Source: Arthrobacter pullicola (GTDB taxonomy: Bacteria; Actinomycetota; Actinomycetes; Actinomycetales; Micrococcaceae). From it: a stretch of 64,000 bases of DNA. Position 1 is the first letter of the stretch. Every line of letters starts with the position of its first letter. A program made the position numbers and the translations under genes. Location: contig NZ_JACSQC010000006.1 in the NCBI RefSeq assembly GCF_014836875.1, forward strand, positions 1 to 64,000, read 5' to 3'. The notes beneath the pieces are model-generated. The model was not told the DNA's origin and searched no databases. It saw nothing but the letters and a program-made list of their open reading frames with translations. Positions 1 through 64,000 of this stretch are shown in pieces.

Positions 1-142
1 GGCGGGACAGCCAATTCAACCAATCAAAATAATTGGTATCAATAAACTTGGCACACTATTGAGTTCTCAAACAACAGGTACTTCCGGCACCGGGAGGGCT
101 GATATTCCGTGGAATCTTTGCTCTCCGTCGCTCCGGAGCAAC
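1..142 (-). other. rRNA operon leader (16S gene lies beyond the left edge)
   Basis: Read on the minus strand, this stretch runs from the predicted start point near 142 through a boxA-like antitermination element (61-76, core TGTTGTTTGAGAACTC) to an AT-rich segment with a small hairpin (CCAAT/ATTGG, around 18-36). The GAGAACTCAATAGTGTGCC string is typical of actinobacterial 16S leaders and rRNA spacers. The 16S gene itself is not present, so the assignment rests on the leader and the promoter behind it. Confidence 0.7.
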
Positions 143-148
143 TTTTCT

Positions 149-178
149 ATCTTAGTACCGCTGGCCCGTCGGTGTCAA
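149..178 (-). promoter_or_regulatory. rRNA operon core promoter (proximal)
   Basis: On the minus strand a perfect -35 TTGACA (173-178) and a -10 TAAGAT (149-154) are separated by 18 bases. The promoter points left into the rrn-type leader. It is the best housekeeping-type promoter in the window, as expected for stable RNA. Confidence 0.7.
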
Positions 179-234
179 ACCGGCGTTTCTGGCCTGCGGC
201 GCGCTTCTCGATCTCTCGTTCTGCGCGGATATCA

Positions 235-261
235 ACTATAGCACTGTTTTGGCGGGGTCAA
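235..261 (-). promoter_or_regulatory. Candidate second, upstream rRNA promoter
   Basis: On the minus strand TTGACC (256-261) is followed after 15 bases by TATAGT (235-240). It lies about 85 bases upstream of the proximal promoter in the same direction. Tandem promoters are usual for rrn operons, but the 15-base spacer is short, so this is tentative. Confidence 0.4.
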
Positions 262-308
262 AACCGGCCGTCGGAACCACCCGTCAGAACCCGCCGGGAC
301 AGCCCTAG

Positions 309-342
309 CCGGTCCGCAGGAAAGGCCTTCCCTGCGGACCGG
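309..342 (-). terminator. Terminator hairpin after the glgE-treS-mak/glgB operon
   Basis: Twelve-base perfect arms (309-320 and 331-342, core CCGGTCCGCAGG) enclose a 10-base loop just after the branching-enzyme stop codon. There is no clear T-run, so termination may be incomplete. It separates the glucan operon from the rrn promoter that follows in the same direction. Confidence 0.55.
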
Positions 343-353
343 TTTCCCGGCCC

Positions 354-3300
354 CTACTGCTTGGGCGTCAGGTACAGCACACCGAGCGGCGGCAACCGGA
401 GCTCAGCGGAGGCCGGCTGGCCTTCGAACGCACCTTCGGCCGCCGTCACCGCTCCCAGATTGCCGACACCGGATCCGCCGAACTCCGCGGCATCCGTATT
501 CAGCCGCTCCTCCCATTCCCCGGCCCACGGCAGGCCAACCCGGAACTGCTCGTGGGGAGCGCCGGCGAAGTTGGCGATGCACACCAGCGGATTTCCCTGA
601 TGGTCCCACCGGATAAAGGACAGGACGTTGCGGGCGCCGTCGTTCTCATTGATCCACTGGAACCCGGCCGGCTCGTTGTCCCGGTCATAGAGTGCGGGGG
701 TCTGCCGGTAGATACCGTTCAGTTCCCGCACCAGCAGCTGCACGCCTCGGTGCTGGGGAGTCTCGGTGAGATACCAGTCCAGCCCGTACTGTTCGGACCA
801 CTCGGCTTCCTGGCCAAACTCTGTTCCCATAAACAGGAGCTGCTTGCCGGGATGCGCCCATTGGAAGGCCAGGTAGGCACGCACATTTGCCAGCTGCTGC
901 CACCGGTCCCCCGGCATTTTGCGCAGCAGTGATCCTTTTCCATGCACTACTTCGTCATGGCTGATGGGCAGCAGGAAGTTCTCGGTAAAGGCGTACACCA
1001 GCGAGAAGGTGAGCTTGGAGTGGTGGTACATCCGGTTGATCGGGTCCTCGGACATGTACTCGAGGGTGTCGTTCATCCAGCCCATGTTCCATTTCAGGCC
1101 GAAACCGAGCCCGCCGGTGCTGGTTGGTGAGGTAACACCGGGGAAGGCCGTGGATTCCTCGGCGATCATGACGATGCCGGGCACCCGGCGGTACGCCGTG
1201 GCGTTGACCTCCTGCAGGAACGAAATCGCTTCGAGGTTCTCCCTTCCGCCGAAGGCGTTGGGCCGCCATTGATCGGCCGGCCGGGAGTAGTCCAGGTACA
1301 GCATGGAGGCGACGGCATCCACGCGCAGGCCGTCAATGTGGAATTCCTCCAGCCAGTAGATGGCGTTGGCCACCAGGAAGTTGCGCACTTCCCTGCGCCC
1401 GTAGTCGAAGATCAGCGTTCCCCAGTCGGGCTGCTCGCCGCGCATCGGGTCCGGGTGCTCGTACAGCGGCTGCCCGTCGAAGTTCGCGAGCGCCCAGGAG
1501 TCCTTCGGAAAGTGGCCCGGGACCCAGTCGAGGATGACACCGATCCCGGCCTGGTGCAGGGTGTCGACCAGATAGCGGAAGTCATCCGGGTGCCCGAACC
1601 GGGCGGTCGGAGCGAAGTAGCTGGTGATCTGGTAGCCCCAGGACCCGCCGAAGGGATGCTCGGCCACCGGCATGAACTCCACGTGGGTGAATCCCTGCCA
1701 GGTGACATACTCCGCCAGCTGCTTCGCCAGCTCCCGGTAGTCCAGGCCCAGCCGCCATGAGCCGAGGTGCACCTCATAGACGCTCATCGGTGAGTTGTGC
1801 GGGTCCCGCTGCGCGCGTGCCTGCATCCAGTCCTGGTCCTCGAAGCGGTACGTGGACTCAACAACCCGGGAACCGGTTAGCGGCGGTGCTTCCGTCCCCT
1901 TGGCCAGCGGATCGGCCTTTTCCCGCCACACCCCGTCCTGGCCGAGGATCTCGAACTTGTAGCGCGCACCCGGCTCCACATCGGGGATGAAGATCTCCCA
2001 CACCCCGGAGCTGCCCAGCGACCGCATCGCATGGATCCGCCCGTCCCATCCGTTGAAATCGCCTTCGACACGGACGGCCTGCGCGTTCGGTGCCCACACG
2101 GCGAAACTGACACCGTCCACCTCGCCGAGGACGGACTTGTAGTGGTGCGGATTGGCGCCGAGCACGGTCCACAGCTTCTCGTGCCTTCCCTCGCCGATCA
2201 GATGCAGGTCAATTTCGCCCAGGCTCGGCAGGAACCGGTACGGATCATCCACTGTGGTTGGGGGAAGCCCCTCGTACTCCACCTCGAGCCGGTAGTCCGG
2301 GACCTGGCCCGGCGCGGGGGCCTGCGTAGTACCTGCCCAGATGCCGTTGTACTCGTGGTGCAGGGGCACCCGGCCCTCCGGCGTCACGGCGGTCACTTCG
2401 CGGGCCAGCGGACGCAGGGCGCGGATGGTCACCGTGCCGTGGTCGTCCAGGTGCGCACCCAGGACGGCGTGCGGCTGGTAGTAGGTCCCGTGTGAAACGG
2501 CAGCCAGAACATGCTCCGGAACGGGCAGCGGATCCTTGGCGCCAGCTGAAGCTGCCGGCCCGGCGGCGGCGTCACTGCGCGCAGGCGTCCCCTGCGCTGC
2601 GCCCGCGGACAGCGTGGAACCCGCGGCGTCGTCGGGCTTTGCGGGCTTGGGCTTTGGCTTGGAAAATTCGTTCACGGGGCTCTCTTCCTGAGAATTCATC
2701 GGATCCTGCTGCAACCGGAGTTCTGTGAGCACCTCGCGGGCCGCTGCGGCCGGCACCTCAATCCAGGCGGGGCGGTTGCGGATCTCGTACACGACTTCGT
2801 ACAGGGCCTTGTCCAGCCACAGGGCGCGGAACAGCGGATCCGCGCGGTTGATCTGCGTTCCGGTTTCTTTCTCGTACCCGCGGAGAAACGCATCGGCGGC
2901 AGCCTGCGCCCAGTGTTCGGCCTGGGCGCGGCGCCCGTCAAGGTCGGGTGCCTGCTCGGGACCGGCACCAGCTGTTCCGATGACCGCCACGGCCGCGGCA
3001 TAGTCTATGGAGCGAAGCATGCCGACGACGTCGCGCAGCGCGACATCGGGAACGCTGCGTTCCGCGGCTGGGCGCAGCGGCTCACCTTCGAAGTCCAGCA
3101 CGGTCCAGCCGCGGCCCTCCGAATGCAGGACCTGGCCCAGATGGTAGTCGGCGTGAATGCGCTGCAGGTTCGGCAGCACCTGCAAATCCGCGACGGTGTC
3201 CAGAAGCTGCTCAAGGGTGTCGTCGAAGGGGCCAACATAGCTGCGCGCTTCCTCCCACTCCCACCGGATGCGGCGGACGAGCGAGGCGATGAACTCCTCA

Positions 3301-4142
3301 CGTTCCGCCGGCGGTGGCTGCCTGGCGCCAAAAGCCGCTTCAAGCTGGGAATGGATCCGGCCGGTGACGGCTCCCAGTTCTTCGGCTTCGGCGGTGAAGT
3401 CCCGGCCGGCGACGGCGGCAGAGGAGGCGGTCCGCCAGGCATCCTCGCTGTTTGGGACAAATTCGCGCAGGACGCTGACGTCTCCGCTGACCCATGCGTC
3501 TGTCCCGGCGTCGTACACATCTGCCCAGCTCCCGGTGAGCCAGCCCAGTGTCGCTGGCACATCCTGGGAACCGCCTGCGGTCAGTTTGGCACTGACCAGG
3601 ACATCCGGACTTTCACCGGCGGCCAGGACCCGGTAGAACTTCACGATTACGGGTACCTCGCCCGTCATGGCGATCACCGAGGTGTTGGACTGTTCGCCCC
3701 TTAGGACCTGGATAGGCAGCGGCTCGGTGAAGGCATCCCAGTCCGCGAAGCCGCCCAGGGCGTAACCATGGGTCCGGCCGTCAATCGAGTTGGCCTGCGA
3801 GCGCATCGTCTCCAGCCAGGCGGTAACGAAAACCGGATCCGCGGTCCCGTCGTAGAGCCACACCTGGCCTTCGCCCGGGAGTTCCGCAGAACCCATCAGG
3901 GCCGTTTCCAGGTCCGGATCCGGAACGGCACGGGTCGTGACAGGAACACTGATCACGTCCACCCGGCGGCCGGATTCGACGGCGACGAAGTGCACCTGGA
4001 GCTCGACGGCGCCCTCGGGATCCTCCAGCTGGATACCGCCTACCCGTTTCAGGACCACATCCCGTCCCTTGGCCGGGAACCATCGCTGCCGGGGCAGCCA
4101 GGCAGTCAGAAGTTCGGGCAGGGACGGAATGGTTTCGCTCAT
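354..4142 (-). CDS. glgB: Fused maltokinase / 1,4-alpha-glucan branching enzyme
   Basis: One uninterrupted frame encodes 1262 residues. Residues 1 to about 480 match maltokinase (Mak/Pep2), which phosphorylates maltose to maltose-1-phosphate; the kinase motifs [11 protein letters not shown] and VLDFEGEP lie near residues 328-355. A Pro/Ala/Lys-rich linker (about 485-535) leads to a complete GH13 branching enzyme. Its motifs are DWVPGHF near 870, GLRVDAVAS with the nucleophile Asp near 941, AEES with the acid/base Glu near 994, and [10 protein letters not shown] near 1060. The start is the ATG at 4142 because it overlaps the treS stop as ATGA; codons further upstream lie inside treS. Together with GlgE and TreS it builds alpha-glucan from trehalose-derived maltose. 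A separate glgB start at the Met at residue 482 (2699) is possible but has a weak ribosome site, so a true fusion is favoured. Confidence 0.9.
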
Positions 4143-5908
4143 CTCGACGTGGCCTCCGGGGCGAGTATCAACGGGATTGCTTCGGTCTGCGGTGAACTGG
4201 TGTTGGACTTCGGCGAGCGCAGCCGCAGCCAGAAGAAGTCGTGGCTGCCCAAGGTCAGCGTGAGCGATCCATCTTCCCCGAACGCCGGGAAGGGGGTTCC
4301 ACCGAACGCGTCCCGCAGCCCGCGGTTCGCGAATTCCGGCACGCTTACCGTCGCCGCCACCGGATGCTGGGAGAGGTTGAAGATGCAGAACATGGTCTCC
4401 CCCACCTCGCCCTCCGGGTTGTCCTCGGGCAGTTCGCGCAGGAACGCCAGGACGGCTTCGCTGTCGGTTGGAACGTTGCGGTAGGACCCCATGCCGAAGG
4501 AAGGATGGGTCTTCCGGACCATGATCATCTGCCGCATCCAGTGCAGCAGCGAACTGGAACTGGCCAGCTGCGCTTCCACGTTCACGTGGTTGTAGTGGTA
4601 AACCAGCGACTGCACCACCGGCAGGTACACCTTGCCGGGATCGGCGGTGGAGAAACCGGCGTTGCGGTCCGGGTTCCACTGCATGGGTGTTCGTGAAGCG
4701 TCACGGTCTTCCAGCCAGATGTTGTCGCCCATGCCGATTTCGTCCCCGTAGTAGAGGAACGGGCTTCCCGGCAGGGACAGCAGCAGCGCGTGGATCAGTT
4801 CGATCTCCGAGCGCGAGTTGTCCAGCAGGGGCGCGAGCCGGCGCCGGATGCCGATGTTGGCCTGCATCCGGGAATCCGGGGCGTACCAGCCCAGCATGGC
4901 CTGGCGCTCCTCGTTGGTGACCATCTCCAGGGTCAATTCGTCGTGGTTCCGCAGGAAAGTTCCCCACTGCCCGCCCTGCGGGATCTCCGGGGTCTCCTCC
5001 ATGGTCTGCACGATCGGTGCTGCCTTCTGGTCACGCAGCGCGTAGAACAGCCGGGGCATGATCGGGAAGTGGAAGCACATGTGGCACTCGGGCCCGGTTT
5101 CATCCCCGAAGTACTCCACCACCTCGTGCGGCATCTGGTTCGCCTCGGCCACGATCACCCGGCCGGGATAGTTCTCGTCCACCATGGTGCGCAGGTCCTT
5201 CAGGAACCGGTGCGTGGCGGGAAGGTTCTCGCAGTTGGTGCCGTCTTCCTCGAAGAGATAGGGAATGGCATCCGCGCGGAACCCGTCGATCCCCTGGTCC
5301 AGCCAGAAGCGGACGACGTCGAACACTGCCTCGACAACTTTGGGATTCTCAAAGTTCAAGTCCGGCTGGTGGCTGAAGAAGCGGTGCCAGAAGAACTGGC
5401 GCCGGACCGGGTCAAAGGCCCAGTTGGACTCTTCGGTATCCACGAAGATGATCCGGGCGTCTTGATACTTCTGATCGGTGTCGGACCAGACGTAGAAATC
5501 CCCGTACGGACCATCCGGGTCATTCCGTGACTCCTCGAACCACGGATGCTTGTCCGAGGTGTGGTTCAGCGGCAGGTCGATAATGACCCGCAGTCCGCGT
5601 GCATGGGCCTCCGAGACCAGCCGTTTGAAGTCGCTGATGGTGCCGAATTCGTTCAGCACGTCGTAGTAGTCGGAGATGTCATATCCGCCGTCGCGCAGCG
5701 GGGACTTGAAGAACGGAGGCAGCCAGAGGCAGTCGATGCCGAGCCATTGGAGGTAGTCGAGCTGGTCGATCAGGCCGGTGAAATCCCCGCTTCCGTCTCC
5801 GTTGGAGTCCCGGAATCCGCGTACCAGGACCTCGTAGAAGACAGCTTTGCGGTACCAGTTCGGATCGTTGGTGAGGCCGGGTGCATGCAGCTGGAACGGA
5901 TTTACCAT
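4139..5908 (-). CDS. treS: Trehalose synthase (maltose alpha-D-glucosyltransferase)
   Basis: This 589-residue GH13 enzyme interconverts trehalose and maltose, feeding maltose to the kinase encoded next. The N-terminus ([18 protein letters not shown]) is typical of TreS. The catalytic motifs are [11 protein letters not shown] (nucleophile Asp213), [10 protein letters not shown] (Glu255) and [11 protein letters not shown]. The length is close to other stand-alone TreS proteins, and there is no C-terminal kinase because the kinase is fused to GlgB instead. The ATG at 5908 overlaps the glgE stop as TAATG, and the 3' end overlaps the next gene as ATGA, so the three genes are translationally coupled. 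Confidence 0.95.
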
Positions 5909-7959
5909 TAGCGCCCCCTCCGTACCGAGAGGATATGCGCCGGTTCATAGTGGGCATCCAGGCGGACGTAGTTGTACTGGCCCCACCGCCAGCTGGCACC
6001 GCTGATCAGATCGTCAACCCAGAACGTTCCGTCCTCGTTGAAGTCCTGCGGGTCCAGTTCCAGTGCCTCAAGGTCCAGGGTCACTGTGGATTCCCGCGCG
6101 CTGTGGGGATCGGTATTCACGACGATGATGAGTGTGTCCTTACTGCTTGGATCGGATAGCCGGACCTGTTTGTGCTTGGAGTAAACCACCGTCGCCTCGT
6201 CGGTGCTCGAGTGGACCGTCAGGTTCTGGAGATCTCCCAGGGCCGGGTGCGACCGGCGGATCTGGTTGAGCCTGGTGACGTACGGGGCCAGGCTCCTGTC
6301 CGCTGCTTCGGCGGCGGCGAAGTCCCGCTGTTTGTACTCGAACTTCTCGTTGTCCAGGTACTCCTCAGCGCCGGGCCGGGCGACATGTTCGTAGAGCTCG
6401 AACCCGGCGTACATGCCCCACAGCGGGCTGGCGGTCGAGGCCAGCACGGCCCGGATCTTGAAGGCGGGCGGGCCGCCGTACTGCAAAAATTCGGTCAGGA
6501 TATCCGGGGTGTTCACAAAGAAGTTCGGCCGGAAGAAGGCGGCCGTTTCCTGCGAGACCTCCGTGAAGTACTCCTCGAGCTCAGCGCGGGTGTTCCGCCA
6601 CGTGAAGTAGGTGTAGGACTGCTGGAACCCCGCCATGCCAAGTGCGTGCATCATCGGTGGACGGGTAAACGCCTCAGCCAGGAAAACGACGTCGGGATGC
6701 TGGCGGTTCACCGTGGTGATCAGCCACTCCCAGAAGCGCAGCGGCTTGGTATGCGGATTGTCGACCCGGAAAATCTTCACCCCGTGGCTGATCCACATCA
6801 GCACGATCCGCAGGATTTCCGCGGAGAGGCCCTCGTAGTCGTTATCGAAGTTCAGCGGATAAATATCCTGGTATTTCTTCGGCGGATTCTCTGCGTAGGC
6901 AATCGTCCCGTCGACACGGGTGGTAAACCACTCGGGATGCTCAGTGACCCAGGGATGATCCGGCGACGCCTGCAGCGCCAGGTCGATCGCGACGTCGAGC
7001 CCCAGCCCGGCCGCCGTGTGGACAAAGTGGTCGAAGTCCTCGAAGGTGCCCAAATCCGGGTGCAGGGCGTCGTGCCCTCCCTCCGCCGCCCCGATGGCCC
7101 AGGGTGAGCCGGGGTCCTGCGGGCCGGCAACCAGGGTGTTGTTCGGGCCTTTGCGGTGCGTGGTGCCGATCGGGTGGACCGGAGGCAGGTAGATGACGTC
7201 GAAGCCCATGGCAGCGACCCGGTCCAGGCTGCGGGCGGCGGTACGGAAGGTCCCGGAGGTCCAGGATGCCGTTGCCGGGTCGAAGACCGCACCTTCTGAC
7301 CGGGGGAAGAACTCGTACCACGCGCCGCGTCCGGCCCGGTCCCGTTCCACCTTGACCGGGAACCGCGGTGAGGAGGTCACGAGGTCCCGGATCGGTTCGC
7401 GGTCCAGCACTCCGATCAGTTCAGCCTTGCCGGCAGCGGCCAGCCGCGCGTGGGGATCAACGGCGGTGTCGCCCAGCACCCGGGCCGTGCCGCGGAGGAC
7501 ATCCGCGTCCGCCTCGCTCCGGCCCTCCGCCGCGGCGGTGAACAGGGCAGCGCCTTCGGCGAGCATCAGCTCGACGTCGACTCCCGCAGCGATCTTCACC
7601 TCGGCGTTGTGGTGCCAGGTTCCATAGAGGTCCGCCCACCCCTCGACCGCGAACGTATAGTCCCCTGTGGCTTCCGGGCGGAGCAGCCCCTTCCACCGGT
7701 CCAGGCCCTGTCCCACCGGCTGCATGCGGTGGCGCTGGACCTCCTGCCCGGACGGGTCATAGAGCACTGCCGTGACCCCGACCAGGTCATGGCCCTCCCG
7801 GAAGACCGTGGCCCCGATCACGAGGTCCTCTCCCGGGACGGCTTTGGCTGCAAATCGGCCGCACTCGATCACCGGGGACACGTTAACGATCGGAATCCGG
7901 CCAAACCGGAGTTCCGTGACGGGCTGGACATCAGATGACAACGCGCTGGAAGTGGTCAC
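5908..7959 (-). CDS. glgE: Alpha-1,4-glucan:maltose-1-phosphate maltosyltransferase
   Basis: GlgE (683 residues) transfers maltose from maltose-1-phosphate to the non-reducing end of an alpha-glucan. Visible motifs are YEFFPRSEGA and GFDVIYLPPVHPIG in the catalytic barrel, FRVDNPHTKP (nucleophile Asp400) and VFLAEAFTRPPMM (acid/base Glu429). The N-terminal beta-domain with RFGRIPIVNVSPVIECGRF is typical of the family. It is the first gene of the operon glgE-treS-mak/glgB. The GTG start lies 7 bases after a TAACGT box and has no Shine-Dalgarno, so the message is probably leaderless. Confidence 0.95.
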   Translation of the reverse strand: MTTSSALSSDVQPVTELRFGRIPIVNVSPVIECGRFAAKAVPGEDLVIGATVFREGHDLVGVTAVLYDPSGQEVQRHRMQPVGQGLDRWKGLLRPEATGDYTFAVEGWADLYGTWHHNAEVKIAAGVDVELMLAEGAALFTAAAEGRSEADADVLRGTARVLGDTAVDPHARLAAAGKAELIGVLDREPIRDLVTSSPRFPVKVERDRAGRGAWYEFFPRSEGAVFDPATASWTSGTFRTAARSLDRVAAMGFDVIYLPPVHPIGTTHRKGPNNTLVAGPQDPGSPWAIGAAEGGHDALHPDLGTFEDFDHFVHTAAGLGLDVAIDLALQASPDHPWVTEHPEWFTTRVDGTIAYAENPPKKYQDIYPLNFDNDYEGLSAEILRIVLMWISHGVKIFRVDNPHTKPLRFWEWLITTVNRQHPDVVFLAEAFTRPPMMHALGMAGFQQSYTYFTWRNTRAELEEYFTEVSQETAAFFRPNFFVNTPDILTEFLQYGGPPAFKIRAVLASTASPLWGMYAGFELYEHVARPGAEEYLDNEKFEYKQRDFAAAEAADRSLAPYVTRLNQIRRSHPALGDLQNLTVHSSTDEATVVYSKHKQVRLSDPSSKDTLIIVVNTDPHSARESTVTLDLEALELDPQDFNEDGTFWVDDLISGASWRWGQYNYVRLDAHYEPAHILSVRRGR

Positions 7960-7966
7960 AGACTAG

Positions 7967-7996
7967 ACGTTAGCGACAATCAGGGCAGATTGCTAA
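7967..7996 (-). promoter_or_regulatory. Candidate leaderless promoter of glgE operon
   Basis: Minus-strand TTAGCA (7991-7996) and TAACGT (7967-7972) are 18 bases apart. The -10 box ends 7 bases before the GTG, placing the start point at or next to the initiation codon. Confidence 0.45.
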
Positions 7997-8146
7997 GGGC
8001 ACGTACCTTTTGCTGCATCGTCACTGGTCAGAGCGCCGCGGCAAATGTTCCCGCAGGTGAGCGGCGGGTCCACGGATCCAGGTAAATTCCGTGTTGCGTT
8101 TATCCGCATTCTTTGTGATTTGCGGCACTCCCGGCGCCATCTGCGC

Positions 8147-8152
8147 TAGCCT
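8147..8152 (+). promoter_or_regulatory. Candidate leaderless -10 box of glgP
   Basis: TAGCCT ends 7 bases before the GTG at 8160. A -35 box is not obvious. The glgE and glgP promoters share a divergent region of 200 bases. Confidence 0.45.
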
Positions 8153-8159
8153 AACGGGG

Positions 8160-10784
8160 GTGAAGGCAATCCGAAGGTTTACCGTCCGTACTGTCCTCCC
8201 CGAGACGATAGCGCCGCTGGCCAGACTGGCCAGCAACCTGCGCTGGAGCTGGCACGAGCCCACCCGGAAACTCTTCCAGGACCTGGATCCGGAGACCTGG
8301 GATGCCAGCGGGCACGATCCCGTCCGGACCCTCGGCTCGGTCAGCCGGCAGACGCTGGAACGCATCTCCGCAGACACCGCCCTGGTCGACCGCATCCGCG
8401 AACTCGATGAGAATCTGGAGCACTACCTCACTGCACCACACTGGTACCAGTCACTTGGTGAGGACGCGCCCCGGCTCATCGCCTATTTCTCGCCGGAATA
8501 CGGCATCAGCGCCGTCCTTCCCCAGTATTCCGGCGGGTTGGGCATTCTTGCCGGAGACCATCTCAAGTCTGCCTCCGACCTGGGTGTCCCGCTGGTGGGG
8601 GTTGGCCTGTTCTATCAGGCGGGCTACTTCAAGCAGTCCCTCTCCCGGGACGGCTGGCAGCAGGAAACCTATCCGCTCCTGGACCCCAACGGGCTGCCGC
8701 TGACACTGCTGCGTGAAGAGGACGGAACCCCCGCGCGCATCAGCCTGCCCCTGCCCAATGGCAGGCACCTGATGGCACAGATCTGGCGTGCCGACGTCGG
8801 CCGCGTGCCGCTGCTGCTGCTGGATGCCGACGTCCGGGGCAATGACGACGCCGCCCGCGGTATCACCGACAGGCTTTACGGCGGCGGGGGCGACCACCGC
8901 CTGCAGCAGGAACTGCTGCTGGGAATGGGCGGGGTCAAGGCACTGCGCGTCTTTGAGCGGCTGACCGGGGCACCGGCACCCGAGGTTTTCCACACCAATG
9001 AGGGCCATGCGGGCTTCCTCGGCGTGGAGCGTATCCGGGAACTGATGGACACCGGGATGAACTGGGACGAAGCCCTCACCGCTGCCCGGGCATCAACCAT
9101 TTTTACTACCCACACCCCGGTCCCGGCGGGAATCGACCGCTTCGATGTCTCTGTGGTGCGCCATTTCCTCGGCGCCGGGCTGGCGCAGTCGGTGCCCACC
9201 AACAAGGTGATTGCCCTCGGAGCGGAGGATTACGAGGGCGGGGACCCCAACATGTTCAACATGGCCGTGATGGGGCTGCGCCTGGCCCAGCGCGCGAACG
9301 GCGTCGCCAAACTCCACGGGCAGGTGTCCCGGGAAATGTTCTCCGGCCTCTGGCCCGGCTTCGATGTCTCCGAGGTGCCGATCACCTCGGTCACCAACGG
9401 CGTGCACGTGCCCACCTGGGTCGATCCGGAGGTCACAGCCCTGGCGCGGCAGCAGCTGGGCGTCGCGGCGGTCCACGACCGGGACTGGGCACGCGCCTAT
9501 GAAGTCAGCGACGAAGCGCTCTGGGACCTGCGGCGCAGGATGCGCAGCAACCTGATCGACGACGTCCGGCGGCGGGTGCGCTCCGCGTGGCGCAAGCGCG
9601 GGGCCTCCGATGCCCAGCTCGGATGGACCGACGATGTGCTGGACCCGGACATTCTGACCATCGGTTTTGCCCGCCGGGTCCCGACCTATAAGCGGCTGAC
9701 CCTCATGCTGCGGGATCCGGCCCGGCTCAAGGCGCTCCTGCTGCACCCGACCCATCCGGTCCAGGTGATCGTGGCGGGCAAATCGCATCCTGCAGATGAG
9801 ATGGGCAAGCGCATGATCCAGGACCTGGTGCAGTTCACGGACGATCCGGAGGTCCGGCACCGGATTGTCTTCCTGCCCAACTACGACATTGCTATGGCCC
9901 GCACCCTGTTCCCCGGCTGCGACGTCTGGCTGAACAACCCCATCCGGCCCCTGGAGGCGTCCGGCACCTCGGGCATGAAATCCGCGATCAACGGCGGACT
10001 GAACGTCTCGATTATGGACGGCTGGTGGGACGAGATGTACGACGGCGCCAACGGCTGGGCGATCCCCTCGGCGAATCCCCGGGAAGGCACGCAGACCAGG
10101 GAGGTGCACACTGCTGACCAGCGGGACGACATCGAGGCCGCTGCCCTGTATGACCTGCTGGAGAACACCGTCACCCCGCTCTTTTACGGCGCGGAGCTGC
10201 CCGGCGCTGCGGGAGCGGCGGGACCTTCCGAAGCTCCGGCGGACTCGCTGCCGCGCCAGTGGCTGGAAATGGTCAAGCACACACTGGCCGAACTGGGCCC
10301 GGAGGTTTCCGCCTCGCGGATGCTGCGCGACTACGTCAACCTGCTCTACCGTCCGGCTTCCCAGTCCGGCCGTGCCGCCGCTGCCAATCAGTACCAGGCA
10401 GCCAAGGAACTTGCCGCATGGATCCAGAAGGTGCGCGACGGCTGGTCCGGTGTCTCGGTCGAACATGTGGATTCACTCGGGATCAGCGATGCGCCGCAGA
10501 TCGGCGACAGCCTCAACATCCAGGCCTATGTGAACCTGGGGTCGCTGAAGCCGGCGGACGTGGCGGTGGAAGTCGCCTACGGGAAGGTCTCCGAAACGGA
10601 CCGGCTCAGCGACTACCAGTTCCAGGATCTGTCCGTCAGTGAGGACCTCGGCTCGGGCAGGTATTTGTATTCGGGCAGTATCCGCATTGAGCAGGCGGGA
10701 CCGTTCGGCTATACGGTGCGGGTCCTGCCGGAGCACCCCGGCCTGGCCTCGAAAGCTGAACTGGGGCTGGTGGTGAACGCCTGA
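8160..10784 (+). CDS. glgP: Alpha-glucan (glycogen/maltodextrin) phosphorylase
   Basis: The protein (874 residues) releases glucose-1-phosphate from alpha-1,4-glucans. It belongs to the shorter alpha-glucan phosphorylase type, starting KAIRRFTVRTVLPE. The pyridoxal phosphate lysine is Lys607 in the motif EASGTSGMKSAINGG. Other conserved parts are the N-terminal YFSPEYGI and the substrate loop FHTNEGHAGFL. The frame is open back to 8091, but family members begin at the KAIRRF segment, so the GTG at 8160 is preferred. The gene is divergent from glgE and convergent with glgX, so synthesis and breakdown of glucan are encoded side by side. Confidence 0.93.
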   Translation: MKAIRRFTVRTVLPETIAPLARLASNLRWSWHEPTRKLFQDLDPETWDASGHDPVRTLGSVSRQTLERISADTALVDRIRELDENLEHYLTAPHWYQSLGEDAPRLIAYFSPEYGISAVLPQYSGGLGILAGDHLKSASDLGVPLVGVGLFYQAGYFKQSLSRDGWQQETYPLLDPNGLPLTLLREEDGTPARISLPLPNGRHLMAQIWRADVGRVPLLLLDADVRGNDDAARGITDRLYGGGGDHRLQQELLLGMGGVKALRVFERLTGAPAPEVFHTNEGHAGFLGVERIRELMDTGMNWDEALTAARASTIFTTHTPVPAGIDRFDVSVVRHFLGAGLAQSVPTNKVIALGAEDYEGGDPNMFNMAVMGLRLAQRANGVAKLHGQVSREMFSGLWPGFDVSEVPITSVTNGVHVPTWVDPEVTALARQQLGVAAVHDRDWARAYEVSDEALWDLRRRMRSNLIDDVRRRVRSAWRKRGASDAQLGWTDDVLDPDILTIGFARRVPTYKRLTLMLRDPARLKALLLHPTHPVQVIVAGKSHPADEMGKRMIQDLVQFTDDPEVRHRIVFLPNYDIAMARTLFPGCDVWLNNPIRPLEASGTSGMKSAINGGLNVSIMDGWWDEMYDGANGWAIPSANPREGTQTREVHTADQRDDIEAAALYDLLENTVTPLFYGAELPGAAGAAGPSEAPADSLPRQWLEMVKHTLAELGPEVSASRMLRDYVNLLYRPASQSGRAAAANQYQAAKELAAWIQKVRDGWSGVSVEHVDSLGISDAPQIGDSLNIQAYVNLGSLKPADVAVEVAYGKVSETDRLSDYQFQDLSVSEDLGSGRYLYSGSIRIEQAGPFGYTVRVLPEHPGLASKAELGLVVNA

Positions 10785-10832
10785 CCGGCTTTCCGGCGCT
10801 ACACTGCACCGGCTGGATGGCCGGTCGATTGA

Positions 10833-12941
10833 CTAGGCGCGGTAAACGCTGATCGAGTCCGCCGCGACACGGTCCGTCTCGCCCCGGGCCAGCCGCGCAC
10901 CGGTGCGGCGGCCGTCCGGGTCGGCTGTGGTCGCCAGCAGCTCGTACAGCCGGCCTTCTGCGGTGTCGACACCGGTTGCGTGCAGCGTGTCCCGGTCTGG
11001 CAGGACCACCTCCGCCGGCTCGTTCTGGCCGTTGATAACCACCAGACCGGCGCGTTCGCTTTTTGCCGAGCCGAGCAGCAGCTGAAGCACCCGGCAGCCG
11101 GGATCGTGCCAGTCAGCTGCTGTCATGGGCTCCCCCGTGGCGCTGAACCACAGCAGGAACGCATCGCGGGAGTCGGCGGGGAAGGCATAGGGCTGCATCG
11201 CCAGGAACTCGCGGCGGATGCGCAGCAGCCTCCGCGTGGTTTCCAGCATGCGCCGCGCGCCGTCGTCGAAGTCCCAGGACAGCCAGCTGATCCGGTTGTC
11301 CTGGCAGTAGGAGTTGTTGTTTCCATGCTGGCTTCGGCCGATTTCGTCGCCCGCGGTGATCATGGGAACCCCGACTGAGAACAGCAGGGTGGCCATCAGG
11401 TTCCGTGCCGTCTGCGCCCTGCGCGCCTGGATGGCGGGGTCATCGGAGGGCCCTTCGATGCCGTGGTTCCAGCTGCGGTTGTGGTTGGAGCCATCCCGGT
11501 TGTCCTCGCCGTTGGCTTCGTTGTGCTTGTGGTTGTAGGCGGTGAGGTCCGCCATGGTGAACCCGTCGTGGGCCGTCACCAGGTTCAGGGATGACAGGGG
11601 GGTGCGGTCGGAGCGGGCGAAGAGCTCCGCGGAACCGGCCAGCGCACCGCCCAGCCGTGCCAGGGAACCGGCCGGCTCCCCGGCGGCCAGGGCAGCCTGG
11701 TCCACCAGCCAGAAGTCCCGGACCGTGTCGCGGAAATGGTCATTCCAGTCTGCCCAGCCCGGTGGAAAGTTCCCCGTCTGCCAGCCGTCGGGCCCCAGGT
11801 CCCACGGTTCGGCGATCAGTTTGATGCCCTGCATCACGGGATCGGCGGCCAGTGCGACCAGCAGCGGGTGCCGGCGGTCGAAACGGTTCTCGGCGTCGCG
11901 GGCCAGCGTCGGAGCCAGGTCGAACCGGAAGCCGTCCACGTGGAACTCACTGACCCAGTACCGCAGGGAGTCCAGCGCCAGCTGGATCACCCGGGGTTCG
12001 CTGAAGTCCAGGGTGTTTCCGCACCCGGTGGTATCCAGGTAACGGCCGTCAGGGCTGTGCCGGTAGTACACCTCGTCCCCGAGCCCGCGCCAGCAGAGGG
12101 CCGGTTCGTCCTGCGCGCCTTCCGCCGTGTGGTTGTACACGACGTCGAGGATCACTTCGAGGCCTGCCTGGTGCAGGGCCTTGACCATGGCCTTGACTTC
12201 GTCCTGCACTGTTTGGGGGCCGGCCGCCTGCGCTGCGGCGGTGGCGTACCCGGCATGCGGGCTGAAGAACCCGAGAGTGTTGTAGCCCCAGTAGTTACTC
12301 AGCCCGAGGTCCTGCAGATGCGGTTCATCGATGTGGAAGTGCACAGGAAGCAGCTCCACCGCGGTGATGCCGAGCTCCAGAAGGTAACGGATGACTGCCG
12401 GGTGTCCCATCCCGGCATAGGTTCCGCGCAGCGCCTCCGGGAGATCGGGGTGGAGCATGGTCATTCCGCGGACGTGCGTTTCATAAACGACCGTGTCCCG
12501 CCAAGGGATATGCGGGTGCTGGTCGCTGCCCCAATCGAATACCTGCTCAGTGGCGACGGAGAAGTAGAGCGGCTGCCCGGTGTGGCCGTAGGTGGTGCCG
12601 ATGCCCCTGCCGTAGGGGTCCAGCAGCAGTTGGAACGCGCCCGGATCCGCGGGCAGCGGCGCTCCGTGCGGCCAGAATCCATAGCGGACCCCGGGCAGAA
12701 AACCGTCCACCCTGCCGTGGTGGATCCCCGCAGAGCGGCGTTCCAGGAGGGCAGCGGTCCACCGGTCCGGCGCCGTCTCAAACCAGACGTCCACCGCGTC
12801 CAGGCCGGGAGCGTACACCGACACGTTGACGGCCCCCGGCACCTCCGGGACGCCGGCAACGCTGCTGTGCACACCCAGCGGAAAGGCCCGGGAGACTCGC
12901 TCGGACGGGGTCAGCCTGCCCGACGTGACGACGTGTGCCAT
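10833..12941 (-). CDS. glgX: Glycogen debranching enzyme GlgX
   Basis: This 702-residue GH13 isoamylase-type enzyme hydrolyses alpha-1,6 branch points, mostly in phosphorylase-limit dextrin. An N-terminal CBM48-like beta domain (residues 15-110) precedes the barrel. Motifs are DVVYNHTAEG, GFRFDLAPTL (nucleophile Asp341), LIAEPWDLGPDGWQTGNFP and VTAHDGFT. A good ribosome site (GGGAGG) precedes the ATG at 12941. It converges on glgP, its functional partner in glycogen breakdown, with only 48 bases between the stops. Confidence 0.93.
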   Translation of the reverse strand: MAHVVTSGRLTPSERVSRAFPLGVHSSVAGVPEVPGAVNVSVYAPGLDAVDVWFETAPDRWTAALLERRSAGIHHGRVDGFLPGVRYGFWPHGAPLPADPGAFQLLLDPYGRGIGTTYGHTGQPLYFSVATEQVFDWGSDQHPHIPWRDTVVYETHVRGMTMLHPDLPEALRGTYAGMGHPAVIRYLLELGITAVELLPVHFHIDEPHLQDLGLSNYWGYNTLGFFSPHAGYATAAAQAAGPQTVQDEVKAMVKALHQAGLEVILDVVYNHTAEGAQDEPALCWRGLGDEVYYRHSPDGRYLDTTGCGNTLDFSEPRVIQLALDSLRYWVSEFHVDGFRFDLAPTLARDAENRFDRRHPLLVALAADPVMQGIKLIAEPWDLGPDGWQTGNFPPGWADWNDHFRDTVRDFWLVDQAALAAGEPAGSLARLGGALAGSAELFARSDRTPLSSLNLVTAHDGFTMADLTAYNHKHNEANGEDNRDGSNHNRSWNHGIEGPSDDPAIQARRAQTARNLMATLLFSVGVPMITAGDEIGRSQHGNNNSYCQDNRISWLSWDFDDGARRMLETTRRLLRIRREFLAMQPYAFPADSRDAFLLWFSATGEPMTAADWHDPGCRVLQLLLGSAKSERAGLVVINGQNEPAEVVLPDRDTLHATGVDTAEGRLYELLATTADPDGRRTGARLARGETDRVAADSISVYRA

Positions 12942-12966
12942 GCTGCCTCCCGGGGTTCCGTTCGGC

Positions 12967-13953
12967 TTAGGCGGAACGCTGGCGTGATACTTCGTAGAGT
13001 GTAATCCCCACTGCCATGGAGGCGTTCAGTGATTCCATGGCGGAGTCGATGGGGATGGAGACGATCTGGTCGCAGTTTTCCCGGACGAGCCGGGAAAGCC
13101 CCTTGCCTTCAGAACCGACAACGATGCAGACAGGTTCCTTGGCCAGGGCGAGGTTCGGGAGGGAAACGTCCCCGTCACCATCGAGGCCCAGGACGAAGAT
13201 GCCCATTTTCTTGAAGGTCTTCAGCGTGTTGTTCAGGTTGCTGGCGCGTGCCACCGGCACGCGGACAGCTGCTCCGGCGCTGGTTTTCCAAGCCGAGGCG
13301 GTCACGCCGACGGAGCGCCGCTCCGGAACGATGACGCCGTGGGCGCTGAAGGCCGAGGCGGAACGGATGATGGCACCGAGGTTACGCGGATCGGTGATGC
13401 CGTCCAGCGCCACGAACAGGGGGGCGTTTTTGATGTGCCCCTTCTTCCAGGCTGCGAGGGTTTCCTCGGCCAGGTCCATCGGATCGGCGTATTCGTACGG
13501 CGGGATCTGCAGGACCAGCCCCTGGTGCACGGCCTCGTTGGTCATGCGGTCCAGCTCGGGCTTGTGGGTTTCCATGACGGGCAGCCCGCGCTCGGTGGCC
13601 ATTTTCAGGGACTCCCGGACCCGGTCGTCCATGTCGATCCGCACGGCCACGTGCAGGGCCTTGGCCGGAATGCCGGCGCGCAGCGCCTCAACGACGGAGT
13701 TACGTCCGGTGACTACCTCCTCGGCAACCTTGCCCCGGGCCGGTGCGTTGCGGCCGCCGGCGCGCTGACCGCCGTGCTTGGCGGCAGAGCGCTCGGAAAG
13801 CTGCTTGTTCTTGTAGGCCTTGTGGTAGGGGCGGTCCTCGGCCTTCGGCGTCGGGCCCTTGCCTTCAAGAGCCTTGCGTCCGAGGCCTCCGGTGCCCTGG
13901 CTGGGGCCCTTTTTGGCTTTGCGCATTGCGCCGGGTCGTCCGTTATTGGCCAT
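12967..13953 (-). CDS. rlmB: 23S rRNA (guanosine-2'-O)-methyltransferase, TrmH/SpoU family
   Basis: The protein (328 residues) is of the RlmB type. A Lys/Arg-rich N-terminal tail (1-80) is followed by a SpoU substrate-binding domain starting at VTGRNSVVEALRAG, and a knotted SPOUT methyltransferase domain with DGITDPRNLGAIIRSA, IVVGSEGKGLSRLV and IPIDSAMESLNASMA, the three SpoU motifs. It presumably methylates the 2'-O of a 23S guanosine (G2251 in E. coli). It lies downstream of cysS, as in mycobacteria (Rv3579c-Rv3580c). Confidence 0.9.
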   Translation of the reverse strand: MANNGRPGAMRKAKKGPSQGTGGLGRKALEGKGPTPKAEDRPYHKAYKNKQLSERSAAKHGGQRAGGRNAPARGKVAEEVVTGRNSVVEALRAGIPAKALHVAVRIDMDDRVRESLKMATERGLPVMETHKPELDRMTNEAVHQGLVLQIPPYEYADPMDLAEETLAAWKKGHIKNAPLFVALDGITDPRNLGAIIRSASAFSAHGVIVPERRSVGVTASAWKTSAGAAVRVPVARASNLNNTLKTFKKMGIFVLGLDGDGDVSLPNLALAKEPVCIVVGSEGKGLSRLVRENCDQIVSIPIDSAMESLNASMAVGITLYEVSRQRSA

Positions 13954-14052
13954 GGGTTACACCTTAAGTAGAAGAAAGCACTACTTCTAGTTTACGCGGA
14001 CTGCTCCCCGGCCGCGTTCCATGCCCAACGTACGCAGCCGGGAACCGGCAGC

Positions 14053-15495
14053 CTAGCCCGCGTCGAGGGACCAGAGCGCGCCGTCGGGTGTGTCCTCAAC
14101 CACCACTCCGGCCGCCGCCAGCGCGTCCCTGATGGCATCGGCACGTGCCCAGTCCTTGGCGCTGCGGGCTTCGCTGCGTTCCCGCAGCCGGTCCTGGATC
14201 AGGCTGTCCAGTGCCTGGTGCTCAGGCCCGGCCGCCGTGGATCCGGTCTGCACTGCGTCCAGGCCGAGGACAGCCGTCATGGCGCGGACCTGGGTCAGGG
14301 CGGTCCGGACGGTTTCGAGGTCCGACGCCGCCAGGGCTGTGTTGCCGGTACGCACAGTTTCGTGCAGCACGGCCAGGGCCTGCGGAACGTTCAGGTCGTC
14401 GTCCATGGCTGCGCCGAAGGCTTCCGGAAGGTCTGCCGGCGTGCCGTGCACGCCGTCGCCCAGTTTGGCTGCGGCCTTGGCGATGAACCCGTCGATCCGC
14501 TCCACCGCGGCAGCAGCTTCCTGCAGCGAGGTGGGCCGGTAATCCAGCACGGACCGGTAGTGGGCCTGGCCCAGGTAGTACCGGACGACCCGCGGGGATG
14601 CCTCGGCGAGCATCTGCTCCGGGCTGATCGTGTTGCCGATCGACTTGGACATCTTCTCGCCTTCGAAGGTGACCATGCCGTTGTGCATCCAAAAGTTCGC
14701 GAAACCGTCTCCGGCTGCCTGCGATTGTGCCATTTCGTTTTCGTGGTGCGGGAACCGCAGGTCCAGTCCGCCGCCGTGGATGTCGAAACGCGGGCCGAGG
14801 TATTTCGTCACCATCGCGGAGCATTCCAGGTGCCAGCCCGGCCGGCCGCGGCCCCAGGGGCTGTCCCAGGCGGCTGTCTCGGGGTCGGTGTCCTTGTGGC
14901 CCTTCCACAGCGCGAAGTCCCGCGGATCCCGTTTGCCCCGGGGATCGGCGTCGGGCGCTGCCTGCATGTCGTCGATGTTCTGCCGGGTCAGCGAGCCGTA
15001 GGAAGGCCAGGAACGCACGTCGAAGTAGACGTCCCCGGAGTCATCCAGGGCGGGGTACGCGTGGCCGGCGTCGATGAGGCGCTGGATGAGCGTGTGCATC
15101 TCCGGGATGTGTCCGGTGGCGCGGGGTTCATAGGTGGGCCGCTGCACGCCCAGGGTGTCGTAGGCGCGGGAGAATTCCTGCTCGTAACGGTAGGCCAGGG
15201 CCCACCACGGTTCGTCCGGAACTACCCCGGGAGCCGGCTCGGCACCAGCGGATGCCGCAGCCTTGGCCAGGATTTTGTCATCGATGTCGGTGACGTTGCG
15301 GACAGTCGTGACCCGGAAGCCGCGGGCCTGGAGCCAGCGGGTGAGCTGATCGAAGGCAATCGCGGAGCGGATGTGCCCCACATGCGGGAGGCCCTGCACG
15401 GTGGCACCGCAGTAGTACAGGCTGACCTGCCCCGGAACCAGCGGTTCAAAGTTCCGGACCTGCGCGGTTGCTGTGTCATAGAATCTCAGGCTCAC
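14053..15495 (-). CDS. cysS: Cysteinyl-tRNA synthetase
   Basis: The 480-residue class I synthetase charges tRNA-Cys. It has the HIGH-type motif in [10 protein letters not shown] with the zinc ligand Cys just before it (YYCGATV), GWHLECSAM and [12 protein letters not shown] for the other zinc ligands, and KMSKSIGN as the KMSKS loop. The translation starts at a GTG with no Shine-Dalgarno but with TAGCCT 6 bases upstream, suggesting a leaderless message. The gap to ispF is about 40 bases. Confidence 0.95.
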
Positions 15496-15501
15496 TGCTC
15501 T

Positions 15502-15507
15502 AGGCTA
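15502..15507 (-). promoter_or_regulatory. Candidate leaderless -10 box of cysS
   Basis: Minus-strand TAGCCT lies exactly 6 bases before the GTG of cysS, in the short gap after ispF. Confidence 0.4.
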
Positions 15508-15538
15508 CCGCCTGCCGCTCACTGCACCGGCAGCTTCG

Positions 15539-16036
15539 TTACGCCTGGTCCGCGGCGACGACGGCCGTCGCCACTGCGGCGAGGCCTTCCCCGCGTCCGG
15601 TGAAGCCAAGCCCATCGGTGGTGGTGGCAGAAACGCTCACCGGCGCTCCCGCGGCCGCGCTGAGTACGGCTTCAGCTTCGGCGCGACGCGGGCTGAATTT
15701 GGGCCGGTTCCCGATCAGCTGCACTGAAATGTTCCCGATCCGGAACCCTGCCGCGCGCACCAGCCGCGCCGCTTCGGCGAGGAGAACAGTGCCGGCCGCT
15801 CCGGCGTACTCAGGCCGGCTGGTGCCGAAGTGGGTGCCAAGGTCTCCAATGCCGGCAGCGGAAAACAGGGCGTCCGCGGCGGCGTGGGCCACCACATCGC
15901 CGTCTGAATGCCCGGCCAGGCCGCGCTCATTCTCCCAGTGCAGGCCCGCCACCCACAGGGGCCGGGGCGAATCACCGGGGGCGAAGGCGTGGACGTCTGT
16001 CCCGATGCCGGTGCGGGGAAGGGAAACGGATCCCAT
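15539..16036 (-). CDS. ispF: 2-C-methyl-D-erythritol 2,4-cyclodiphosphate synthase
   Basis: IspF (165 residues) catalyses the cyclisation step of the non-mevalonate isoprenoid pathway. The metal ligands are in GTDVHAF and in [34 protein letters not shown] near the C-terminus closes the active site. The ATG at 16036 is 4 bases after the ispD stop and uses a GGAGGA ribosome site inside ispD, so ispD and ispF, which act near each other in the pathway, are co-translated. Confidence 0.95.
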
Positions 16037-16040
16037 GGGG

Positions 16041-16805
16041 TTAGTCCTCCTGCATGCTGGTGCCTTTGGACAGCACAGCTTCAGCGAGCAGCAGGTCCAG
16101 CGGCGTGGTGATTTTCAGGGACATATCGGAGCCTTCGACCACGTGCACGGTGGCTCCAAGGCTCTCGGCCAGCATCGCGTCGTCCGTGATCGCCGCCGCC
16201 TGCTGCTCATCAAAGTCCGCCGCGGCAGCATGCGCCCGGCGCAGCAACCCGGCGTCGAACCCCTGCGGTGTCTGCACGGCCCGCAGGGAGGAACGGTCCG
16301 GGGTTCCGGTGACGCGGAAGGGCGCCAACGCTGCCTCGCCGCCGTCGGTGGGCGCCACCGACTTGACCGTGTCCACCACGGGAACCGCCGGGATCACGGC
16401 CTCCGCACCCGCTGCCAAAGCGGAGGCGACCCGGTGAAAAACCTGCGCCGGGGCCAGAGCCCGGGCCGCGTCATGCACCAGAACGGCGTGGAGGTCCTCT
16501 GGAAGGACGTTCAGTGCCGCACGGACGGAGTCGGAACGGGTGGCACCGCCGTCAACGACGGTGATGGGACAGCCCAGACGCATGGCGGTGCACAGGGCCC
16601 GAAGGGCAGCGTCGCCAGCAGGCACCGCGACGCTGATGTGGGATGCGACGCCGGAGGCGTCCACGCCGCGGAGGGCGTGCGCCAGGAGCATCTCGCCGGC
16701 CAGGGGAACCTGCGCCTTCGGCATGCCGTAGCCGAGGCGCTGGCCGGAACCGCCGGCAACCAGGATGATGCCCACGCGGTGGGGGCCGGGAATGGATTCA
16801 GACAC
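16041..16805 (-). CDS. ispD: 2-C-methyl-D-erythritol 4-phosphate cytidylyltransferase
   Basis: IspD (254 residues) forms CDP-methylerythritol in isoprenoid synthesis. The nucleotide-binding loop is [19 protein letters not shown]; further family segments are [12 protein letters not shown] and VKSV. The protein is at the long end for bacterial IspD (about 230). The GTG start has TAGGCT 6 bases upstream and no Shine-Dalgarno. A hairpin separates it from carD, so it probably has its own transcript. Confidence 0.93.
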
Positions 16806-16811
16806 AGCCCA

Positions 16812-16817
16812 AGCCTA
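16812..16817 (-). promoter_or_regulatory. Candidate leaderless -10 box of ispD
   Basis: Minus-strand TAGGCT ends 6 bases before the ispD GTG. Confidence 0.4.
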
Positions 16818-16860
16818 GTGGCCTCACGTCCCACGAGGCGCCGCAAGGGCCGTTAAACCA

Positions 16861-16891
16861 CGATTGCCGCCCCCGATGGGAGCGGCAATCG
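16861..16891 (-). terminator. carD terminator hairpin
   Basis: Ten-base perfect arms (CGATTGCCGC / GCGGCAATCG) with an 11-base loop lie 13 bases after the carD stop. Only a short T-rich stretch (GGTTTAA) follows on the minus strand. Confidence 0.55.
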
Positions 16892-16903
16892 TCTACCGGG
16901 TGC

Positions 16904-17386
16904 TTAGCTGGCCAGAACTTCGTCCAGTACAGCAGCGGCCTGGTCTTCGTCTGTCTTTTCGGCCAGGGCCAGCTCCGAAATGAGAATCTGGCGGGCCTTC
17001 GCAAGCATGCGCTTCTCGCCTGCGGAAAGGCCGCGGTCGTGGTCGCGGCGCCACAGGTCGCGGACAACCTCGGCTACCTTGACGACGTCGCCCGAGGCGA
17101 GCTTTTCCAGATTTGCCTTGTATCGGCGGGACCAGTTTGTGGGCTCTTCAGTCAGTTCGGCGCGGAGGACATCGAAAACATGCTCGAGGCCTTCCTTGCC
17201 CACGACATCGCGCACCCCAACGAGGTCAACGTTTTCAGCCGGTACTTCAATGGTCAGATCACCCTGTGCCACCTTGAGCTTGAGATACATCTTCTCTTCG
17301 CCCTTGATGGTCCGCATCTTGATCTCTTCGATCTTCGCGGCACCGTGGTGAGGATAAACAACTGTTTCGCCAACCTCAAAAACCAT
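16904..17386 (-). CDS. carD: CarD-family RNA polymerase-binding transcription factor
   Basis: The 160-residue protein matches mycobacterial CarD, which binds the RNA polymerase beta subunit and stabilises open complexes at housekeeping and rRNA promoters. The N-terminal RNAP-interaction domain begins [19 protein letters not shown]; the C-terminal helical domain carries [13 protein letters not shown] and the DNA-contacting [10 protein letters not shown] purine-rich ribosome site (AAAGGGG) precedes the ATG. It lies upstream of ispD-ispF and divergent from the lipoprotein gene, the arrangement also known around Rv3583c of M. tuberculosis. Confidence 0.95.
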
Positions 17387-17412
17387 GTGGACTTTCCCCT
17401 TTCCCGGACTTC

Positions 17413-17418
17413 AGTTTA
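17413..17418 (-). promoter_or_regulatory. Candidate -10 box of carD
   Basis: Minus-strand TAAACT preceded by TGC (extended -10) lies about 27 bases upstream of the carD ATG. No convincing -35 is seen. Confidence 0.4.
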
Positions 17419-17627
17419 GCATGCAAGCGACACGCCGAGAAGAGTTTGCGCAGGTCAGCGGCACAGGTCCCAAAACTGAGTAGTATTCGGCCTTGCACAC
17501 GTGCCGTCCTGAGTAGTTTCCGCGGGCACCCAATGTCTCTAAATCCATGTTTTACGGGGAATGCCGATAGGCTATGGAGCAAACGTTCCCCCGGTCCCCC
17601 GACCGCCACACTTCAGGAGTTTGTGCT

Positions 17628-18209
17628 GTGAGATTCACACCCAAGAACCGGACGCGGACCGCTGCCGCCGCCGGTGTTATCGCGCTGTCGCTGCTGGGCG
17701 CCACCGGCTGCAGTGCCGTGAACGATCAGGCAACCACCCTGGAGTACTCCCCGTCCGACGGCATCGTCCAGGACCTCGGCGACCTGCAGCTGCGGAACAT
17801 CGTGCTGGTCAGCGACGGCGACGGCGACCCCGGACGCCTGCTGGGCACCGTGGCCAACACTTCCTCCGAACCCATCAACCTTGAACTGTCGATTGGCGGA
17901 TCGGATCTCTCCTGGAACATCCCGGCCGGCGGCAAGGTCATCTACGACGATGCCCCGCAGTCCGAGGTGCTCGTCGCGTCCGTCAACGTAATTCCCGGCA
18001 CCGGTATCCGCGCTGAAGCCACGGCCGCTTCCGAGACCGCAACCCTGAACATTCCGGTCGTCGACGGCCAGGTCTCCTATTACCAGGACTACCTGCCCAC
18101 GGCGGAGGCAACTCCCACCAGCGAAGCAACCGAGGAGGCGGCCGGCGAAGCCACCGCACCCGCTGCTGGTGAGGCCACCGGAGCTCCCACCGGCACTGCC
18201 GCTCCGTAA
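17628..18209 (+). CDS. LpqE-like lipoprotein
   Basis: The protein (193 residues) starts with a lipoprotein signal peptide: RFTPKNRTR, a hydrophobic stretch, then the lipobox LLGATGC with the modified Cys near residue 24. The central part (DLQLRNIVLVSDGDGDPGRLLG, VANTSSEP) resembles the copper-chaperone-like fold of mycobacterial LpqE, and the gene sits next to carD exactly as lpqE does there. The C-terminus is a Thr/Ala/Glu/Pro-rich tail. The GTG at 17628 is chosen because AGGAG sits 8-10 bases upstream; an in-frame extension to 17574 has no signal peptide at its end. Function is unproven. Confidence 0.75.
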   Translation: MRFTPKNRTRTAAAAGVIALSLLGATGCSAVNDQATTLEYSPSDGIVQDLGDLQLRNIVLVSDGDGDPGRLLGTVANTSSEPINLELSIGGSDLSWNIPAGGKVIYDDAPQSEVLVASVNVIPGTGIRAEATAASETATLNIPVVDGQVSYYQDYLPTAEATPTSEATEEAAGEATAPAAGEATGAPTGTAAP

Positions 18210-18226
18210 CGGAGCCACGAAACAAA

Positions 18227-18277
18227 AACAGAGAATGGAGCCCCTCCGGTTTACCCGGAGGGGCTCCATTCTCTGTT
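18227..18277 (-). terminator. Long perfect terminator hairpin for senX3-regX3
   Basis: Two 23-base perfectly complementary arms (18227-18249 and 18255-18277) enclose a 5-base loop. On the minus strand the hairpin is followed by TTTTTGTTT, a good Rho-independent terminator for regX3. It lies between convergent genes and may also stop the lipoprotein transcript. Confidence 0.8.
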
Positions 18278-18368
18278 AAAGGACACCCTGTTCAACGATG
18301 CCCTGCGGCGGCCGGCCCATGGAGTCCCGCCTGCTGGCAGCCTTCGTCCTTAGGCCGCGCCGCCGGCC

Positions 18369-19049
18369 TCAGGCCTCGAACTTGTAGCCGAGCCCGCGGA
18401 CGGTCACCAGGTGCCGGGGTGCTGAGGGATCGGGCTCAAGCTTCGCCCGCAGGCGTTTGACGTGCACGTCCAGGGTCTTCGTGTCCCCCACGTAGTCCGC
18501 GCCCCAGACCCGCTCGATCAGCTGGCCGCGGGTCATCACCCGGCCGGAGTTCCGCAGCAGCATTTCCAGCAGTTCGAACTCCTTCAGCGGCATGGATACG
18601 GCCTGGCCGTCCACACTCACCACATGCCGTTCAACGTCCATGCGGACCGGCCCGGCCTGCACCGTCGCCGCGTTGAAGTCTCCGGCGTCGCTCCGGCGTC
18701 GCAGGACAGCCCGGACCCGGGCCAGAAGCTCGCGGGACGAGTACGGTTTCGTCACGTAGTCGTCGGCCCCCAGTTCCAGGCCGACCACCTTGTCTATCTC
18801 GGCGTCGCGGGCGGTCAGCATGATGATCGGCACGTCCGAGCGCTGGCGCAGCTGCCGGCAGACTTCCGTCCCGGACAGGCCCGGGAGCATCAGGTCCAGC
18901 AGCACCAGGTCGGCACCGGAGCGGTCAAACTCCACAACGGCGTCTATGCCGTTGTCCACGACGGCGACGTCGAACCCCTCGCGTTCGAGCAGGTAGGACA
19001 GCGGGTCGCTAAAGGACTCTTCGTCCTCGACAATCAGGATCCTGCTCAA
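18369..19049 (-). CDS. regX3: Response regulator RegX3 (phosphate regulation)
   Basis: The 226-residue OmpR-type regulator has a receiver domain (phospho-acceptor Asp52 in LVLLDLMLPG, Lys in YVTKPYSSRELLARV) and a winged-helix DNA-binding domain ending VRGLGYKFEA. It is the partner of SenX3 and controls phosphate-starvation genes in mycobacteria. A TTG at 19049 is chosen as start: it gives the usual length, is preceded by AAGGAG at 7 bases, and lies 5 bases after the senX3 stop. The frame is open further upstream but only inside senX3. Confidence 0.9.
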   Translation of the reverse strand: MSRILIVEDEESFSDPLSYLLEREGFDVAVVDNGIDAVVEFDRSGADLVLLDLMLPGLSGTEVCRQLRQRSDVPIIMLTARDAEIDKVVGLELGADDYVTKPYSSRELLARVRAVLRRRSDAGDFNAATVQAGPVRMDVERHVVSVDGQAVSMPLKEFELLEMLLRNSGRVMTRGQLIERVWGADYVGDTKTLDVHVKRLRAKLEPDPSAPRHLVTVRGLGYKFEA

Positions 19050-19053
19050 GCAC

Positions 19054-20247
19054 TTACTCCTTGTTGGCCGGCGCCGGTGCGCCGGTGGTTTGTGACGGCA
19101 TTTCCGCCTGTTCATCTGTTTCGGCGGTGTCCATCTCCGGAAGCCGCACGGTAAAGGTTGATCCCTGGCCGGGCTGGGACCACAGGCTGATTTCTCCGCC
19201 GTGGTTGGAGACAACGTGCTTCACGATGCTCAGTCCCAGGCCGTTGCCGCCGGTATTGCGCGAACGGGCCGAGTCGAGCCGGTAGAAGCGCTCGAACACC
19301 CGTTCCTGGTCCTCGGCCGGAATGCCGGGCCCCCGGTCGGTGACCGTTATCTGGGCAAGGCCGTCGCGGGACCGGATCCCGACCCCCACTTGGCTGCCCT
19401 CGGGGGAATAGCGGATCGCGTTGTCGATCAGGTTGCGGAAGGCCGTGGTCAGCATGGGGCCGTCTGCGTAGACGGGGTTCTCCGCCGTACCGCCCACCAC
19501 CAGGGTGATGTTCCGGTTTTCTGCCGGGAGACGGTTGGCCTCCACGGCATGGGCGACGAGTTCATTGATGTCCACCGGCTCGGCATGATCAACCATGTCC
19601 GCGCCCTGCAGCCGGGACAGTTCGATAATGTCCTGCACCAGCGCGGCAAGCCGGACGGCTTCCTTGTTCATCCGCTTGGCGAAGCGCCGCACGGCTTCCT
19701 CGTCCGCTGCGGCGCCGTCGATCGCCTCTGCCAGCAGTGAGATGGCACCAACCGGCGTCTTCAGTTCATGCGAAACGTTGGCAACAAAGTCGTTGCGCAT
19801 CTCCTCGGTACGGGTGGCTTCCGTGCGGTCGTCGGCCAGGATCAGGATGTACTCCTCCGCAATCGGCGCCACCCGCAGCTGGAGTATCAGGCTGCTCTGA
19901 CCCAGCACGCCCCGGTGCAGTTCAACGAACTTATCCTCGATCACTCCGTCCCGGCGGACCCGGGCGGTCAGCGCGAGCACCTCTTCCTGCATGAGGGTGT
20001 GCCCGCGGACCAGCCCGAAGGCATAGGCTCCGGGGCTGGCCCGGACCACGCCGTCTATCCCGTCCACCACGATGTACGCCCGGCCGAGGACGCCAAGGAT
20101 CTCGGCTGCCCCTTCGGAAAGCGCGGGCTCGTCCACCTCCGCCAAGTCACGGCGGTGCCGCTGGCTGGACATATAGGCGACAACGCCGAAGACGCCAACG
20201 GCCAGGCCAAGGACGCCTGACAGCAGGCCCAGAAGTACAGGATTCAC
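19054..20247 (-). CDS. senX3: Sensor histidine kinase SenX3
   Basis: The 397-residue kinase has one N-terminal membrane helix (about residues 3-25), a PAS-like sensor region (50-150), the phospho-acceptor His in NVSHELKTPVGAI, and an ATPase domain with NLIDNAIRYSPEG, DRGPGIP and NGLGLSIVKHVV. It forms the SenX3-RegX3 phosphate-sensing pair. The GTG at 20247 is preferred because the membrane helix starts right there and TAAGCT lies 7 bases upstream; an ORF extension to 20298 would add a Pro-rich tail before the helix. The gene is divergent from phoU. Confidence 0.9.
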   Translation of the reverse strand: MNPVLLGLLSGVLGLAVGVFGVVAYMSSQRHRRDLAEVDEPALSEGAAEILGVLGRAYIVVDGIDGVVRASPGAYAFGLVRGHTLMQEEVLALTARVRRDGVIEDKFVELHRGVLGQSSLILQLRVAPIAEEYILILADDRTEATRTEEMRNDFVANVSHELKTPVGAISLLAEAIDGAAADEEAVRRFAKRMNKEAVRLAALVQDIIELSRLQGADMVDHAEPVDINELVAHAVEANRLPAENRNITLVVGGTAENPVYADGPMLTTAFRNLIDNAIRYSPEGSQVGVGIRSRDGLAQITVTDRGPGIPAEDQERVFERFYRLDSARSRNTGGNGLGLSIVKHVVSNHGGEISLWSQPGQGSTFTVRLPEMDTAETDEQAEMPSQTTGAPAPANKE

Positions 20248-20254
20248 AGTCCCT

Positions 20255-20260
20255 AGCTTA
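20255..20260 (-). promoter_or_regulatory. Candidate leaderless -10 box of senX3
   Basis: Minus-strand TAAGCT ends 7 bases before the senX3 GTG. Confidence 0.4.
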
Positions 20261-20296
20261 GGCGGACGGAATGGCGCCGGACTGCCCTCCGGTGGC

Positions 20297-20352
20297 ATTC
20301 ACCCAAGCGTTAAACTAACGTTCACTTCAAGGGGGCCGTTCGTTCACCGGTT
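20297..20352 (+). promoter_or_regulatory. Pho-box-like direct repeats between senX3 and phoU
   Basis: Repeats ATTCACCCAAG (20297), GTTAAACTAAC (20309), GTTCACTTCAA (20320) and GTTCACCGGTT (20342) fall at intervals of 12, 11 and 22 bases, i.e. on nearly the same helix face. GTTCAC-type 11-base direct repeats are the known PhoP/RegX3 target in Streptomyces and mycobacteria. They lie in the divergent region of senX3 and phoU, pointing to autoregulation. Confidence 0.55.
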
Positions 20353-20422
20353 ACTGGCACCATTGACGGAGCCGTACCGGCTGGCGGCCGGCTGTATAAA
20401 TGTTCATCGAAAGGACGCATCA

Positions 20423-21085
20423 GTGCGCAAGGTTTTCCAAGCCGAGCTTCACCAGATCGGAGAGGAGCTGACCCAGATTTCCCAGCTCGTCACCGAGGCA
20501 ATGAAGAAGGCCACTCTGGCGTTCGAGACCGCAGATACCGAGCTCGCCCAGGACGTGATCGCCGCCGACGCACGCATTGACTTCCTGCAGAACGATCTCG
20601 ACGAGCGGGCCATCGATATTCTGGCACTGCAGGGACCTGTGGCCAGCGACCTGCGGATGATCGTCGGTTCCCTGCGGATGAGCGCCTCGCTCGAACGCAT
20701 GGGCGACTTGGCCCGCCACATCGCCCAGCTGGCCCGCCTGCGCTACCCGGCCAACGTGGTTCCCGATTCCATGGTCGAGACTTTCAAGGAGATGGCCCGC
20801 CTGGACATTGCGATCTCGGAACTCCTGACCGAGCTCCTGGAGACCCGCAACCTGGAACTCAGCAAGGACATCTACGCGCACAACACGCGGATCAACGAGC
20901 TCCACGTAAGCGTGTTTAAGGCCGTGGCCTCCCCGGAGTGGAACAACTCCGCCGTCACCACCGTGGACCTGACGCTGGCCAGCCGCTACTTCGAGCGGTT
21001 CGCCGACCACGGTGTATCGGTCACCCGCAAGGTCAACTACCTCGTGACCGGCGAGTGGCAGCCGATCTCTGAGAGCCCGCTCTAA
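20423..21085 (+). CDS. phoU: Phosphate transport regulator PhoU
   Basis: The 220-residue protein has two PhoU helical-bundle repeats, each with the metal-binding motif: VASDLRMIVGSLRMSASLERMGD in the first and LTLASRYFERFADHGVSV in the second. PhoU damps the kinase when phosphate is plentiful through the Pst transporter, which is not in the window. The start is the GTG at 20423 with AAAGGAC upstream; a longer frame to 20363 would run into the operator region. Its position opposite senX3 links it to that system. Confidence 0.93.
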   Translation: MRKVFQAELHQIGEELTQISQLVTEAMKKATLAFETADTELAQDVIAADARIDFLQNDLDERAIDILALQGPVASDLRMIVGSLRMSASLERMGDLARHIAQLARLRYPANVVPDSMVETFKEMARLDIAISELLTELLETRNLELSKDIYAHNTRINELHVSVFKAVASPEWNNSAVTTVDLTLASRYFERFADHGVSVTRKVNYLVTGEWQPISESPL

Positions 21086-21120
21086 TCTGCTAACTCCGGC
21101 CGGCCCAGCTGGCAGATAGA

Positions 21121-21159
21121 CAGAAGGCGCTCCTCCCGCGATGGGAGGAGCGCCTTCTG
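21121..21159. terminator. Bidirectional terminator between phoU and gpmA
   Basis: Seventeen-base perfect arms (21121-21137 and 21143-21159, core GAAGGCGCTCCTCCC) with loop GCGAT lie between the converging stops of phoU and gpmA. T-runs are poor on both sides. Confidence 0.7.
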
Positions 21160-21169
21160 CATGGAAAAG

Positions 21170-21925
21170 TTATTTCTTCTGCTTGCCCTGGTTCGCCACG
21201 GCCTGGATGGACGCCGCTGCGGCCTCCGGATCCAGATAGGTGCCACCAGCCTTGACCGGCACCAGGTTCTCGTCGAGTTCGTACACCAGCGGGATACCGG
21301 TGGGAATGTTCACGGCGGCGATGTCGGCGTCGGAAATCCCGTCAAGGTGCTTAACCAAAGCACGGAGCGAATTACCGTGCGCGGCGATCATCACCGTCTT
21401 CCCGGCCTTGATGTCCTGCGTGATCTCCGTTTCCCAGTAGGGCAGGAAGCGTTCCAGGACATCCTTGAGGCACTCGGTCCGCGGCAGCTCATCCGCGCTG
21501 AGGTCCGCGTAGCGCGGATCGTGCGCCTGGGAGAAGTCGCTGTCATCCGGCAGGGGCGGCGGCGGGGTGTCGTAGGAACGGCGCCAGAGCATGAACTGGT
21601 CCTCGCCGTACTCGGCCAGGGTCTGTGCCTTGTCCTTGCCCTGGAGAGCACCGTAGTGCCGTTCGTTCAGGCGCCAGCTGCGCTTGACATCGATCCAAAT
21701 GCGGTCCGCCGCGCCCAGGGCGATGTTGGCCGTGTTGATGGCCCGCTGCAGCCTGGAGGTATAGAGGACGTCCGGCAGAATGCCGTTCTCCACCAGCAGC
21801 TCCCCGCCGCGGAGCGCTTCCGCCCGGCCCAGGTCCGTGAGGTCTACATCCACCCAGCCGGTGAAGAGGTTCTTTTCATTCCATTCACTCTGCCCGTGGC
21901 GCAGAAGGATCACTTTGTAGGTCAT
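21170..21925 (-). CDS. gpmA: 2,3-bisphosphoglycerate-dependent phosphoglycerate mutase
   Basis: The protein (251 residues) interconverts 3- and 2-phosphoglycerate in glycolysis. The phospho-histidine is in [11 protein letters not shown], with [25 protein letters not shown] and [16 protein letters not shown] completing the active site. The ATG at 21925 gives the usual length; TACGAT lies 6 bases upstream and no ribosome site is seen. In mycobacteria gpm1 is likewise next to senX3-regX3. Confidence 0.95.
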
Positions 21926-21931
21926 AAATTC

Positions 21932-21937
21932 ATCGTA
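21932..21937 (-). promoter_or_regulatory. Candidate leaderless -10 box of gpmA
   Basis: Minus-strand TACGAT ends 6 bases before the gpmA ATG. Confidence 0.35.
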
Positions 21938-22055
21938 TCGGAGAGGACTGGCGGCGGGCAGGGCGGCGGCGTAACCAAGGCCGGGCAAAGGGCGGGGCTG
22001 CCGCCCGGCAGCACGGCACCCGCTCCCCCGGTCAGGACCACACCCTCCCGGCCAG

Positions 22056-22061
22056 TAATAT
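22056..22061 (+). promoter_or_regulatory. Candidate leaderless -10 box of the methyltransferase gene
   Basis: TAATAT, close to consensus, ends 6 bases before the GTG at 22068. Confidence 0.45.
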
Positions 22062-22067
22062 TGTTTG

Positions 22068-22862
22068 GTGCAAATTCCCCTCAAACCCGTTGGAAATATG
22101 ACCCGGGGCACTACAAACCCCAATCGCTTACGCCGGGTGGACCGCTGGCTGGCCGGGCCCGAAGCGTGGCGGCTGCGCCGGGCGGCTGACCCGCTCGTCA
22201 TCGACCTCGGCTATGGGGCTGCACCGACGACGGCGGTAGAACTGCACCACCGGATGGGCAGTGTGCGGCGGGACGTTAACGTGGTCGGGATTGAAATCGA
22301 CCCCCACCGGGTCCTGGCGGCCAAGCCGCTCGAGCGCTCTGGGCTGAGCTTCCGCCAGGGCGGATTCGAACTGCCTGTCGACGGACGGCGTCCGGTGATG
22401 GTGCGGGCCTTCAACGTGCTGCGCCAGTACAGCGAAGCCGAGTACGGCGCCCACTGGGACATGGTCCGCAGCCGTCTCGCAGACGGTGGGATTTTTGTTG
22501 ACGGCACGTGTGACGAGATTGGCCGGCGTTCCACGTGGGTGGTTCTGGATCCGGCGGGCCCGGTCTCCCTGAGCATCTCGCTTCGGTTCGGTGCGTTCGA
22601 GCGGCCGTCCGACGTTGCCGAGCGCCTGCCAAAGGCCCTGATCCACCGCAATGTTCCCGGGGAACGGGTGCACGCCTTCCTGCAGGCAATGGATACGGCC
22701 TGGCTGGGCGCAGCGCCGATGGCTTCCTATGGCAACCGGCAGCGTTGGATCTCCATGTGCCGGATTCTGCGCAGCCAGGGCTGGCCGCTGCTGACCGGCC
22801 CGGACCGGTGGCGGCTGGGCGAAATCACGGTCGCCTGGAACGCCGTCGAACCAGGGTCCTAG
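22068..22862 (+). CDS. Class I SAM-dependent methyltransferase-like protein
   Basis: The protein (264 residues) has a Rossmann-type SAM site: [19 protein letters not shown] (motif I) and [14 protein letters not shown] (motif II, acidic residue for the ribose). A later segment, [16 protein letters not shown], could be motif IV/V. The N-terminus [17 protein letters not shown] is conserved in actinobacterial homologues as far as I recognise them. The substrate is unknown. The GTG at 22068 fits a leaderless start; the ATG at 22098 (MTRGTTNPN) is an alternative. It is transcribed away from gpmA. Confidence 0.75.
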
Positions 22863-22896
22863 CGTCAGCGGGTCCCAGCGGCAGGCCGCCGGGCGG

Positions 22897-23220
22897 CTAC
22901 CAGGAACCGTAGGTTCCGCCGCGTCCCTTGGACTCGTTCAGGGCCGGCCGGACGTCCGCCAGGTAGACCGACGCCGCAACCACGGCTGCCAGCTCAAAGA
23001 GGAGCAGGGCCAGCGGGCCGAACAGCAGCACCGAGAGCAGACCCACCGCGGCGGCACCGCCGGTGAGGCCCATCCAGAACCCCTTGGTCCGCTTGTAGGC
23101 GCGCTCGAAATCCGCGGGCTTGCGCCGGGCGCAGTCCGCGAAGGCCCACAGCTCAATTCCCAGGGCCACGAGGCCCAGCACCAGGTAGAGCAGGTTCTGC
23201 AGCTGGAAGACTTGTATCAC
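22897..23220 (-). CDS. DUF2516-family membrane protein
   Basis: The 107-residue protein has about three hydrophobic segments: residues 8-28, 49-65 and 67-88, with the cytoplasmic-type motif FADCARRKPADFERAYKRT between the first two, typical of DUF2516. The function is unknown. The GTG start is 6 bases after a TAGGCT that includes the stop codon of the upstream trans-sulfuration gene, so it may have its own leaderless transcript in addition to read-through. Confidence 0.8.
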   Translation of the reverse strand: MIQVFQLQNLLYLVLGLVALGIELWAFADCARRKPADFERAYKRTKGFWMGLTGGAAAVGLLSVLLFGPLALLLFELAAVVAASVYLADVRPALNESKGRGGTYGSW

Positions 23221-23226
23221 TCGGCC

Positions 23227-23232
23227 AGCCTA
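23227..23232 (-). promoter_or_regulatory. Candidate leaderless -10 box of the DUF2516 gene
   Basis: Minus-strand TAGGCT overlaps the stop codon of the preceding gene and ends 6 bases before the GTG. Confidence 0.4.
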
Positions 23233-24384
23233 CCGTGCCAGCGCCTGCTCAAGGTCGTTCCAGAGGTCTTCAACGTTTTCGATTCCCACGGACAGCCGCA
23301 GCAGGTTCTCCGGAACAGATACCGGTTCAGCCGGCTGCCGCCTCCGCCGCTCGATCAGTGATTCGACTCCGCCCAGTGAGGTGGCCGGCAACCAGAGCCC
23401 CACCTTTTCGGTTACGGCGTCCGCAGCTGCAGCGCCGCCGGCGACCTCGATGCAGAGGATCGAGCCGAAGCCGTTCATCTGCCCGGCTGCCCTGGCATGC
23501 CCGGGATCTCCGGGCAGTCCCGGGTAGCGGACGTTTTCCACGGCTGGATGCTGCTGCAGCCGCCCTGCCAGGTCCATCGCCGTCGCCATGGACCGTTCCA
23601 CCCGCAGCGCCAGCGTACGCAGGCCGCGCAGGGCCAGCCACACCTCGAACGGACCGCCCACTGCACCGTGCAGCGAACGGTAGGTCAGCAGCTGGGCGCG
23701 CAGCTCCGGATCGGAGGTAACCGCTGCGCCGAGGACGACGTCGGAATGGCCGGAAAGGTACTTGGTCACCGAATGGACGACGACGTCGGCACCCAGGTCC
23801 AGGGGCCGGGTCACGAGGGGCGTGGAGAAGGTGTTATCTGCGACCACGATGGCTCCGGCAGCGTGGGCCGCCGCGCTCAGCGCCTCAATATCGGCGACTT
23901 CCAGCATCGGGTTGGTGGGGCTTTCCAGCCAGAGCATCGCAGCCCCGTCGAGCGCTTCGATAACCTCGGCAGTGTTCGCGATGTCCACTGTGCGGACGCT
24001 GATCCGGCCGTTCTGCGCATCTCCGGCGGCCAGCAGGAGCGAACCCTGATAGCTGTGCCGGGGCATCACCAGGGTTCCGCCGGTGGGGATCAGGGACAGC
24101 GCGGCGATGACTGCTGCCAGCCCGGAGGAGTAGACCAGCGCCGGCAGCTCAGCGTTCTCGAGAGCTCCCAGGGCCTCCTCGAACGGTTCCCACGTGGGGT
24201 TGGAGTACCTGCCGTAGATCCGGTCCCCGTCCCGGGTTTCCCCGGTTCCGTGAAACGTCGAGGTAAGGACGATCGGCGGGTTGACCGCCGAATCCGGGGT
24301 GCGTTCCGGGCGCCCGGCGGACACCACAAGGGTTTCAGCGGACAGGTTCGCCGCATGGCGTTTCGGCTCGGTGGCTGTGCTCAT
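23230..24384 (-). CDS. PLP-dependent trans-sulfuration enzyme (cystathionine gamma-synthase/lyase type)
   Basis: The 384-residue enzyme belongs to the Cys/Met metabolism PLP family. Diagnostic segments are YGRYSNPTWEPFEEALGALE, WLESPTNPMLEV, VVADNTFSTPLV, the PLP lysine in HSVTKYLSGHSDVVLGA, and the C-terminal LRLSVGIENVEDLWNDL. It could be a synthase (O-acyl-homoserine plus cysteine) or a gamma-lyase; sequence alone does not decide. The ATG at 24384 has TAGGCT 7 bases upstream. An in-frame extension to 24444 is less likely. Confidence 0.88.
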   Translation of the reverse strand: MSTATEPKRHAANLSAETLVVSAGRPERTPDSAVNPPIVLTSTFHGTGETRDGDRIYGRYSNPTWEPFEEALGALENAELPALVYSSGLAAVIAALSLIPTGGTLVMPRHSYQGSLLLAAGDAQNGRISVRTVDIANTAEVIEALDGAAMLWLESPTNPMLEVADIEALSAAAHAAGAIVVADNTFSTPLVTRPLDLGADVVVHSVTKYLSGHSDVVLGAAVTSDPELRAQLLTYRSLHGAVGGPFEVWLALRGLRTLALRVERSMATAMDLAGRLQQHPAVENVRYPGLPGDPGHARAAGQMNGFGSILCIEVAGGAAAADAVTEKVGLWLPATSLGGVESLIERRRRQPAEPVSVPENLLRLSVGIENVEDLWNDLEQALAR

Positions 24385-24391
24385 GGGATTC

Positions 24392-24397
24392 AGCCTA
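24392..24397 (-). promoter_or_regulatory. Candidate leaderless -10 box of the trans-sulfuration gene
   Basis: Minus-strand TAGGCT ends 7 bases before the ATG at 24384. Confidence 0.4.
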
Positions 24398-24509
24398 GAC
24401 CCGCCGGACGCGGCGCCACCGAACGTTTCGCTATGCTCCGTCATGTTTCACGCCCGCCGGCCGCCGCCCGGCTGCCGGCGGCCGGCACGGCGTTCCCAGC
24501 GTGACTAGG

Positions 24510-24515
24510 TAGGCT
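24510..24515 (+). promoter_or_regulatory. Candidate leaderless -10 box of tmk
   Basis: TAGGCT ends 6 bases before the GTG at 24522 and directly abuts the alternative ATG at 24516, which favours the GTG as the true start. Confidence 0.4.
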
Positions 24516-24521
24516 ATGCGG

Positions 24522-25163
24522 GTGAGTATTTCGAAACCTTCCGCCGGCCTCTTTATTGCCTTTGAAGGCGGCGACGGCGCCGGTAAGTCGACGCAGGCTT
24601 CGCTGCTCACGGAGGCCCTGGAACGGGACGGACGGCGGGTTGTCCGGACCCGCGAGCCCGGCGGGACTCCTGTGGGCGAGAAGCTGCGGGGACTCGTCCT
24701 GGAACATGGCCACGGGGAAATCGATCCCCGCACCGAAGCCCTCATCTTTGCCGCATCCCGCGCGGCCCACGTCCAGCAGGTGATCCGGCCTGCACTGGAA
24801 CGCGGCGACGTCGTGGTCTGTGACCGCTACATCGATTCCTCCGTTGCCTACCAGGGTGCCGGACGTGCACTGGGTACGGACACCGTCCGAGGGATCAACG
24901 AATGGGCCACGGAGGGCCTGGTCCCGGATCTCACGGTGCTGCTGGACGTGGATCCCGGCGCGGGCAGGAGCCGCCGCACCGCTGCCGCTGACGCCGAGGA
25001 CCGGCTGGAATCCGAACCCGACGAATTCCACGGCAGTATCCGGACCGCATTCCTGACGCTGGCCGGGGAATCCCCTGAACGGTATCTGGTGCTGGACGCA
25101 GGTCTCCCGGTGCCCGTTCTGGCGGAGAAAATCCTGGCCCGGATCGGCGGGCTGCTGCCGTGA
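24522..25163 (+). CDS. tmk: Thymidylate kinase
   Basis: Tmk (213 residues) phosphorylates dTMP to dTDP. It has a P-loop FEGGDGAGKSTQASLL, the DRX-type motif CDRYIDSSVAYQGAGR and the substrate segment TREPGGTPVGEKLR. The lid region RTAAADAEDRLESEPDEFH is Arg-rich. The GTG at 24522 is preferred from the TAGGCT spacing; an ATG lies two codons earlier. The stop overlaps the next start as GTGA, coupling dTTP supply to a DNA polymerase clamp-loader gene, a common bacterial pairing. Confidence 0.95.
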   Translation: MSISKPSAGLFIAFEGGDGAGKSTQASLLTEALERDGRRVVRTREPGGTPVGEKLRGLVLEHGHGEIDPRTEALIFAASRAAHVQQVIRPALERGDVVVCDRYIDSSVAYQGAGRALGTDTVRGINEWATEGLVPDLTVLLDVDPGAGRSRRTAAADAEDRLESEPDEFHGSIRTAFLTLAGESPERYLVLDAGLPVPVLAEKILARIGGLLP

Positions 25164-26302
25164 GCGTCTGGGATGACCTCCAGGGACAGGCCCCGGTAGT
25201 CGAGCAGCTGCGCCGCGCGGCTGCCGAAGATCGTCCGACCCATGCCTGGCTGTTCACCGGCCCGCCCGGATCGGGCCGGTCGAATGCCGCCAGGGCCTTT
25301 GCCGCCGCCCTGCTGTGCGAAGTTGAGGACCCCTCCGCGCGCGGCTGCGGGCAATGCCGGGCCTGCCGCACCGCCTTGGCCGGTTCCCATGCCGACGTCT
25401 CCTCCGTCACCACGGAAAAGGTCACGATCAGCATTGACGAGGCCCGGGAACTGGTGAAAAAGGCGCAGGACAAGCCCTCCACCGGACGCTGGCGGGTGCT
25501 GATCGTCGAAGACGCCGACAGGATGCAGGAACGCAGCACCAATGTGCTCCTCAAGGCGATTGAGGAACCGCCGCCGCGGACCATCTGGCTGCTGTGCGCG
25601 CCCAGCCCGGGCGATGTGCTGGTGACCATCCGGTCCCGGTGCCGTCCCGTGGGCCTGCGGCTCCCTCCGGCGGCCGACGTCGCTGAACTCCTGGTCCGCC
25701 GCGACGGGATCGACCCCACCGTCGCCGAAGAAGTGGCCCGGGCCGCCCAAAGCCACGTTGGTGTGGCCAAGCGCCTGGCCACCGACGAAGGTGCCAGGGC
25801 CCGGCGGGAGAAGATCGTGCGCCTTCCCCTGTCCCTGCGCAGCGTATCGGGTGCCATGAAGGTGGCGGCGGATCTGGTGGCCCTGGCCGAGGCGGAGGCT
25901 GCCAGTTCCTTCGAACAGCGCAATGCCGAGGAGAAGGCGGCGCTGCTGGCCTCCCTCGGCGCCCCGGAGACGGGAACCCTGCCGCCGGCCATGCGCAGCC
26001 AGGTTAAACGGCTTGAAGATGACCAGCTGCGCCGGGCCAAGCGCTCCAAGAATGACTACTTCGACCGGGCGCTGACAGATCTGCTGTCCTTCTACCGCGA
26101 CGTCCTGGTACTTCAGCTGGGCTCCGGGACGGACCTGGTCAACGAGGCGCTCCGCCCCGAACTTGAGGCGTTCGCTGCCCGCGCCACGGCAGAGGTTACC
26201 CTGGCGCGCATGGACGAAATCAATGCCGTCCGCCGCCGCCTGGTCACCACCAATGTGGCCCCGCTGCTGGCTATTGAAGCGATGGCGGTCAGCCTTTTGT
26301 GA
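25160..26302 (+). CDS. holB: DNA polymerase III delta' subunit (clamp loader)
   Basis: The 380-residue protein has the AAA+ layout of clamp-loader subunits: P-loop-like GPPGSGRS (residues 34-41), a small zinc module with CGQCRAC, VEDADRMQERSTNVLLKAIEEPP, and the SRC motif in IRSRCRPV. Arg40 replaces the Walker A lysine, in line with delta' being a non-hydrolysing stator. It overlaps tmk by GTGA. Confidence 0.9.
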   Translation: MSVWDDLQGQAPVVEQLRRAAAEDRPTHAWLFTGPPGSGRSNAARAFAAALLCEVEDPSARGCGQCRACRTALAGSHADVSSVTTEKVTISIDEARELVKKAQDKPSTGRWRVLIVEDADRMQERSTNVLLKAIEEPPPRTIWLLCAPSPGDVLVTIRSRCRPVGLRLPPAADVAELLVRRDGIDPTVAEEVARAAQSHVGVAKRLATDEGARARREKIVRLPLSLRSVSGAMKVAADLVALAEAEAASSFEQRNAEEKAALLASLGAPETGTLPPAMRSQVKRLEDDQLRRAKRSKNDYFDRALTDLLSFYRDVLVLQLGSGTDLVNEALRPELEAFAARATAEVTLARMDEINAVRRRLVTTNVAPLLAIEAMAVSLL

Positions 26303-26352
26303 TTCCACCCCGCCACAGCACCAGACCCCCTACGGACTCAGGAGCCGCACCC

Positions 26353-27924
26353 ATGCCCCCAGTACGACGCCGTCCCCGGACTTCCGTCCGCACCCTGCGC
26401 CGCGCCGCGGCAGCCGCCGGTGCCGCCGCCGTCGTACTGGCTTCCCTGGTTGCCTGCACACCGGATAATTCCCAGGGCCCGGAAGAGGGCACGCAGTCCG
26501 CGGCGCCGGAAGTCATCGGTGACGTTCCGGCGGAGCTTGAGCCGTTCTACACGCAGGAGGTGGTGTGGGAGCCATGCGAGGAGGAATTCCTCTGCGCCAG
26601 CGTTGAAGTGCCCATGGACTACGCGGATCCCGGCGGCGCCAGCATAGGGCTCGAAGTGATCCTGGCCGAAGCCGGCGGCACGCCCGAAGGAACCATCCTG
26701 CTCAACCCCGGCGGACCCGGCGGCTCGGGATATGACACGGTTCTCGAATCCCTGGAGGGGGTCACCACCGACAGGCTGCGCGGCAGCTTCAACGTGCTGG
26801 GCTTCGATCCGCGCGGTGTGGGCCGTTCCAGCCCGGTGGACTGCCTGAGCGATGAAGAGCTCGATGAAGCACGTGCTGAAACCATCGATCCGTCCACCGA
26901 CGCCGGTTTCGAGGAAGCCCGGGAAAGCGCCCGCGCCTATGCCGAGCAGTGCGCCACGGAAACCGGTGAGCTGCTTGGCTTCGTGGACACCGAGAGTGCG
27001 GCGCGGGACATGGACATCCTGCGCGCCGTCGCCAATGATCCGAAACTGAACTATCTGGGCTTCTCCTATGGCACCTTCCTGGGCGCGACTTACGCAGAGC
27101 TGTTCCCGGGGAACGTCGGCCGGATGGTGCTGGATGGCGGCATTGATCCCTCCGCCAGCAACGAGGAGATCACCCTGGACCAGGCCCGCGCCTTCGAAAC
27201 GGCCATCCGGTCCTACGTCGAAGACTGCCAGTCCTCCTCCAACTGCCCGCTGGACGGCAGCGTCGACGACGGCGTGCAGACCATCCGCAGCCTCATCGCC
27301 TCCGTCGAAGCGAGCCCCCTGACCGCAGCGGACGGCCGGCTGGTGAACGCCTCCACGTTCGTGAGCGGATTCATCCTCCCCCTGTACAACGACGCTAACT
27401 GGCCGGCGCTGACCCAGGCCCTCAGCGCGGCGCTGCGCGGAGACCCCACGATCATGCTGATGCTGGCTGATCTGGGCGCCGAACGGAACGAGGACGGCAC
27501 GTACGCCTCCAATTCCTCCGAGGTGTTCAGCGCAGTGAACTGCCTTGACTACCCCATGGAAACGGACCGCGCGGCCATGGCCGGTGATGCCGCCGAGCTG
27601 GAGGAAGCCTCCCCGACTTTGGGCCGGTTCCTCGCTTACGGCGGGCTGACCTGCGAGGCGTGGCCGCATGCTCCGGTGAACGAACCGCACCCGATCGCTG
27701 CAGAGGGGGCTGCGCCCCTGCTGGTCATCGGCACCACCGGCGACCCGGCCACCCCGTACGAGTGGTCACAGGCCCTGGCAGACCAGCTGGACTCGGCAGT
27801 GCTCCTCACCTGGGAGGCTGAGGGCCACACCGCGTATGGCCGCGGAAACCAGTGCATCGCGGATGCGGTGGATGACTACTTCATCGACGGGACGGTGCCC
27901 CAGGACGGACTGGTCTGTTCCTAG
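26353..27924 (+). CDS. Secreted alpha/beta-hydrolase lipoprotein (tripeptidyl aminopeptidase type)
   Basis: The protein (523 residues) has an Arg-rich lipoprotein signal peptide ending in LASLVAC. The hydrolase core shows the oxyanion segment LNPGGPGGSGYD, GFDPRGVGRSSPVDC, the nucleophile Ser238 in GFSYGTFLG, Asp464 in TGDPATP and His492 in EGHTAYG. This domain order (alpha/beta fold plus TAP-like C-terminal domain) is that of Streptomyces SlpD/SlpE and mycobacterial exported peptidases. The ATG at 26353 has GGAG 8 bases upstream; the in-frame GTG at 26299 overlaps holB and would spoil the signal peptide. Confidence 0.88.
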   Translation: MPPVRRRPRTSVRTLRRAAAAAGAAAVVLASLVACTPDNSQGPEEGTQSAAPEVIGDVPAELEPFYTQEVVWEPCEEEFLCASVEVPMDYADPGGASIGLEVILAEAGGTPEGTILLNPGGPGGSGYDTVLESLEGVTTDRLRGSFNVLGFDPRGVGRSSPVDCLSDEELDEARAETIDPSTDAGFEEARESARAYAEQCATETGELLGFVDTESAARDMDILRAVANDPKLNYLGFSYGTFLGATYAELFPGNVGRMVLDGGIDPSASNEEITLDQARAFETAIRSYVEDCQSSSNCPLDGSVDDGVQTIRSLIASVEASPLTAADGRLVNASTFVSGFILPLYNDANWPALTQALSAALRGDPTIMLMLADLGAERNEDGTYASNSSEVFSAVNCLDYPMETDRAAMAGDAAELEEASPTLGRFLAYGGLTCEAWPHAPVNEPHPIAAEGAAPLLVIGTTGDPATPYEWSQALADQLDSAVLLTWEAEGHTAYGRGNQCIADAVDDYFIDGTVPQDGLVCS

Positions 27925-28000
27925 CCTTCTTCGGGTCCCAGCATTCTTCGGGCTCCAGCACTCTTCGGCACCGAAAATCTCCGGTCCCGGGCGGTCCGGT

Positions 28001-28036
28001 GCCACTGGGAAGCATGCGCCTCCCAGTGGCGCTTTT
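28001..28036 (+). terminator. Terminator after the hydrolase lipoprotein gene
   Basis: Ten-base perfect arms (GCCACTGGGA / TCCCAGTGGC) around a 10-base loop are followed by GCTTTT. The T-run overlaps the -35 box of the tRNA promoter. Confidence 0.75.
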
Positions 28037-28063
28037 GACCCGGGTGCTCCCGCCGTATAAAGT
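28035..28063 (+). promoter_or_regulatory. Promoter of tRNA-Thr
   Basis: TTGACC (28035-28040) and TAAAGT (28058-28063) are 17 bases apart and end 45 bases before the tRNA. Confidence 0.6.
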
Positions 28064-28108
28064 TATTCCTTGTGGATTCTGGCCGGTAGCCCGGTGCAGA
28101 GGAAGCCC

Positions 28109-28181
28109 GCCTCCTTAGCTCAGTTGGTAGAGCGTCTCACTCGTAATGAGAAGGTCGCCAGTTCGATTCTGGCAGGAGGCT
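28109..28181 (+). tRNA. tRNA-Thr (anticodon CGT)
   Basis: The 73-base gene folds into the full cloverleaf. Acceptor arms are GCCTCCT and AGGAGGC with discriminator T; the D-loop is AGCTCAGTTGGTAGAGC; the anticodon stem TCTCA/TGAGA holds loop CTCGTAA with anticodon CGT at 28142-28144; the T-arm contains GTTCGATTC. It reads ACG. CCA is not encoded (the gene is followed by CCC). Confidence 0.97.
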
Positions 28182-28187
28182 CCCTAT

Positions 28188-28222
28188 CGAAGCCCCCGGA
28201 GCCAATGGTTCCGGGGGCTTCG
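28188..28222 (+). terminator. Hairpin downstream of tRNA-Thr
   Basis: Thirteen-base perfect arms (CGAAGCCCCCGGA / TCCGGGGGCTTCG) with a 9-base loop lie 6 bases after the tRNA. There is no T-run. It is the likely end of the tRNA transcript or a processing stop. Confidence 0.6.
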
Positions 28223-28245
28223 CTGCAGCAGGAGCCCGGCAATAC

Positions 28246-28731
28246 TTGGGAGCAATCATCACCACCCTCACCACCGCCGTCCGGAGGCGCCCCGAATCCG
28301 TTCGGGCAGCCGGGTACTGCCTGCACATCTTTTTCGGGGTAAGCATCCTGCTGTTGGTCGGCGATCCGGTGGCCGGGATCATCGCCGTCATGCCCGTGGT
28401 TTTTGGGCTCATCGGCATTTTCCGCCAGCTGCGGAGCGCAGTCCTCACCCGCCGTGCCGCCGCTGGCCGTTCCGGGAAAGCCGGGGCTGCCGGCTACCTT
28501 CCGTCCAGCACCTGGCGCAGCACCTCGGCAAACGCGCCCGGGTCTCCCGCACCAGGTCCGGATTCCGGGCCCAGGAACCCGCCGTGTCCGCCGGGAAACG
28601 TCACCGGCAGTGTTCCCAGCCGATCAGCTGTCACTGCAGCGGCGCGTGCCGCCATTGTGCCGCCTGAAGCCTCACCCACCCCCACGACGATGCTTGCCGG
28701 ACCATCACGGAGCCCTTCGAAGTCCGGCTGA
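28246..28731 (+). CDS. Doubtful small membrane protein
   Basis: The frame opens with a TTG and gives residues 1-75 that look like a small protein with two hydrophobic segments (YCLHIFFGVSILLLVG and GIIAVMPVVFGLIGIF). The rest of the frame, from about 28494, lies opposite the hydrolase gene and looks like a shadow rich in Pro and Ser. No ribosome site is clear. Without this ORF the 310 bases between the tRNA and the hydrolase stop hold only the tRNA hairpin. Confidence 0.25.
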   Translation: MGAIITTLTTAVRRRPESVRAAGYCLHIFFGVSILLLVGDPVAGIIAVMPVVFGLIGIFRQLRSAVLTRRAAAGRSGKAGAAGYLPSSTWRSTSANAPGSPAPGPDSGPRNPPCPPGNVTGSVPSRSAVTAAARAAIVPPEASPTPTTMLAGPSRSPSKSG

Positions 28732-29363
28732 AAGGTTGTGCAGGTCAGCAGGTTCCGGCCGAACAGCGGGTCATTACGGGCGCCGTCGTCCGTTTCCGGT
28801 AAGCCCGGTTCCTGCCGCCCGGACGCGGCCAGGAATGCGGCATCCGCCGGAAACTCCCCCTGCCACCCGGCGTAGGCCATGAACCGTGCCATGGCGGGTC
28901 CCTGGCCGCTCTCTGCGTAGGTCCGCAGGATCTCGTTGATGCCCGCAAGGGCAGCATCCCGGTCCGGAAGGATCTGTGCCAGCGGCGGTTCATGCACCAC
29001 GAGGACACTGACCAAGTCCCCGGCCAGGCGCGCGAAAGCCAGCGCGTTCACCGCTCCCCCGCTGCTGGCAAACATGTCCACCGGGGTGCCCCCAAGCTCC
29101 ATGACCAGGGCCTGCAGGTCCCGGGCATGCTGCTCCGGCGAGGACTCGAGACTTTCCGTCTCGCTCCGCCCTGTCCCCCGCGGGTCAAAAGTGACGGTGG
29201 TCCGGTCCGGAAACCGGTCGGCCAACGCCGCGAAGCCGCTGGCGTCCATGGGTGAACCAAACAGCAGCAGCGGCGGTGACGGGCTTCTTTTGACCTCCGC
29301 GAGATCGTAGAAGATGCGGGCGTCCGGAACCTCCAGGACACGGACGGCAGAGCGCTGGCTCAT
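28494..29363 (-). CDS. Alpha/beta hydrolase
   Basis: This 289-residue cytoplasmic alpha/beta-hydrolase has the early strand LLLFGSPMDASGFAALADRF, the conserved VTFDPRGTGRSE, a nucleophile elbow DMFASSGGAVNALA (Ser in A-S-S-G-G, a variant of GxSxG) and a C-terminal His in FPGGHGGFLGP. The substrate is unknown. The ATG at 29363 has a weak AGAGAG ribosome site. The gene stands alone, divergent from the aldehyde dehydrogenase; the 211 bases between them show no clear promoter. Confidence 0.8.
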   Translation of the reverse strand: MSQRSAVRVLEVPDARIFYDLAEVKRSPSPPLLLFGSPMDASGFAALADRFPDRTTVTFDPRGTGRSETESLESSPEQHARDLQALVMELGGTPVDMFASSGGAVNALAFARLAGDLVSVLVVHEPPLAQILPDRDAALAGINEILRTYAESGQGPAMARFMAYAGWQGEFPADAAFLAASGRQEPGLPETDDGARNDPLFGRNLLTCTTFQPDFEGLRDGPASIVVGVGEASGGTMAARAAAVTADRLGTLPVTFPGGHGGFLGPESGPGAGDPGAFAEVLRQVLDGR

Positions 29364-29574
29364 GGTGCTGCTCTCTTTAGTTCATCGGCAGTATTTTCCG
29401 GCTTTACGGGCCGCCGGCCCAGCCCCCCGGCTGGAGCCAGCCAACCGTCAGAGCGCGGTTTTGTCAACGCCTGGGCTGTGTCCCGTCGCCCCGGTCCGGG
29501 CCCCTGCGTGTGCCAGGACACAAGCTGTCTGGGATAATCAATGGCCTAAGTAACACCAACAGCTAGGATGACCC

Positions 29575-31032
29575 ATGGCTCTGCTCGATCCGTCCATCTG
29601 GACAGGCAAGATTTATGTGAACGGCTGGCGCGACGGCGGTGCAGGCACCTCCGATGCGATGGAACCGGCCACCGGCAACAAGCTGGGCAGCTACGGCACA
29701 GCCTCCGTTGAAGATGTCCTGTCCGCAGCGCGCACGGCGGCGGCCGCACAGAAGGAATGGGCGGCCCGCAAGCCCGAAGAACGCGCGGCAGTCCTGCGCC
29801 GGGCCGGACTGCTGTGGGAAGAGCACGCCGAGGAAATCGGCACCTGGATCACCCGGGAGGCGGGCAGCATTCCGGCGAAGGCCGCGCTGGAAACGCACAG
29901 CGCCGCGAACGAGTGCTACGACGCCTCCGCACTGCCGGCCCTCCCGTCCGGAGAGGTGCTGACCAGCAATTCGAACCGCTGGTCCCTGGCACGGCGGCGG
30001 CCCGCCGGCGTTGTCTCCGTCATCGCGCCGTTCAACTTCCCGCTGATCCTTTCCATCCGTGCAGTCGCTCCGGCCCTTGCGCTCGGGAACGCCGTACTGC
30101 TGAAGCCGGACCCCCGCACCGCGGTGTGCGGCGGCGTCGCGCTGATGCGCGTGTTCGAGGAGGCCGGCCTTCCCGCCGGCCTGCTGTCCCTGCTCCCCGG
30201 CGGCGCTGAGATCGGTGCGGCCGTTGTTGAAGCCCCCGAGGTCAGGGTCATTGCGTTCACCGGTTCCACCGGTGCAGGACGCAAGATCGGCGAGACCGCC
30301 GGCCGCCTGCTCAAGCGCGCCCACCTGGAGCTCGGCGGCAACAACGCCATGATCGTGCTTCCCGGGGCGGATCTGACGAAGGCCGCCTCAGCGGCAGCCT
30401 TTGGTTCCTTTATGCACCAGGGACAGATCTGCATGACCACCGGCCGCCATATTGTCCACGAGGACATCTACGACGCGTACGTGGCCGCCCTCGCGGAGAA
30501 GGCAGAGCACCTTCCCGTGGGAGACCCGGCCGGAGGCCAGGCTGCCCTGGGGCCCATCATCGATGAAAACCAGCTGAAGAAGATCAACGGGATCGTGCAG
30601 GACGCCATTGCCGGCGGGGCGCGCCTCGCCGCCGGCGGAACCAACGAAGCACTTTTCTACCGGCCCACTGTGCTCGCCGATGTCACCCCGGACAACCCGG
30701 CCTGGACGCAGGAGATCTTCGGTCCTGTGGCCCCGGTTATGAAGTTCTCCAGCATCGATGAAGCCGTGGAGCTGGCCAACGCCAGCGACTACGGGCTGTC
30801 CCTGTCCATCCTCGGCGATGTCGGCATGGCGATGGCGATCGCCGACCGCGTCGAATCCGGCAAGGTCCACATCAACGAACAGACGGTGAACGACGAATCC
30901 AACGCTCCCTTCGGCGGCGTCAAGGATTCCGGCAACGGCGGGCGCCTCGGGGGTGCCGCGGCGAACATGGAATCCTTCACAGAGATCCAGTGGCTCACCA
31001 TGCGGCCGGACATCGCGTCCTACCCGTTCTAA
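29575..31032 (+). CDS. NAD(P)-dependent aldehyde dehydrogenase (benzaldehyde dehydrogenase type)
   Basis: The 485-residue enzyme oxidises an aldehyde to the acid. Its family features are the fold motif VIAPFNFPL, the cofactor loop FTGSTGAGRKIGE, the catalytic Glu252 in LELGGNNA, the nucleophile Cys286 in GQICMTTGR, and EIFGPVAPVM. The N-terminus (LDPSIWTGKIYVNGW) is typical of the benzaldehyde/vanillin dehydrogenase subgroup, but the true substrate is a guess. It stands alone between a divergent hydrolase and a strong terminator. Confidence 0.85.
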   Translation: MALLDPSIWTGKIYVNGWRDGGAGTSDAMEPATGNKLGSYGTASVEDVLSAARTAAAAQKEWAARKPEERAAVLRRAGLLWEEHAEEIGTWITREAGSIPAKAALETHSAANECYDASALPALPSGEVLTSNSNRWSLARRRPAGVVSVIAPFNFPLILSIRAVAPALALGNAVLLKPDPRTAVCGGVALMRVFEEAGLPAGLLSLLPGGAEIGAAVVEAPEVRVIAFTGSTGAGRKIGETAGRLLKRAHLELGGNNAMIVLPGADLTKAASAAAFGSFMHQGQICMTTGRHIVHEDIYDAYVAALAEKAEHLPVGDPAGGQAALGPIIDENQLKKINGIVQDAIAGGARLAAGGTNEALFYRPTVLADVTPDNPAWTQEIFGPVAPVMKFSSIDEAVELANASDYGLSLSILGDVGMAMAIADRVESGKVHINEQTVNDESNAPFGGVKDSGNGGRLGGAAANMESFTEIQWLTMRPDIASYPF

Positions 31033-31043
31033 CACTCCGCAGC

Positions 31044-31093
31044 ACTGAAAAAGCGGCGGCCGCCCTGCTTGGGCCGGCCGCCGCTTTTTCAGT
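31044..31093. terminator. Terminator after aldehyde dehydrogenase
   Basis: Nineteen-base perfect arms (31044-31062 and 31075-31093; ends GAAAAAGC and GCTTTTTC) form a classic bidirectional Rho-independent terminator 12 bases after the stop codon. Confidence 0.85.
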
Positions 31094-31255
31094 TGGAAAG
31101 CAACCTGGTAAAGCTCAAGAATGGCGCGGGGATTCTTGAGCAAACATTGCGTTAACTGAAGGTCGAACTTGAGCGTTTGCCTAGGCAAGGCTCGGTATCG
31201 TCCTATCCATCAGGCAAAACGGTCCTCGCGGATCGAGACGACATTGGGGGAAAAC

Positions 31256-31603
31256 GTGAACGGATGGAACGCAGACACCGAGGTTATGGTCAAGCGCTAC
31301 ACGGACACCCAGCGGGATAACCACGTTGCCGCACTGTGCACCGAATGCCGCCGCCGCCTGGTCCCCGAATGGGCCAATGACAAGCGCGCCACCGACCGGA
31401 CCGGCTACTGGATCATCCGCGGCTACCGCTACCCCGGAGTCCGCTGCTCCACCCACGAGCGCCGGGTCCTGCAGGACTACTACGGCACCCGGGCTGACAA
31501 GGGCCAGGTTGAGCGGCACGTCGCCGGCTCCCGCGGCAAGACCGCTGCCCCCGCCCGCCGCACCCTGCGCCTCTTCGGCAGCAAGGTCCGCTCAGGCAGC
31601 TAG
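31256..31603 (+). CDS. Small hypothetical protein with paired Cys motifs
   Basis: The protein (115 residues) is not recognised. A CTEC pair (near residue 29) and CSTH (near residue 63) could form one zinc site. The region between is charged and aromatic (VPEWANDKRA, GYWIIRGYRYPGVR). The C-terminus is basic, ending in RTLRLFGSKVRSGS. The GTG at 31256 is chosen from a GGGGG ribosome site 5 bases upstream. It sits between housekeeping genes and the flagellar cluster, convergent with csrA; nothing ties it to flagella. A nucleic-acid-binding role is only a guess. Confidence 0.6.
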   Translation: MNGWNADTEVMVKRYTDTQRDNHVAALCTECRRRLVPEWANDKRATDRTGYWIIRGYRYPGVRCSTHERRVLQDYYGTRADKGQVERHVAGSRGKTAAPARRTLRLFGSKVRSGS

Positions 31604-31720
31604 CCCCAGTCTTTCCCCAAAAGAGAACCGCAGTATCCCCAAGAAAAATACTGCAAAGACGAGCCGCACAGTTGCATGTGTAGTGCCGACCGCCCGTCCG
31701 CGGAAGGCGCGTGGCTCGCC

Positions 31721-31752
31721 ACCCCGGCATTCACCCCAATGGATGCCGGGGT
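31721..31752. terminator. Terminator hairpin at the distal end of the flagellar cluster
   Basis: Ten-base perfect arms (ACCCCGGCAT / ATGCCGGGGT) with a 12-base loop lie between the small hypothetical gene and csrA, which converge. A second palindrome (CGCCGAATA-C-TATTCGGCG, 31781-31799) overlaps the csrA stop codon. Confidence 0.6.
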
Positions 31753-31789
31753 TTGGCTTTAACAGGCGAAGATTCAGCGGCGCCGAATA

Positions 31790-32035
31790 CTATTCGGCGT
31801 CCGGCCGGCGGGCGCTGAGCAATGCCTTGATGCGCTCTTCTGCGTCGGGGACATCGGCGGTGGCTGCTACGTTGGCCTCTTCCACAGCGCGCACCACCTC
31901 GTTGCGCTGGATTCTTACTCCGCGCGGGGCATCAATGCCGATGCGGACACCGTCGCCGCGTGAATCGAGCACGGTAATGACAATGTCATCCCCAATCAGG
32001 ATCTGTTCTCCTGATTTCCGCGTTAACACGAGCAT
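31790..32035 (-). CDS. csrA: Carbon storage/flagellin translation regulator CsrA
   Basis: CsrA (81 residues) is an RNA-binding dimer that recognises GGA in hairpin loops. The N-terminus MLVLTRKSGEQILIGDDI and the GVRIGIDAPRGVRIQRNEV segment carry the conserved RNA-contacting residues. The C-terminal tail of about 20 residues is longer than in E. coli and resembles flagella-linked CsrA that binds FliW. It is the last gene of the fliM-to-csrA run, after a gap of 64 bases. The probable targets are the fliC and flgB leaders described below. Confidence 0.95.
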   Translation of the reverse strand: MLVLTRKSGEQILIGDDIVITVLDSRGDGVRIGIDAPRGVRIQRNEVVRAVEEANVAATADVPDAEERIKALLSARRPDAE

Positions 32036-32099
32036 TTAGTTACTCTATCGCAAGCACCCGCCGTACCGGCTGCCCGGGGCCGGGCGAAACCCGGATTCA

Positions 32100-33077
32100 T
32101 CACAGCACGGCGGAGGGCGCTTCAGCACCGTCGAGCCAGCCGACGGGAACACCCAGGTTGTTGACGGTCTGCGGCGTCGCAGTTCCTTCCAATCCTTCGA
32201 CGGCCACGGCATGGACGACGGCGGCGCTCCGCACAGCTCCAACCCAGGCCGAGGTGTCCTCCGGCTTGCGCCCGGCGTCCACGGCGACCCATAGCTGGTC
32301 CGGGGCCAGGGCAGCGAGCAGCGTGGTGTGCCGCGCCAGTTCACTGGTTCCCCGACCGATCCCGTAGGCCAGGAAGACCGGGTGCCCGGCCAGGACCCCG
32401 GCTGCCCGGGCGGTCGCCACCGCCCGCCGGTCACCGGCACGGCCCACACCGCCGCCGTCGACCCCGCCGGCAGCCCGCAGCGCCTGCGCGCTGAAGCCGG
32501 CGGCGGCAGCCATCGATTCACACACGAGCATGGCGTCCTGCCCCAGCCCGACGACGATCACGAGGTCCCCGGCCCCGGTCAGCGGGACAGGCACCTCCAT
32601 TCCCGCCCTCGCCTCTGCTCCGTTGTCCGCGGGGGCCGGAGCCAGCTGCGGGAAAGCGAACGGGACAGGTGTGCGCGCGGAGTCCCGCGGCGCCAGCGGT
32701 TCCGGGGATCTGGCGGGAGCGCCCGTGTTCTGCGAGAGGTCCTCCATCAGCTCGGCAAACGCGTTGCTGCCCGTGGACACATCGGGCAGTGCCCGGGCGC
32801 CGGGCCGCAGGCCGCTCTCGGCCTCTTCAGCCATGGCCAGCAGTGCCCCGATGCCCGCCCGGCTGGGCAGGTCCGCCTCCACGGGAGCCGCCCGGCGGCC
32901 GCGCGCAGGCATTTCCACCGTGACCTCATAGTGGTGCCGGGCCAGGAAGCCGCCAATGCCGCCCACGGTGACTTTTTCGGCGGCAATGATGCGGGCCCTG
33001 GGTCCGTGTTCCGCGAGGACTTTCGCCTTCAGCGCGTCAAGGGACGGACCCTCAAGCTGAAATCGTCTCAGTTCCAC
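32100..33077 (-). CDS. FlhF-like protein lacking a GTPase P-loop
   Basis: The 325-residue protein begins like FlhF (RRFQLEGPSLDALKAKVLAEHGPRARIIAAE) and ends like the FlhF/SRP GTPase G-domain (TATPQTVNNLGVPVGWLDGAE). Where the P-loop should be, the sequence reads LVIVVGLGQDAMLV, with no GxxGxGKT. The middle (residues 75-165) is Pro/Ala-rich. It starts with GTG inside the flhA end (26-base overlap), the place where flhF normally lies. It is probably an FlhF relative that has lost GTP hydrolysis. Confidence is high for a protein, moderate for the FlhF origin. Confidence 0.75.
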   Translation of the reverse strand: MELRRFQLEGPSLDALKAKVLAEHGPRARIIAAEKVTVGGIGGFLARHHYEVTVEMPARGRRAAPVEADLPSRAGIGALLAMAEEAESGLRPGARALPDVSTGSNAFAELMEDLSQNTGAPARSPEPLAPRDSARTPVPFAFPQLAPAPADNGAEARAGMEVPVPLTGAGDLVIVVGLGQDAMLVCESMAAAAGFSAQALRAAGGVDGGGVGRAGDRRAVATARAAGVLAGHPVFLAYGIGRGTSELARHTTLLAALAPDQLWVAVDAGRKPEDTSAWVGAVRSAAVVHAVAVEGLEGTATPQTVNNLGVPVGWLDGAEAPSAVL

Positions 33078-35106
33078 GGATTACTCCTACAGTTTCAATG
33101 GACACGTTCGCTGCCGTGGCTTCCTGGTAGGAGAGCACGGGCAGCCCGTTGGCCTGGGCCGACACGAGTCGTCGGATTGCGGGCCGGAGCGCCGGAGCGC
33201 ACACCAGGACAGCGGTGTGACCTGAGTTCTCCACAGTGGCAACAGTAGTCTTAAGTGACGCGATAATTTTCTCAATCCTGGTGGGGTCCAGCAGGATCTG
33301 GGTCCCTTGGTCCGAGGGCCGGAGGGATTCCAGCATGGACTGCTCCAACGCAGGATCGATCATGATGACGCGCAGCACGCTGCCGGTGACATACTGGGCG
33401 GCCAGTGCCGGGCCCAGGGCCTGGCGCGCGGCCTCGATCAGCCCTTCCGGATCGGCGGATACCTTGGCCTTGAGCAGCAGGGATTCGTAGATGCGCGGCA
33501 GGTCATTGATCGGAATCTGCTCCGCCAGGAGGCCCTGCAGCACGCGCTGCACCTCGGCGAGTGAGAGTACGCCCGGGACCAGTTCATCCACCGCGGACGG
33601 GTTGACCTGCTTAACGCCTTCGGTCAGGACCCGGACATCCTCCCTGGTGAGCAGCCGGGCGGCGTTGGCCGTGATAATCGCCGAAAGATGCGTGACCAGC
33701 ACCGAAACCCGGTCGATCACGGTGGCGCCGGCCATTTCTGCCGCGTGCCGCATTTCAGCGGGCACCCATTTGCCGGCCAGTCCGAAGACGGGTTCCACGG
33801 TCGCCGTCCCGGGCAGCCCGTCCAGGAAGTCTCCGAGCGCCAGGACCTTGCCCGCGGGGGCTTCCCCCCGGCCGGCTTCCACGCCGGCAATGCGGATCAC
33901 ATAGGTGGACGGCGGCAGGTCCACACTGTCGCGGGTACGCACCGGCGGAACAACAACTCCGAGCTCCAGCGCGATCTTCCGGCGCAGCGCCCGGACCCTG
34001 GCCAGGAGATCGTCCGAGCCGCCGGTGACGATGTCCACCAGGTCGGGTGAGAGCATCACTTCCAGGGCGTGGACCCGCATCTGCTCGATCAAGTCCTCGG
34101 TGGTGTCCGAGGCCGGGGCACCGGTGAGCTGTGCGACGGCGTCCGATTCCGCGGCCTGGGCCTCTGCCGTTTCCCGGGCCTTGACCCGCTGGCTGGCGAA
34201 GATCAGCAGGGCACCGATCACGATGAACGGGATCTTGGGCATGCCTGGGATCAGGGCCATGACGATGGCCGCGGCACCGGCGATCATCAGGGCGCTCCGC
34301 GACTGCCCCAGTTCCGCCGAGGCGGTGGAAGCCATGTCTGATTCGGCATTCGAGCGGGTGACGATCATGCCGGTGGAGACGGCCATCAGCAGCGCGGGGA
34401 TCTGCGTGACCAGTCCGTCGCCGATGGTGAGCAGGGTGTACGTGTCGATGGCTTCGCCGACGGCCATGCCGCGCTGCAGCATGCCAATCGCGATGCCGCC
34501 CACGACATTGATGATGATGATGATCAGGCCGGCGATCGCATCGCCCTTCACGAACTTGGACGCACCGTCCATGGCGCCGTAGAAGTCGGCTTCGGCGGAG
34601 ACCTCCGCGCGCCGCTCGCGGGCCTGGATATCCGTGATCAAGCCGGCGTTGAGGTCGGCGTCGATCGCCATCTGCTTGCCCGGCATGGCGTCCAGGGTGA
34701 ACCGCGCGCCGACTTCGGCCACGCGTTCGGCACCCTTGGTGACCACCACGAACTGGATCACGACCAGGATCAGGAAGATCACCGCTCCGATGATCAGGGA
34801 GCCGCCAACGGCGACGTGCCCGAAGGCCTCGATCACCTGGCCGGCGTAGCCCTCACCGAGCACCAGCCGGGTGGAGGCGACATTCAGGCCGAGCCGGAAC
34901 AGGGTGGCCACCAGCAGCATCGAGGGGAAGACGGAGAAGTCCAGCGGCTTCTTCACGAACATGGTGGTCAGCAGGATCACCAGGGCCAGCAGGATGTTGA
35001 TGATGATCAGGATGTCCAGCAGCGGCGCGGGCACGGGGACCACCAGCAGCAGGATGATACCGATCACACCCACGGGAATGGCGAGCTTCAGGAGGTTGCG
35101 GTTCAC
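33052..35106 (-). CDS. flhA: Flagellar export gate protein FlhA
   Basis: FlhA (684 residues) forms the nonameric cytoplasmic ring of the type III export gate. The N-terminal half has about eight membrane helices (VGVIGIILLLVVPVPAPLLD, ILLALVILLTTMFV and others) with the conserved loop GARFTLDAMPGKQMAIDADLNAG. The C-terminal half (from about 340) is the cytoplasmic export domain with PPVRTRD. GTG start overlapping the flhB stop (GTGA). Confidence 0.95.
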   Translation of the reverse strand: MNRNLLKLAIPVGVIGIILLLVVPVPAPLLDILIIINILLALVILLTTMFVKKPLDFSVFPSMLLVATLFRLGLNVASTRLVLGEGYAGQVIEAFGHVAVGGSLIIGAVIFLILVVIQFVVVTKGAERVAEVGARFTLDAMPGKQMAIDADLNAGLITDIQARERRAEVSAEADFYGAMDGASKFVKGDAIAGLIIIIINVVGGIAIGMLQRGMAVGEAIDTYTLLTIGDGLVTQIPALLMAVSTGMIVTRSNAESDMASTASAELGQSRSALMIAGAAAIVMALIPGMPKIPFIVIGALLIFASQRVKARETAEAQAAESDAVAQLTGAPASDTTEDLIEQMRVHALEVMLSPDLVDIVTGGSDDLLARVRALRRKIALELGVVVPPVRTRDSVDLPPSTYVIRIAGVEAGRGEAPAGKVLALGDFLDGLPGTATVEPVFGLAGKWVPAEMRHAAEMAGATVIDRVSVLVTHLSAIITANAARLLTREDVRVLTEGVKQVNPSAVDELVPGVLSLAEVQRVLQGLLAEQIPINDLPRIYESLLLKAKVSADPEGLIEAARQALGPALAAQYVTGSVLRVIMIDPALEQSMLESLRPSDQGTQILLDPTRIEKIIASLKTTVATVENSGHTAVLVCAPALRPAIRRLVSAQANGLPVLSYQEATAANVSIETVGVIRGTETISA

Positions 35107-36236
35107 GGCGCGGCCTTACGGTGTTGTGGGACGGTTGCGGGGATGGTGGCGCCGGGTTCCGGAGCCATGGTGTGGACCCCGGCGGCGGCGCCGCGGTTCT
35201 TCAGGGCCATAACGAACGCCAGGACCCGGGCCACGGCGTTATACAGTTCGATCGGAATTTCCTGCCCCAGTTCGCAGGCCCCGTGCAGGGCCCGTGCGAG
35301 GGGGATGTCCCGGACCATGGGCACGCCCTTGGCCTCGGCTTCTTCGCGGATACGGGCGGCAATCACGCCGGCGCCCTTGGCCACGACCCGGGGAGCGGAC
35401 TTTCCCGGCTCATACTTCAGGGCCACTGCCACGTGCGTAGGGTTCAGCAGCACGACGTCGGAATCCCCCACCGCGGCCATCATGCGGTTCCGGCTCATTG
35501 CCAGCTGGCGGGAGCGGCGCTGGGACTTGATCAGCGGGTCGCCGTCGGTGTTCTTGTTTTCGTCCTTGACCTCTTTTTTGGTCATGCGCGTTTTCTTCCG
35601 GTTCCGGCGCATCACCACCATGATGTCCGCCGCGGCCAGGGCCAGCCCGGCGGCGACGGCGAACTGCAGCAGGGTGGCAACCCCGCCGCCCGCCTCAGCC
35701 AGCAGTGCGGTGATGGACATGCCGCCGGCGGTCATCAGGACGGGCATCAGATTCTGGATCACGGTGTAGAGAACCAGTCCAACCACGGCGGTCTTCAGCA
35801 GGGCTTTGACACCGTTCCAGATGGCCTGCATGCCGAAGACCCGCTTCATGCCCTTCACCGGGTCGAACTGTTCGTACTTGCCCTTGAACTTCTTGAAGTG
35901 GATCCCGCCCTGCAGGGCGGCGGTGGCCAGCACCGCAGCAACCACCACGGAGAGCATCGGGCCCAGCACATAGGTCAGGGAGCCCAGCCCTTCCTGCAGC
36001 ATCCGCAGCGCGGCCAGCGGGCTGGGGTCCGCGGCGATGGCGTCCACGCCCATGAGAGTTTCGGCGCCCTTGTCCGCACCGCGGCTGATGGTCAGGGGCA
36101 TCATCGCTGCGGCAGCGCCCACCCCCACCCAGGCGGTGAGGTCATCGGAACGGGATAGCTGGCCTTTCTCCCGGACCTCCTTCATCCGTTTGGGGGTGGC
36201 GGCTTCCGACCGCTCTCCGGAGTCCTCGTCCGCCAT
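35103..36236 (-). CDS. flhB: Flagellar export switch protein FlhB
   Basis: FlhB (377 residues) controls the change from rod/hook to filament substrates. The N-terminus EAATPKRMKEVREKGQLSRS is diagnostic; four membrane helices follow. The self-cleavage site NPTH is at residues 265-268 in DVVLLNPTHVAVALKYEPG. The C-terminal tail after residue 350 is Ala/Pro-rich. It starts directly at the fliR stop. Confidence 0.95.
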   Translation of the reverse strand: MADEDSGERSEAATPKRMKEVREKGQLSRSDDLTAWVGVGAAAAMMPLTISRGADKGAETLMGVDAIAADPSPLAALRMLQEGLGSLTYVLGPMLSVVVAAVLATAALQGGIHFKKFKGKYEQFDPVKGMKRVFGMQAIWNGVKALLKTAVVGLVLYTVIQNLMPVLMTAGGMSITALLAEAGGGVATLLQFAVAAGLALAAADIMVVMRRNRKKTRMTKKEVKDENKNTDGDPLIKSQRRSRQLAMSRNRMMAAVGDSDVVLLNPTHVAVALKYEPGKSAPRVVAKGAGVIAARIREEAEAKGVPMVRDIPLARALHGACELGQEIPIELYNAVARVLAFVMALKNRGAAAGVHTMAPEPGATIPATVPQHRKAAP

Positions 36237-36995
36237 CTAGCCCACCCCCGCCAGCGTGCGCACAATCTGCTGGACCAGCGCCGAGACGACACGGGGCAGG
36301 GCAACAAACACCACCGACACCAGCGTCAGCGTCAGCAGGATCTTCAACGGGAAACCGAGGGCAAAGGCATTCAGGGCCGGAGCCACCCGGGTGAGGAGGC
36401 CCAGGCCGGCGTCGGCCAGGAAAAGCACCACCAGCAGCGGGCCGGCGATCTGCACGGCCGCAACAAACATCTGGCTGACCGAGGAAATCATCGCCTGCGC
36501 CGGATCGGAAAGATCTATCCCGCCGGCCAGCGGCAGGGCGGTGAAGCTGCGCGCCAGTCCCCCGATGATGAGCTGATAGCCGTCGGAGGCAAACAGCAGG
36601 GCCACCGCGGTGATCTGGAACATCCGGGTGAACTGGGCGCCGTTGACCATGGACTGCGGGTCGAATCCCTGGGCCAGGGAAAAACCGCCGAACAGGTCGA
36701 TCAGCTGCCCCGCGGACTGCACCGCGGAGAACACGATCAGCACCAGGAACCCTAGGACGGCTCCGACCACGAATTCCAGCACCAGGCTGGTGATGTAGGC
36801 GGCGGTGCCCAGGTTCGTGTACCCCTCGGACACCTGGGGCGCCACGGCCAGGGCCAGGCCGATCGCCAGCATCGCCTTTACCCGCGCGGGAAAGGCGTTG
36901 TAGGAAAAGGGCGGGGCAATGATCAGGAAGGCAACCATCCGAACGCCCGCGAGCATCACCGCTTCCAGCCATGCCTGGTCAATGGTGATCGACAT
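36237..36995 (-). CDS. fliR: Flagellar export gate protein FliR
   Basis: FliR (252 residues) is a six-helix membrane protein of the export gate core. Typical segments are RMVAFLIIAPPFSYNAFPARVKAMLAIGLA (split by the first loop), FGGFSLAQGFDPQSMVNG and ALGFPLKILLTLTLV. It lies one base after the fliQ stop and abuts flhB, in the conserved order fliP-fliQ-fliR-flhB-flhA. Confidence 0.95.
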   Translation of the reverse strand: MSITIDQAWLEAVMLAGVRMVAFLIIAPPFSYNAFPARVKAMLAIGLALAVAPQVSEGYTNLGTAAYITSLVLEFVVGAVLGFLVLIVFSAVQSAGQLIDLFGGFSLAQGFDPQSMVNGAQFTRMFQITAVALLFASDGYQLIIGGLARSFTALPLAGGIDLSDPAQAMISSVSQMFVAAVQIAGPLLVVLFLADAGLGLLTRVAPALNAFALGFPLKILLTLTLVSVVFVALPRVVSALVQQIVRTLAGVG

Positions 36996-36996
36996 T

Positions 36997-37272
36997 TCAT
37001 CCCCCGCCGAGCAGGGATGGAATCTTCTCGAACAGCTGCTGAGTAAAGGTCACCATTTCGGTGATCATCCAGTGCCCGCACACCAGCAGGGCGATGCACA
37101 CTGCCAGCGCCTTCGGGACAAAGGACAGGGTGACTTCCTGGATCTGGGTAATCGACTGCACCAGGGAGACGGAGAACCCGACCACCAGCGCAGTCAGCAG
37201 CACCGGTGCGGCAAGTTTGGCCGCAACCCACAGTCCCTGGAGCCCGATGTCCAGGACGGCATTGGTATCCAT
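36997..37272 (-). CDS. fliQ: Flagellar export gate protein FliQ
   Basis: FliQ (91 residues) has two membrane helices (LAAPVLLTALVVGFSVSLVQS and FVPKALAVCIALLVCGHWM) separated by the conserved ITQIQEVTLSF. The ATG overlaps the fliP stop (ATGA). Confidence 0.95.
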   Translation of the reverse strand: MDTNAVLDIGLQGLWVAAKLAAPVLLTALVVGFSVSLVQSITQIQEVTLSFVPKALAVCIALLVCGHWMITEMVTFTQQLFEKIPSLLGGG

Positions 37273-38162
37273 CAGCCGCCGCCCTGATAGCTGTTGACCA
37301 GCGAGGTGATGATCAGGCCCCAACCGTCCACCAGCACAAACAACAGGATCTTGAAGGGCAGTGAAATCATGACCGGCGGGAGCATCATCATGCCCATCGA
37401 CATCAGCGCCGCGGCGACAACCAGATCGATGACCAGGAACGGAATGAAGATGACAAAGCCGATGATGAACGCTGCCCGCAGCTCGGAAATCATAAAGGCC
37501 GGGATCAGGGTCAGCAGCGGAACGGTCTCTGGACTTTCCGGGTTCGGCTGGCCCGCTGCCCGGGTCATCAGCGCAATGTCCTCTTCACGGGTATGCGCCA
37601 GCATGAACTGCTGCAGCGGTCCGGCGCCGGTGCCGAGGGCGTCGTTGAACGTGAACTCCCCGTTCAGGTATGGCTGTACGGCGAGGGTGTTTATCTCCGT
37701 CAGGACCGGAGCCATGATGAACAGCGAGAGGAACAGGGCCAGCCCGGCCAGGACCTGGTTCGGTGGAATGGACGGAAGGGAGAGGGCGTTGCGGGTCATC
37801 GCCAGCACCACGAAGATCTTGGTGAAGGACGTCATCATCAGCAGCAGCGCCGGCGCCACTGAGAGGAGCGTGATGCCGATGAGGGTGACGACGGCGGTGG
37901 ACGGGGTTCCGTCCAGGCCGTTGATGTCCACGGAAAAACCCCCGGTGTCCTCCGGGGCAGCCGGATCACCCGGAGCCGTGGGAGCCGTTGGGGGTGCCGG
38001 GTCAAACGTGGTGGCGTGCCCGGCGGCTGCGCCGGCAAGCAGCAGCAGGACGGTGGCGGCGAGCACCAGGACGGCGCCGAGGATCAACCTGCGCATCTGC
38101 CCGCCGGTGGCGGACCCCTGAGGTGCCTGCCGTGGGCCAGCGGCTGCGTTCACAGCGCTCAT
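37272..38162 (-). CDS. fliP: Flagellar export gate protein FliP
   Basis: FliP (296 residues) forms the export pore with FliQ and FliR. It has a cleavable signal-type N-terminus (RRLILGAVLVLAATVLLLLAGAAAGHA), a Pro/Ala-rich stretch, then the family core LLMMTSFTKIFVVLAMTRNAL, IPPNQVLAGLALFLSLFIMAP, IPAFMISELRAAF and MMLPPVMISLPFKILLFVLVDGW. The N-terminal cytoplasmic lead of about 22 residues before the hydrophobic stretch is longer than usual; the Met at residue 23 could be the real start. Overlaps fliO by ATGA. Confidence 0.93.
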   Translation of the reverse strand: MSAVNAAAGPRQAPQGSATGGQMRRLILGAVLVLAATVLLLLAGAAAGHATTFDPAPPTAPTAPGDPAAPEDTGGFSVDINGLDGTPSTAVVTLIGITLLSVAPALLLMMTSFTKIFVVLAMTRNALSLPSIPPNQVLAGLALFLSLFIMAPVLTEINTLAVQPYLNGEFTFNDALGTGAGPLQQFMLAHTREEDIALMTRAAGQPNPESPETVPLLTLIPAFMISELRAAFIIGFVIFIPFLVIDLVVAAALMSMGMMMLPPVMISLPFKILLFVLVDGWGLIITSLVNSYQGGG

Positions 38163-38629
38163 TCCTGGCGTCCGCGGCGGAGGAAGGCAGCGCTCTGGCG
38201 CCAGGTGTCGGGTGAGAGGATCGACCCGTTAAGCATGGATGCGCCCTGGGCGGGAGCGGTGCGGCGGGTGTCCCGCCGGCGCGGCAGGCCGCTGCCGGAG
38301 GACTGTCCGGACTCCTGCGCAGCATTCGAGGCGTCCTCGAGGGACGCTGCAAAGGCAGTGTCCGGAGCCTCTTCCTCCACGGCTTCGGAAGTGTGCAGCA
38401 CGTTGACGTTTGATTCGGTGACGCCAAGCAGGAAACGCTGGCCGCCGGTCTCGAGGACAACCACGGACGCCTTGGGGCTGATGACCTGGCGGCTGAGGAC
38501 GCGGATCGGAGCTTCCGTTCCGCTGGAGGCACGGCCGCGGATGAGCCGCCGCTGGAGCCACCACAGGAGCCCCAGAACCACACCGAGCGATACCAGGACC
38601 CGCAGCGCCAAGACTGCGGAATCGTCCAT
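38159..38629 (-). CDS. fliO: Flagellar biosynthesis protein FliO
   Basis: FliO (156 residues) assists FliP assembly. One N-terminal membrane helix (LALRVLVSLGVVLGLLWWL) is followed by a basic stretch and the FliO domain (IRVLSRQVISPKASVVVLET, RFLLGVTESNVNVLH). The C-terminal third is low-complexity. Begins next to the fliN stop. Confidence 0.85.
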   Translation of the reverse strand: MDDSAVLALRVLVSLGVVLGLLWWLQRRLIRGRASSGTEAPIRVLSRQVISPKASVVVLETGGQRFLLGVTESNVNVLHTSEAVEEEAPDTAFAASLEDASNAAQESGQSSGSGLPRRRDTRRTAPAQGASMLNGSILSPDTWRQSAAFLRRGRQE

Positions 38630-39328
38630 TTAGCCCAGTCCCTCAGCTACGTCCAGGATCTTGGTGATTCGCACCGCATAGTCCTGGTCCACGACGACGA
38701 TCTCGCCGTTGGCGATCAGGCGGCCGTTCAGCAGGATGTCCGCGGGAGCGCCGGCTGAGCGGTCCAGTTCCACCACGCGGCCCGGTTCCAGGTTCAGGAC
38801 ATCGCGTACCGCCATGCGGGTACGTCCGATCTCCACGGTCAGGGCCATTTCCACGTTGTTGATGCGCCCGAGCTTGCCCACCACGGACTGCTCGCTGCCG
38901 GCGCCGGCGGAGCTGCCTGAACGCAGGCGGACCGCGAACCAGCCGGCAGTGCCCTCCGGACCGCGCAGCTCGAAAACAGAAGAGTCCATGTGCCCGAACA
39001 GGGCCGAGGCGTCTTCCGTACGCGCATCACCGAGCACCCCGGCACCCAGGGTGGAGCTGGCGGCTTCCAGCGCCGGGCGCAGGACATCAGCGGCGGAGAT
39101 AGCCGGCGATTCGGTGCCGGCAACGTCGGAGACGGTGGCGGCGGAGAGCAGCACCACCGCGAGGTCAGCGGAGACGGATCCGACGAAGGAAGCCGTGACG
39201 GCCTGCCCCATCTGGTCCAGCGGCAGGCCCAGGACGGAATGCGGGGCCGGCTGCAGGGGGGTGGGCGTAGGCAGCAGCCGGACGAGGGCAGCGGCGGCTT
39301 CGGTGTACTGGGCCAGGGTGGTGCTCAT
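38630..39328 (-). CDS. fliN: Flagellar motor switch protein FliN with N-terminal extension
   Basis: The C-terminal 80 residues are a typical FliN/SpoA domain (VEIGRTRMAVRDVLNLEPG, ILLNGRLIANGEIVVVDQDYAVRI). The N-terminal part (1-140) is an extra domain, longer than in E. coli FliN (137 residues in total) and reminiscent of FliY or of CheC/CheX-like folds, though I see no clear phosphatase motif. It forms the C-ring with FliM and FliG. Overlaps fliM by ATGA. Confidence 0.88.
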   Translation of the reverse strand: MSTTLAQYTEAAAALVRLLPTPTPLQPAPHSVLGLPLDQMGQAVTASFVGSVSADLAVVLLSAATVSDVAGTESPAISAADVLRPALEAASSTLGAGVLGDARTEDASALFGHMDSSVFELRGPEGTAGWFAVRLRSGSSAGAGSEQSVVGKLGRINNVEMALTVEIGRTRMAVRDVLNLEPGRVVELDRSAGAPADILLNGRLIANGEIVVVDQDYAVRITKILDVAEGLG

Positions 39329-40233
39329 GGATTGTTCTCCTCGGTGCTTACGATGACTCCGGCCAGGCGGGAACCGCTGGCCCCCACCGCGGCTTGTGCC
39401 AGCGTCTGGCCATCGACCGTGACGTTCAGCGGCCGGTGCTGCGGGTGTTCAAGATTCAGGACGTCGCCCACGGCAAGGTTCAGGACCATGCCGGGCAACA
39501 CGCGGATCGGTTCCAGCTGCAGCGAAACATCCACCGGCAGGTTGGCCAGCTGTTCGGTGATCAGCTCTGCCGGAGAGGCGTCGGAGGTGTTGGGCCGGAC
39601 CGGACCCAGCTGGGGCAGGATGGCCTCAGCGGGGAGGGCCACCGTGGCCGGGGCTGACGCGTCGCCAACCACCATTTCGAAGCGGGCCACGATCATGGGC
39701 ACCGTCGATCCGGCGGCCTGCGCAAACTGCGAGTTGTACTGGATGGATGAGGGCGAAAGCGGTGCTGCCAGCAGGCTGCCGAGGGCGTAGTGCAGGTCTT
39801 CGAGCGCTTCATCCATGATCCGGCTCAGGAGGGCCTGCTCAATATGCGTGAGCTTTCGTTCCGGGGTAGGTTCGTTGCCCGTCCCGCCGAGCATGTGCCG
39901 TACCCAGGACAGGGCCGCAGCCATCGGGAACTGGATGACGGCCTTGGCGGAAATGTTGGGCATGGAGAACAGCACCATGCCCGTGTGTTCGGGCAGCGCT
40001 GCCACGTACTCGTCGTAGGTCATGGTTTGGACCTGCTCGGAGGTGACCTGGGAGAGGACCCGGACCTTGGCGGTCAGCTGGGTACCCCACTGGCGGCCGA
40101 AGGTTTCAAAGGCCATTTCCAGGACCCGGGCATGCTCGCGGGCGAGCGTCGTCGGACGGCGGAAGTCATAAACTTCGACCAGCCGCGAGGCTTTTGGGGG
40201 CGCGCCAAGAGGCGAATGTTGCTGGACCGTCAC
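39325..40233 (-). CDS. fliM: Flagellar motor switch protein FliM lacking the CheY-binding N-terminus
   Basis: FliM (302 residues) is recognised by the middle CheC-like domain (YDFRRPTTLAREHARVLEMAFETFGRQW, split here by the domain border) and a C-terminal SpoA domain (LPVDVSLQLEPIRVLPGMVLNLAVGDVLNLEHP). The N-terminal LSQxEIDxLL peptide that binds phospho-CheY is absent; the protein starts TVQQHSPLGAPPKASRLVEV. The GTG at 40233 lies only about 8 bases after a FliA-type -10 box, so it may be leaderless from that promoter. Confidence 0.9.
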   Translation of the reverse strand: MTVQQHSPLGAPPKASRLVEVYDFRRPTTLAREHARVLEMAFETFGRQWGTQLTAKVRVLSQVTSEQVQTMTYDEYVAALPEHTGMVLFSMPNISAKAVIQFPMAAALSWVRHMLGGTGNEPTPERKLTHIEQALLSRIMDEALEDLHYALGSLLAAPLSPSSIQYNSQFAQAAGSTVPMIVARFEMVVGDASAPATVALPAEAILPQLGPVRPNTSDASPAELITEQLANLPVDVSLQLEPIRVLPGMVLNLAVGDVLNLEHPQHRPLNVTVDGQTLAQAAVGASGSRLAGVIVSTEENNP

Positions 40234-40241
40234 AGGGGGAA

Positions 40242-40268
40242 CTATCGGACGTGGCGGGCCTGCGGTTA
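40242..40268 (-). promoter_or_regulatory. FliA-type promoter of the fliM operon
   Basis: Minus-strand CTAAC (TAAC at 40265-40268) - 15 bases - TCCGATAG (40242-40249). The TAAC overlaps the motB stop codon. Only one position differs from the -10 at flgB and flgN. Confidence 0.55.
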
Positions 40269-41138
40269 GTGGTTGGAGGCGGGTAAAACTTCCTCGGTTT
40301 TACCGGCTTCGCCGGATGGCTCCGGGAAGACGATTTGCCCGTCGACGATCGCCGGCATCAGCTGCCGGACAGCTTCGGACTGTCCCGAAAGCACCACAAT
40401 GTCCACCCGGCGGTTCTGGGCCCGCTGCTCGGCCGTGGCGCCGGCTGTCAGCGGCCTGGATTCGCCGTAACCCACGGCCTTGATCCGGTTGTAGGCGATG
40501 CCTCCGGGATCCATCAGGTAGCGCAGCACATTGACGGAGCGCGAGGAGGAGAGTTCCCAGTCGAGGGCGGAATCAGTGAACTGGCGCACCTGTGCGGTGT
40601 GGCCTTCCACCGAGACGTCATAGGCCGTGGGCTTCAGGATCGGTCCGATCACATTCAGCACGCCGCGGGCCTGCGTGGTCAGGTCCGCAAGGTCCGGTTC
40701 GAAGAACATTTCCGAACTGACCAGACGGATGGTGAGTCCGCGTTCGTCAATTTCAAAGCGGACGTCGTCCTGCAGGCCCTTGGTTTCCAGGCCTTCCTGC
40801 AGCTGGTCCCGCAGGACCGTCAGATCCTTGACCTCCAGAGCTGCCTGCGTCGCAAGGTCGGCGTCAGGATCCACGACTTCTTCGTCGTCGACCATGGACG
40901 GTGGAACAACCACACCCTTGGCGGTGTCCACCGTGTTGCTTTCCTCCGTGCCGAAGCCGGTGGCCAGGGAGGCCTTGAGCTGCTCGAACTTGGCCTGGTC
41001 CACGGTGGACATGGCAAAGAGCACAATAAACATGCACATCAGCACGGTGACCATGTCCATGTAGGAGGCCATCCAGCGTTCGTCCGGGTGCTCGTCCGGC
41101 TCCTCCTTGCGCCGGCTGCGGCGCCTGGGGGCACTCAT
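40266..41138 (-). CDS. motB: Flagellar motor stator protein MotB
   Basis: MotB (290 residues) anchors the stator to peptidoglycan. The N-terminal helix carries the proton-binding Asp28 in ASYMDMVTVLMCMFIVLFAM. An OmpA-type peptidoglycan-binding domain (SVEGHTAQVRQF, SSRSVNVLRYLMD, VGYGESRPL, NRRVDIVVL) fills the C-terminal half. ATG overlaps motA stop. The next gene is fliM; fliL, often found here, is absent. Confidence 0.95.
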   Translation of the reverse strand: MSAPRRRSRRKEEPDEHPDERWMASYMDMVTVLMCMFIVLFAMSTVDQAKFEQLKASLATGFGTEESNTVDTAKGVVVPPSMVDDEEVVDPDADLATQAALEVKDLTVLRDQLQEGLETKGLQDDVRFEIDERGLTIRLVSSEMFFEPDLADLTTQARGVLNVIGPILKPTAYDVSVEGHTAQVRQFTDSALDWELSSSRSVNVLRYLMDPGGIAYNRIKAVGYGESRPLTAGATAEQRAQNRRVDIVVLSGQSEAVRQLMPAIVDGQIVFPEPSGEAGKTEEVLPASNH

Positions 41139-41920
41139 GCCGCTTCGCTGGTCTCGCGGGCCGGGCCGGTGAGTTCATGGGCGGGAACCATGGCGCGCAG
41201 CCGCTCGCCCAGCAGCCGCGGCTGGCTGCCGGCCTGGAGAGCCAGCACACCTTCCATCAACAGCGTCATCTGTTCCAGCTCCAGTTCACTGAGGCGTTTG
41301 AGCCGCGCGCTGATCGGCAGCCAGATGAAGTTCGCCGAGAGCAGTCCCCACAGGGTGGCGACAAACGCCGTCGCGATCATTGGACCAAGGGTGGCCGGCG
41401 TGGAGAGGTTCTCCAGCACGTGGGTCAGTGAAACCACGGTGCCGATAATGCCGATGGTCGGAGCATAACCGCCCAGGCTGTTGAAGAATTTGACCGCGAC
41501 TTTGTCGCTGGAGGCCTTGGTGTTGATCTCGTCTTCGAGCAGGGTCCGCAGCTCTTCCCCGTCAGTGCCGTCGGCAATGTTCTGGAGCGCAACCTTCAGG
41601 AAGGGATCGTTCACTTCCGCGGCGTCGGCTTCCAGGGAGAGCAGGCCTTCGGAGCGCGCCTTCTCGGCGAGTGAAACCACGTTGTCGATGGTTTCCTGCG
41701 GGCGGGGCTTTTTGCCCATGAAGGCCCGGGGCAGCGCCTTGAAGGAGAAGATGAAGTCCTTCAGCGTGCCTCCGGCCAGTCCCACCGCGATGGTCGCACC
41801 GAAGACCAGGATCATGGGTGCGGGCAGCAGGATGGAGGTGACGTGCGCGCCTTCGAGGGTGATCATGGCGAAGAGCGACCCGAAGGCGAGCAATAAGCCG
41901 ATTATTGTGGCCGGATCCAT
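41135..41920 (-). CDS. motA: Flagellar motor stator protein MotA
   Basis: MotA (261 residues) forms the proton channel with MotB. Four membrane helices are visible (IIGLLLAFGSLFAMI, PAPMILVFGATIAVGLAGG, GGYAPTIGIIGTVVSLTHVL, MIATAFVATLWGLLSANFIW); the cytoplasmic loop contains FLKVALQNIADGTDGEELRT. The conserved Pro in GGYAPTIGIIG is present. Starts as TAATG with the flbD stop. Confidence 0.95.
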   Translation of the reverse strand: MDPATIIGLLLAFGSLFAMITLEGAHVTSILLPAPMILVFGATIAVGLAGGTLKDFIFSFKALPRAFMGKKPRPQETIDNVVSLAEKARSEGLLSLEADAAEVNDPFLKVALQNIADGTDGEELRTLLEDEINTKASSDKVAVKFFNSLGGYAPTIGIIGTVVSLTHVLENLSTPATLGPMIATAFVATLWGLLSANFIWLPISARLKRLSELELEQMTLLMEGVLALQAGSQPRLLGERLRAMVPAHELTGPARETSEAA

Positions 41921-42237
41921 TATTTGTTCCTCGGACGAAGGGGCACGGTCTTGGTACTGCTTTCACTGAATGCCGCCGTCCCCCCGGCGTCGGCATCCGG
42001 GACCAGCCCGAGCCCGGTTCCCGGGCGAAGCGGGACCTGAGGCAGGTCCCGTGCCATGGAAATCACGCGGGCGCGGAACTGGGCGATCTGGGCTATCACT
42101 TCATCCATGGATTCCGTGACGATGTATTTTGCGCCGTCCACCATGACCAGCGTGGTGTCCGGATTGACGTGGATGCGTTCAATCAGGTCAGGGTTGATCG
42201 CAAACTGAGCATCGTTCAGTCGCGTAAGAACAATCAT
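41920..42237 (-). CDS. flbD: FlbD-family small flagellar protein
   Basis: The 105-residue protein begins IVLTRLNDAQFAINPDLIERI and contains TLVMVDGAKYIVTESMDEVI, the FlbD/YlzI family signature found next to flgE and motA in Gram-positive bacteria. The C-terminal 40 residues are extra and poorly ordered. Its function is not known in detail. The ATG at 42237 is chosen because the frame upstream has no homology. It heads the flbD-motA-motB unit. Confidence 0.88.
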   Translation of the reverse strand: MIVLTRLNDAQFAINPDLIERIHVNPDTTLVMVDGAKYIVTESMDEVIAQIAQFRARVISMARDLPQVPLRPGTGLGLVPDADAGGTAAFSESSTKTVPLRPRNK

Positions 42238-42285
42238 TGGCCCGTCCCGGTCGCAGCGTCCGGCTTGCATAAGCCGTCACCCTTA

Positions 42286-42312
42286 CTTTCGGCAGACGCC
42301 CGGTATCGGTAA
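42286..42312 (-). promoter_or_regulatory. FliA-type promoter of flbD-motA-motB
   Basis: Minus-strand CTTAC (TTAC at 42309-42312) - 15 bases - GCCGAAAG (42286-42293), 48 bases before the flbD ATG. The -10 deviates at one core position (A for T). Confidence 0.5.
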
Positions 42313-42388
42313 GGAAGGAGAGTGCCCCGCTGCCCCGTCCGTGGCTGGCCGGCGGGAGACGGCGCCCTCCGCCGCCGTCGTTAAACGC

Positions 42389-42420
42389 CAGGGGCCACGC
42401 ACTGACGTGCGCGGCCCCTG
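42389..42420 (-). terminator. Terminator after flgE
   Basis: Arms CAGGGGCC-A-CGCAC / GTGCG-C-GGCCCCTG (one mismatch) with a 4-base loop lie 14 bases after the flgE stop and are followed on the minus strand by GCGTTTAA. It ends the flgB-to-flgE operon. Confidence 0.65.
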
Positions 42421-42434
42421 CCAGTTGATCCGGT

Positions 42435-43631
42435 CTAGCGCTTGAGGTTGGTCAGTTCCTGCAGCACTTCGTCCGAGGTGGTGATGATTCGGGCGTTGGC
42501 CTGGAACCCGCGCTGCGCCACGATCAGGTTGGTGAACTCCTGGGAGAGGTCCACGTTGGACATTTCCAGGGAACCGGCGACGGCGTTGCCCATGCCGGGA
42601 TCGCCCGGGCCGCCCAGGACCGGGTTGCCGGAGTTGACGGTGGCGGTGAAGCCGGAGTTGCCGGCCTTTTCCAGGCCCGCCGGGTTGGTGAAGGTGGCGA
42701 CGGCGATGCGGGCCAGCGCCTGCTTGGCCCCGTTGGTGAAGGAGCCGATTAGGGTGCCGTCCTTGGAGATGGAGAAGGACTCCAGGGTTCCGGCGGCGCG
42801 GCCGTTCTGCCCGGTGACCGAGGCGGTGCTGACGCCGGCGTAGCTGGTCAGGCCGGTCAGGTCCACGGCGACGCCGTTGACGGTCAGGGACGCCGGGTTG
42901 CCGGCGTTCTGGGCGCCGTTGGTGAAGCCCAGCGAAGCGGTGGTGGCGCCCGGAGCCGAAACGTCCCAGCCGGCGGTCGTGCGGGTGAAGGTCAGGGAGA
43001 CTACCGTGGCCACACCGTTGGCGTCGTAGACGTCCATGTCACGGACAATGGTGCCGGCCGCTACCGGCGGAACGGCAGCTGCATCAGCGGGCTTGGTTTC
43101 AGAGGGCAGGTTCCCGCCCATGGTGGCGGTGGTCGTGGCGATGGCGGGGGCAATGGCGCCGTCCGGGAGGACGACGTTTCCAACGGCTCCGCCGGTGTTG
43201 ATCACACCCTTGACGCCGGTCCAGCCCTGGACGATTTTGCCGTCCGTCGTGACCAGGCGGCCCTCGGCGTCGAGGTCGAACGATCCGGCCCGGGTGTAGG
43301 TGGTCTCGGTGCCCTGGCGGGTGACGAAGTAGCCGTCTCCGGAGATCATCAGGTCCGTGGCGCGGCCGGTGGCCTGGGCCGAACCCTGGGTGAAGTTGGT
43401 GGTGATGCCGGAGACCAGGACGCCGAGGCCGACCTGTGCCGGGTTCCCGCCGCCGTTGTTGGCGCCGGGAGCCGTGGCACCCTGTGTCAGCTGCGAGAGG
43501 GTGTCCTGGAACTGGACGGCATTAGCCTTGTAACCAACGGTGTTCACATTGGCGATGTTGTTGCCGGTCACGTCGAGCATGGTCTGGTGCGCGCGGAGGC
43601 CGGAAATTCCGGAGTACAGGGAGCGGAGCAT
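42435..43631 (-). CDS. flgE: Flagellar hook protein FlgE
   Basis: FlgE (398 residues) polymerises into the hook. The N-terminal rod-type helix LRSLYSGISGLRAHQTMLD with GNNIANVNTVGYKA and the C-terminal LSQEFTNLIVAQRGFQANARIITTSDEVLQEL are those of axial proteins. The middle contains the hook-specific GYFVTRQGTETTYTRAGSF and a Thr/Ala-rich D2 domain. Ribosome site AAAGGCG. No flgF or flgG follows. Confidence 0.95.
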   Translation of the reverse strand: MLRSLYSGISGLRAHQTMLDVTGNNIANVNTVGYKANAVQFQDTLSQLTQGATAPGANNGGGNPAQVGLGVLVSGITTNFTQGSAQATGRATDLMISGDGYFVTRQGTETTYTRAGSFDLDAEGRLVTTDGKIVQGWTGVKGVINTGGAVGNVVLPDGAIAPAIATTTATMGGNLPSETKPADAAAVPPVAAGTIVRDMDVYDANGVATVVSLTFTRTTAGWDVSAPGATTASLGFTNGAQNAGNPASLTVNGVAVDLTGLTSYAGVSTASVTGQNGRAAGTLESFSISKDGTLIGSFTNGAKQALARIAVATFTNPAGLEKAGNSGFTATVNSGNPVLGGPGDPGMGNAVAGSLEMSNVDLSQEFTNLIVAQRGFQANARIITTSDEVLQELTNLKR

Positions 43632-43729
43632 GGGATACGCCTTTCAGCTGAAGGTTGTGGAGACGTTTGCGAAGTACGGAAGCAGATGAAGCGAAGGGAA
43701 GAAAAGGAAGCGCAGCGGGAGCGCCCTGG

Positions 43730-44233
43730 TTACGCCGTTGTGCCCGGGGTACCGGTTTCGGTGCCGGAACCGCTGCCGGAGCCGGAACCGGAACCGGAAC
43801 CGTCACCGGAATCCGGCGTTGTCTTCGGTGCCACCACACCGGAGATCGCATCGAGCAGGACGTCCACGCCGTCCACGCTGACCGTGGGCACCCCGTACTT
43901 ATAGGAGACAGCGGTGGCGGTTCCGCTGACCGATTCCCCGGCCTCGTTGGTGTACGTCACCGTCTGGCCGATCAATCCGGCCGCCGCCATGCGCATCTGC
44001 AGGGAGAAGTTCTCCTCGCTCATGGTCGCCATGTTGGTGAGCTGTTCCATGGTGGCCAGATTGGTGGTTTGGCTGATCATTTCATTGGTGTCCATGGGCG
44101 AACTCGGGTCCTGGTTGCGCAGCTGGGTGACCAGGAGCGTGAGGAACAATTCACTGTCCATGACCTGCTTTGGCACGCGGGCGGGCTGCTCTGCTGCAGC
44201 GCCGCTGGGTGCTGTTACTGCTTCTACCGGCAT
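43730..44233 (-). CDS. flgD: Flagellar hook cap/assembly protein FlgD
   Basis: FlgD (167 residues) is the scaffold at the tip of the growing hook. The N-terminal LFLTLLVTQLRNQDPSSPMDTNEMISQ and LIGQTVTYTNEAG are diagnostic. The C-terminus ends in a Gly-Ser repeat (alternating GS about seven times) and a Thr/Gly tail instead of a longer Ig-like domain. Strong AAGGAG ribosome site; starts 15 bases after fliK. Confidence 0.92.
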   Translation of the reverse strand: MPVEAVTAPSGAAAEQPARVPKQVMDSELFLTLLVTQLRNQDPSSPMDTNEMISQTTNLATMEQLTNMATMSEENFSLQMRMAAAGLIGQTVTYTNEAGESVSGTATAVSYKYGVPTVSVDGVDVLLDAISGVVAPKTTPDSGDGSGSGSGSGSGSGTETGTPGTTA

Positions 44234-44248
44234 GGGTGGATCTCCTTC

Positions 44249-45685
44249 TCAGGCCAGGATGTCGAGGGTCGTTACCGAGCCGTGGGCCACGGGACGGAAA
44301 GCTTGCTGCACGGGCACCGGCCCGGCGTCGGGGCCGGGCCCGGGTGCACCGCCGGGAGACCGGCTGCCGGGCAGCTCCTGGCCCGTTCCGCCGCGGCTGT
44401 CCGGCCCGGTGCCGGGCTGGTCCTGCGCAGACAGGGAGAGCGAGGTGCTCAGGCCGGAACCCGAAAGGTCCCGGCGCAGATCGGTAAGGATGCTCCGCAG
44501 CGCTTCGCGTCCGGCGTCGTTGGGCGCGAACAGCTCCACCCGGATCCCGTCCGCGCTGACATGGGCCCGGACCGTCACGGGGCCCAGGTTCTCCGGGGTG
44601 ACGCTGAGCGTCATCACGTGGTCCCCCGCAGCTGCGGAGCTGAGGCTGAACAGGGGCTGCGCCACCTGGCTGAGCAGCGGAGCCGGCTGGGCCGCGGGCG
44701 CAGGCGCCGGAGCAGTTGCCGCGGCCGCCTGGACCGGGGAGCTCTGGACCTGCACCGCCGGAACTGCTGCTGCGGGCGTTTGCGCAGCCGGGGAACCCGC
44801 CGCAGGAACGGGCTCGGGGTCCGCTGCCGGCGCCGCGGAAACCGCCGCACTGCTGGCGCCCTGCACTGCGTTGGCGGCGGAAGTGGCGTTGGAGGCTTGA
44901 GCGGCATCAGTTGCCTGCACTGCGTTGGCCCCCTGCACCGGGCCGGATACCGGACCGGGTTTGGCTGCCGGCGCTGCTTCGCCGGGAACGGCGGCAGCCG
45001 GCACCGGGGTGGCTGCAACCGCGTCCGTGCCATCTGCAGCGGTGACTCCGGCAGCTGTGGCTCCGGCAGCAATGACTCCGGCAGCCGTTCCGCCTCCGTG
45101 TCCGACCGGGCGCTGATCTCCCGGCAGCGAAGCCGGGCTTTCCGGATCCGCCGCCCCGCCCTGCGCTCCAGCCGCAGCTGCACCGTTGGTTCCTTGCGTT
45201 GCCCTGGTGGATCCTGGCGCCGCACCGTGCAGCGCCCCCGACGGCGAAACCGGCAAGGGTGCGCTCCCGGAAAGGGGCACGGCAGGTGTACCGGCTGCCT
45301 GTTCCGGCGCCTCCGCTGCGCCGGGCAGCTGCCCTGCGGCTGCTTCTCCCAGGGTTCCGCCGGCGGCGGTTGGGTAAAGCCCTGCCGGATCTCCGCCGGG
45401 GGATCCGGCAGCGAATGCCTGCCCGTCCCCGGAACCGGGAACCGGGAAGCCGAAGCCGGGTACAGCCGGAAGTGCCTCTGCCGGGGTTTCCGTTGCTTCG
45501 GGGGCTGCCGCCGGGGCGCCGGCGGGCGTTTCCGCTGCGGCGCCCGCACCGGGTCCCTCGCCGGCCACGGCTGCCTGGAGCGCGGACCCGAAGCCCGTGC
45601 CGCCGTCGTCGGTGGTGCCGGAACCCGGCCGGCCACCGGCTTGAGCAGCGGGGCGCGCGGTCAGGAAGGCTGCTGGGATGCTCAT
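44249..45685 (-). CDS. fliK: Flagellar hook-length control protein FliK
   Basis: FliK (478 residues) measures hook length and switches export specificity. Residues 1-340 are low-complexity, rich in Ala, Pro, Gly and Thr, as usual for the ruler part. The C-terminal Flg_hook domain is clear: HVMTLSVTPENLGPVTVRAH, IRVELFAPNDAGREALRSIL, DLRRDLSGSGLSTSLSLS. Translationally coupled to the upstream peptidase (ATGA). Long frames on the opposite strand are composition artefacts. Confidence 0.9.
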   Translation of the reverse strand: MSIPAAFLTARPAAQAGGRPGSGTTDDGGTGFGSALQAAVAGEGPGAGAAAETPAGAPAAAPEATETPAEALPAVPGFGFPVPGSGDGQAFAAGSPGGDPAGLYPTAAGGTLGEAAAGQLPGAAEAPEQAAGTPAVPLSGSAPLPVSPSGALHGAAPGSTRATQGTNGAAAAGAQGGAADPESPASLPGDQRPVGHGGGTAAGVIAAGATAAGVTAADGTDAVAATPVPAAAVPGEAAPAAKPGPVSGPVQGANAVQATDAAQASNATSAANAVQGASSAAVSAAPAADPEPVPAAGSPAAQTPAAAVPAVQVQSSPVQAAAATAPAPAPAAQPAPLLSQVAQPLFSLSSAAAGDHVMTLSVTPENLGPVTVRAHVSADGIRVELFAPNDAGREALRSILTDLRRDLSGSGLSTSLSLSAQDQPGTGPDSRGGTGQELPGSRSPGGAPGPGPDAGPVPVQQAFRPVAHGSVTTLDILA

Positions 45686-46350
45686 GCCGTCCCTCCCAGC
45701 AGGGAAGCCTGCATGGCCCGCGCGGAGGCAACCAGGTCCGTGAGACCGGTACCGGTGAGGGCCGAGGCCGGCTGCGGGGACGCGGCGGTCTCCGCCGGCA
45801 GGATGCGGCGGATGGTGGTGATGTTGGCGTCCGTTTCCCAGGCGTCGCGGATCTGGATCGTCTGGCCGGGCTGGGGAGCATCCACGGCCTTGCCGTTGCC
45901 GAGGTAGATGGCGACGTGCCCGCCGTCGTGGCTGAAGAGGAGGTCACCGGGCTGGGCTTCGGCCAGCGAATTCACCTTGGTGCCGCTGTTCATCTGGTCC
46001 CAGGTGACGCGGGGCAGGCTGTAGCCAAGGTCTTTGAAGACGTTCTGCACGAAGGAGGAACAATCCAGCCCCACGGCTGGGTCGTTGCCGCCCCAGATGT
46101 AGGGCAGCCCAACGTACTTGTCCACGGACGCCAGGAGCGCTTCGTTTGTTGCCCCGCCGGTGCCGCCGGACTCCGTCCCGGTCACCGCGGAAAGTGCTGC
46201 GGCGAAGCCGCTGCTTCCGGCCGTGGCTGTGCCTGTGCTGGACGTACCGGTGCCGGGGGCGGCAGCCACTGTCGATGACGGCGTTCCGGACAGCGCGTCG
46301 ATGGTGGAGCGGATCTCCTGGATCCGGCCGATCGCGTCAGTCATGCTCAT
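45682..46350 (-). CDS. NlpC/P60 (C40) peptidase inside the flagellar operon
   Basis: The 222-residue protein has an N-terminal Ala/Thr/Gly-rich region (1-70) and a C40 cell-wall endopeptidase domain. Catalytic residues are Cys97 in VGLDCSSFVQNVF and His145 in GGHVAIYLGNG; YVGLPYIWGG precedes the Cys. No signal peptide is seen, so export through the flagellar apparatus is likely. It overlaps fliJ and fliK by ATGA on both sides. It probably opens the peptidoglycan for the rod, taking the place of the muramidase domain of FlgJ, which is absent here. Confidence 0.88.
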   Translation of the reverse strand: MSMTDAIGRIQEIRSTIDALSGTPSSTVAAAPGTGTSSTGTATAGSSGFAAALSAVTGTESGGTGGATNEALLASVDKYVGLPYIWGGNDPAVGLDCSSFVQNVFKDLGYSLPRVTWDQMNSGTKVNSLAEAQPGDLLFSHDGGHVAIYLGNGKAVDAPQPGQTIQIRDAWETDANITTIRRILPAETAASPQPASALTGTGLTDLVASARAMQASLLGGTA

Positions 46351-46787
46351 CTGTTGGCTTCTTTCTGCCGGCGGTGCCAGGCAGTGCCGGCAAGTTCGTC
46401 CAGGACGGCCTGTTCGGTGCGGAGATCCTCCACCGCAAGGGCATCCGAATGCTTGGTCTCGAGTTTCTCCAAACCGACCGAACGTGCCCGGGCGGCGTGG
46501 AACTCCGCCTGGGCAGTGTGCACGGCCGTGTTGTCCAGAGCCTCGGCTGCCAGCAGGTCAGCCAGCATGCTCCGTGAGGAGGCGCGGACCGCGGCGATGG
46601 CGTGCAGAGTGGCCGCGTCGGCCGCCTCCAGCGGCGTTGCGGCGAGTGCGTCATAAGCTTCGCTGCGTGCGTCGCTGCTCTGGCGGAGCTTCGCATTTGC
46701 CGCTGCGAGAGAGCCGGCGGCGCTGTCCTGCTGGAGCCGGCGCAGCCTTAGCAGGCCGGCGAGTGGAAAGTCCCGTCCCATTCTCAT
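46347..46787 (-). CDS. fliJ: Flagellar export chaperone/ATPase stalk protein FliJ
   Basis: FliJ (146 residues) is an all-alpha coiled coil that sits in the FliI hexamer. The sequence is helical throughout (LAGLLRLRRLQQDSAAGSLA, HTAQAEFHAARARSVGLEKLE). Identity is mostly from position between fliI and the peptidase gene and from helical content. Overlaps fliI by four bases. Confidence 0.82.
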   Translation of the reverse strand: MRMGRDFPLAGLLRLRRLQQDSAAGSLAAANAKLRQSSDARSEAYDALAATPLEAADAATLHAIAAVRASSRSMLADLLAAEALDNTAVHTAQAEFHAARARSVGLEKLETKHSDALAVEDLRTEQAVLDELAGTAWHRRQKEANR

Positions 46788-48214
46788 ACCCCCAGATTCT
46801 GTGTAAGCCGGTGCAGCTGGTCCCAGGCGGACGCGGCCGGTGTCTGTTCATCCATGCGCTGCTGCAGGAACGCGTTGATGGCGTCTTCGTGGTCCACGGC
46901 AGCGTCCACCAGCGGATTGGATCCGCGCTGGTAGGCCCCGACGTCGATGAGGTCCTGGGCGGACCGGCGGGCGGCCAGCACCCGGCGCAGCCCGGACGAG
47001 GCCCGGCTCCGGTCCTTGGGATTGACGCGGGACGCGACGCGCGAGATCGAGCCCAGGGCATCGACGGAGGGGAAGTGGCCGGCGACGGCAAGCTTGCGGT
47101 CCAGGACCACGTGGCCGTCCAGGATGGAACGGGCGGAGTCCGCAATCGGCTCATTGTGGTCGTCGCCGTCCACCAGCACGGTGTACATGCCGGTCACGGA
47201 ACCGGTCTTGTCCGTACCCGCGCGCTCCAGCAGCTGGGCGAGCAGGGAGAAGGTCGACGGCGGGTAGCCGCGGGTTGCCGGCGGCTCACCGACGGAGAGC
47301 CCGATTTCGCGCTGAGCCATGGCAACCCGGGTCAGCGAGTCCATCATGAGCATCACGTCGGACCCCTGGTCGCGGAAGGACTCGGCGATGCGGGTGGCCA
47401 CGAAAGCGGCCCGCAGGCGCATCAGCGCCGGTTCGTCGGAGGTGGAGACGACGACGATGGAGCGGGCCAGGCCTTCCGCACCCAGATCGTCTTCCAGGAA
47501 CTCCCGGACTTCACGGCCGCGCTCCCCCACCAGGGCGATCACCGAGACCTCGGCGTCGGTTCCGCGGGCGATCATGGACAGCAGGGAGGACTTGCCCACG
47601 CCGGATCCGGCGAAGAGTCCCATGCGCTGGCCCTTGCCAACGGTGGTGAGTGTGTCCAGGACCCGGACCCCCAGCTGGAGGGGTTCGGTGATCCGGGAAC
47701 GCTGCATCGCCGAAGGAGTGTCGTGGTCCAGGGGAACGTACTGCTCTACCTGCAGCGGGCCTTTGCCGTCGATCGGCCGGCCGAGTCCGTCGATGACCCG
47801 TCCGAAAAGTCCGTTCCCGGTCGGAACGCGCATCGGCATGCCTTTGGACCGCGCGGGGCTGCCCGCGGTGAGTCCGGCGAGGCGGCCGAAGGGCATGCAG
47901 CGGATGCCGTCCCGGGTCGCGGCGACAACTTCGGCGTCGACTGCGCTTTCCGGGGCACCCAGGCTGACCAGGTCGCCCACGGCGCAGTCCAGCCCGGTAA
48001 CCTCCACGCTGAGTCCGACGACGGTGGAGACTTTGCCGACCCGCTGCGGACGGGCCGCGGCCAGGGCCTGGCTGAAAGCTTCCGGGTTGGGCCGCCAGCT
48101 GGCTGGCTGCTTGGCACGGTGCTGCTCGCGGCGCCGCTCGCGGCGGGTCGCCGGCGCTTCACCGGCTGCGGTGTCCTGCCCCTGAACTGCGGCGGGCGAT
48201 GCCGTGAGCGTCAT
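46784..48214 (-). CDS. fliI: Flagellar export ATPase FliI
   Basis: FliI (476 residues) energises type III export. Walker A is GLFAGSGVGKSSL with Lys208; Walker B is VMLMMDSLTRVAMAQREIGL; also VIALVGERGREVREFLEDDL and the P-rich GEPPATRGYPPSTFSLL typical of this F1-like family. The first 60 residues are a basic, Ala/Arg-rich extension. ATGA overlap with fliH. Confidence 0.96.
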   Translation of the reverse strand: MTLTASPAAVQGQDTAAGEAPATRRERRREQHRAKQPASWRPNPEAFSQALAAARPQRVGKVSTVVGLSVEVTGLDCAVGDLVSLGAPESAVDAEVVAATRDGIRCMPFGRLAGLTAGSPARSKGMPMRVPTGNGLFGRVIDGLGRPIDGKGPLQVEQYVPLDHDTPSAMQRSRITEPLQLGVRVLDTLTTVGKGQRMGLFAGSGVGKSSLLSMIARGTDAEVSVIALVGERGREVREFLEDDLGAEGLARSIVVVSTSDEPALMRLRAAFVATRIAESFRDQGSDVMLMMDSLTRVAMAQREIGLSVGEPPATRGYPPSTFSLLAQLLERAGTDKTGSVTGMYTVLVDGDDHNEPIADSARSILDGHVVLDRKLAVAGHFPSVDALGSISRVASRVNPKDRSRASSGLRRVLAARRSAQDLIDVGAYQRGSNPLVDAAVDHEDAINAFLQQRMDEQTPAASAWDQLHRLTQNLGV

Positions 48215-48828
48215 GCCGGTTCCCCCAGCAGGGCAGCCTTGGCACGGGCCAGGGCAGAAGCAAGGGTGGCATCCAGGAAGCCGTCTGGGAATTCGGTAAC
48301 CGCGTCTCCGCGCTGCAAGCCGGAATCCGGGGTGAAGATAACCGCAGCATTGTTCAGCGTGTCATTGTCCAGGACCGCCAGATCGGCCGGGTGCATCCGC
48401 ACGGTGTGCACCAGCCGTGTATCAACTCCGGCGAGGGCCCGGTCCAGCGCGGCGCGGGCTGAGGACTCGCCATTGGCCAGTTCGCGGCCCAGCAGTGCTT
48501 CGGCCAGTTCCAGCGCAGCGGCGGCCAGGGAATCCTGGATTTCGAAGACGTTCGGGACCGTGAGCTGGGCCAGGCTCTGTTCCGCGGCGTTGAGCAGCTG
48601 CAGCGCGTGGTCGGCGCGGGCGCGGAGGGCAGCTGTTTCGGCGTCGAACCTGGTTTTCAGTTCCGTCCGCAGGCGCGCTGTCTCGGCAGCGGCTGCATGC
48701 ATCCCCGCCGCGTAGCCCGCGGCATGGCCCTGCGCCCTCCCCAGCTCGGCGGCATGTTCAACCCCATGGCCGCCGAGGGAGGGGTAGGCCATCCGCGAGA
48801 ACGTGCGTTCCGGGGACTCAGTAGACAT
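48211..48828 (-). CDS. fliH: Flagellar export ATPase regulator FliH
   Basis: FliH (205 residues) binds FliI and links it to the C-ring. The N-terminal half has Ala/Gly-spaced helices (HAAELGRAQGHAAGYAAGMHAA, read as GxxxG-type repeats); the C-terminal domain contains VRMHPADLAVL and DAVTEFPDGFLDATLASALARAK. It overlaps the fliG end by 11 bases. Confidence 0.88.
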   Translation of the reverse strand: MSTESPERTFSRMAYPSLGGHGVEHAAELGRAQGHAAGYAAGMHAAAAETARLRTELKTRFDAETAALRARADHALQLLNAAEQSLAQLTVPNVFEIQDSLAAAALELAEALLGRELANGESSARAALDRALAGVDTRLVHTVRMHPADLAVLDNDTLNNAAVIFTPDSGLQRGDAVTEFPDGFLDATLASALARAKAALLGEPA

Positions 48829-49948
48829 ACTCTTCCTCGTCCGCGTGGTGGATGGTGATCGCGCCCTGGGCCTCCAGATCGCGGATCGCCCGGACGATCG
48901 TGGCGCGGGCCTCCTCCACCTGGGACAGGCGGGCCGGACCCGACACTGCGATTTCGTCGTCGAGAATCTCCCGGTTGCGTTCGGAAACGTTGCTGCGGAT
49001 GGTCTCCAGCACCGTCTCGTTGGCGCCCTTCATGGCCAGCGCCAGCACCCCGGCGTCGATGCCGCGCAGCACCAGCTGCACGTCGCGGCGTTCGAGCTTG
49101 GTGAGGTCGGCGAAGGTGAGCATGCGCGAACGCACTTCCTCGGCCAGCTCCGGGTCGCGGGCGTCCAGGGCGTCCAGCAGGGCGCGCTCGGTGGCGGCGT
49201 CGGCCCGGTTGATAATGTCAACCAGCGGCTGGATACCGCCGATCTGGTCGGCTGCCTCGCGGGCAGCGCCGACGGCCGTGGCACGGGCCTTGAGCGTTTC
49301 GGCAACGATCCGGATCGCCTCCGGCGTTGCCCGGGACATGTTGGCGATGCACTGCGCGACTTCGGTGCGCAGCTCTTCGGGGAAACCGCCGATCACGGCG
49401 GAGGCCCGCTGCGGACGCATGTGCGCCAGGACCAGGGCGATGGTCTGCGGCAGTTCGTTTTCCAGGAGGCTGACAATCTGGGCGGCCTCGGCGCGTTCGA
49501 GGAATTCGAAGGATTTGCCCGCCATGGAGGAGGCCAGCCGGTCCATCACGCCGGAGGCACGTTCGGTGCCGAAGGAGGCCTCGAGCAGGCCCATGGCGAC
49601 GTCGCGGCCACCGTGGGCACGGCGGCGTCCGTCCACCGTCATTTCGTAGAACTCGTTAATGACGTTTTCGACGACGGCTACGTCCACCCGGCGCAGGTTC
49701 ACGATTTCGGCGGCCAGTTCCTGGGCCTCGGCTTCGGTGAACTGCTGCAGCACGGTGGCCGCCCGGGAGGTCTCGAGCTGCATCAGGACGACGGCGGCCT
49801 TCTGCATGCCGCTCATCTTGGGCAGGGCGGGGCTGGGCGCCTGTGCCCGCAGGGCCGGAACAGCTGCGGTCGGGGCTTCCGGCGCAGTCAGCCTGGCGTC
49901 GGGTTCCGGAACGGTGGCCAGGGCGGTTCCCGATTGCTGCTCGCTCAT
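48818..49948 (-). CDS. fliG: Flagellar motor switch protein FliG
   Basis: FliG (376 residues) couples the stator to the rotor. The N-terminal domain (MSGMQKAAVVLMQLETSRAATVLQQFTE), the middle domain motif LENELPQTIALVLAHMRPQRASAVI and the C-terminal charged torque helix (IRSNVSERNREILDDEI) are present. A 40-residue Ala/Pro-rich lead precedes the domain. The C-terminus is unusually acidic (HHADEEEYVY). Overlaps fliF by ATGA. Confidence 0.95.
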   Translation of the reverse strand: MSEQQSGTALATVPEPDARLTAPEAPTAAVPALRAQAPSPALPKMSGMQKAAVVLMQLETSRAATVLQQFTEAEAQELAAEIVNLRRVDVAVVENVINEFYEMTVDGRRRAHGGRDVAMGLLEASFGTERASGVMDRLASSMAGKSFEFLERAEAAQIVSLLENELPQTIALVLAHMRPQRASAVIGGFPEELRTEVAQCIANMSRATPEAIRIVAETLKARATAVGAAREAADQIGGIQPLVDIINRADAATERALLDALDARDPELAEEVRSRMLTFADLTKLERRDVQLVLRGIDAGVLALAMKGANETVLETIRSNVSERNREILDDEIAVSGPARLSQVEEARATIVRAIRDLEAQGAITIHHADEEEYVY

Positions 49949-51552
49949 ACCCGCTGCCCCTCATCCATGAAGTTACGCAGGTAATCCGCGGTGCGGACCG
50001 GGTCCTGAAGGGCGAGGTGGTCAAGTTCTTCGAGTTTGCGTTCGGAGTCCGCGGCGTTGGCCACGATGCGGAGCGATGCCGTGTCAACCGCCGGTTCCAG
50101 GGCTTTCTTGACCGGTTCCTGCCCAATCATTGCCAGACCGGCCGGCGGGGCCAGCGGATCAAGCTCGGGCAGGATGCCGATGTCCACGGATTGGCGGTTC
50201 TGCCGGCGGGACCGCAGGGCGTAGGCGACCAGGGCCAGGATGACGGCCAGGACGATTCCTGCGGCCAGGATGCTGGTGCGCAGCAGTTCAGCGCGCCGTT
50301 CGGCTTCCTCGGCGGCTTCGGCTGCCGCAAGGGCCTCCTGCGCAGCCTCGGCTCCGCTGGCGTTGAAGGCAACCATTTCCACGGTCAGTTCATCCCCGCG
50401 GGCTTCGTTGATGCCGGCGGCGTTGGCCACCAGGGCGCGGAGGTCCGCTACGTTCATACCCGCTGCGGTGGCGGAGTTCAGGGCAACGGAGATGGTCTGG
50501 CGGTTGAGCGCGCCGGCAGGGATGTCGCGGGTCTCGGTGACCTTGTTGACGGCGTTGTTCTTGGTGCTGGATTCGGAGGTGTAGTTGCCGTCGTCGTTTC
50601 CGCCGTCGGGCACTGCAATGTTGTCCGGTCCCAGGATGCCGGCGGCGGTGTTGCCGTTGCCGCCGGCGTATTCCTCGGTGGTGGTGGCTTCGTTCAGCGC
50701 CGGGTTGCCCTCCGGGTTGGTGAAGGTTTCCTCCACCCGGTTGGCGGATTCGTAACTCATGTCCGCAGCGACGGCCACGGTGGCATTGCCGGGGCCAACC
50801 ACGCGGTCAAGCATGCCCTGGACGGAGGCGGAGATCCGCTGCTCGTAGTCCGTGGCCTGCTTGTCTGCCGTACCCGTGGCGCCAACGCCGACGGCGGAAA
50901 GGACGGTCCCGGACGCGTCGATGACCGCCACGTTGGTGGCCTTCATCCCGTCAATTGCCGCAGAGGTGAGGTGGACGATCGCCTGGACCTGGTCTCCGGT
51001 CAGCGTGACTCCGTTCTCCGTCTCGATGAACACGGAGGCCGTGGGGTCCACCTTTTCCGAGACAAAAACTGTCTCTTCGGGGAGGGCAAGCTGCACGGAA
51101 GCGGTTTTTACGCCGTTGAGCGCACCGACGGTTTTCGCCAGTTCGCCTTCGAGGGCGCGCTTGTAGGTCACGGACTGCTGGAATTCGGAGGACGTGACGC
51201 CCATGTTGTCCAGCAGCGAATAGCCTCCGGTGGAGGAGGCCGGCAGCCCGGCACCGGCAGCCTTCAGCCGCTGGTTATATACGTGCTGTTCCGGCACCAT
51301 GATGGTGCCGCCGCCCGCAGCGATCTCGTAGGGCACGCCGTCGGCCTGGAGCTGCTCGACGATGGTGTTGGCGTCAGAGGCCTGCAGCCCGGAGAACAGC
51401 GGCGTGTAGGAAGGCTTGGTGGCCCAGCTGGCCAGGGCGAAGATTCCCAGGGCCAGGACGGCGATGCCGATCAGTGCCAGCGTCTTCTGCGCCAGGGTGA
51501 ACTGGCCGATGGTTTTTCCCAGACGGCCGAAAGCCGCGTTCACCTGCGTCAT
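49945..51552 (-). CDS. fliF: Flagellar MS-ring protein FliF
   Basis: FliF (535 residues) forms the membrane ring. An N-terminal membrane helix (TLALIGIAVLALGIFALASWA) and a C-terminal one (ILAAGIVLAVILALVAYAL, about 430-450) flank the periplasmic ring-building domains (YTPLFSGLQASDANTIVEQL, VTYKRALEGELAKTV). The cytoplasmic tail after residue 455 contains the FliG-binding segment ending DYLRNFMDEGQRV. ATGA overlap with fliE. Confidence 0.96.
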   Translation of the reverse strand: MTQVNAAFGRLGKTIGQFTLAQKTLALIGIAVLALGIFALASWATKPSYTPLFSGLQASDANTIVEQLQADGVPYEIAAGGGTIMVPEQHVYNQRLKAAGAGLPASSTGGYSLLDNMGVTSSEFQQSVTYKRALEGELAKTVGALNGVKTASVQLALPEETVFVSEKVDPTASVFIETENGVTLTGDQVQAIVHLTSAAIDGMKATNVAVIDASGTVLSAVGVGATGTADKQATDYEQRISASVQGMLDRVVGPGNATVAVAADMSYESANRVEETFTNPEGNPALNEATTTEEYAGGNGNTAAGILGPDNIAVPDGGNDDGNYTSESSTKNNAVNKVTETRDIPAGALNRQTISVALNSATAAGMNVADLRALVANAAGINEARGDELTVEMVAFNASGAEAAQEALAAAEAAEEAERRAELLRTSILAAGIVLAVILALVAYALRSRRQNRQSVDIGILPELDPLAPPAGLAMIGQEPVKKALEPAVDTASLRIVANAADSERKLEELDHLALQDPVRTADYLRNFMDEGQRV

Positions 51553-51860
51553 CAGGCCTGCATCCGCATGATTTCGTTGAACGCATCAACGCTCTTGTTG
51601 CGCACGGCCGCCACGAGTTCGAGCGTGACGGAGGCGCGGGTGGAGGCAATCGAGGCGGCGTGGATATCGTTCAGGTCACCGGTAACGGCCTGCACCGCAA
51701 GCTCCTTGGAAGTGGAGGAAAGCTGCTGGACGTTGTCCACCGCTCCGGCAAGGGAGGTCGCGAAACCGGAACCGTCCGTGGCCGGCGCGGATGCGGCAGT
51801 GTTCTCAAGATACGCAGTGGGCAGTGTGCCGGAAACGGCGCCGATGGCGGGAATAGGCAT
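51552..51860 (-). CDS. fliE: Flagellar hook-basal body adaptor FliE
   Basis: FliE (102 residues) joins the MS ring and export gate to the rod. The C-terminal pattern GDLNDIHAASIASTRASVTLELVAAVRNKSVDAFNEIMRMQ (split by Ala positions) is typical. Starts at the flgC stop (ATGA). Confidence 0.93.
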   Translation of the reverse strand: MPIPAIGAVSGTLPTAYLENTAASAPATDGSGFATSLAGAVDNVQQLSSTSKELAVQAVTGDLNDIHAASIASTRASVTLELVAAVRNKSVDAFNEIMRMQA

Positions 51861-52252
51861 CAGGAGCGTCCAATCTGGAGTGCAGCTTCGTAAGTGGCTT
51901 TGGCCCGGTCAACGACGGCGGCGTTGGCCTCGTAGCCACGCTGCGCCATGATCAGCGCGCTCATCTGCTCGGACATATCGATGTCCGGGTAGCGGACGTA
52001 GCCTTCGGCATCGGCAAGGGCATGGTTGGGCTCGTAGACCATGCGGCCTTCGGCGCTGCCGTATTCCACCCCGGAAACGTAGACGCCGGTGTTCTCGGCG
52101 CCTTCCTGGGCCACCACGTAGCGGGCCTGGAACGCCGACCCATCGGTGCTGGAGGCGTTGTTCATGTTCGCCAGGTTGTCCGAGACCGCGTCGAGCCATT
52201 TGCGGTGGACGGTGAGGGCGGAACCTGCGATCCCGATAGCGTCAAAGGTCAT
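51860..52252 (-). CDS. flgC: Flagellar rod protein FlgC
   Basis: FlgC (130 residues) is a proximal rod subunit. It has the axial N-terminus AIGIAGSALTVHRKWLDAVSD with NLANMNNASSTDG and the C-terminal NHALADAEGYVRYPDID and MAQRGYEANAAVV. TAATG overlap with flgB. Confidence 0.95.
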   Translation of the reverse strand: MTFDAIGIAGSALTVHRKWLDAVSDNLANMNNASSTDGSAFQARYVVAQEGAENTGVYVSGVEYGSAEGRMVYEPNHALADAEGYVRYPDIDMSEQMSALIMAQRGYEANAAVVDRAKATYEAALQIGRS

Positions 52253-52596
52253 TACTGGCTCCTCATTGCGGTGCGGAGGGAGTTGGCCTCTCCCCCGACT
52301 GCCTGGGCCGCGAACTGGAAGCGCAGCACGGTGTCGATATTGGAAAGTGTCTCGGTGTCCAGGTTGACGTTGGAACCGTCCAGCCGGGTGGGCTCCAGGG
52401 ACCGTGCGGTGGATGCTTCGGTAAAGCTGGCGCTGCCCGCCTTGACCGACTTCGCCAGGGCATCCTCGAAGCTGACGCGCTGGGCGTGGTAGCCGGGCGT
52501 GTTCACATTGGCGATGTTGTTCGCAATGGCACGCTGGCGCAGGGAGAGGCCATTGAGGGCACTCTGGAGTGCAACCGAAGACACGGAATCGAACAC
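52252..52596 (-). CDS. flgB: Flagellar rod protein FlgB
   Basis: FlgB (114 residues) is the innermost rod subunit and first gene of the basal-body operon. The N-terminus (LQSALNGLSLRQRAIANNIA, NVNTPGYHAQRV) is diagnostic. GTG start with only a modest AGAAGCGGG ribosome site, downstream of a structured leader and a FliA-type promoter. Confidence 0.94.
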   Translation of the reverse strand: MFDSVSSVALQSALNGLSLRQRAIANNIANVNTPGYHAQRVSFEDALAKSVKAGSASFTEASTARSLEPTRLDGSNVNLDTETLSNIDTVLRFQFAAQAVGGEANSLRTAMRSQ

Positions 52597-52629
52597 AGGG
52601 AAAACCCGCTTCTTATGGGGGGACAGAGC

Positions 52630-52672
52630 GGCCGATCCGTGGCCTGTTGCAGTGAGCTATCCATGCTCACTG
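52630..52672 (-). promoter_or_regulatory. Two GGA-loop hairpins in the flgB leader (predicted CsrA sites)
   Basis: On the minus strand the arms CAGTGAGC/GCTCACTG (52665-52672 with 52650-52657, 8 bp perfect) hold loop ATGGATA. A second hairpin GGCC/GGCC (52641-52644 with 52630-52633) holds loop ACGGATC, 33 bases before the GTG. Both loops display GGA closed by a C-G pair, as CsrA prefers. The first begins about 5 bases after the -10 box. Confidence 0.6.
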
Positions 52673-52676
52673 GTGG

Positions 52677-52703
52677 CTATCGGCGGATTACTCGAATATG
52701 TAA
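52677..52703 (-). promoter_or_regulatory. FliA-type promoter of the flgB operon
   Basis: Minus-strand CTTAC (TTAC at 52700-52703) - 15 bases - GCCGATAG (52677-52684). The distance to the flgB GTG is 80 bases. Confidence 0.65.
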
Positions 52704-52866
52704 GTACTTTGCCCCAGGCTCTAGGTAGTTGCCCGCCAATAAGCGAGTAGAAAAAGGAAGCAGGTTTGAAGAAGCCTGTCCTCCCGCTCCACAGGTAACG
52801 TGGCAGGGCGGCTTGGTTTTGCGGGCTGCACCTGAACGGGCACGCGATGAAACTAAGGGAGAAACC

Positions 52867-55257
52867 ATGAGCACGGCCACGGACCGGTCCACACAGTCGC
52901 CGGATGTACCTCCTGCGGACCGTCATGATCTCATCAGGGTGCTGGGCGCACGGGAGAACAACCTCAAGGACATCAACGTCGAGATTCCCAAACGCCGCCT
53001 GACCGTTTTCACCGGGGTTTCCGGCTCAGGCAAGAGCTCCCTGGTCTTCGCCACCATTGCCGCTGACTCCCAGCGGATGATCAATGAGACCTACAGTGCC
53101 TTCCTCCAGGGGTTTATGCCCTCATTGTCCCGCCCCGATGTGGACAAGCTGGAAGGGCTCACCACGGCGATCATCGTGGACCAGGAACGGATGGGCGCCA
53201 ACCCGCGCTCCACGGTGGGGACCGCGACCGATGCCAACGCCATGCTGCGCATCCTGTTCAGCCGGCTCGGCGACCCGCACATCGGTTCCCCCAACGCGTA
53301 TTCGTTCAACGTCCCTTCGGTGAAGGCAAGCGGCGCGATCACCGTGGAACGCGGCGGCAAGACCAAGGCAGAGAAGGCCACCTTCAACCGCCTCGGCGGG
53401 ATGTGTCCACGCTGCGAGGGCATGGGCTCGGTCAGCGACTTTGACCTGACGGCGTTGTACGACGATTCCAAGTCGATCCTGGAGGGTGCGCTGACCATCC
53501 CCGGTTACAGCATGGATGGCTGGTACGGGAGGATCTTCAGCAACACCGGCCTGTTCGATGCCTCCAAACCGATCAACCGGTTCACGAAGAAGGAACTGCA
53601 TGCCCTGTTGTACCAGGAGCCGACCAAGCTCAAGGTCGAGGGCATCAACGTCACGTTCGAAGGCCTGATCCCAAAGATCCAGAAGTCCATGCTGTCCAAG
53701 GACCGCGAAGCGATGCAGCCGCACATCCGTGCCTTTGTGGAGCGGGCGATTACGTTCTCCACCTGCCCGGACTGCGGCGGCACCCGCCTGGCCCCGGAAG
53801 CACTCTCCTCCAGGATCAAGGGCAAGAACATCGCTGACCTGTGTTCCATGCAGATCAGCGATCTGGCGCAGTGGGTCCGGGAGCTGGAGGAGCCGTCCGT
53901 CGCTCCCCTGCTCACCGGGCTGCAGCACCTGCTGGATTCCTTCACGGAGATCGGGCTCGGCTATCTCTCCCTGGAGCGCCCCGCGGGGACGCTCTCCGGC
54001 GGCGAGTCGCAGCGGACCAAGATGATCCGGCACCTCGGCTCCTCCCTGACCGATGTCACGTATGTTTTCGATGAACCAACCATCGGGCTGCATCCGCACG
54101 ACATTGAACGGATGAACCAGCTTCTCCTGCAGCTGCGGGATAAGGGCAACACGGTCCTGGTGGTGGAGCATAAACCGGAAATGATTGCGATTGCGGACCA
54201 TGTGGTGGATCTGGGCCCCGGCGCCGGCACCGGCGGCGGGGAGATTTGCTTCCAGGGCACGGTGGAAGGCCTTCGAGCCGCCGACACCATCACCGGCCGC
54301 CACCTTGATGACCGGGCCCAGCTGAAACCGGGCGTGCGGCAGCCCTCCGGTGCCCTGGAAGTCCGCGGCGCCTCCACCAACAATCTCCAGGACGTCGACG
54401 TCGATATTCCGCTGGGCGTGTTCTGTGCGCTGACAGGTGTTGCAGGGTCCGGCAAGAGTTCCCTCATCCGGGGTTCGGTCGCGGGACGCGAGGGCGTCGT
54501 CGTGATTGACCAGAGCGGGATCAAAGGTTCCCGCCGCAGCAACCCGGCTACCTACACAGGGCTGCTGGAGCCGATCCGCAAGGCCTTCGCCAAGTCAAAC
54601 GGCGTGAAACCGGCACTGTTCAGTTCCAACTCGGAAGGCGCCTGCCCGGTCTGCAACGGCGCCGGCGTGATCTATACCGACCTCGGTGTGATGGCCACGG
54701 TCGAGTCCACCTGTGAGGAGTGCGGCGGCAAGCGGTTCCAGGCGCAGGTGCTGGAGTACACCCTGGGCGGGCGGAACATCGCCGAGGTCCTGGCCATGTC
54801 CGTCACCGAGGCGGAGGAATTCTTCAGCGGGGGTGAAGCCCGGACTCCGGCGGCGCACAAGGTGCTGTCCCGGCTCGCAGACGTGGGGCTGGGATACCTG
54901 AGCCTGGGCCAGCCGCTCACTACCCTTTCGGGCGGTGAACGGCAGCGCCTGAAGCTCGCCTCACAGATGGCGGAGAAGGGCGATATCTACGTCCTGGACG
55001 AACCCACCACGGGCCTGCACCTGGCCGACGTTGAGCAGCTGCTGGGACTGCTGGACCGGCTGGTCGAATCCGGTAAGTCGGTGATCGTGATTGAACACCA
55101 CCAGGCGGTCATGGCCCACGCGGACTGGATCATCGACATGGGTCCGGGTGCCGGGCACGACGGCGGCCGGATTGTGTTCGAGGGAACGCCGGCAGATCTG
55201 GTGGCATCGCGGGCCACGCTCACCGGGGAACACCTGGCCGCATACGTGGGGGCCTGA
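52867..55257 (+). CDS. UvrA-like ABC ATPase (UvrA paralogue)
   Basis: The 796-residue protein has two UvrA-type ATPase halves: Walker A GVSGSGKSS and GVAGSGKSS, signatures LSGGESQR and LSGGERQR, Walker B VFDEPTIGLHP and VLDEPTTGLHL. Cys pairs CPRC/CPDCGG and CPVC/CEECGG are likely zinc modules. It is about 150 residues shorter than true UvrA (roughly 940-970), mostly because the UvrB-binding insert after the first Walker A is missing. Such class II UvrA proteins are linked to DNA-drug resistance or have unknown roles. The ATG at 52867 has AAGGGAG upstream; the open frame further up is non-coding. It interrupts the flagellar cluster on the opposite strand. Confidence 0.9.
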   Translation: MSTATDRSTQSPDVPPADRHDLIRVLGARENNLKDINVEIPKRRLTVFTGVSGSGKSSLVFATIAADSQRMINETYSAFLQGFMPSLSRPDVDKLEGLTTAIIVDQERMGANPRSTVGTATDANAMLRILFSRLGDPHIGSPNAYSFNVPSVKASGAITVERGGKTKAEKATFNRLGGMCPRCEGMGSVSDFDLTALYDDSKSILEGALTIPGYSMDGWYGRIFSNTGLFDASKPINRFTKKELHALLYQEPTKLKVEGINVTFEGLIPKIQKSMLSKDREAMQPHIRAFVERAITFSTCPDCGGTRLAPEALSSRIKGKNIADLCSMQISDLAQWVRELEEPSVAPLLTGLQHLLDSFTEIGLGYLSLERPAGTLSGGESQRTKMIRHLGSSLTDVTYVFDEPTIGLHPHDIERMNQLLLQLRDKGNTVLVVEHKPEMIAIADHVVDLGPGAGTGGGEICFQGTVEGLRAADTITGRHLDDRAQLKPGVRQPSGALEVRGASTNNLQDVDVDIPLGVFCALTGVAGSGKSSLIRGSVAGREGVVVIDQSGIKGSRRSNPATYTGLLEPIRKAFAKSNGVKPALFSSNSEGACPVCNGAGVIYTDLGVMATVESTCEECGGKRFQAQVLEYTLGGRNIAEVLAMSVTEAEEFFSGGEARTPAAHKVLSRLADVGLGYLSLGQPLTTLSGGERQRLKLASQMAEKGDIYVLDEPTTGLHLADVEQLLGLLDRLVESGKSVIVIEHHQAVMAHADWIIDMGPGAGHDGGRIVFEGTPADLVASRATLTGEHLAAYVGA

Positions 55258-55336
55258 CCCAGCGGGCCGGGTCCTGCCTGCGGGCGGGACCGGTTTGTTG
55301 CCCCCTGGCCTGTGTCCGGAACCTTGTTTTCTGCGG

Positions 55337-55687
55337 CTAGCCCGCGACGTCGAGGTACACGGCTCCACCGGAGGAAACCGAGGGGACGCTGCGGATCAGT
55401 TCAGCCTGCCGGCGGATCATCCGGGATTCGTTGCGCAGCTGCTGGTAGGCACGCTGCTGCGCCATGGCGAGGAGCCGGGCGCGGGTGGCGTACTGGGCAG
55501 GCAGCGGACCGAGGTCGTGCGGCGGGTGCCAGGAGCTGGCGACACTGCGGGCCTGTTCCTGGACGGTGGTCCCGTTCATAAAAGCCTCGAGATTGTCCTC
55601 AAGCTGTGTGAGGACCTCATCCCAGCGCTCGAGGTCTGTGGGAATCACTTCTCCCGTATCAGAAAGTTCCACAGGTTCAGCCGACAC
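55337..55687 (-). CDS. FliT-like flagellar chaperone candidate
   Basis: The 116-residue mostly helical protein (LERWDEVLTQLEDNLEAFMNG, YATRARLLAMAQQRAYQQLRNESRMIRRQAELI, seen as two helices) sits directly after fliS with an 11-base overlap. Position and size fit FliT, the FliD chaperone, but sequence similarity is too weak to be sure. GTG start. It is the last gene of the fliC-side cluster before the UvrA-like gene, which converges on it. Confidence 0.65.
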   Translation of the reverse strand: MSAEPVELSDTGEVIPTDLERWDEVLTQLEDNLEAFMNGTTVQEQARSVASSWHPPHDLGPLPAQYATRARLLAMAQQRAYQQLRNESRMIRRQAELIRSVPSVSSGGAVYLDVAG

Positions 55688-56117
55688 CGAGGGTCCCGCC
55701 TGTTCCGGCCGGGGACGGTGCGGGCGCGTGGGTGGGGAGCTGGGCGGCGGCCTCGTGCCAGGCTGCGCGCAGCGGTTCCAGCAGGTTGATGCACTCGCGG
55801 GTTATCGCCGGGTTGTGCTGCAGGTTCGCCTCAACCATGGCCTTCATCACGTAGCCGTAAATGGCCTGGAGATTCTCGCCGCCCTCCCACTCGTCGACCT
55901 TGAGGGTTCCGCTGAGCTCGGCAACGATCGCCTGGGCATGGATCAGCTGCTCGGAGGCGGCCGGCCAGTTTCCGGCCTGCTGGGCGGCTTCGGCCCGGTT
56001 CAGGTCCAGCAGCATCCGGTCGTAAAGCATGGTCAGCAGCCGGACCGGAGAGGCGGACATGACGGCGTCCCGGATGTATTCGGCGCGTTTGGCCTGCAGT
56101 CCGTAACTCACGGTCAC
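55677..56117 (-). CDS. fliS: Flagellin export chaperone FliS
   Basis: FliS (146 residues) binds flagellin in the cytoplasm. The start AKRAEYIRDAVMSASPVRLLTMLYDRMLLDLNRAE and NLQAIYGYVMKAMVEANLQHNPA are typical of the four-helix bundle. In B. subtilis FliS also helps FliW-flagellin regulation. GTGA overlap with fliD. Confidence 0.94.
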   Translation of the reverse strand: MTVSYGLQAKRAEYIRDAVMSASPVRLLTMLYDRMLLDLNRAEAAQQAGNWPAASEQLIHAQAIVAELSGTLKVDEWEGGENLQAIYGYVMKAMVEANLQHNPAITRECINLLEPLRAAWHEAAAQLPTHAPAPSPAGTGGTLGVG

Positions 56118-57454
56118 TTGCTGCCCGAGTTGGAGCTATTGAGCGCAGCCAGCTGGCCGGTCAGCCAGTCCTGCTGGGTCTGCAGCTGGCTGAGTTTCAC
56201 TTCAAGGTTCCCCCAGATCAGTTTGAGCGTGGATTCACGGCTGGCCAGCCGGCGGTCCCAATCTTCGATCTGGGTGTTCAACGCTTTGAGCACCGACTCC
56301 TGGCCGGTGATCCGCTGGGTGATGAGGCCGTCATACTTGTCCGAGGCCACTTTGCCGGCGGCCTCAACGCGGCCTGCGATGACCTGCAAGGCGGCCTGGG
56401 TCTTCACCGGGTCGGCTTCCATGGCCGCCGCGAACTTCTCGGCATCGAACTCGACGGTGCCGTCTTTAGTGATGACGACGCCGATCTCCGACGGTGAGCG
56501 GCCGTCCAGCGGTGAGGTGGCGGCTTCCATCAGCTGGCGCTTAATGTCCCGGATGCCGGCATCGCCGGTAAACAGTCCACCAGAGGCGCTGCTGCTGCCG
56601 GAACTGGTGGAGACCGAAACCGCACTGTTCTTATTGATGAAGGCAAACACATCGGCCAGTCCTGCGACCAGGTCTGCGGCGACCTTGGAAATGGCTTCAT
56701 CGTCCCGGGCAACGGTCAGGGTAACGGCGGTGTTGGCCGGCGTATTGGCCGCCAGGGTGATATCCACCCCGGGCATCAGGCCCTTGAAAGTATTGGTGGA
56801 AGAGGTGATCTCCTGCGCGGCCGGGGTGCCGGCCCAGAGGGTGAGCTTGGCATCCTGACCCGGTTTGAGGACGTCCAATGCCCCGCCATCCAGGCTGGCA
56901 GTGAAGGCACCTTCGGTTCCGGTCTTCGTCGCAGTGAACTGCACCCGATACTGCTGGACACCGTCAACGCTGCCAGTGGCGATTTTGACTCCGGTGACGC
57001 CGAGGTTGGCCTTGTTCACCTCGCTGATGACTTCATCCATGGATTTGTCCGTGGTGTCGAAGGAGGTGGTGGTTCCATTCGCGGAGATGGCCAACACGCT
57101 CGCCGATGGCCAGGCTGCCATGGCTTTGGAGAGTGAGACCTGTGCGGTGGCGGTCTGGGTCACGGAGACATCCAGCGAGCCCGCTGCCGCTCCAGCACCG
57201 ATTGTGGTGGTGACCTTGTCTGAACTGCTGGTGGCCATATAGAGGTCGGTTCCGGCAGGTTTGGCCGTCTTGGAGGCAGCTTCGGCCAGGGAGGCGATCT
57301 TGGCGTTCAGCGACTGCAGCGCCGTGGTGAAGAGCTGGGTGGTCGTGACTTTGTTCTTGAGCAGCAGCTGCGGCCGGGCTTCGATGTCCATAAGCTGCTT
57401 GATCATCTCGGTGGTCTTGATACCGCTGATGATCCCGTCGATGCCTAGCGCCAT
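56114..57454 (-). CDS. fliD: Flagellar filament cap protein FliD
   Basis: FliD (446 residues) caps the filament. The N-terminal IDGIISGIKTTEMIKQLMDIEARP and the C-terminal coiled coil (DGLITQRITGQESVLKALN, DWDRRLASRESTLKLIWGNLE) match the family. The central head contains several Ala/Thr-rich beta stretches. AGGAG ribosome site. It lies 193 bases after fliC, with a hairpin between. Confidence 0.94.
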   Translation of the reverse strand: MALGIDGIISGIKTTEMIKQLMDIEARPQLLLKNKVTTTQLFTTALQSLNAKIASLAEAASKTAKPAGTDLYMATSSSDKVTTTIGAGAAAGSLDVSVTQTATAQVSLSKAMAAWPSASVLAISANGTTTSFDTTDKSMDEVISEVNKANLGVTGVKIATGSVDGVQQYRVQFTATKTGTEGAFTASLDGGALDVLKPGQDAKLTLWAGTPAAQEITSSTNTFKGLMPGVDITLAANTPANTAVTLTVARDDEAISKVAADLVAGLADVFAFINKNSAVSVSTSSGSSSASGGLFTGDAGIRDIKRQLMEAATSPLDGRSPSEIGVVITKDGTVEFDAEKFAAAMEADPVKTQAALQVIAGRVEAAGKVASDKYDGLITQRITGQESVLKALNTQIEDWDRRLASRESTLKLIWGNLEVKLSQLQTQQDWLTGQLAALNSSNSGSK

Positions 57455-57526
57455 GCCGATGCTCCTAAAAGGTGTCCCTCCGGTGCCACCGGGAGGTCTT
57501 GGTAAAACACTTCAGGCAGGGAACGG

Positions 57527-57572
57527 GCTGGCGGGAAAAGTGTGAGGTCCAAGTCATTCTTCTCCCGCCAGC
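57527..57572 (-). terminator. Hairpin between fliC and fliD
   Basis: Fourteen-base arms (57527-57540 and 57559-57572, core GCTGGCGGGA, one G-U pair) with an 18-base loop lie 75 bases after the fliC stop. A smaller near-palindrome (CCTCCGGTGCCACCGGGAGG, 57478-57497) follows. They probably reduce read-through from fliC into fliD. Confidence 0.5.
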
Positions 57573-57647
57573 GGCCATTCACCTGCCGGTCAAGCGGTTA
57601 GTGCTTGTGCGGTGCTGCCGGGGGCCGCACCGCGGATGAATCCGCTA

Positions 57648-58511
57648 TTACTGCAGGAGCTGCATCACGCCGGAGTTCATCTGGTTGGCCTGGGCCAGCA
57701 TTGCGGTAGCGGCCTGGGAGAGGATCTGGGACTTGGTGAAGTTACCCATTTCCGCTGCCATGTCGGTGTCGCGGATGCGGGAGTTGGCGGCCGAGAGGTT
57801 CTCGACAGACACCGCGATGGAGCGTGCGGTGGATTCCAGGCGGTTCTGCTGTGCACCCAGGTCTGCGCGCGCTCCGGAAACAGCCGTGATGTGCGTATCC
57901 AGAGTTTCAATGGCCGCGGAGGCCAGGACCTGGTTTGCAGGCTGGTCAGCGCCCACGGTGATGTCGATACCCTTCACAGCGGTAGCTACTGCTTCAATGT
58001 CGGTCAGCGTGATGGTGATTTCGTTGGTCGCAGCCGCATTGCCTTCCGAACCGACCTGGATCTTCAGCGCATTGGCCGGCAGGGACGCAGCATTCGTCAG
58101 CAGGTTGATGCCGTTGAAGTTGGTTCCCTTTGCGATGCGGTCCAGCTCACCACCCAGTGCGGTGATTTCCTTCTGGATGGCCGTACGAGACTCGCTATTG
58201 TTCGTAGCACTCGCGCCCTGTACGGACAGGTCACGAACGCGGTTCAGGATGTTGTGCACCTCAGTCAGGGCGCCTTCAGCGGTCTGGATGAGGCTGATGC
58301 CGTCCTGCGCGTTGCGGCCAGCCTGGGTCAGGCCGGAGATCTGATTCTTCAGGCCTTCGGAGATAGCCAGACCGGCAGCATCGTCAGCCGCACGGTTGAT
58401 GCGCAGACCGCTGGAGAGGCGCTCCACCGACTTGGCCTGGTTCGCCTGGTTCAGGTTCAGGTTACGCATCGCGTTGAGCGACGAGGTGTTAGTTGCAATT
58501 GTGAAACCCAT
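57648..58511 (-). CDS. fliC: Flagellin
   Basis: This short flagellin (287 residues) has the conserved N-terminal D0/D1 (TNTSSLNAMRNLNLNQ, SVERLSSGLRINRAADDAAG, NILNRVRDLSVQGA) and C-terminal D1/D0 (LGAQQNRLESTARSIAV, NSRIRDTDMAAEMGNFTKSQIL). Only about 60 residues lie between, so D2/D3 are essentially missing. The RBS GGAGG is 8 bases before the ATG within a predicted CsrA site. It is expressed from a FliA-type promoter. Confidence 0.97.
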   Translation of the reverse strand: MGFTIATNTSSLNAMRNLNLNQANQAKSVERLSSGLRINRAADDAAGLAISEGLKNQISGLTQAGRNAQDGISLIQTAEGALTEVHNILNRVRDLSVQGASATNNSESRTAIQKEITALGGELDRIAKGTNFNGINLLTNAASLPANALKIQVGSEGNAAATNEITITLTDIEAVATAVKGIDITVGADQPANQVLASAAIETLDTHITAVSGARADLGAQQNRLESTARSIAVSVENLSAANSRIRDTDMAAEMGNFTKSQILSQAATAMLAQANQMNSGVMQLLQ

Positions 58512-58519
58512 GATGAATT

Positions 58520-58563
58520 CCTCCGTGAGTGGGCGATAACTACGAGGCCCATCCGTGGGCCTC
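58520..58563 (-). promoter_or_regulatory. Predicted CsrA-binding leader of fliC
   Basis: On the minus strand GAGGCCCA/TGGGCCTC (58556-58563 with 58544-58551, 8 bp) has apical CGGA (58552-58555); read as a hexaloop it is C-ACGGAU-G, 7 of 8 bases of the known CsrA core CARGGAUG. A second site, CACGGAGG (58520-58527), is the Shine-Dalgarno itself. This copies the layout of the B. subtilis hag leader. Confidence 0.7.
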
Positions 58564-58572
58564 TACCCGTAG

Positions 58573-58599
58573 TTATCGACCCTCCCTGCGCGGGTGTTA
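58573..58599 (-). promoter_or_regulatory. FliA-type promoter of fliC
   Basis: Minus-strand CTAAC (TAAC at 58596-58599) - 15 bases - GTCGATAA (58573-58580). The predicted start point near 58566 gives a leader of about 55 bases that begins just before the GGA hairpin. Confidence 0.65.
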
Positions 58600-58657
58600 G
58601 GAATTCAGGAAAGTTATTTCCGGTCTTTTGAGACCTGAGACACAGCAGCTGCAGTAA

Positions 58658-59587
58658 TTAGGACACAGCAGTGTTCAGCAGGCCGTGTCCACCCGGGGCA
58701 GCGAACCCGGTGGGATGGAAATGCGGGTCGTGGCGGGTGAGCCCGCCGGCAGTCCATTCCGCCACCGAGGACAGGTAGGCGTTCCGCCGGGCCGGGGAAA
58801 TCCGGGACTCAATCGGAGCCGGGGTGCCGGTATCCGAGTAATGGGTACCCAGACCGTCGCGCAGCAGGCGGACCGCTTCGGCGCGCTGCTGGGAGACCGC
58901 GGAGTGGGTAGCTCCCAGCTCAGCGGCCAGCTCCTTCACGGACCGGTCATGGAAGTAGACCTGCTCCACGATGTAGCGCATCTTCTCCGGCAGGGCAGCG
59001 ACAGCTGCCCGCAGATACTTCATATTCTCGGCATTCAATACCGAGCCTTCCGGCGACGGCAGGTCGCTGACCAGGGAATCTGAGGCGGCATCATCAAGGT
59101 GGGACACAGTGCGTGAGGCGTCCGACAGGGCGTCCTCGGCGGTACTGCGGTCAACACCCAGGGCAGAAGCAATTTCATCGACCTTCGGGCTCCGTCCGAG
59201 CGCCCCAGTCAGAGCTTCCTTTACTGCCAGTGTTTCCTTGATGCGTTTCCGTGCCGTCCGGGTAGCCCAGTCGTTCGAGCGCATCTCGTCGGCGAAAGCG
59301 CCAACGATGCGCCGGCGCGCGTACGCACCGAAGGGCACACCCAGCTCCGCATTAAACGAGTCAGCAGACGTGATCAGGGCTATTGCCCCGACCGATGCCA
59401 AATCGTCCCGGGAGAGATGTGTCACCTTGGCACACACCTCTGAGACCAGATATCCGACCAGCGGTAAGTTCTCCACAACCAGCCGGTTGCGTTCTTCACG
59501 ATTCAAAATATGGACCCCCAAGTCCTTGTTCCCCAACAAAATACGCTTGCCGTTAGGACAGAGGCTGAGTCCTCCGGGAGATTCCAT
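58658..59587 (-). CDS. fliA: Flagellar sigma factor FliA (sigma-28 type)
   Basis: The sigma factor shows region 2 (ENLPLVGYLVSEV, HLSRDDLASVGAIALITSADSF, RRRIVGAFADEMRSNDWATRT), region 3 (RKRIKETLAVKEALTGALGRSP, IASALGV) and region 4 (LPEKMRYIVEQVYFHDRSVKELAAEL with ATHSAVSQQRAEAVRLLRDGL). The start is uncertain: the ATG at 59587 gives 309 residues; a TTG at 59506 (NREERNRLVVENLP, 282 residues, GGGGG upstream) matches family N-termini better; an ATG at 59611 is also open. It is divergent from flgN and presumably reads all CT(A/T)AC-N15-GCCGATAG promoters here. Confidence 0.88.
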   Translation of the reverse strand: MESPGGLSLCPNGKRILLGNKDLGVHILNREERNRLVVENLPLVGYLVSEVCAKVTHLSRDDLASVGAIALITSADSFNAELGVPFGAYARRRIVGAFADEMRSNDWATRTARKRIKETLAVKEALTGALGRSPKVDEIASALGVDRSTAEDALSDASRTVSHLDDAASDSLVSDLPSPEGSVLNAENMKYLRAAVAALPEKMRYIVEQVYFHDRSVKELAAELGATHSAVSQQRAEAVRLLRDGLGTHYSDTGTPAPIESRISPARRNAYLSSVAEWTAGGLTRHDPHFHPTGFAAPGGHGLLNTAVS

Positions 59588-59616
59588 ACTTTGGCGTAAT
59601 ACGTGCAACATACCAC

Positions 59617-59643
59617 TAACATTGGTAGTGCAACCGCCGATAG
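59617..59643 (+). promoter_or_regulatory. FliA-type promoter of flgN-flgK-flgL-fliW
   Basis: CTAAC (TAAC at 59617-59620) - 15 bases - GCCGATAG (59636-59643). The leader to the flgN ATG is about 120 bases and holds several GGA triplets, including GCAGGATGTG and the Shine-Dalgarno GCAGGAGGTG, but not in obvious hairpin loops. Confidence 0.65.
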
Positions 59644-59768
59644 GTGTGTCTGACGGATTAAAAGTTTTTCGGCCTGTGAAGGCGGGTGTCTTGAAACCGT
59701 TGCAGGATGTGATTCCGCATCCATCGGAAGACAAAACACTCGCGTAGACCGCAGGAGGTGAGCTAGAC

Positions 59769-60254
59769 ATGGGTACCCAGAAACTGTCCGCATTACTCTG
59801 GGAAGAACGGGAGCTGTTGGAGCTCCTGACCTTCAAGCTCGAGGAAGAACAGCTGCTCCTGACCTCAGGGAAAACGCGCTGGCTCCAGCACGCCACCCGG
59901 GAAGTGGAGCAGGTCCTTGACCGCCTGCGAATCGCGAATCTGGCCAGGACGGTGGCCGTTTCCGAACTCGCGGAGGAGTGGGGCATAGCCGAAGATGCAA
60001 CTCTTCGGCAGATCATTGCCGCCGCGCCTCCAGGACCGTGGACTGAGATTTTCACGGCCCATCTTCAGGCAATGACGGAACTTACCGTGAGGATCCGCGA
60101 CCTGCGGGACACGAACGAACAGTTCCTCCGTACGGCTGCGCGTTCCGCCCAGGAAACCCTCGCGGGCCTGGGCACGGAGAGCAAAACGTACACCTCCAGC
60201 GGCAACTCTGCCGGCCCGGGGAACAGCGCCCGCATAGTGGACAAGCAACTCTAG
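59769..60254 (+). CDS. flgN: Flagellar hook-filament junction chaperone FlgN
   Basis: FlgN (161 residues) is the export chaperone of FlgK and FlgL, encoded next. It is nearly all helical: LSALLWEERELLELLTFKLEEEQLLL, RWLQHATREVEQVLDRLR, LTVRIRDLRDTNEQFLRTAA are characteristic. Strong ribosome site GGAGGTGAG. Confidence 0.88.
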   Translation: MGTQKLSALLWEERELLELLTFKLEEEQLLLTSGKTRWLQHATREVEQVLDRLRIANLARTVAVSELAEEWGIAEDATLRQIIAAAPPGPWTEIFTAHLQAMTELTVRIRDLRDTNEQFLRTAARSAQETLAGLGTESKTYTSSGNSAGPGNSARIVDKQL

Positions 60255-60282
60255 AGACCGTGAACAAAGGAATCATCACGCC

Positions 60283-61683
60283 ATGAGCACCTTCAGCGGC
60301 CTGAACACCGCGTACTCCGGTCTGAGCGCAGCCCGTAGGGGACTCGACGTCGTCGGGCAGAACATCGCCAACGTCAACACACCGGGCTACACCCGCCAGC
60401 GGGTCACCACCTCGGCCATGGGCGGTGCCTCCATCGCCGGCAGGTTCTCCACCGGACCAGCGGTGGGGCAGGGCGTTTCCATTGACGGAATCGCCCGGCT
60501 CGGCAGCATGCAGCTGGATACCCGAGTGCGGGCGACCGCCGCGGCCTCCGGGTTTTCCGCGGTGCGCGCCAATGCCCTGTCCAGCCTGGAAACCAGCCTG
60601 AACGAACCCGGGAAGAACGGCATTTCCGCCTCCCTGACTGAGTTCTGGGCAGCCTGGCAGGGTGTGTCCAACAAGCCCGGGGACGAGGCAGCCGCCACCG
60701 CGCTGATCGGCCAGGCCACGATCCTCGCCCAGCAGATCTCCACCGGGTACGAGGCAGTGGAGGACCAGTGGACCGGCGCCTACAAACAGCTCAAGGATAT
60801 GGAGGCGGAGCTGAACGGCACCGCCTCGCAGATCGCTTCCCTGAATGCGCAGATCCGCACCACGCAGGCCTCCGGCGGGAGCGCCAACGAGCTGATTGAC
60901 CAGCGGAATGCCCTGACCACCACCATTGCCGCCCTTGCCGGCGGCACGGTCCGCGAGTCGGAAAACGGCATGGTGGACGTGTTGATTGACGGTAACGCCA
61001 TTGTCTCCGGGGATATCGTCCGCCCGGTACAGGTTGCCGGTGGGATCGCCATGGGCGGCGAAGCCCCGCGCCTGGAATGGAGCCACCGCCCCGGAACCAA
61101 CATGGCGGCCAGCGGCGAAATCGCCGGCGCGCTCAGCCTGCTCGCTCCGGCATCCGATGGCGGCACCCTCACCGCCGCGGCGGAGGGCTACAACAACTTC
61201 GCTAAAACCCTGGCCACGGCTGTCAACGGGGTCCACAACGGCGGCACCAACACCGCCGGAACGGTGCTGGGCGATTTCTTCAGTCACAGCACCGATCCCG
61301 CTGCCCTCTCGCTGAAGGTCATCCCCACCGGCGCGGCAGGCATCGCCACCGGTGCGGCCGGCCAGGGAGCGAAAGACAACTCCGTGGCCGACGCCATCGC
61401 GCAGCTGGGCGCCGGGAAAAACTCACCCGACTCGGCCTGGGCCAACTTTGTCAGCGGCATTGGCGCCAGCACCCGGGTGGAGATGCAGCAGGCGGAACTC
61501 GCCGGCGTCGCTGCCTCCGCCGCCGTCGGCATGCAGCTTTCCAACTCCTCGGTGGACCTGGACGAAGAAAACCTGAATCTGCTCGCCTATCAGCACGCCT
61601 ACCAGGGTGCTGCGCGGGTCATGACAGCCATTGATGAAATGCTCGACACCCTGATTAACCGCACCGGCATTGTGGGAAGGTAA
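60283..61683 (+). CDS. flgK: Hook-associated protein 1 FlgK
   Basis: FlgK (466 residues) joins hook and filament. The axial N-terminus (GLNTAYSGLSAARRGLDVVG, QNIANVNTPGYTRQRV) and C-terminus (LDEENLNLLAYQHAYQGAAR, VMTAIDEMLDTLINRTG) are conserved; the middle holds EFWAAWQGVSNKPGDEAA and IDQRNALTTTIAALAGG. Confidence 0.95.
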   Translation: MSTFSGLNTAYSGLSAARRGLDVVGQNIANVNTPGYTRQRVTTSAMGGASIAGRFSTGPAVGQGVSIDGIARLGSMQLDTRVRATAAASGFSAVRANALSSLETSLNEPGKNGISASLTEFWAAWQGVSNKPGDEAAATALIGQATILAQQISTGYEAVEDQWTGAYKQLKDMEAELNGTASQIASLNAQIRTTQASGGSANELIDQRNALTTTIAALAGGTVRESENGMVDVLIDGNAIVSGDIVRPVQVAGGIAMGGEAPRLEWSHRPGTNMAASGEIAGALSLLAPASDGGTLTAAAEGYNNFAKTLATAVNGVHNGGTNTAGTVLGDFFSHSTDPAALSLKVIPTGAAGIATGAAGQGAKDNSVADAIAQLGAGKNSPDSAWANFVSGIGASTRVEMQQAELAGVAASAAVGMQLSNSSVDLDEENLNLLAYQHAYQGAARVMTAIDEMLDTLINRTGIVGR

Positions 61684-61686
61684 CCC

Positions 61687-62577
61687 GTGATTTCCCGTAC
61701 CTCGAACCTGACGCTGACGCGAAACGCCCAGCAGAACCTGCAGGCGAACATCTCCCGGCTGGCCAAGCTCCAGGAGCAGGCACAGACCTCGGCCGCCATC
61801 ACCCGGCCGTCGGACAATCCTTCGGGCACCGCCGACGCCCTGAAGGTCCGCGGCGAGATCCGCGCCAACGCACAGTACAAAAGCAACATCGCCGATGCGA
61901 ACAGCTGGCTCGCCACCGTCGATGCCGCTATGACCCGCGCGACGGACATCCTCACCCGGATCAAGGACCTGGCAATCACCGGCGCAACGGCGACTGCCAC
62001 CCCGGCCAACAAGGCCGCCATCGCCACCGAGCTGGAAGGCCTGAAAGCGGACCTGCTGGCGCAGGCCAACACCTCCTACCTGGGCCGGAATATTTTTGCC
62101 GGGAACTCCGACGCGGGGGCCGCAGTCAAAGTGGATTCCACTGTCGACCCGGCAACCTACACCTTCACGGGTGCCGCTGACGGACCAGTGACCCGGCGGC
62201 TGGATGCGAACACCACGGTCCAGGTTGATGCCAGCGCAGCAGCTGTCTTCGGCGACGTCTTTACCAAGCTGGATTCCCTGGTTGCCGATTTGCGGACCAA
62301 CGGGGACATCAGCGGACACCTGTCCGGCATCGATGCGAGCAGGGACAATGTGCTCTCGCAGCAGACCGACGTCGGCATCCGCCATGCCCGTGTGCTGAAA
62401 GCAGAGGAAAACAACATGGAGCAGGCAGTCAGTTTGGAATCCCGGCGCTCCGGCATCGAGGACCTGGACACCGCGCAGGTCATCATGGACCTGAAACTTC
62501 AGGAACTGGCGTACCAGTCCTCCCTGGCCGTCACGGCCAAGGTCCTGCAGCCCACCCTGATGGATTTCCTGCGATGA
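61687..62577 (+). CDS. flgL: Hook-associated protein 3 FlgL
   Basis: FlgL (296 residues) is the second junction protein and looks like a flagellin end to end: RTSNLTLTRNAQQNLQANIS, ITRPSDNPSGTADALKVR, LDTAQVIMDLKLQELAYQSS, VLQPTLMDFLR. GTG start 3 bases after flgK; overlaps fliW by ATGA. Confidence 0.95.
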   Translation: MISRTSNLTLTRNAQQNLQANISRLAKLQEQAQTSAAITRPSDNPSGTADALKVRGEIRANAQYKSNIADANSWLATVDAAMTRATDILTRIKDLAITGATATATPANKAAIATELEGLKADLLAQANTSYLGRNIFAGNSDAGAAVKVDSTVDPATYTFTGAADGPVTRRLDANTTVQVDASAAAVFGDVFTKLDSLVADLRTNGDISGHLSGIDASRDNVLSQQTDVGIRHARVLKAEENNMEQAVSLESRRSGIEDLDTAQVIMDLKLQELAYQSSLAVTAKVLQPTLMDFLR

Positions 62578-62972
62578 GCACCGTGACGCCGGTGGTTTTC
62601 CTCACCCCTCCCCCGGGACTCGAACCCATCACAGCGTTCGATCTGGCCGATGTGGATGGGGCCACCGGATTGTACTCGCTGACCGGCGCGGACGTTTCCG
62701 CCGGGCAGCGCCGCTTCTATGCGATTGATGCCTCCGTGTACCTGCCCGACTACAACCCGGAAATTGCCGACGAGCAGGCGGCCCAGCTGGGCCTCCAGGA
62801 TCCGGCCGATGCCCGTGTCCTGGTGGTAGCCAACCCGTCCGACGGCGGCACCACCGTGAATCTGCTGGCCCCGGTCATCATCAACACACGGACCTGGCAG
62901 TGCGCACAGGTCATCCTGGAAGGCGGCGACTGGCCGCTGCGGGCTCCGTTGGAAGCCAACGCTGCAGCCTGA
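62574..62972 (+). CDS. fliW: Flagellar assembly factor FliW (CsrA antagonist)
   Basis: FliW (132 residues) binds flagellin or CsrA; free flagellin releases FliW-bound CsrA control. The signature TVNLLAPVIINTRTWQCAQVIL and the start FLTPPPGLEPITAFDL match FliW. It ends the flgN-flgK-flgL operon. With csrA at the far end of the cluster the regulatory pair is complete. Confidence 0.93.
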   Translation: MSTVTPVVFLTPPPGLEPITAFDLADVDGATGLYSLTGADVSAGQRRFYAIDASVYLPDYNPEIADEQAAQLGLQDPADARVLVVANPSDGGTTVNLLAPVIINTRTWQCAQVILEGGDWPLRAPLEANAAA

Positions 62973-62992
62973 GTCCTGGACCCCCTGATATA

Positions 62993-63030
62993 AGAAAGGC
63001 GGCCCTCCCCTCCGGGAAGGCCGCCTTTCT
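62993..63030 (+). terminator. Terminator after fliW
   Basis: Twelve-base perfect arms AGAAAGGCGGCC / GGCCGCCTTTCT with a 14-base loop lie 20 bases after the fliW stop, between converging genes. Confidence 0.75.
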
Positions 63031-63079
63031 GCTGTACTGCTGTGGCTGTTCTACCGCGGTGCCTTGGGGCCCGCGGCTG

Positions 63080-63916
63080 CTAGGCGAAGTCGGACGTCGC
63101 CGGATCGGCGCCGAAGCGGGTGCCGTTGTCCAGGGCGTTGACCGCGTCGATGTCCTCGTCGGCCAGCTTGAGGTCCAAGGCCGCCCAGTTCTCCTGGATC
63201 CGGGATTCGGTCACGGACTTCGGAATCACGATGTTGCCGAGCGCCAGGTGCCAGGCGATGACCACCTGGGCCGGCGTGGCGCCGTCGTACTTCGCTGCAA
63301 TTTCCTGCAGGACCGGGTCATCGAGCAGGCCCTGGCCGGAGCCGAGCGGAGAGTAGGACTCGTGGCGGATGCCGTGCTTGGCCTCGAACTCGCGCAGTTC
63401 CTTCTGGGCCAGGTATGGGTGCGTTTCCACCTGGTTGAGGACGGGAACAACGCCGGTGGCGTCGATGATTTCCTGCAGCGCCTCGACCGTAAAGTTGCAG
63501 ACGCCGATGGACTTGACCCGGCCGGACTTCTGCAGCTCAACGAGGGCCTTCCAGGTGTCCACGTACTTGCCCTGCTTCGGCTGCAGCCAGTGGATCAGGT
63601 ACAGGTCCAGGTATTCCAGGCCCAGGCGCTCCATGGAGGCGTCGAAGGCGGCCAGGGTTTCCTCGTAGCCCTGGTCGGCGTTCCAGACCTTGGTGGTGAT
63701 GAACAGGTCTTCCCGCGGCAGGCCGGAGGCTGCAATGGCCCGGCCTACGCCGGCTTCGTTGCCGTAGATCTTGGCCGTGTCGATGTGGCGGTAGCCCGCT
63801 TCGAAAGCCATGCCCACGGTCTTCTCCGCGAGTTCGTCCTCAACCCGCCAGACGCCGTAGCCGAGCTGGGGGATGGTATTGCCGTCGATGAACGTCACAA
63901 GTGGGGATGTAGTCAT
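63080..63916 (-). CDS. Aldo/keto reductase (AKR5 / 2,5-diketo-D-gluconate reductase type)
   Basis: The 278-residue NADPH-dependent reductase shows the complete catalytic tetrad: Asp46 and Tyr51 in HIDTAKIYGNE, Lys76 in TTKVW, His109 in LIHW. The cofactor segment is IVIPKSVTESRIQEN. The substrate is unknown; the closest recognised group reduces 2,5-diketogluconate or methylglyoxal. The ATG at 63916 has AGGA 8 bases upstream; an in-frame ATG at 63925 is the alternative. It is not part of the flagellar set. The remaining bases to 64000 hold its upstream region without a clear promoter. Confidence 0.9.
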   Translation of the reverse strand: MTTSPLVTFIDGNTIPQLGYGVWRVEDELAEKTVGMAFEAGYRHIDTAKIYGNEAGVGRAIAASGLPREDLFITTKVWNADQGYEETLAAFDASMERLGLEYLDLYLIHWLQPKQGKYVDTWKALVELQKSGRVKSIGVCNFTVEALQEIIDATGVVPVLNQVETHPYLAQKELREFEAKHGIRHESYSPLGSGQGLLDDPVLQEIAAKYDGATPAQVVIAWHLALGNIVIPKSVTESRIQENWAALDLKLADEDIDAVNALDNGTRFGADPATSDFA

Positions 63917-64000
63917 GGTCACCATCCTGCCCGCACTTCGGCGCCGCCGTGACCAAACGGAGCCGAAGTTTGCTGGCCGCGAAATTTTGTCCCGCAGCCG

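Follow-up and report, generated by a model that had tools for sequence, protein, structure and literature searches.

The fliC locus of Arthrobacter pullicola

The window considered here, i.e., the whole analysed stretch of 64,000 nucleotides at positions 1 to 64,000 of contig NZ_JACSQC010000006.1 of Arthrobacter pullicola (RefSeq assembly GCF_014836875.1), contains the genes for flagellin, for a putative flagellar sigma factor and for the two proteins, CsrA and FliW, that form the subject of this analysis:

57648-58511, minus strand: fliC, flagellin, with Flagellin_N and Flagellin_C domains
58658-60055, minus strand: open reading frame just upstream of fliC, with a FliA/WhiG-like sigma factor in residues ~186-404 (sigma-70 regions 2 and 4 over the Pfam cut-offs)
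31790-32035, minus strand: csrA, 81 aa, with L4, R44, V51 and N55 in its translation (PF02599; NCBIfam CsrA over its cut-off)
62574-62972, plus strand: fliW, 132 aa (PF02623, E 3.7e-20, over the cut-off)

The limits given for the sigma factor gene are those of the open frame, and the best NCBIfam match of this frame is to FliA_WhiG (E 9.9e-35, below the curated cut-off). Downstream of fliC lies fliD, and flgN, flgK, a FlgL-like flagellin-domain gene and fliW are on the opposite strand. FliW of the window falls under the cut-offs of all seven NCBIfam FliW models listed. The initial annotation had placed csrA and fliW in one cluster with fliC; both genes are in the window, but they are not adjacent, being ~30 kb apart on opposite strands.

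Architecture of the fliC leader

The features of the fliC leader, listed from the predicted promoter to the start codon, are as follows:

58596-58599, minus strand: predicted -35 core TAAC, 15 nt 5' of the -10 box (from the sequence; present in many relatives)
58573-58580, minus strand: predicted FliA-type -10 box GTCGATAA (box-to-loop spacing constant in relatives)
58535-58577, minus strand: 9-bp lower stem, 58535-58543 pairing with 58569-58577 (fold of 58490-58620)
58544-58563, minus strand: BS1, hairpin GAGGCCC-ACGGAT-GGGCCTC, predicted high-affinity CsrA site (sequence, fold, and covariation over 74 distinct homologous hairpins)
58551-58556, minus strand: BS1 loop ACGGAT, its GGA at 58552-58554 (sequence; loop pattern in 94 leaders)
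58520-58527, minus strand: BS2, CACGGAGG, Shine-Dalgarno sequence and predicted second CsrA site, GGA at 58522-58524 (sequence; CAC-GGAG comparison)
58509-58511, minus strand: fliC start codon ATG (from the sequence)

That the leader carries a hairpin with GGA in its loop, and a second GGA at the Shine-Dalgarno sequence, had been proposed in the initial annotation, and both elements are borne out, the former by the sequence and by RNAfold as BS1 (loop ACGGAU, 58544-58563) and the latter as CACGGAGG at 58520-58527. For BS1, RNAfold (58566-58509) predicts a stem of 8 bp and a CGGA tetraloop; written as C-ACGGAU-G, the same element is a 7-bp stem with a hexaloop. Sixteen nucleotides separate the BS1 hairpin from BS2, for which the predicted fold of the window leader shows weak pairing at most, and the distance from the GGA of the loop to that of the Shine-Dalgarno sequence is 27 nt. 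The fliC coding sequence opens with ATGGGT. A reading of BS1 as a terminator or attenuator was discarded, as no U run follows the hairpin on its 3' side in the sequence.

By itself, the hairpin of the window is only modestly improbable, i.e., moderately unusual but not extreme. The fold of the leader has a z of -1.44, with 18 of 200 shuffles equally stable. The motif CANGGANG, which we take to be the consensus of CsrA sites, occurs with a stem of at least 7 bp twice in the window, the second time at 51094 on the plus strand, and in 100 simulated windows such hairpins number 0.24 on average and never more than 2. A much stronger case for something more than chance lies in the conservation and covariation of the element among relatives.

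Conservation and covariation in related leaders

Eighty named loci and 25 fliC copies from the same genus (105 loci) yielded 95 distinct leaders, one of them from the window itself. Many come from close strains or are repeated copies within one genome. Exact duplicates were excluded (several named and unnamed loci share one contig), as were nine loci in which the computed fliC start was other than ATG, GTG or TTG (L059, L060, L065, L067, L068, L072, L074, L075 and L081). Within -75 to -21, CANGGANG is found in 93 of the 95 related leaders, as compared to 64 of 1900 dinucleotide shuffles, and a GGA stands in the loop of a hairpin of the minimum free energy (MFE) fold in 85 of them, as compared to 425 of 1900 shuffles; the MFE fold lacks such a loop in 10 of the 95. 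The loop itself reads CA[C/T]GGA[C/T/A]G in 93 of 94 anchored leaders and TACGGAAG in L041, an invariance that is partly by construction, since this alignment was anchored on the GGA motif (on the one with the longest stem where there were several), whereas the 93/95 count of CANGGANG is independent of the anchoring. The loop positions that do vary coincide with the two N positions of CANGGANG.

The stem varies in a different manner, by exchange of pairs. Over 74 distinct 26-mers, and with pair counts that the anchoring tilts slightly towards pairing, 88.2% of the cells of the 8-pair stem are paired (shuffled mean 64.1). Kinship among the sequences inflates the covariation counts, which include 126 cells altered on both sides and seven of eight pairs with such changes; the plain count of pairs is the less striking signal (shuffled mean 5.8, and seven reached by 6 of 500 shuffles) and is weaker than the covariation score of 0.568, for which the shuffled mean is 0.159 and which none of 500 shuffles reached. 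When the partner column is slid by 1 to 3 columns the score falls to at most 0.170. The initial annotation had named compensatory stem changes under an invariant loop GGA in related leaders as a check, and such changes are present, with CANGGANG kept in all but two of the leaders. From the GGA of the loop to that of the Shine-Dalgarno sequence the spacing is 18-45 nt across the 94 leaders.

The context of BS2 was also compared between flagellin genes and others. Among mechanically called open frames of at least 150 codons, CAC precedes a Shine-Dalgarno GGAG in nine of nine fliC genes of the genus set versus one of 77 other long frames with a GGAG Shine-Dalgarno sequence. In a second group of loci (L010-L054), 33 flagellins have CAC-GGAG, as do 11 of the 214 other frames; the latter figure becomes 8 of 208 without the flagellins of L041, L047, L049, L050, L051 and L054, which the filter had missed, and six of these eight are one gene in six Microbacterium loci. 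Some Microbacterium leaders (L034, L036, L039, L040, L042 and L045) have tandem hairpins 5' of the Shine-Dalgarno sequence, with loops CACGGAYG and CAGGACG, and the L010 leader has the same tandem with altered stem bases; in all seven loci the leader precedes position 5001. Both hairpins appear in the centroid fold of the L036 leader (z -3.19), and together with the Shine-Dalgarno sequence they may constitute a possible three-site CsrA operator.

Two further observations were made in these loci. The Shine-Dalgarno context of fliD, GTACAAGGAGCA, is CsrA-site-like in L002, L003 and L006 (fliD starts at ~6076-6125) and does not occur in the window. In the Bacillota flagellin leaders of L067, L068, L074, L075 and L081, which are outside the counts given above, GGA-loop hairpins can be seen by eye 5' of the Shine-Dalgarno sequence.

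The promoter and the 5' end of the RNA

A GCCGATAG-like box was found in 68 of the 94 leaders and lies 13-16 nt 5' of the loop C in 63 of these 68; a match to the box is absent from the other 26, and in one Microbacterium group of these TCGCGAA stands instead. Sigma-28 promoters have a 7-nt gap from the -10 box to +1. Measured from the predicted box of the window, the fliC transcript would start at ~58565, upstream of 58556. In 81 distinct leaders, pairs 2 to 8 counted outward from the loop covary (z 4.0 to 11.3) and pairs 9 to 18 show little covariation (z -2.7 to 2.7), so that the end of the conserved helix coincides with the RNA start predicted from the promoter, and two separate lines of evidence agree.

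The 5' arm of the 9-bp lower stem overlaps the predicted -10 box, and the lower stem should therefore be absent from mRNA made from the fliC promoter. As a part of that RNA it was rejected, both for this overlap and because the pairs past the eighth are unconserved. Transcripts that read through from the upstream sigma factor gene could contain the lower stem (58535-58577), which is perhaps of relevance to them.

An inverted repeat that extends into a -10 box, as the 9-bp extension does here, might be thought to act at the level of DNA, as the operator of a transcription regulator that merely mimics an RNA hairpin. We consider this extremely unlikely, in that the stem bases vary as pairs while the fixed part is an asymmetric loop, and in that the extension is unconserved and the conserved helix stops where the RNA is predicted to start. 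The position of the hairpin at the predicted extreme 5' end would also suit a stabiliser of the mRNA or a shield against RNase, in which the GGA is incidental. Such a device needs no fixed loop, yet CANGGANG persists in 93 of 95 leaders while its N positions and the stem vary, and CsrA and FliW are encoded in nearly every flagellin-bearing genome sampled (see below); as the main role of the hairpin, stabilisation is thus very improbable, and it may be a side function of what we read as a CsrA site.

Specificity of the hairpin and its wider distribution

A covariance model of the BS1-type hairpin (R1) was applied to 71 sources (785 kb in all), namely the window plus 70 named loci out of the 80 (L059, L060, L065, L067, L068, L072, L074, L075, L081 and L077 were left out). 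With an E limit of 0.05 it gave 80 matches, every one of them in a fliC leader; since R1 was built from most of the matched leaders, these match by construction and the informative part is the lack of other matches. The fliC leaders of L041 and L080 were missed. On 29 genomes of the genus, with 150 of 2437 to 3040 first-look candidates scored per genome, the fliC leader heads the listed matches of each of the 24 flagellated genomes, by a narrow margin over a match outside fliC in G004 and G014 (E 0.0018 and 0.0020 versus 0.0013). Of 13 non-fliC matches that were checked by open frames, most overlap such frames or resemble terminators. A second conserved leader of the CsrA type was not seen among the listed matches of the 29 genomes, in a search that leans on fliC stems and would miss others. 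L233 and L234 share a hairpin near base 995, with loop ACGGA; on the opposite strand a 235-aa frame begins there.

In the genome of A. pullicola itself the fliC leader matches at E 2.7e-4 and the next match listed has an E of 0.10, so that no other strong hairpin of the type stands out. This bears on the suggestion that the hairpin is mainly a sponge, by which flagellin mRNA, being abundant, draws CsrA away from its other targets. In C. jejuni, CsrA has the flaA mRNA as its main target and can also be titrated by it (PMC4894983), and the second GGA hairpin of some Microbacterium leaders would be in keeping with such a role; the lack of other outstanding hairpins here, and a site over the Shine-Dalgarno sequence, which implies local repression, make it very improbable as the principal function. 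No Rfam family matched the leader (57000-60000 against 4227 families, E up to 5), the four sub-threshold matches all lying at 57491-57588, and the hairpin element could therefore be a candidate for inclusion in Rfam.

Further afield, a strong GGA-loop hairpin, i.e., one with a score of at least 15, a limit set after the distant leaders had been seen, precedes the flagellin gene in 26 of 52 distant flagellin-bearing genomes and in 32 of 69 leaders, as compared to 100 of 2760 shuffled leaders; it was not found in the other 26 genomes. These 52 are drawn from 60 flagellin-bearing genomes, and not every flagellin copy in each is represented. A few of the strong hairpins are unlike the CANGGANG type, and several distant genomes have a GGA in the Shine-Dalgarno sequence only, as in GACACGGAGGTC.

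CsrA and FliW among the Actinomycetota

FliC, CsrA and FliW are common to the same 24 of the 29 genus genomes and missing from the same five, which is weak evidence of a functional tie, as it may reflect the loss of one cluster. In a sample of 396 genomes of the phylum, flagellin was found in 60, CsrA in 80 and FliW in 60, and of the 60 flagellin-bearing genomes 59 have CsrA and 58 have FliW. The sole flagellin-bearing genome without CsrA, G214, has fliW 537 bases from a contig end, and the sample offers no natural experiment on flagellated, CsrA-less cells. One genome, G329, has flagellin and a CsrA with R55, and neither a FliW match nor a strong hairpin (n=1).

The CsrA residues were surveyed in 76 of the 80 CsrA-bearing phylum genomes and 8 more genus genomes (G152, G158, G195 and G354, and second copies in G105 and G044, were left out). 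R44, an RNA-binding residue, is present in all 90 copies, that of the window included. N55 is present in 65 of 70 copies from FliW-bearing genomes versus one of 20 from genomes without a FliW match (Fisher p 5.5e-14, with ancestry ignored). The five copies without N55 in FliW-bearing genomes are second copies, and in each case the other copy has N55; this split within single genomes argues against mere ancestry and ties the N55 type of CsrA to FliW. The lone N55 copy without a FliW match is that of G239, a fragmented genome with flagellin. In C. jejuni, FliW contacts CsrA at V51 and N55, and a change from N to D at the latter position blocks FliW binding in B. subtilis (PMC7829508). The window CsrA has both of these contact residues (V or I at 51, N at 55). 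The split at position 55 would provide a simple way to tell FliW-controlled CsrA from FliW-free CsrA.

The CsrA copies of the 20 genomes without a FliW match (L245-L264), 18 of which are also without a flagellin match, mostly have R, Q, G or another non-N residue at position 55. In one of them, L263 (G409:C23:61293-61598), a single 149-aa frame matches CsrA twice and is perhaps a tandem CsrA fusion.

A proposed switch for flagellin synthesis

The RNA element, its covariation and its link to fliC, together with the CsrA residues and the co-occurrence, were computed here. We think it highly likely that the fliC leader is a two-site CsrA operator belonging to the known CsrA-FliW-flagellin homeostasis switch, in this instance in the Actinomycetota, and the hairpin, kept as it is by matching base changes, is very probably part of a real switch against flagellin excess. 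The stem covariation, the loop motif, the RNA start predicted upstream of 58556, the co-occurrence and the FliW-contact residues all speak for the homeostatic control of flagellin by CsrA and FliW that the initial annotation had suggested, and of the refuting conditions set there, those that could be examined by computation did not arise.

The steps of such a switch, i.e., CsrA binding, bridging, repression and antagonism by FliW, are modelled on B. subtilis and C. jejuni. The FliA-type promoter would start transcription near 58565, giving an mRNA with the BS1 hairpin at its 5' end. One face of a CsrA dimer would sit on the GGA of the BS1 loop and the other, 27 nt away, on the GGA of BS2, and CsrA on the Shine-Dalgarno sequence would block the ribosome. 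FliW would bind CsrA beside its RNA face (V51, N55) and the mRNA would be released; cytoplasmic, unexported flagellin would in turn bind FliW and repression would be restored, such that flagellin synthesis would track flagellin export. CsrA can bridge sites that are 10 to 63 nt apart, and does so best above 18, and the SELEX consensus for CsrA is RUACARGGAUGU, with the GGA mostly in hairpin loops (PMC7652899). Both the 27 nt of the window and the 18-45 nt of the related leaders are inside the bridging range, and the predicted BS1 loop resembles the SELEX consensus.

A broader proposal, which we consider less likely than not, is that the FliW-coupled N55 type of CsrA in the Actinomycetota is close to a one-target regulator, the 5'-terminal covarying hairpin (doubled in some Microbacterium to make a three-site operator) marking flagellin mRNA alone and the CsrA:FliW ratio being set otherwise than by coupling, and that relatives without FliW keep an uncoupled CsrA (often R/Q/G55) for other targets. 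The comparative evidence would extend to a third phylum the flagellin homeostasis by CsrA and FliW that has been worked out in the Bacillota and the Campylobacterota, and the switch could be tested in motile strains of Arthrobacter or Microbacterium. This is in line with a suggestion made in PMC4894983, by which the flagellar function of CsrA-FliW came first.

Comparison with known systems

The initial annotation described such control as known mainly from Firmicutes and epsilon-proteobacteria, which stands with the qualification that, for the Actinobacteria, the half that concerns the Shine-Dalgarno site had already been proposed. In 2008, a CsrA site overlapping the Shine-Dalgarno sequence was suggested for the flagellin gene of Kineococcus radiotolerans by similarity to BS2 of B. 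subtilis hag, the two agreeing in 9 of 12 bases and csrA being in a motility island; in the part of that paper at hand, the suggestion consists of the BS2 match, without a hairpin site, covariation or FliW (PMC2587704). CsrA and FliW are among the proteins searched for in a 2023 paper on actinobacterial flagella (PMC10746217). No paper on CsrA control of actinobacterial flagellin was found beyond the Kineococcus proposal, in a search mostly outside subscription journals.

The B. subtilis hag leader has two CsrA sites of which one is over the Shine-Dalgarno sequence (PMC7652899, PMC2587704), much as is predicted for the fliC leader described here, and, as in the hag system, FliW and a CsrA with N55 are present in the window. 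The arrangement of the genes differs. In B. subtilis, fliW and csrA adjoin, are translationally coupled and thereby give a CsrA:FliW ratio near 1:1 (PMC6529632), whereas an adjacent, coupled fliW-csrA operon is not found in the window; because the two genes are some 30 kb apart on opposite strands, coupling of the B. subtilis type cannot operate here, and the CsrA:FliW ratio would be set in some other way.

C. jejuni flaA (PMC4894983) offers a second parallel, with a 45-nt leader whose GGA-loop stem-loops, one of them over the ribosome-binding site, show compensatory changes similar to those seen here. The two flaA sites are both reported in stem-loops, whereas little or no pairing is predicted for BS2 of the window, and the GGA at codon 2 of flaA is not seen in the window fliC, with its ATGGGT. 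Transcription of flaA needs sigma-28, and a FliA-type promoter is predicted for fliC; likewise, csrA and fliW are not adjacent in Epsilonproteobacteria, C. jejuni included (PMC4894983), just as they are separated in A. pullicola.
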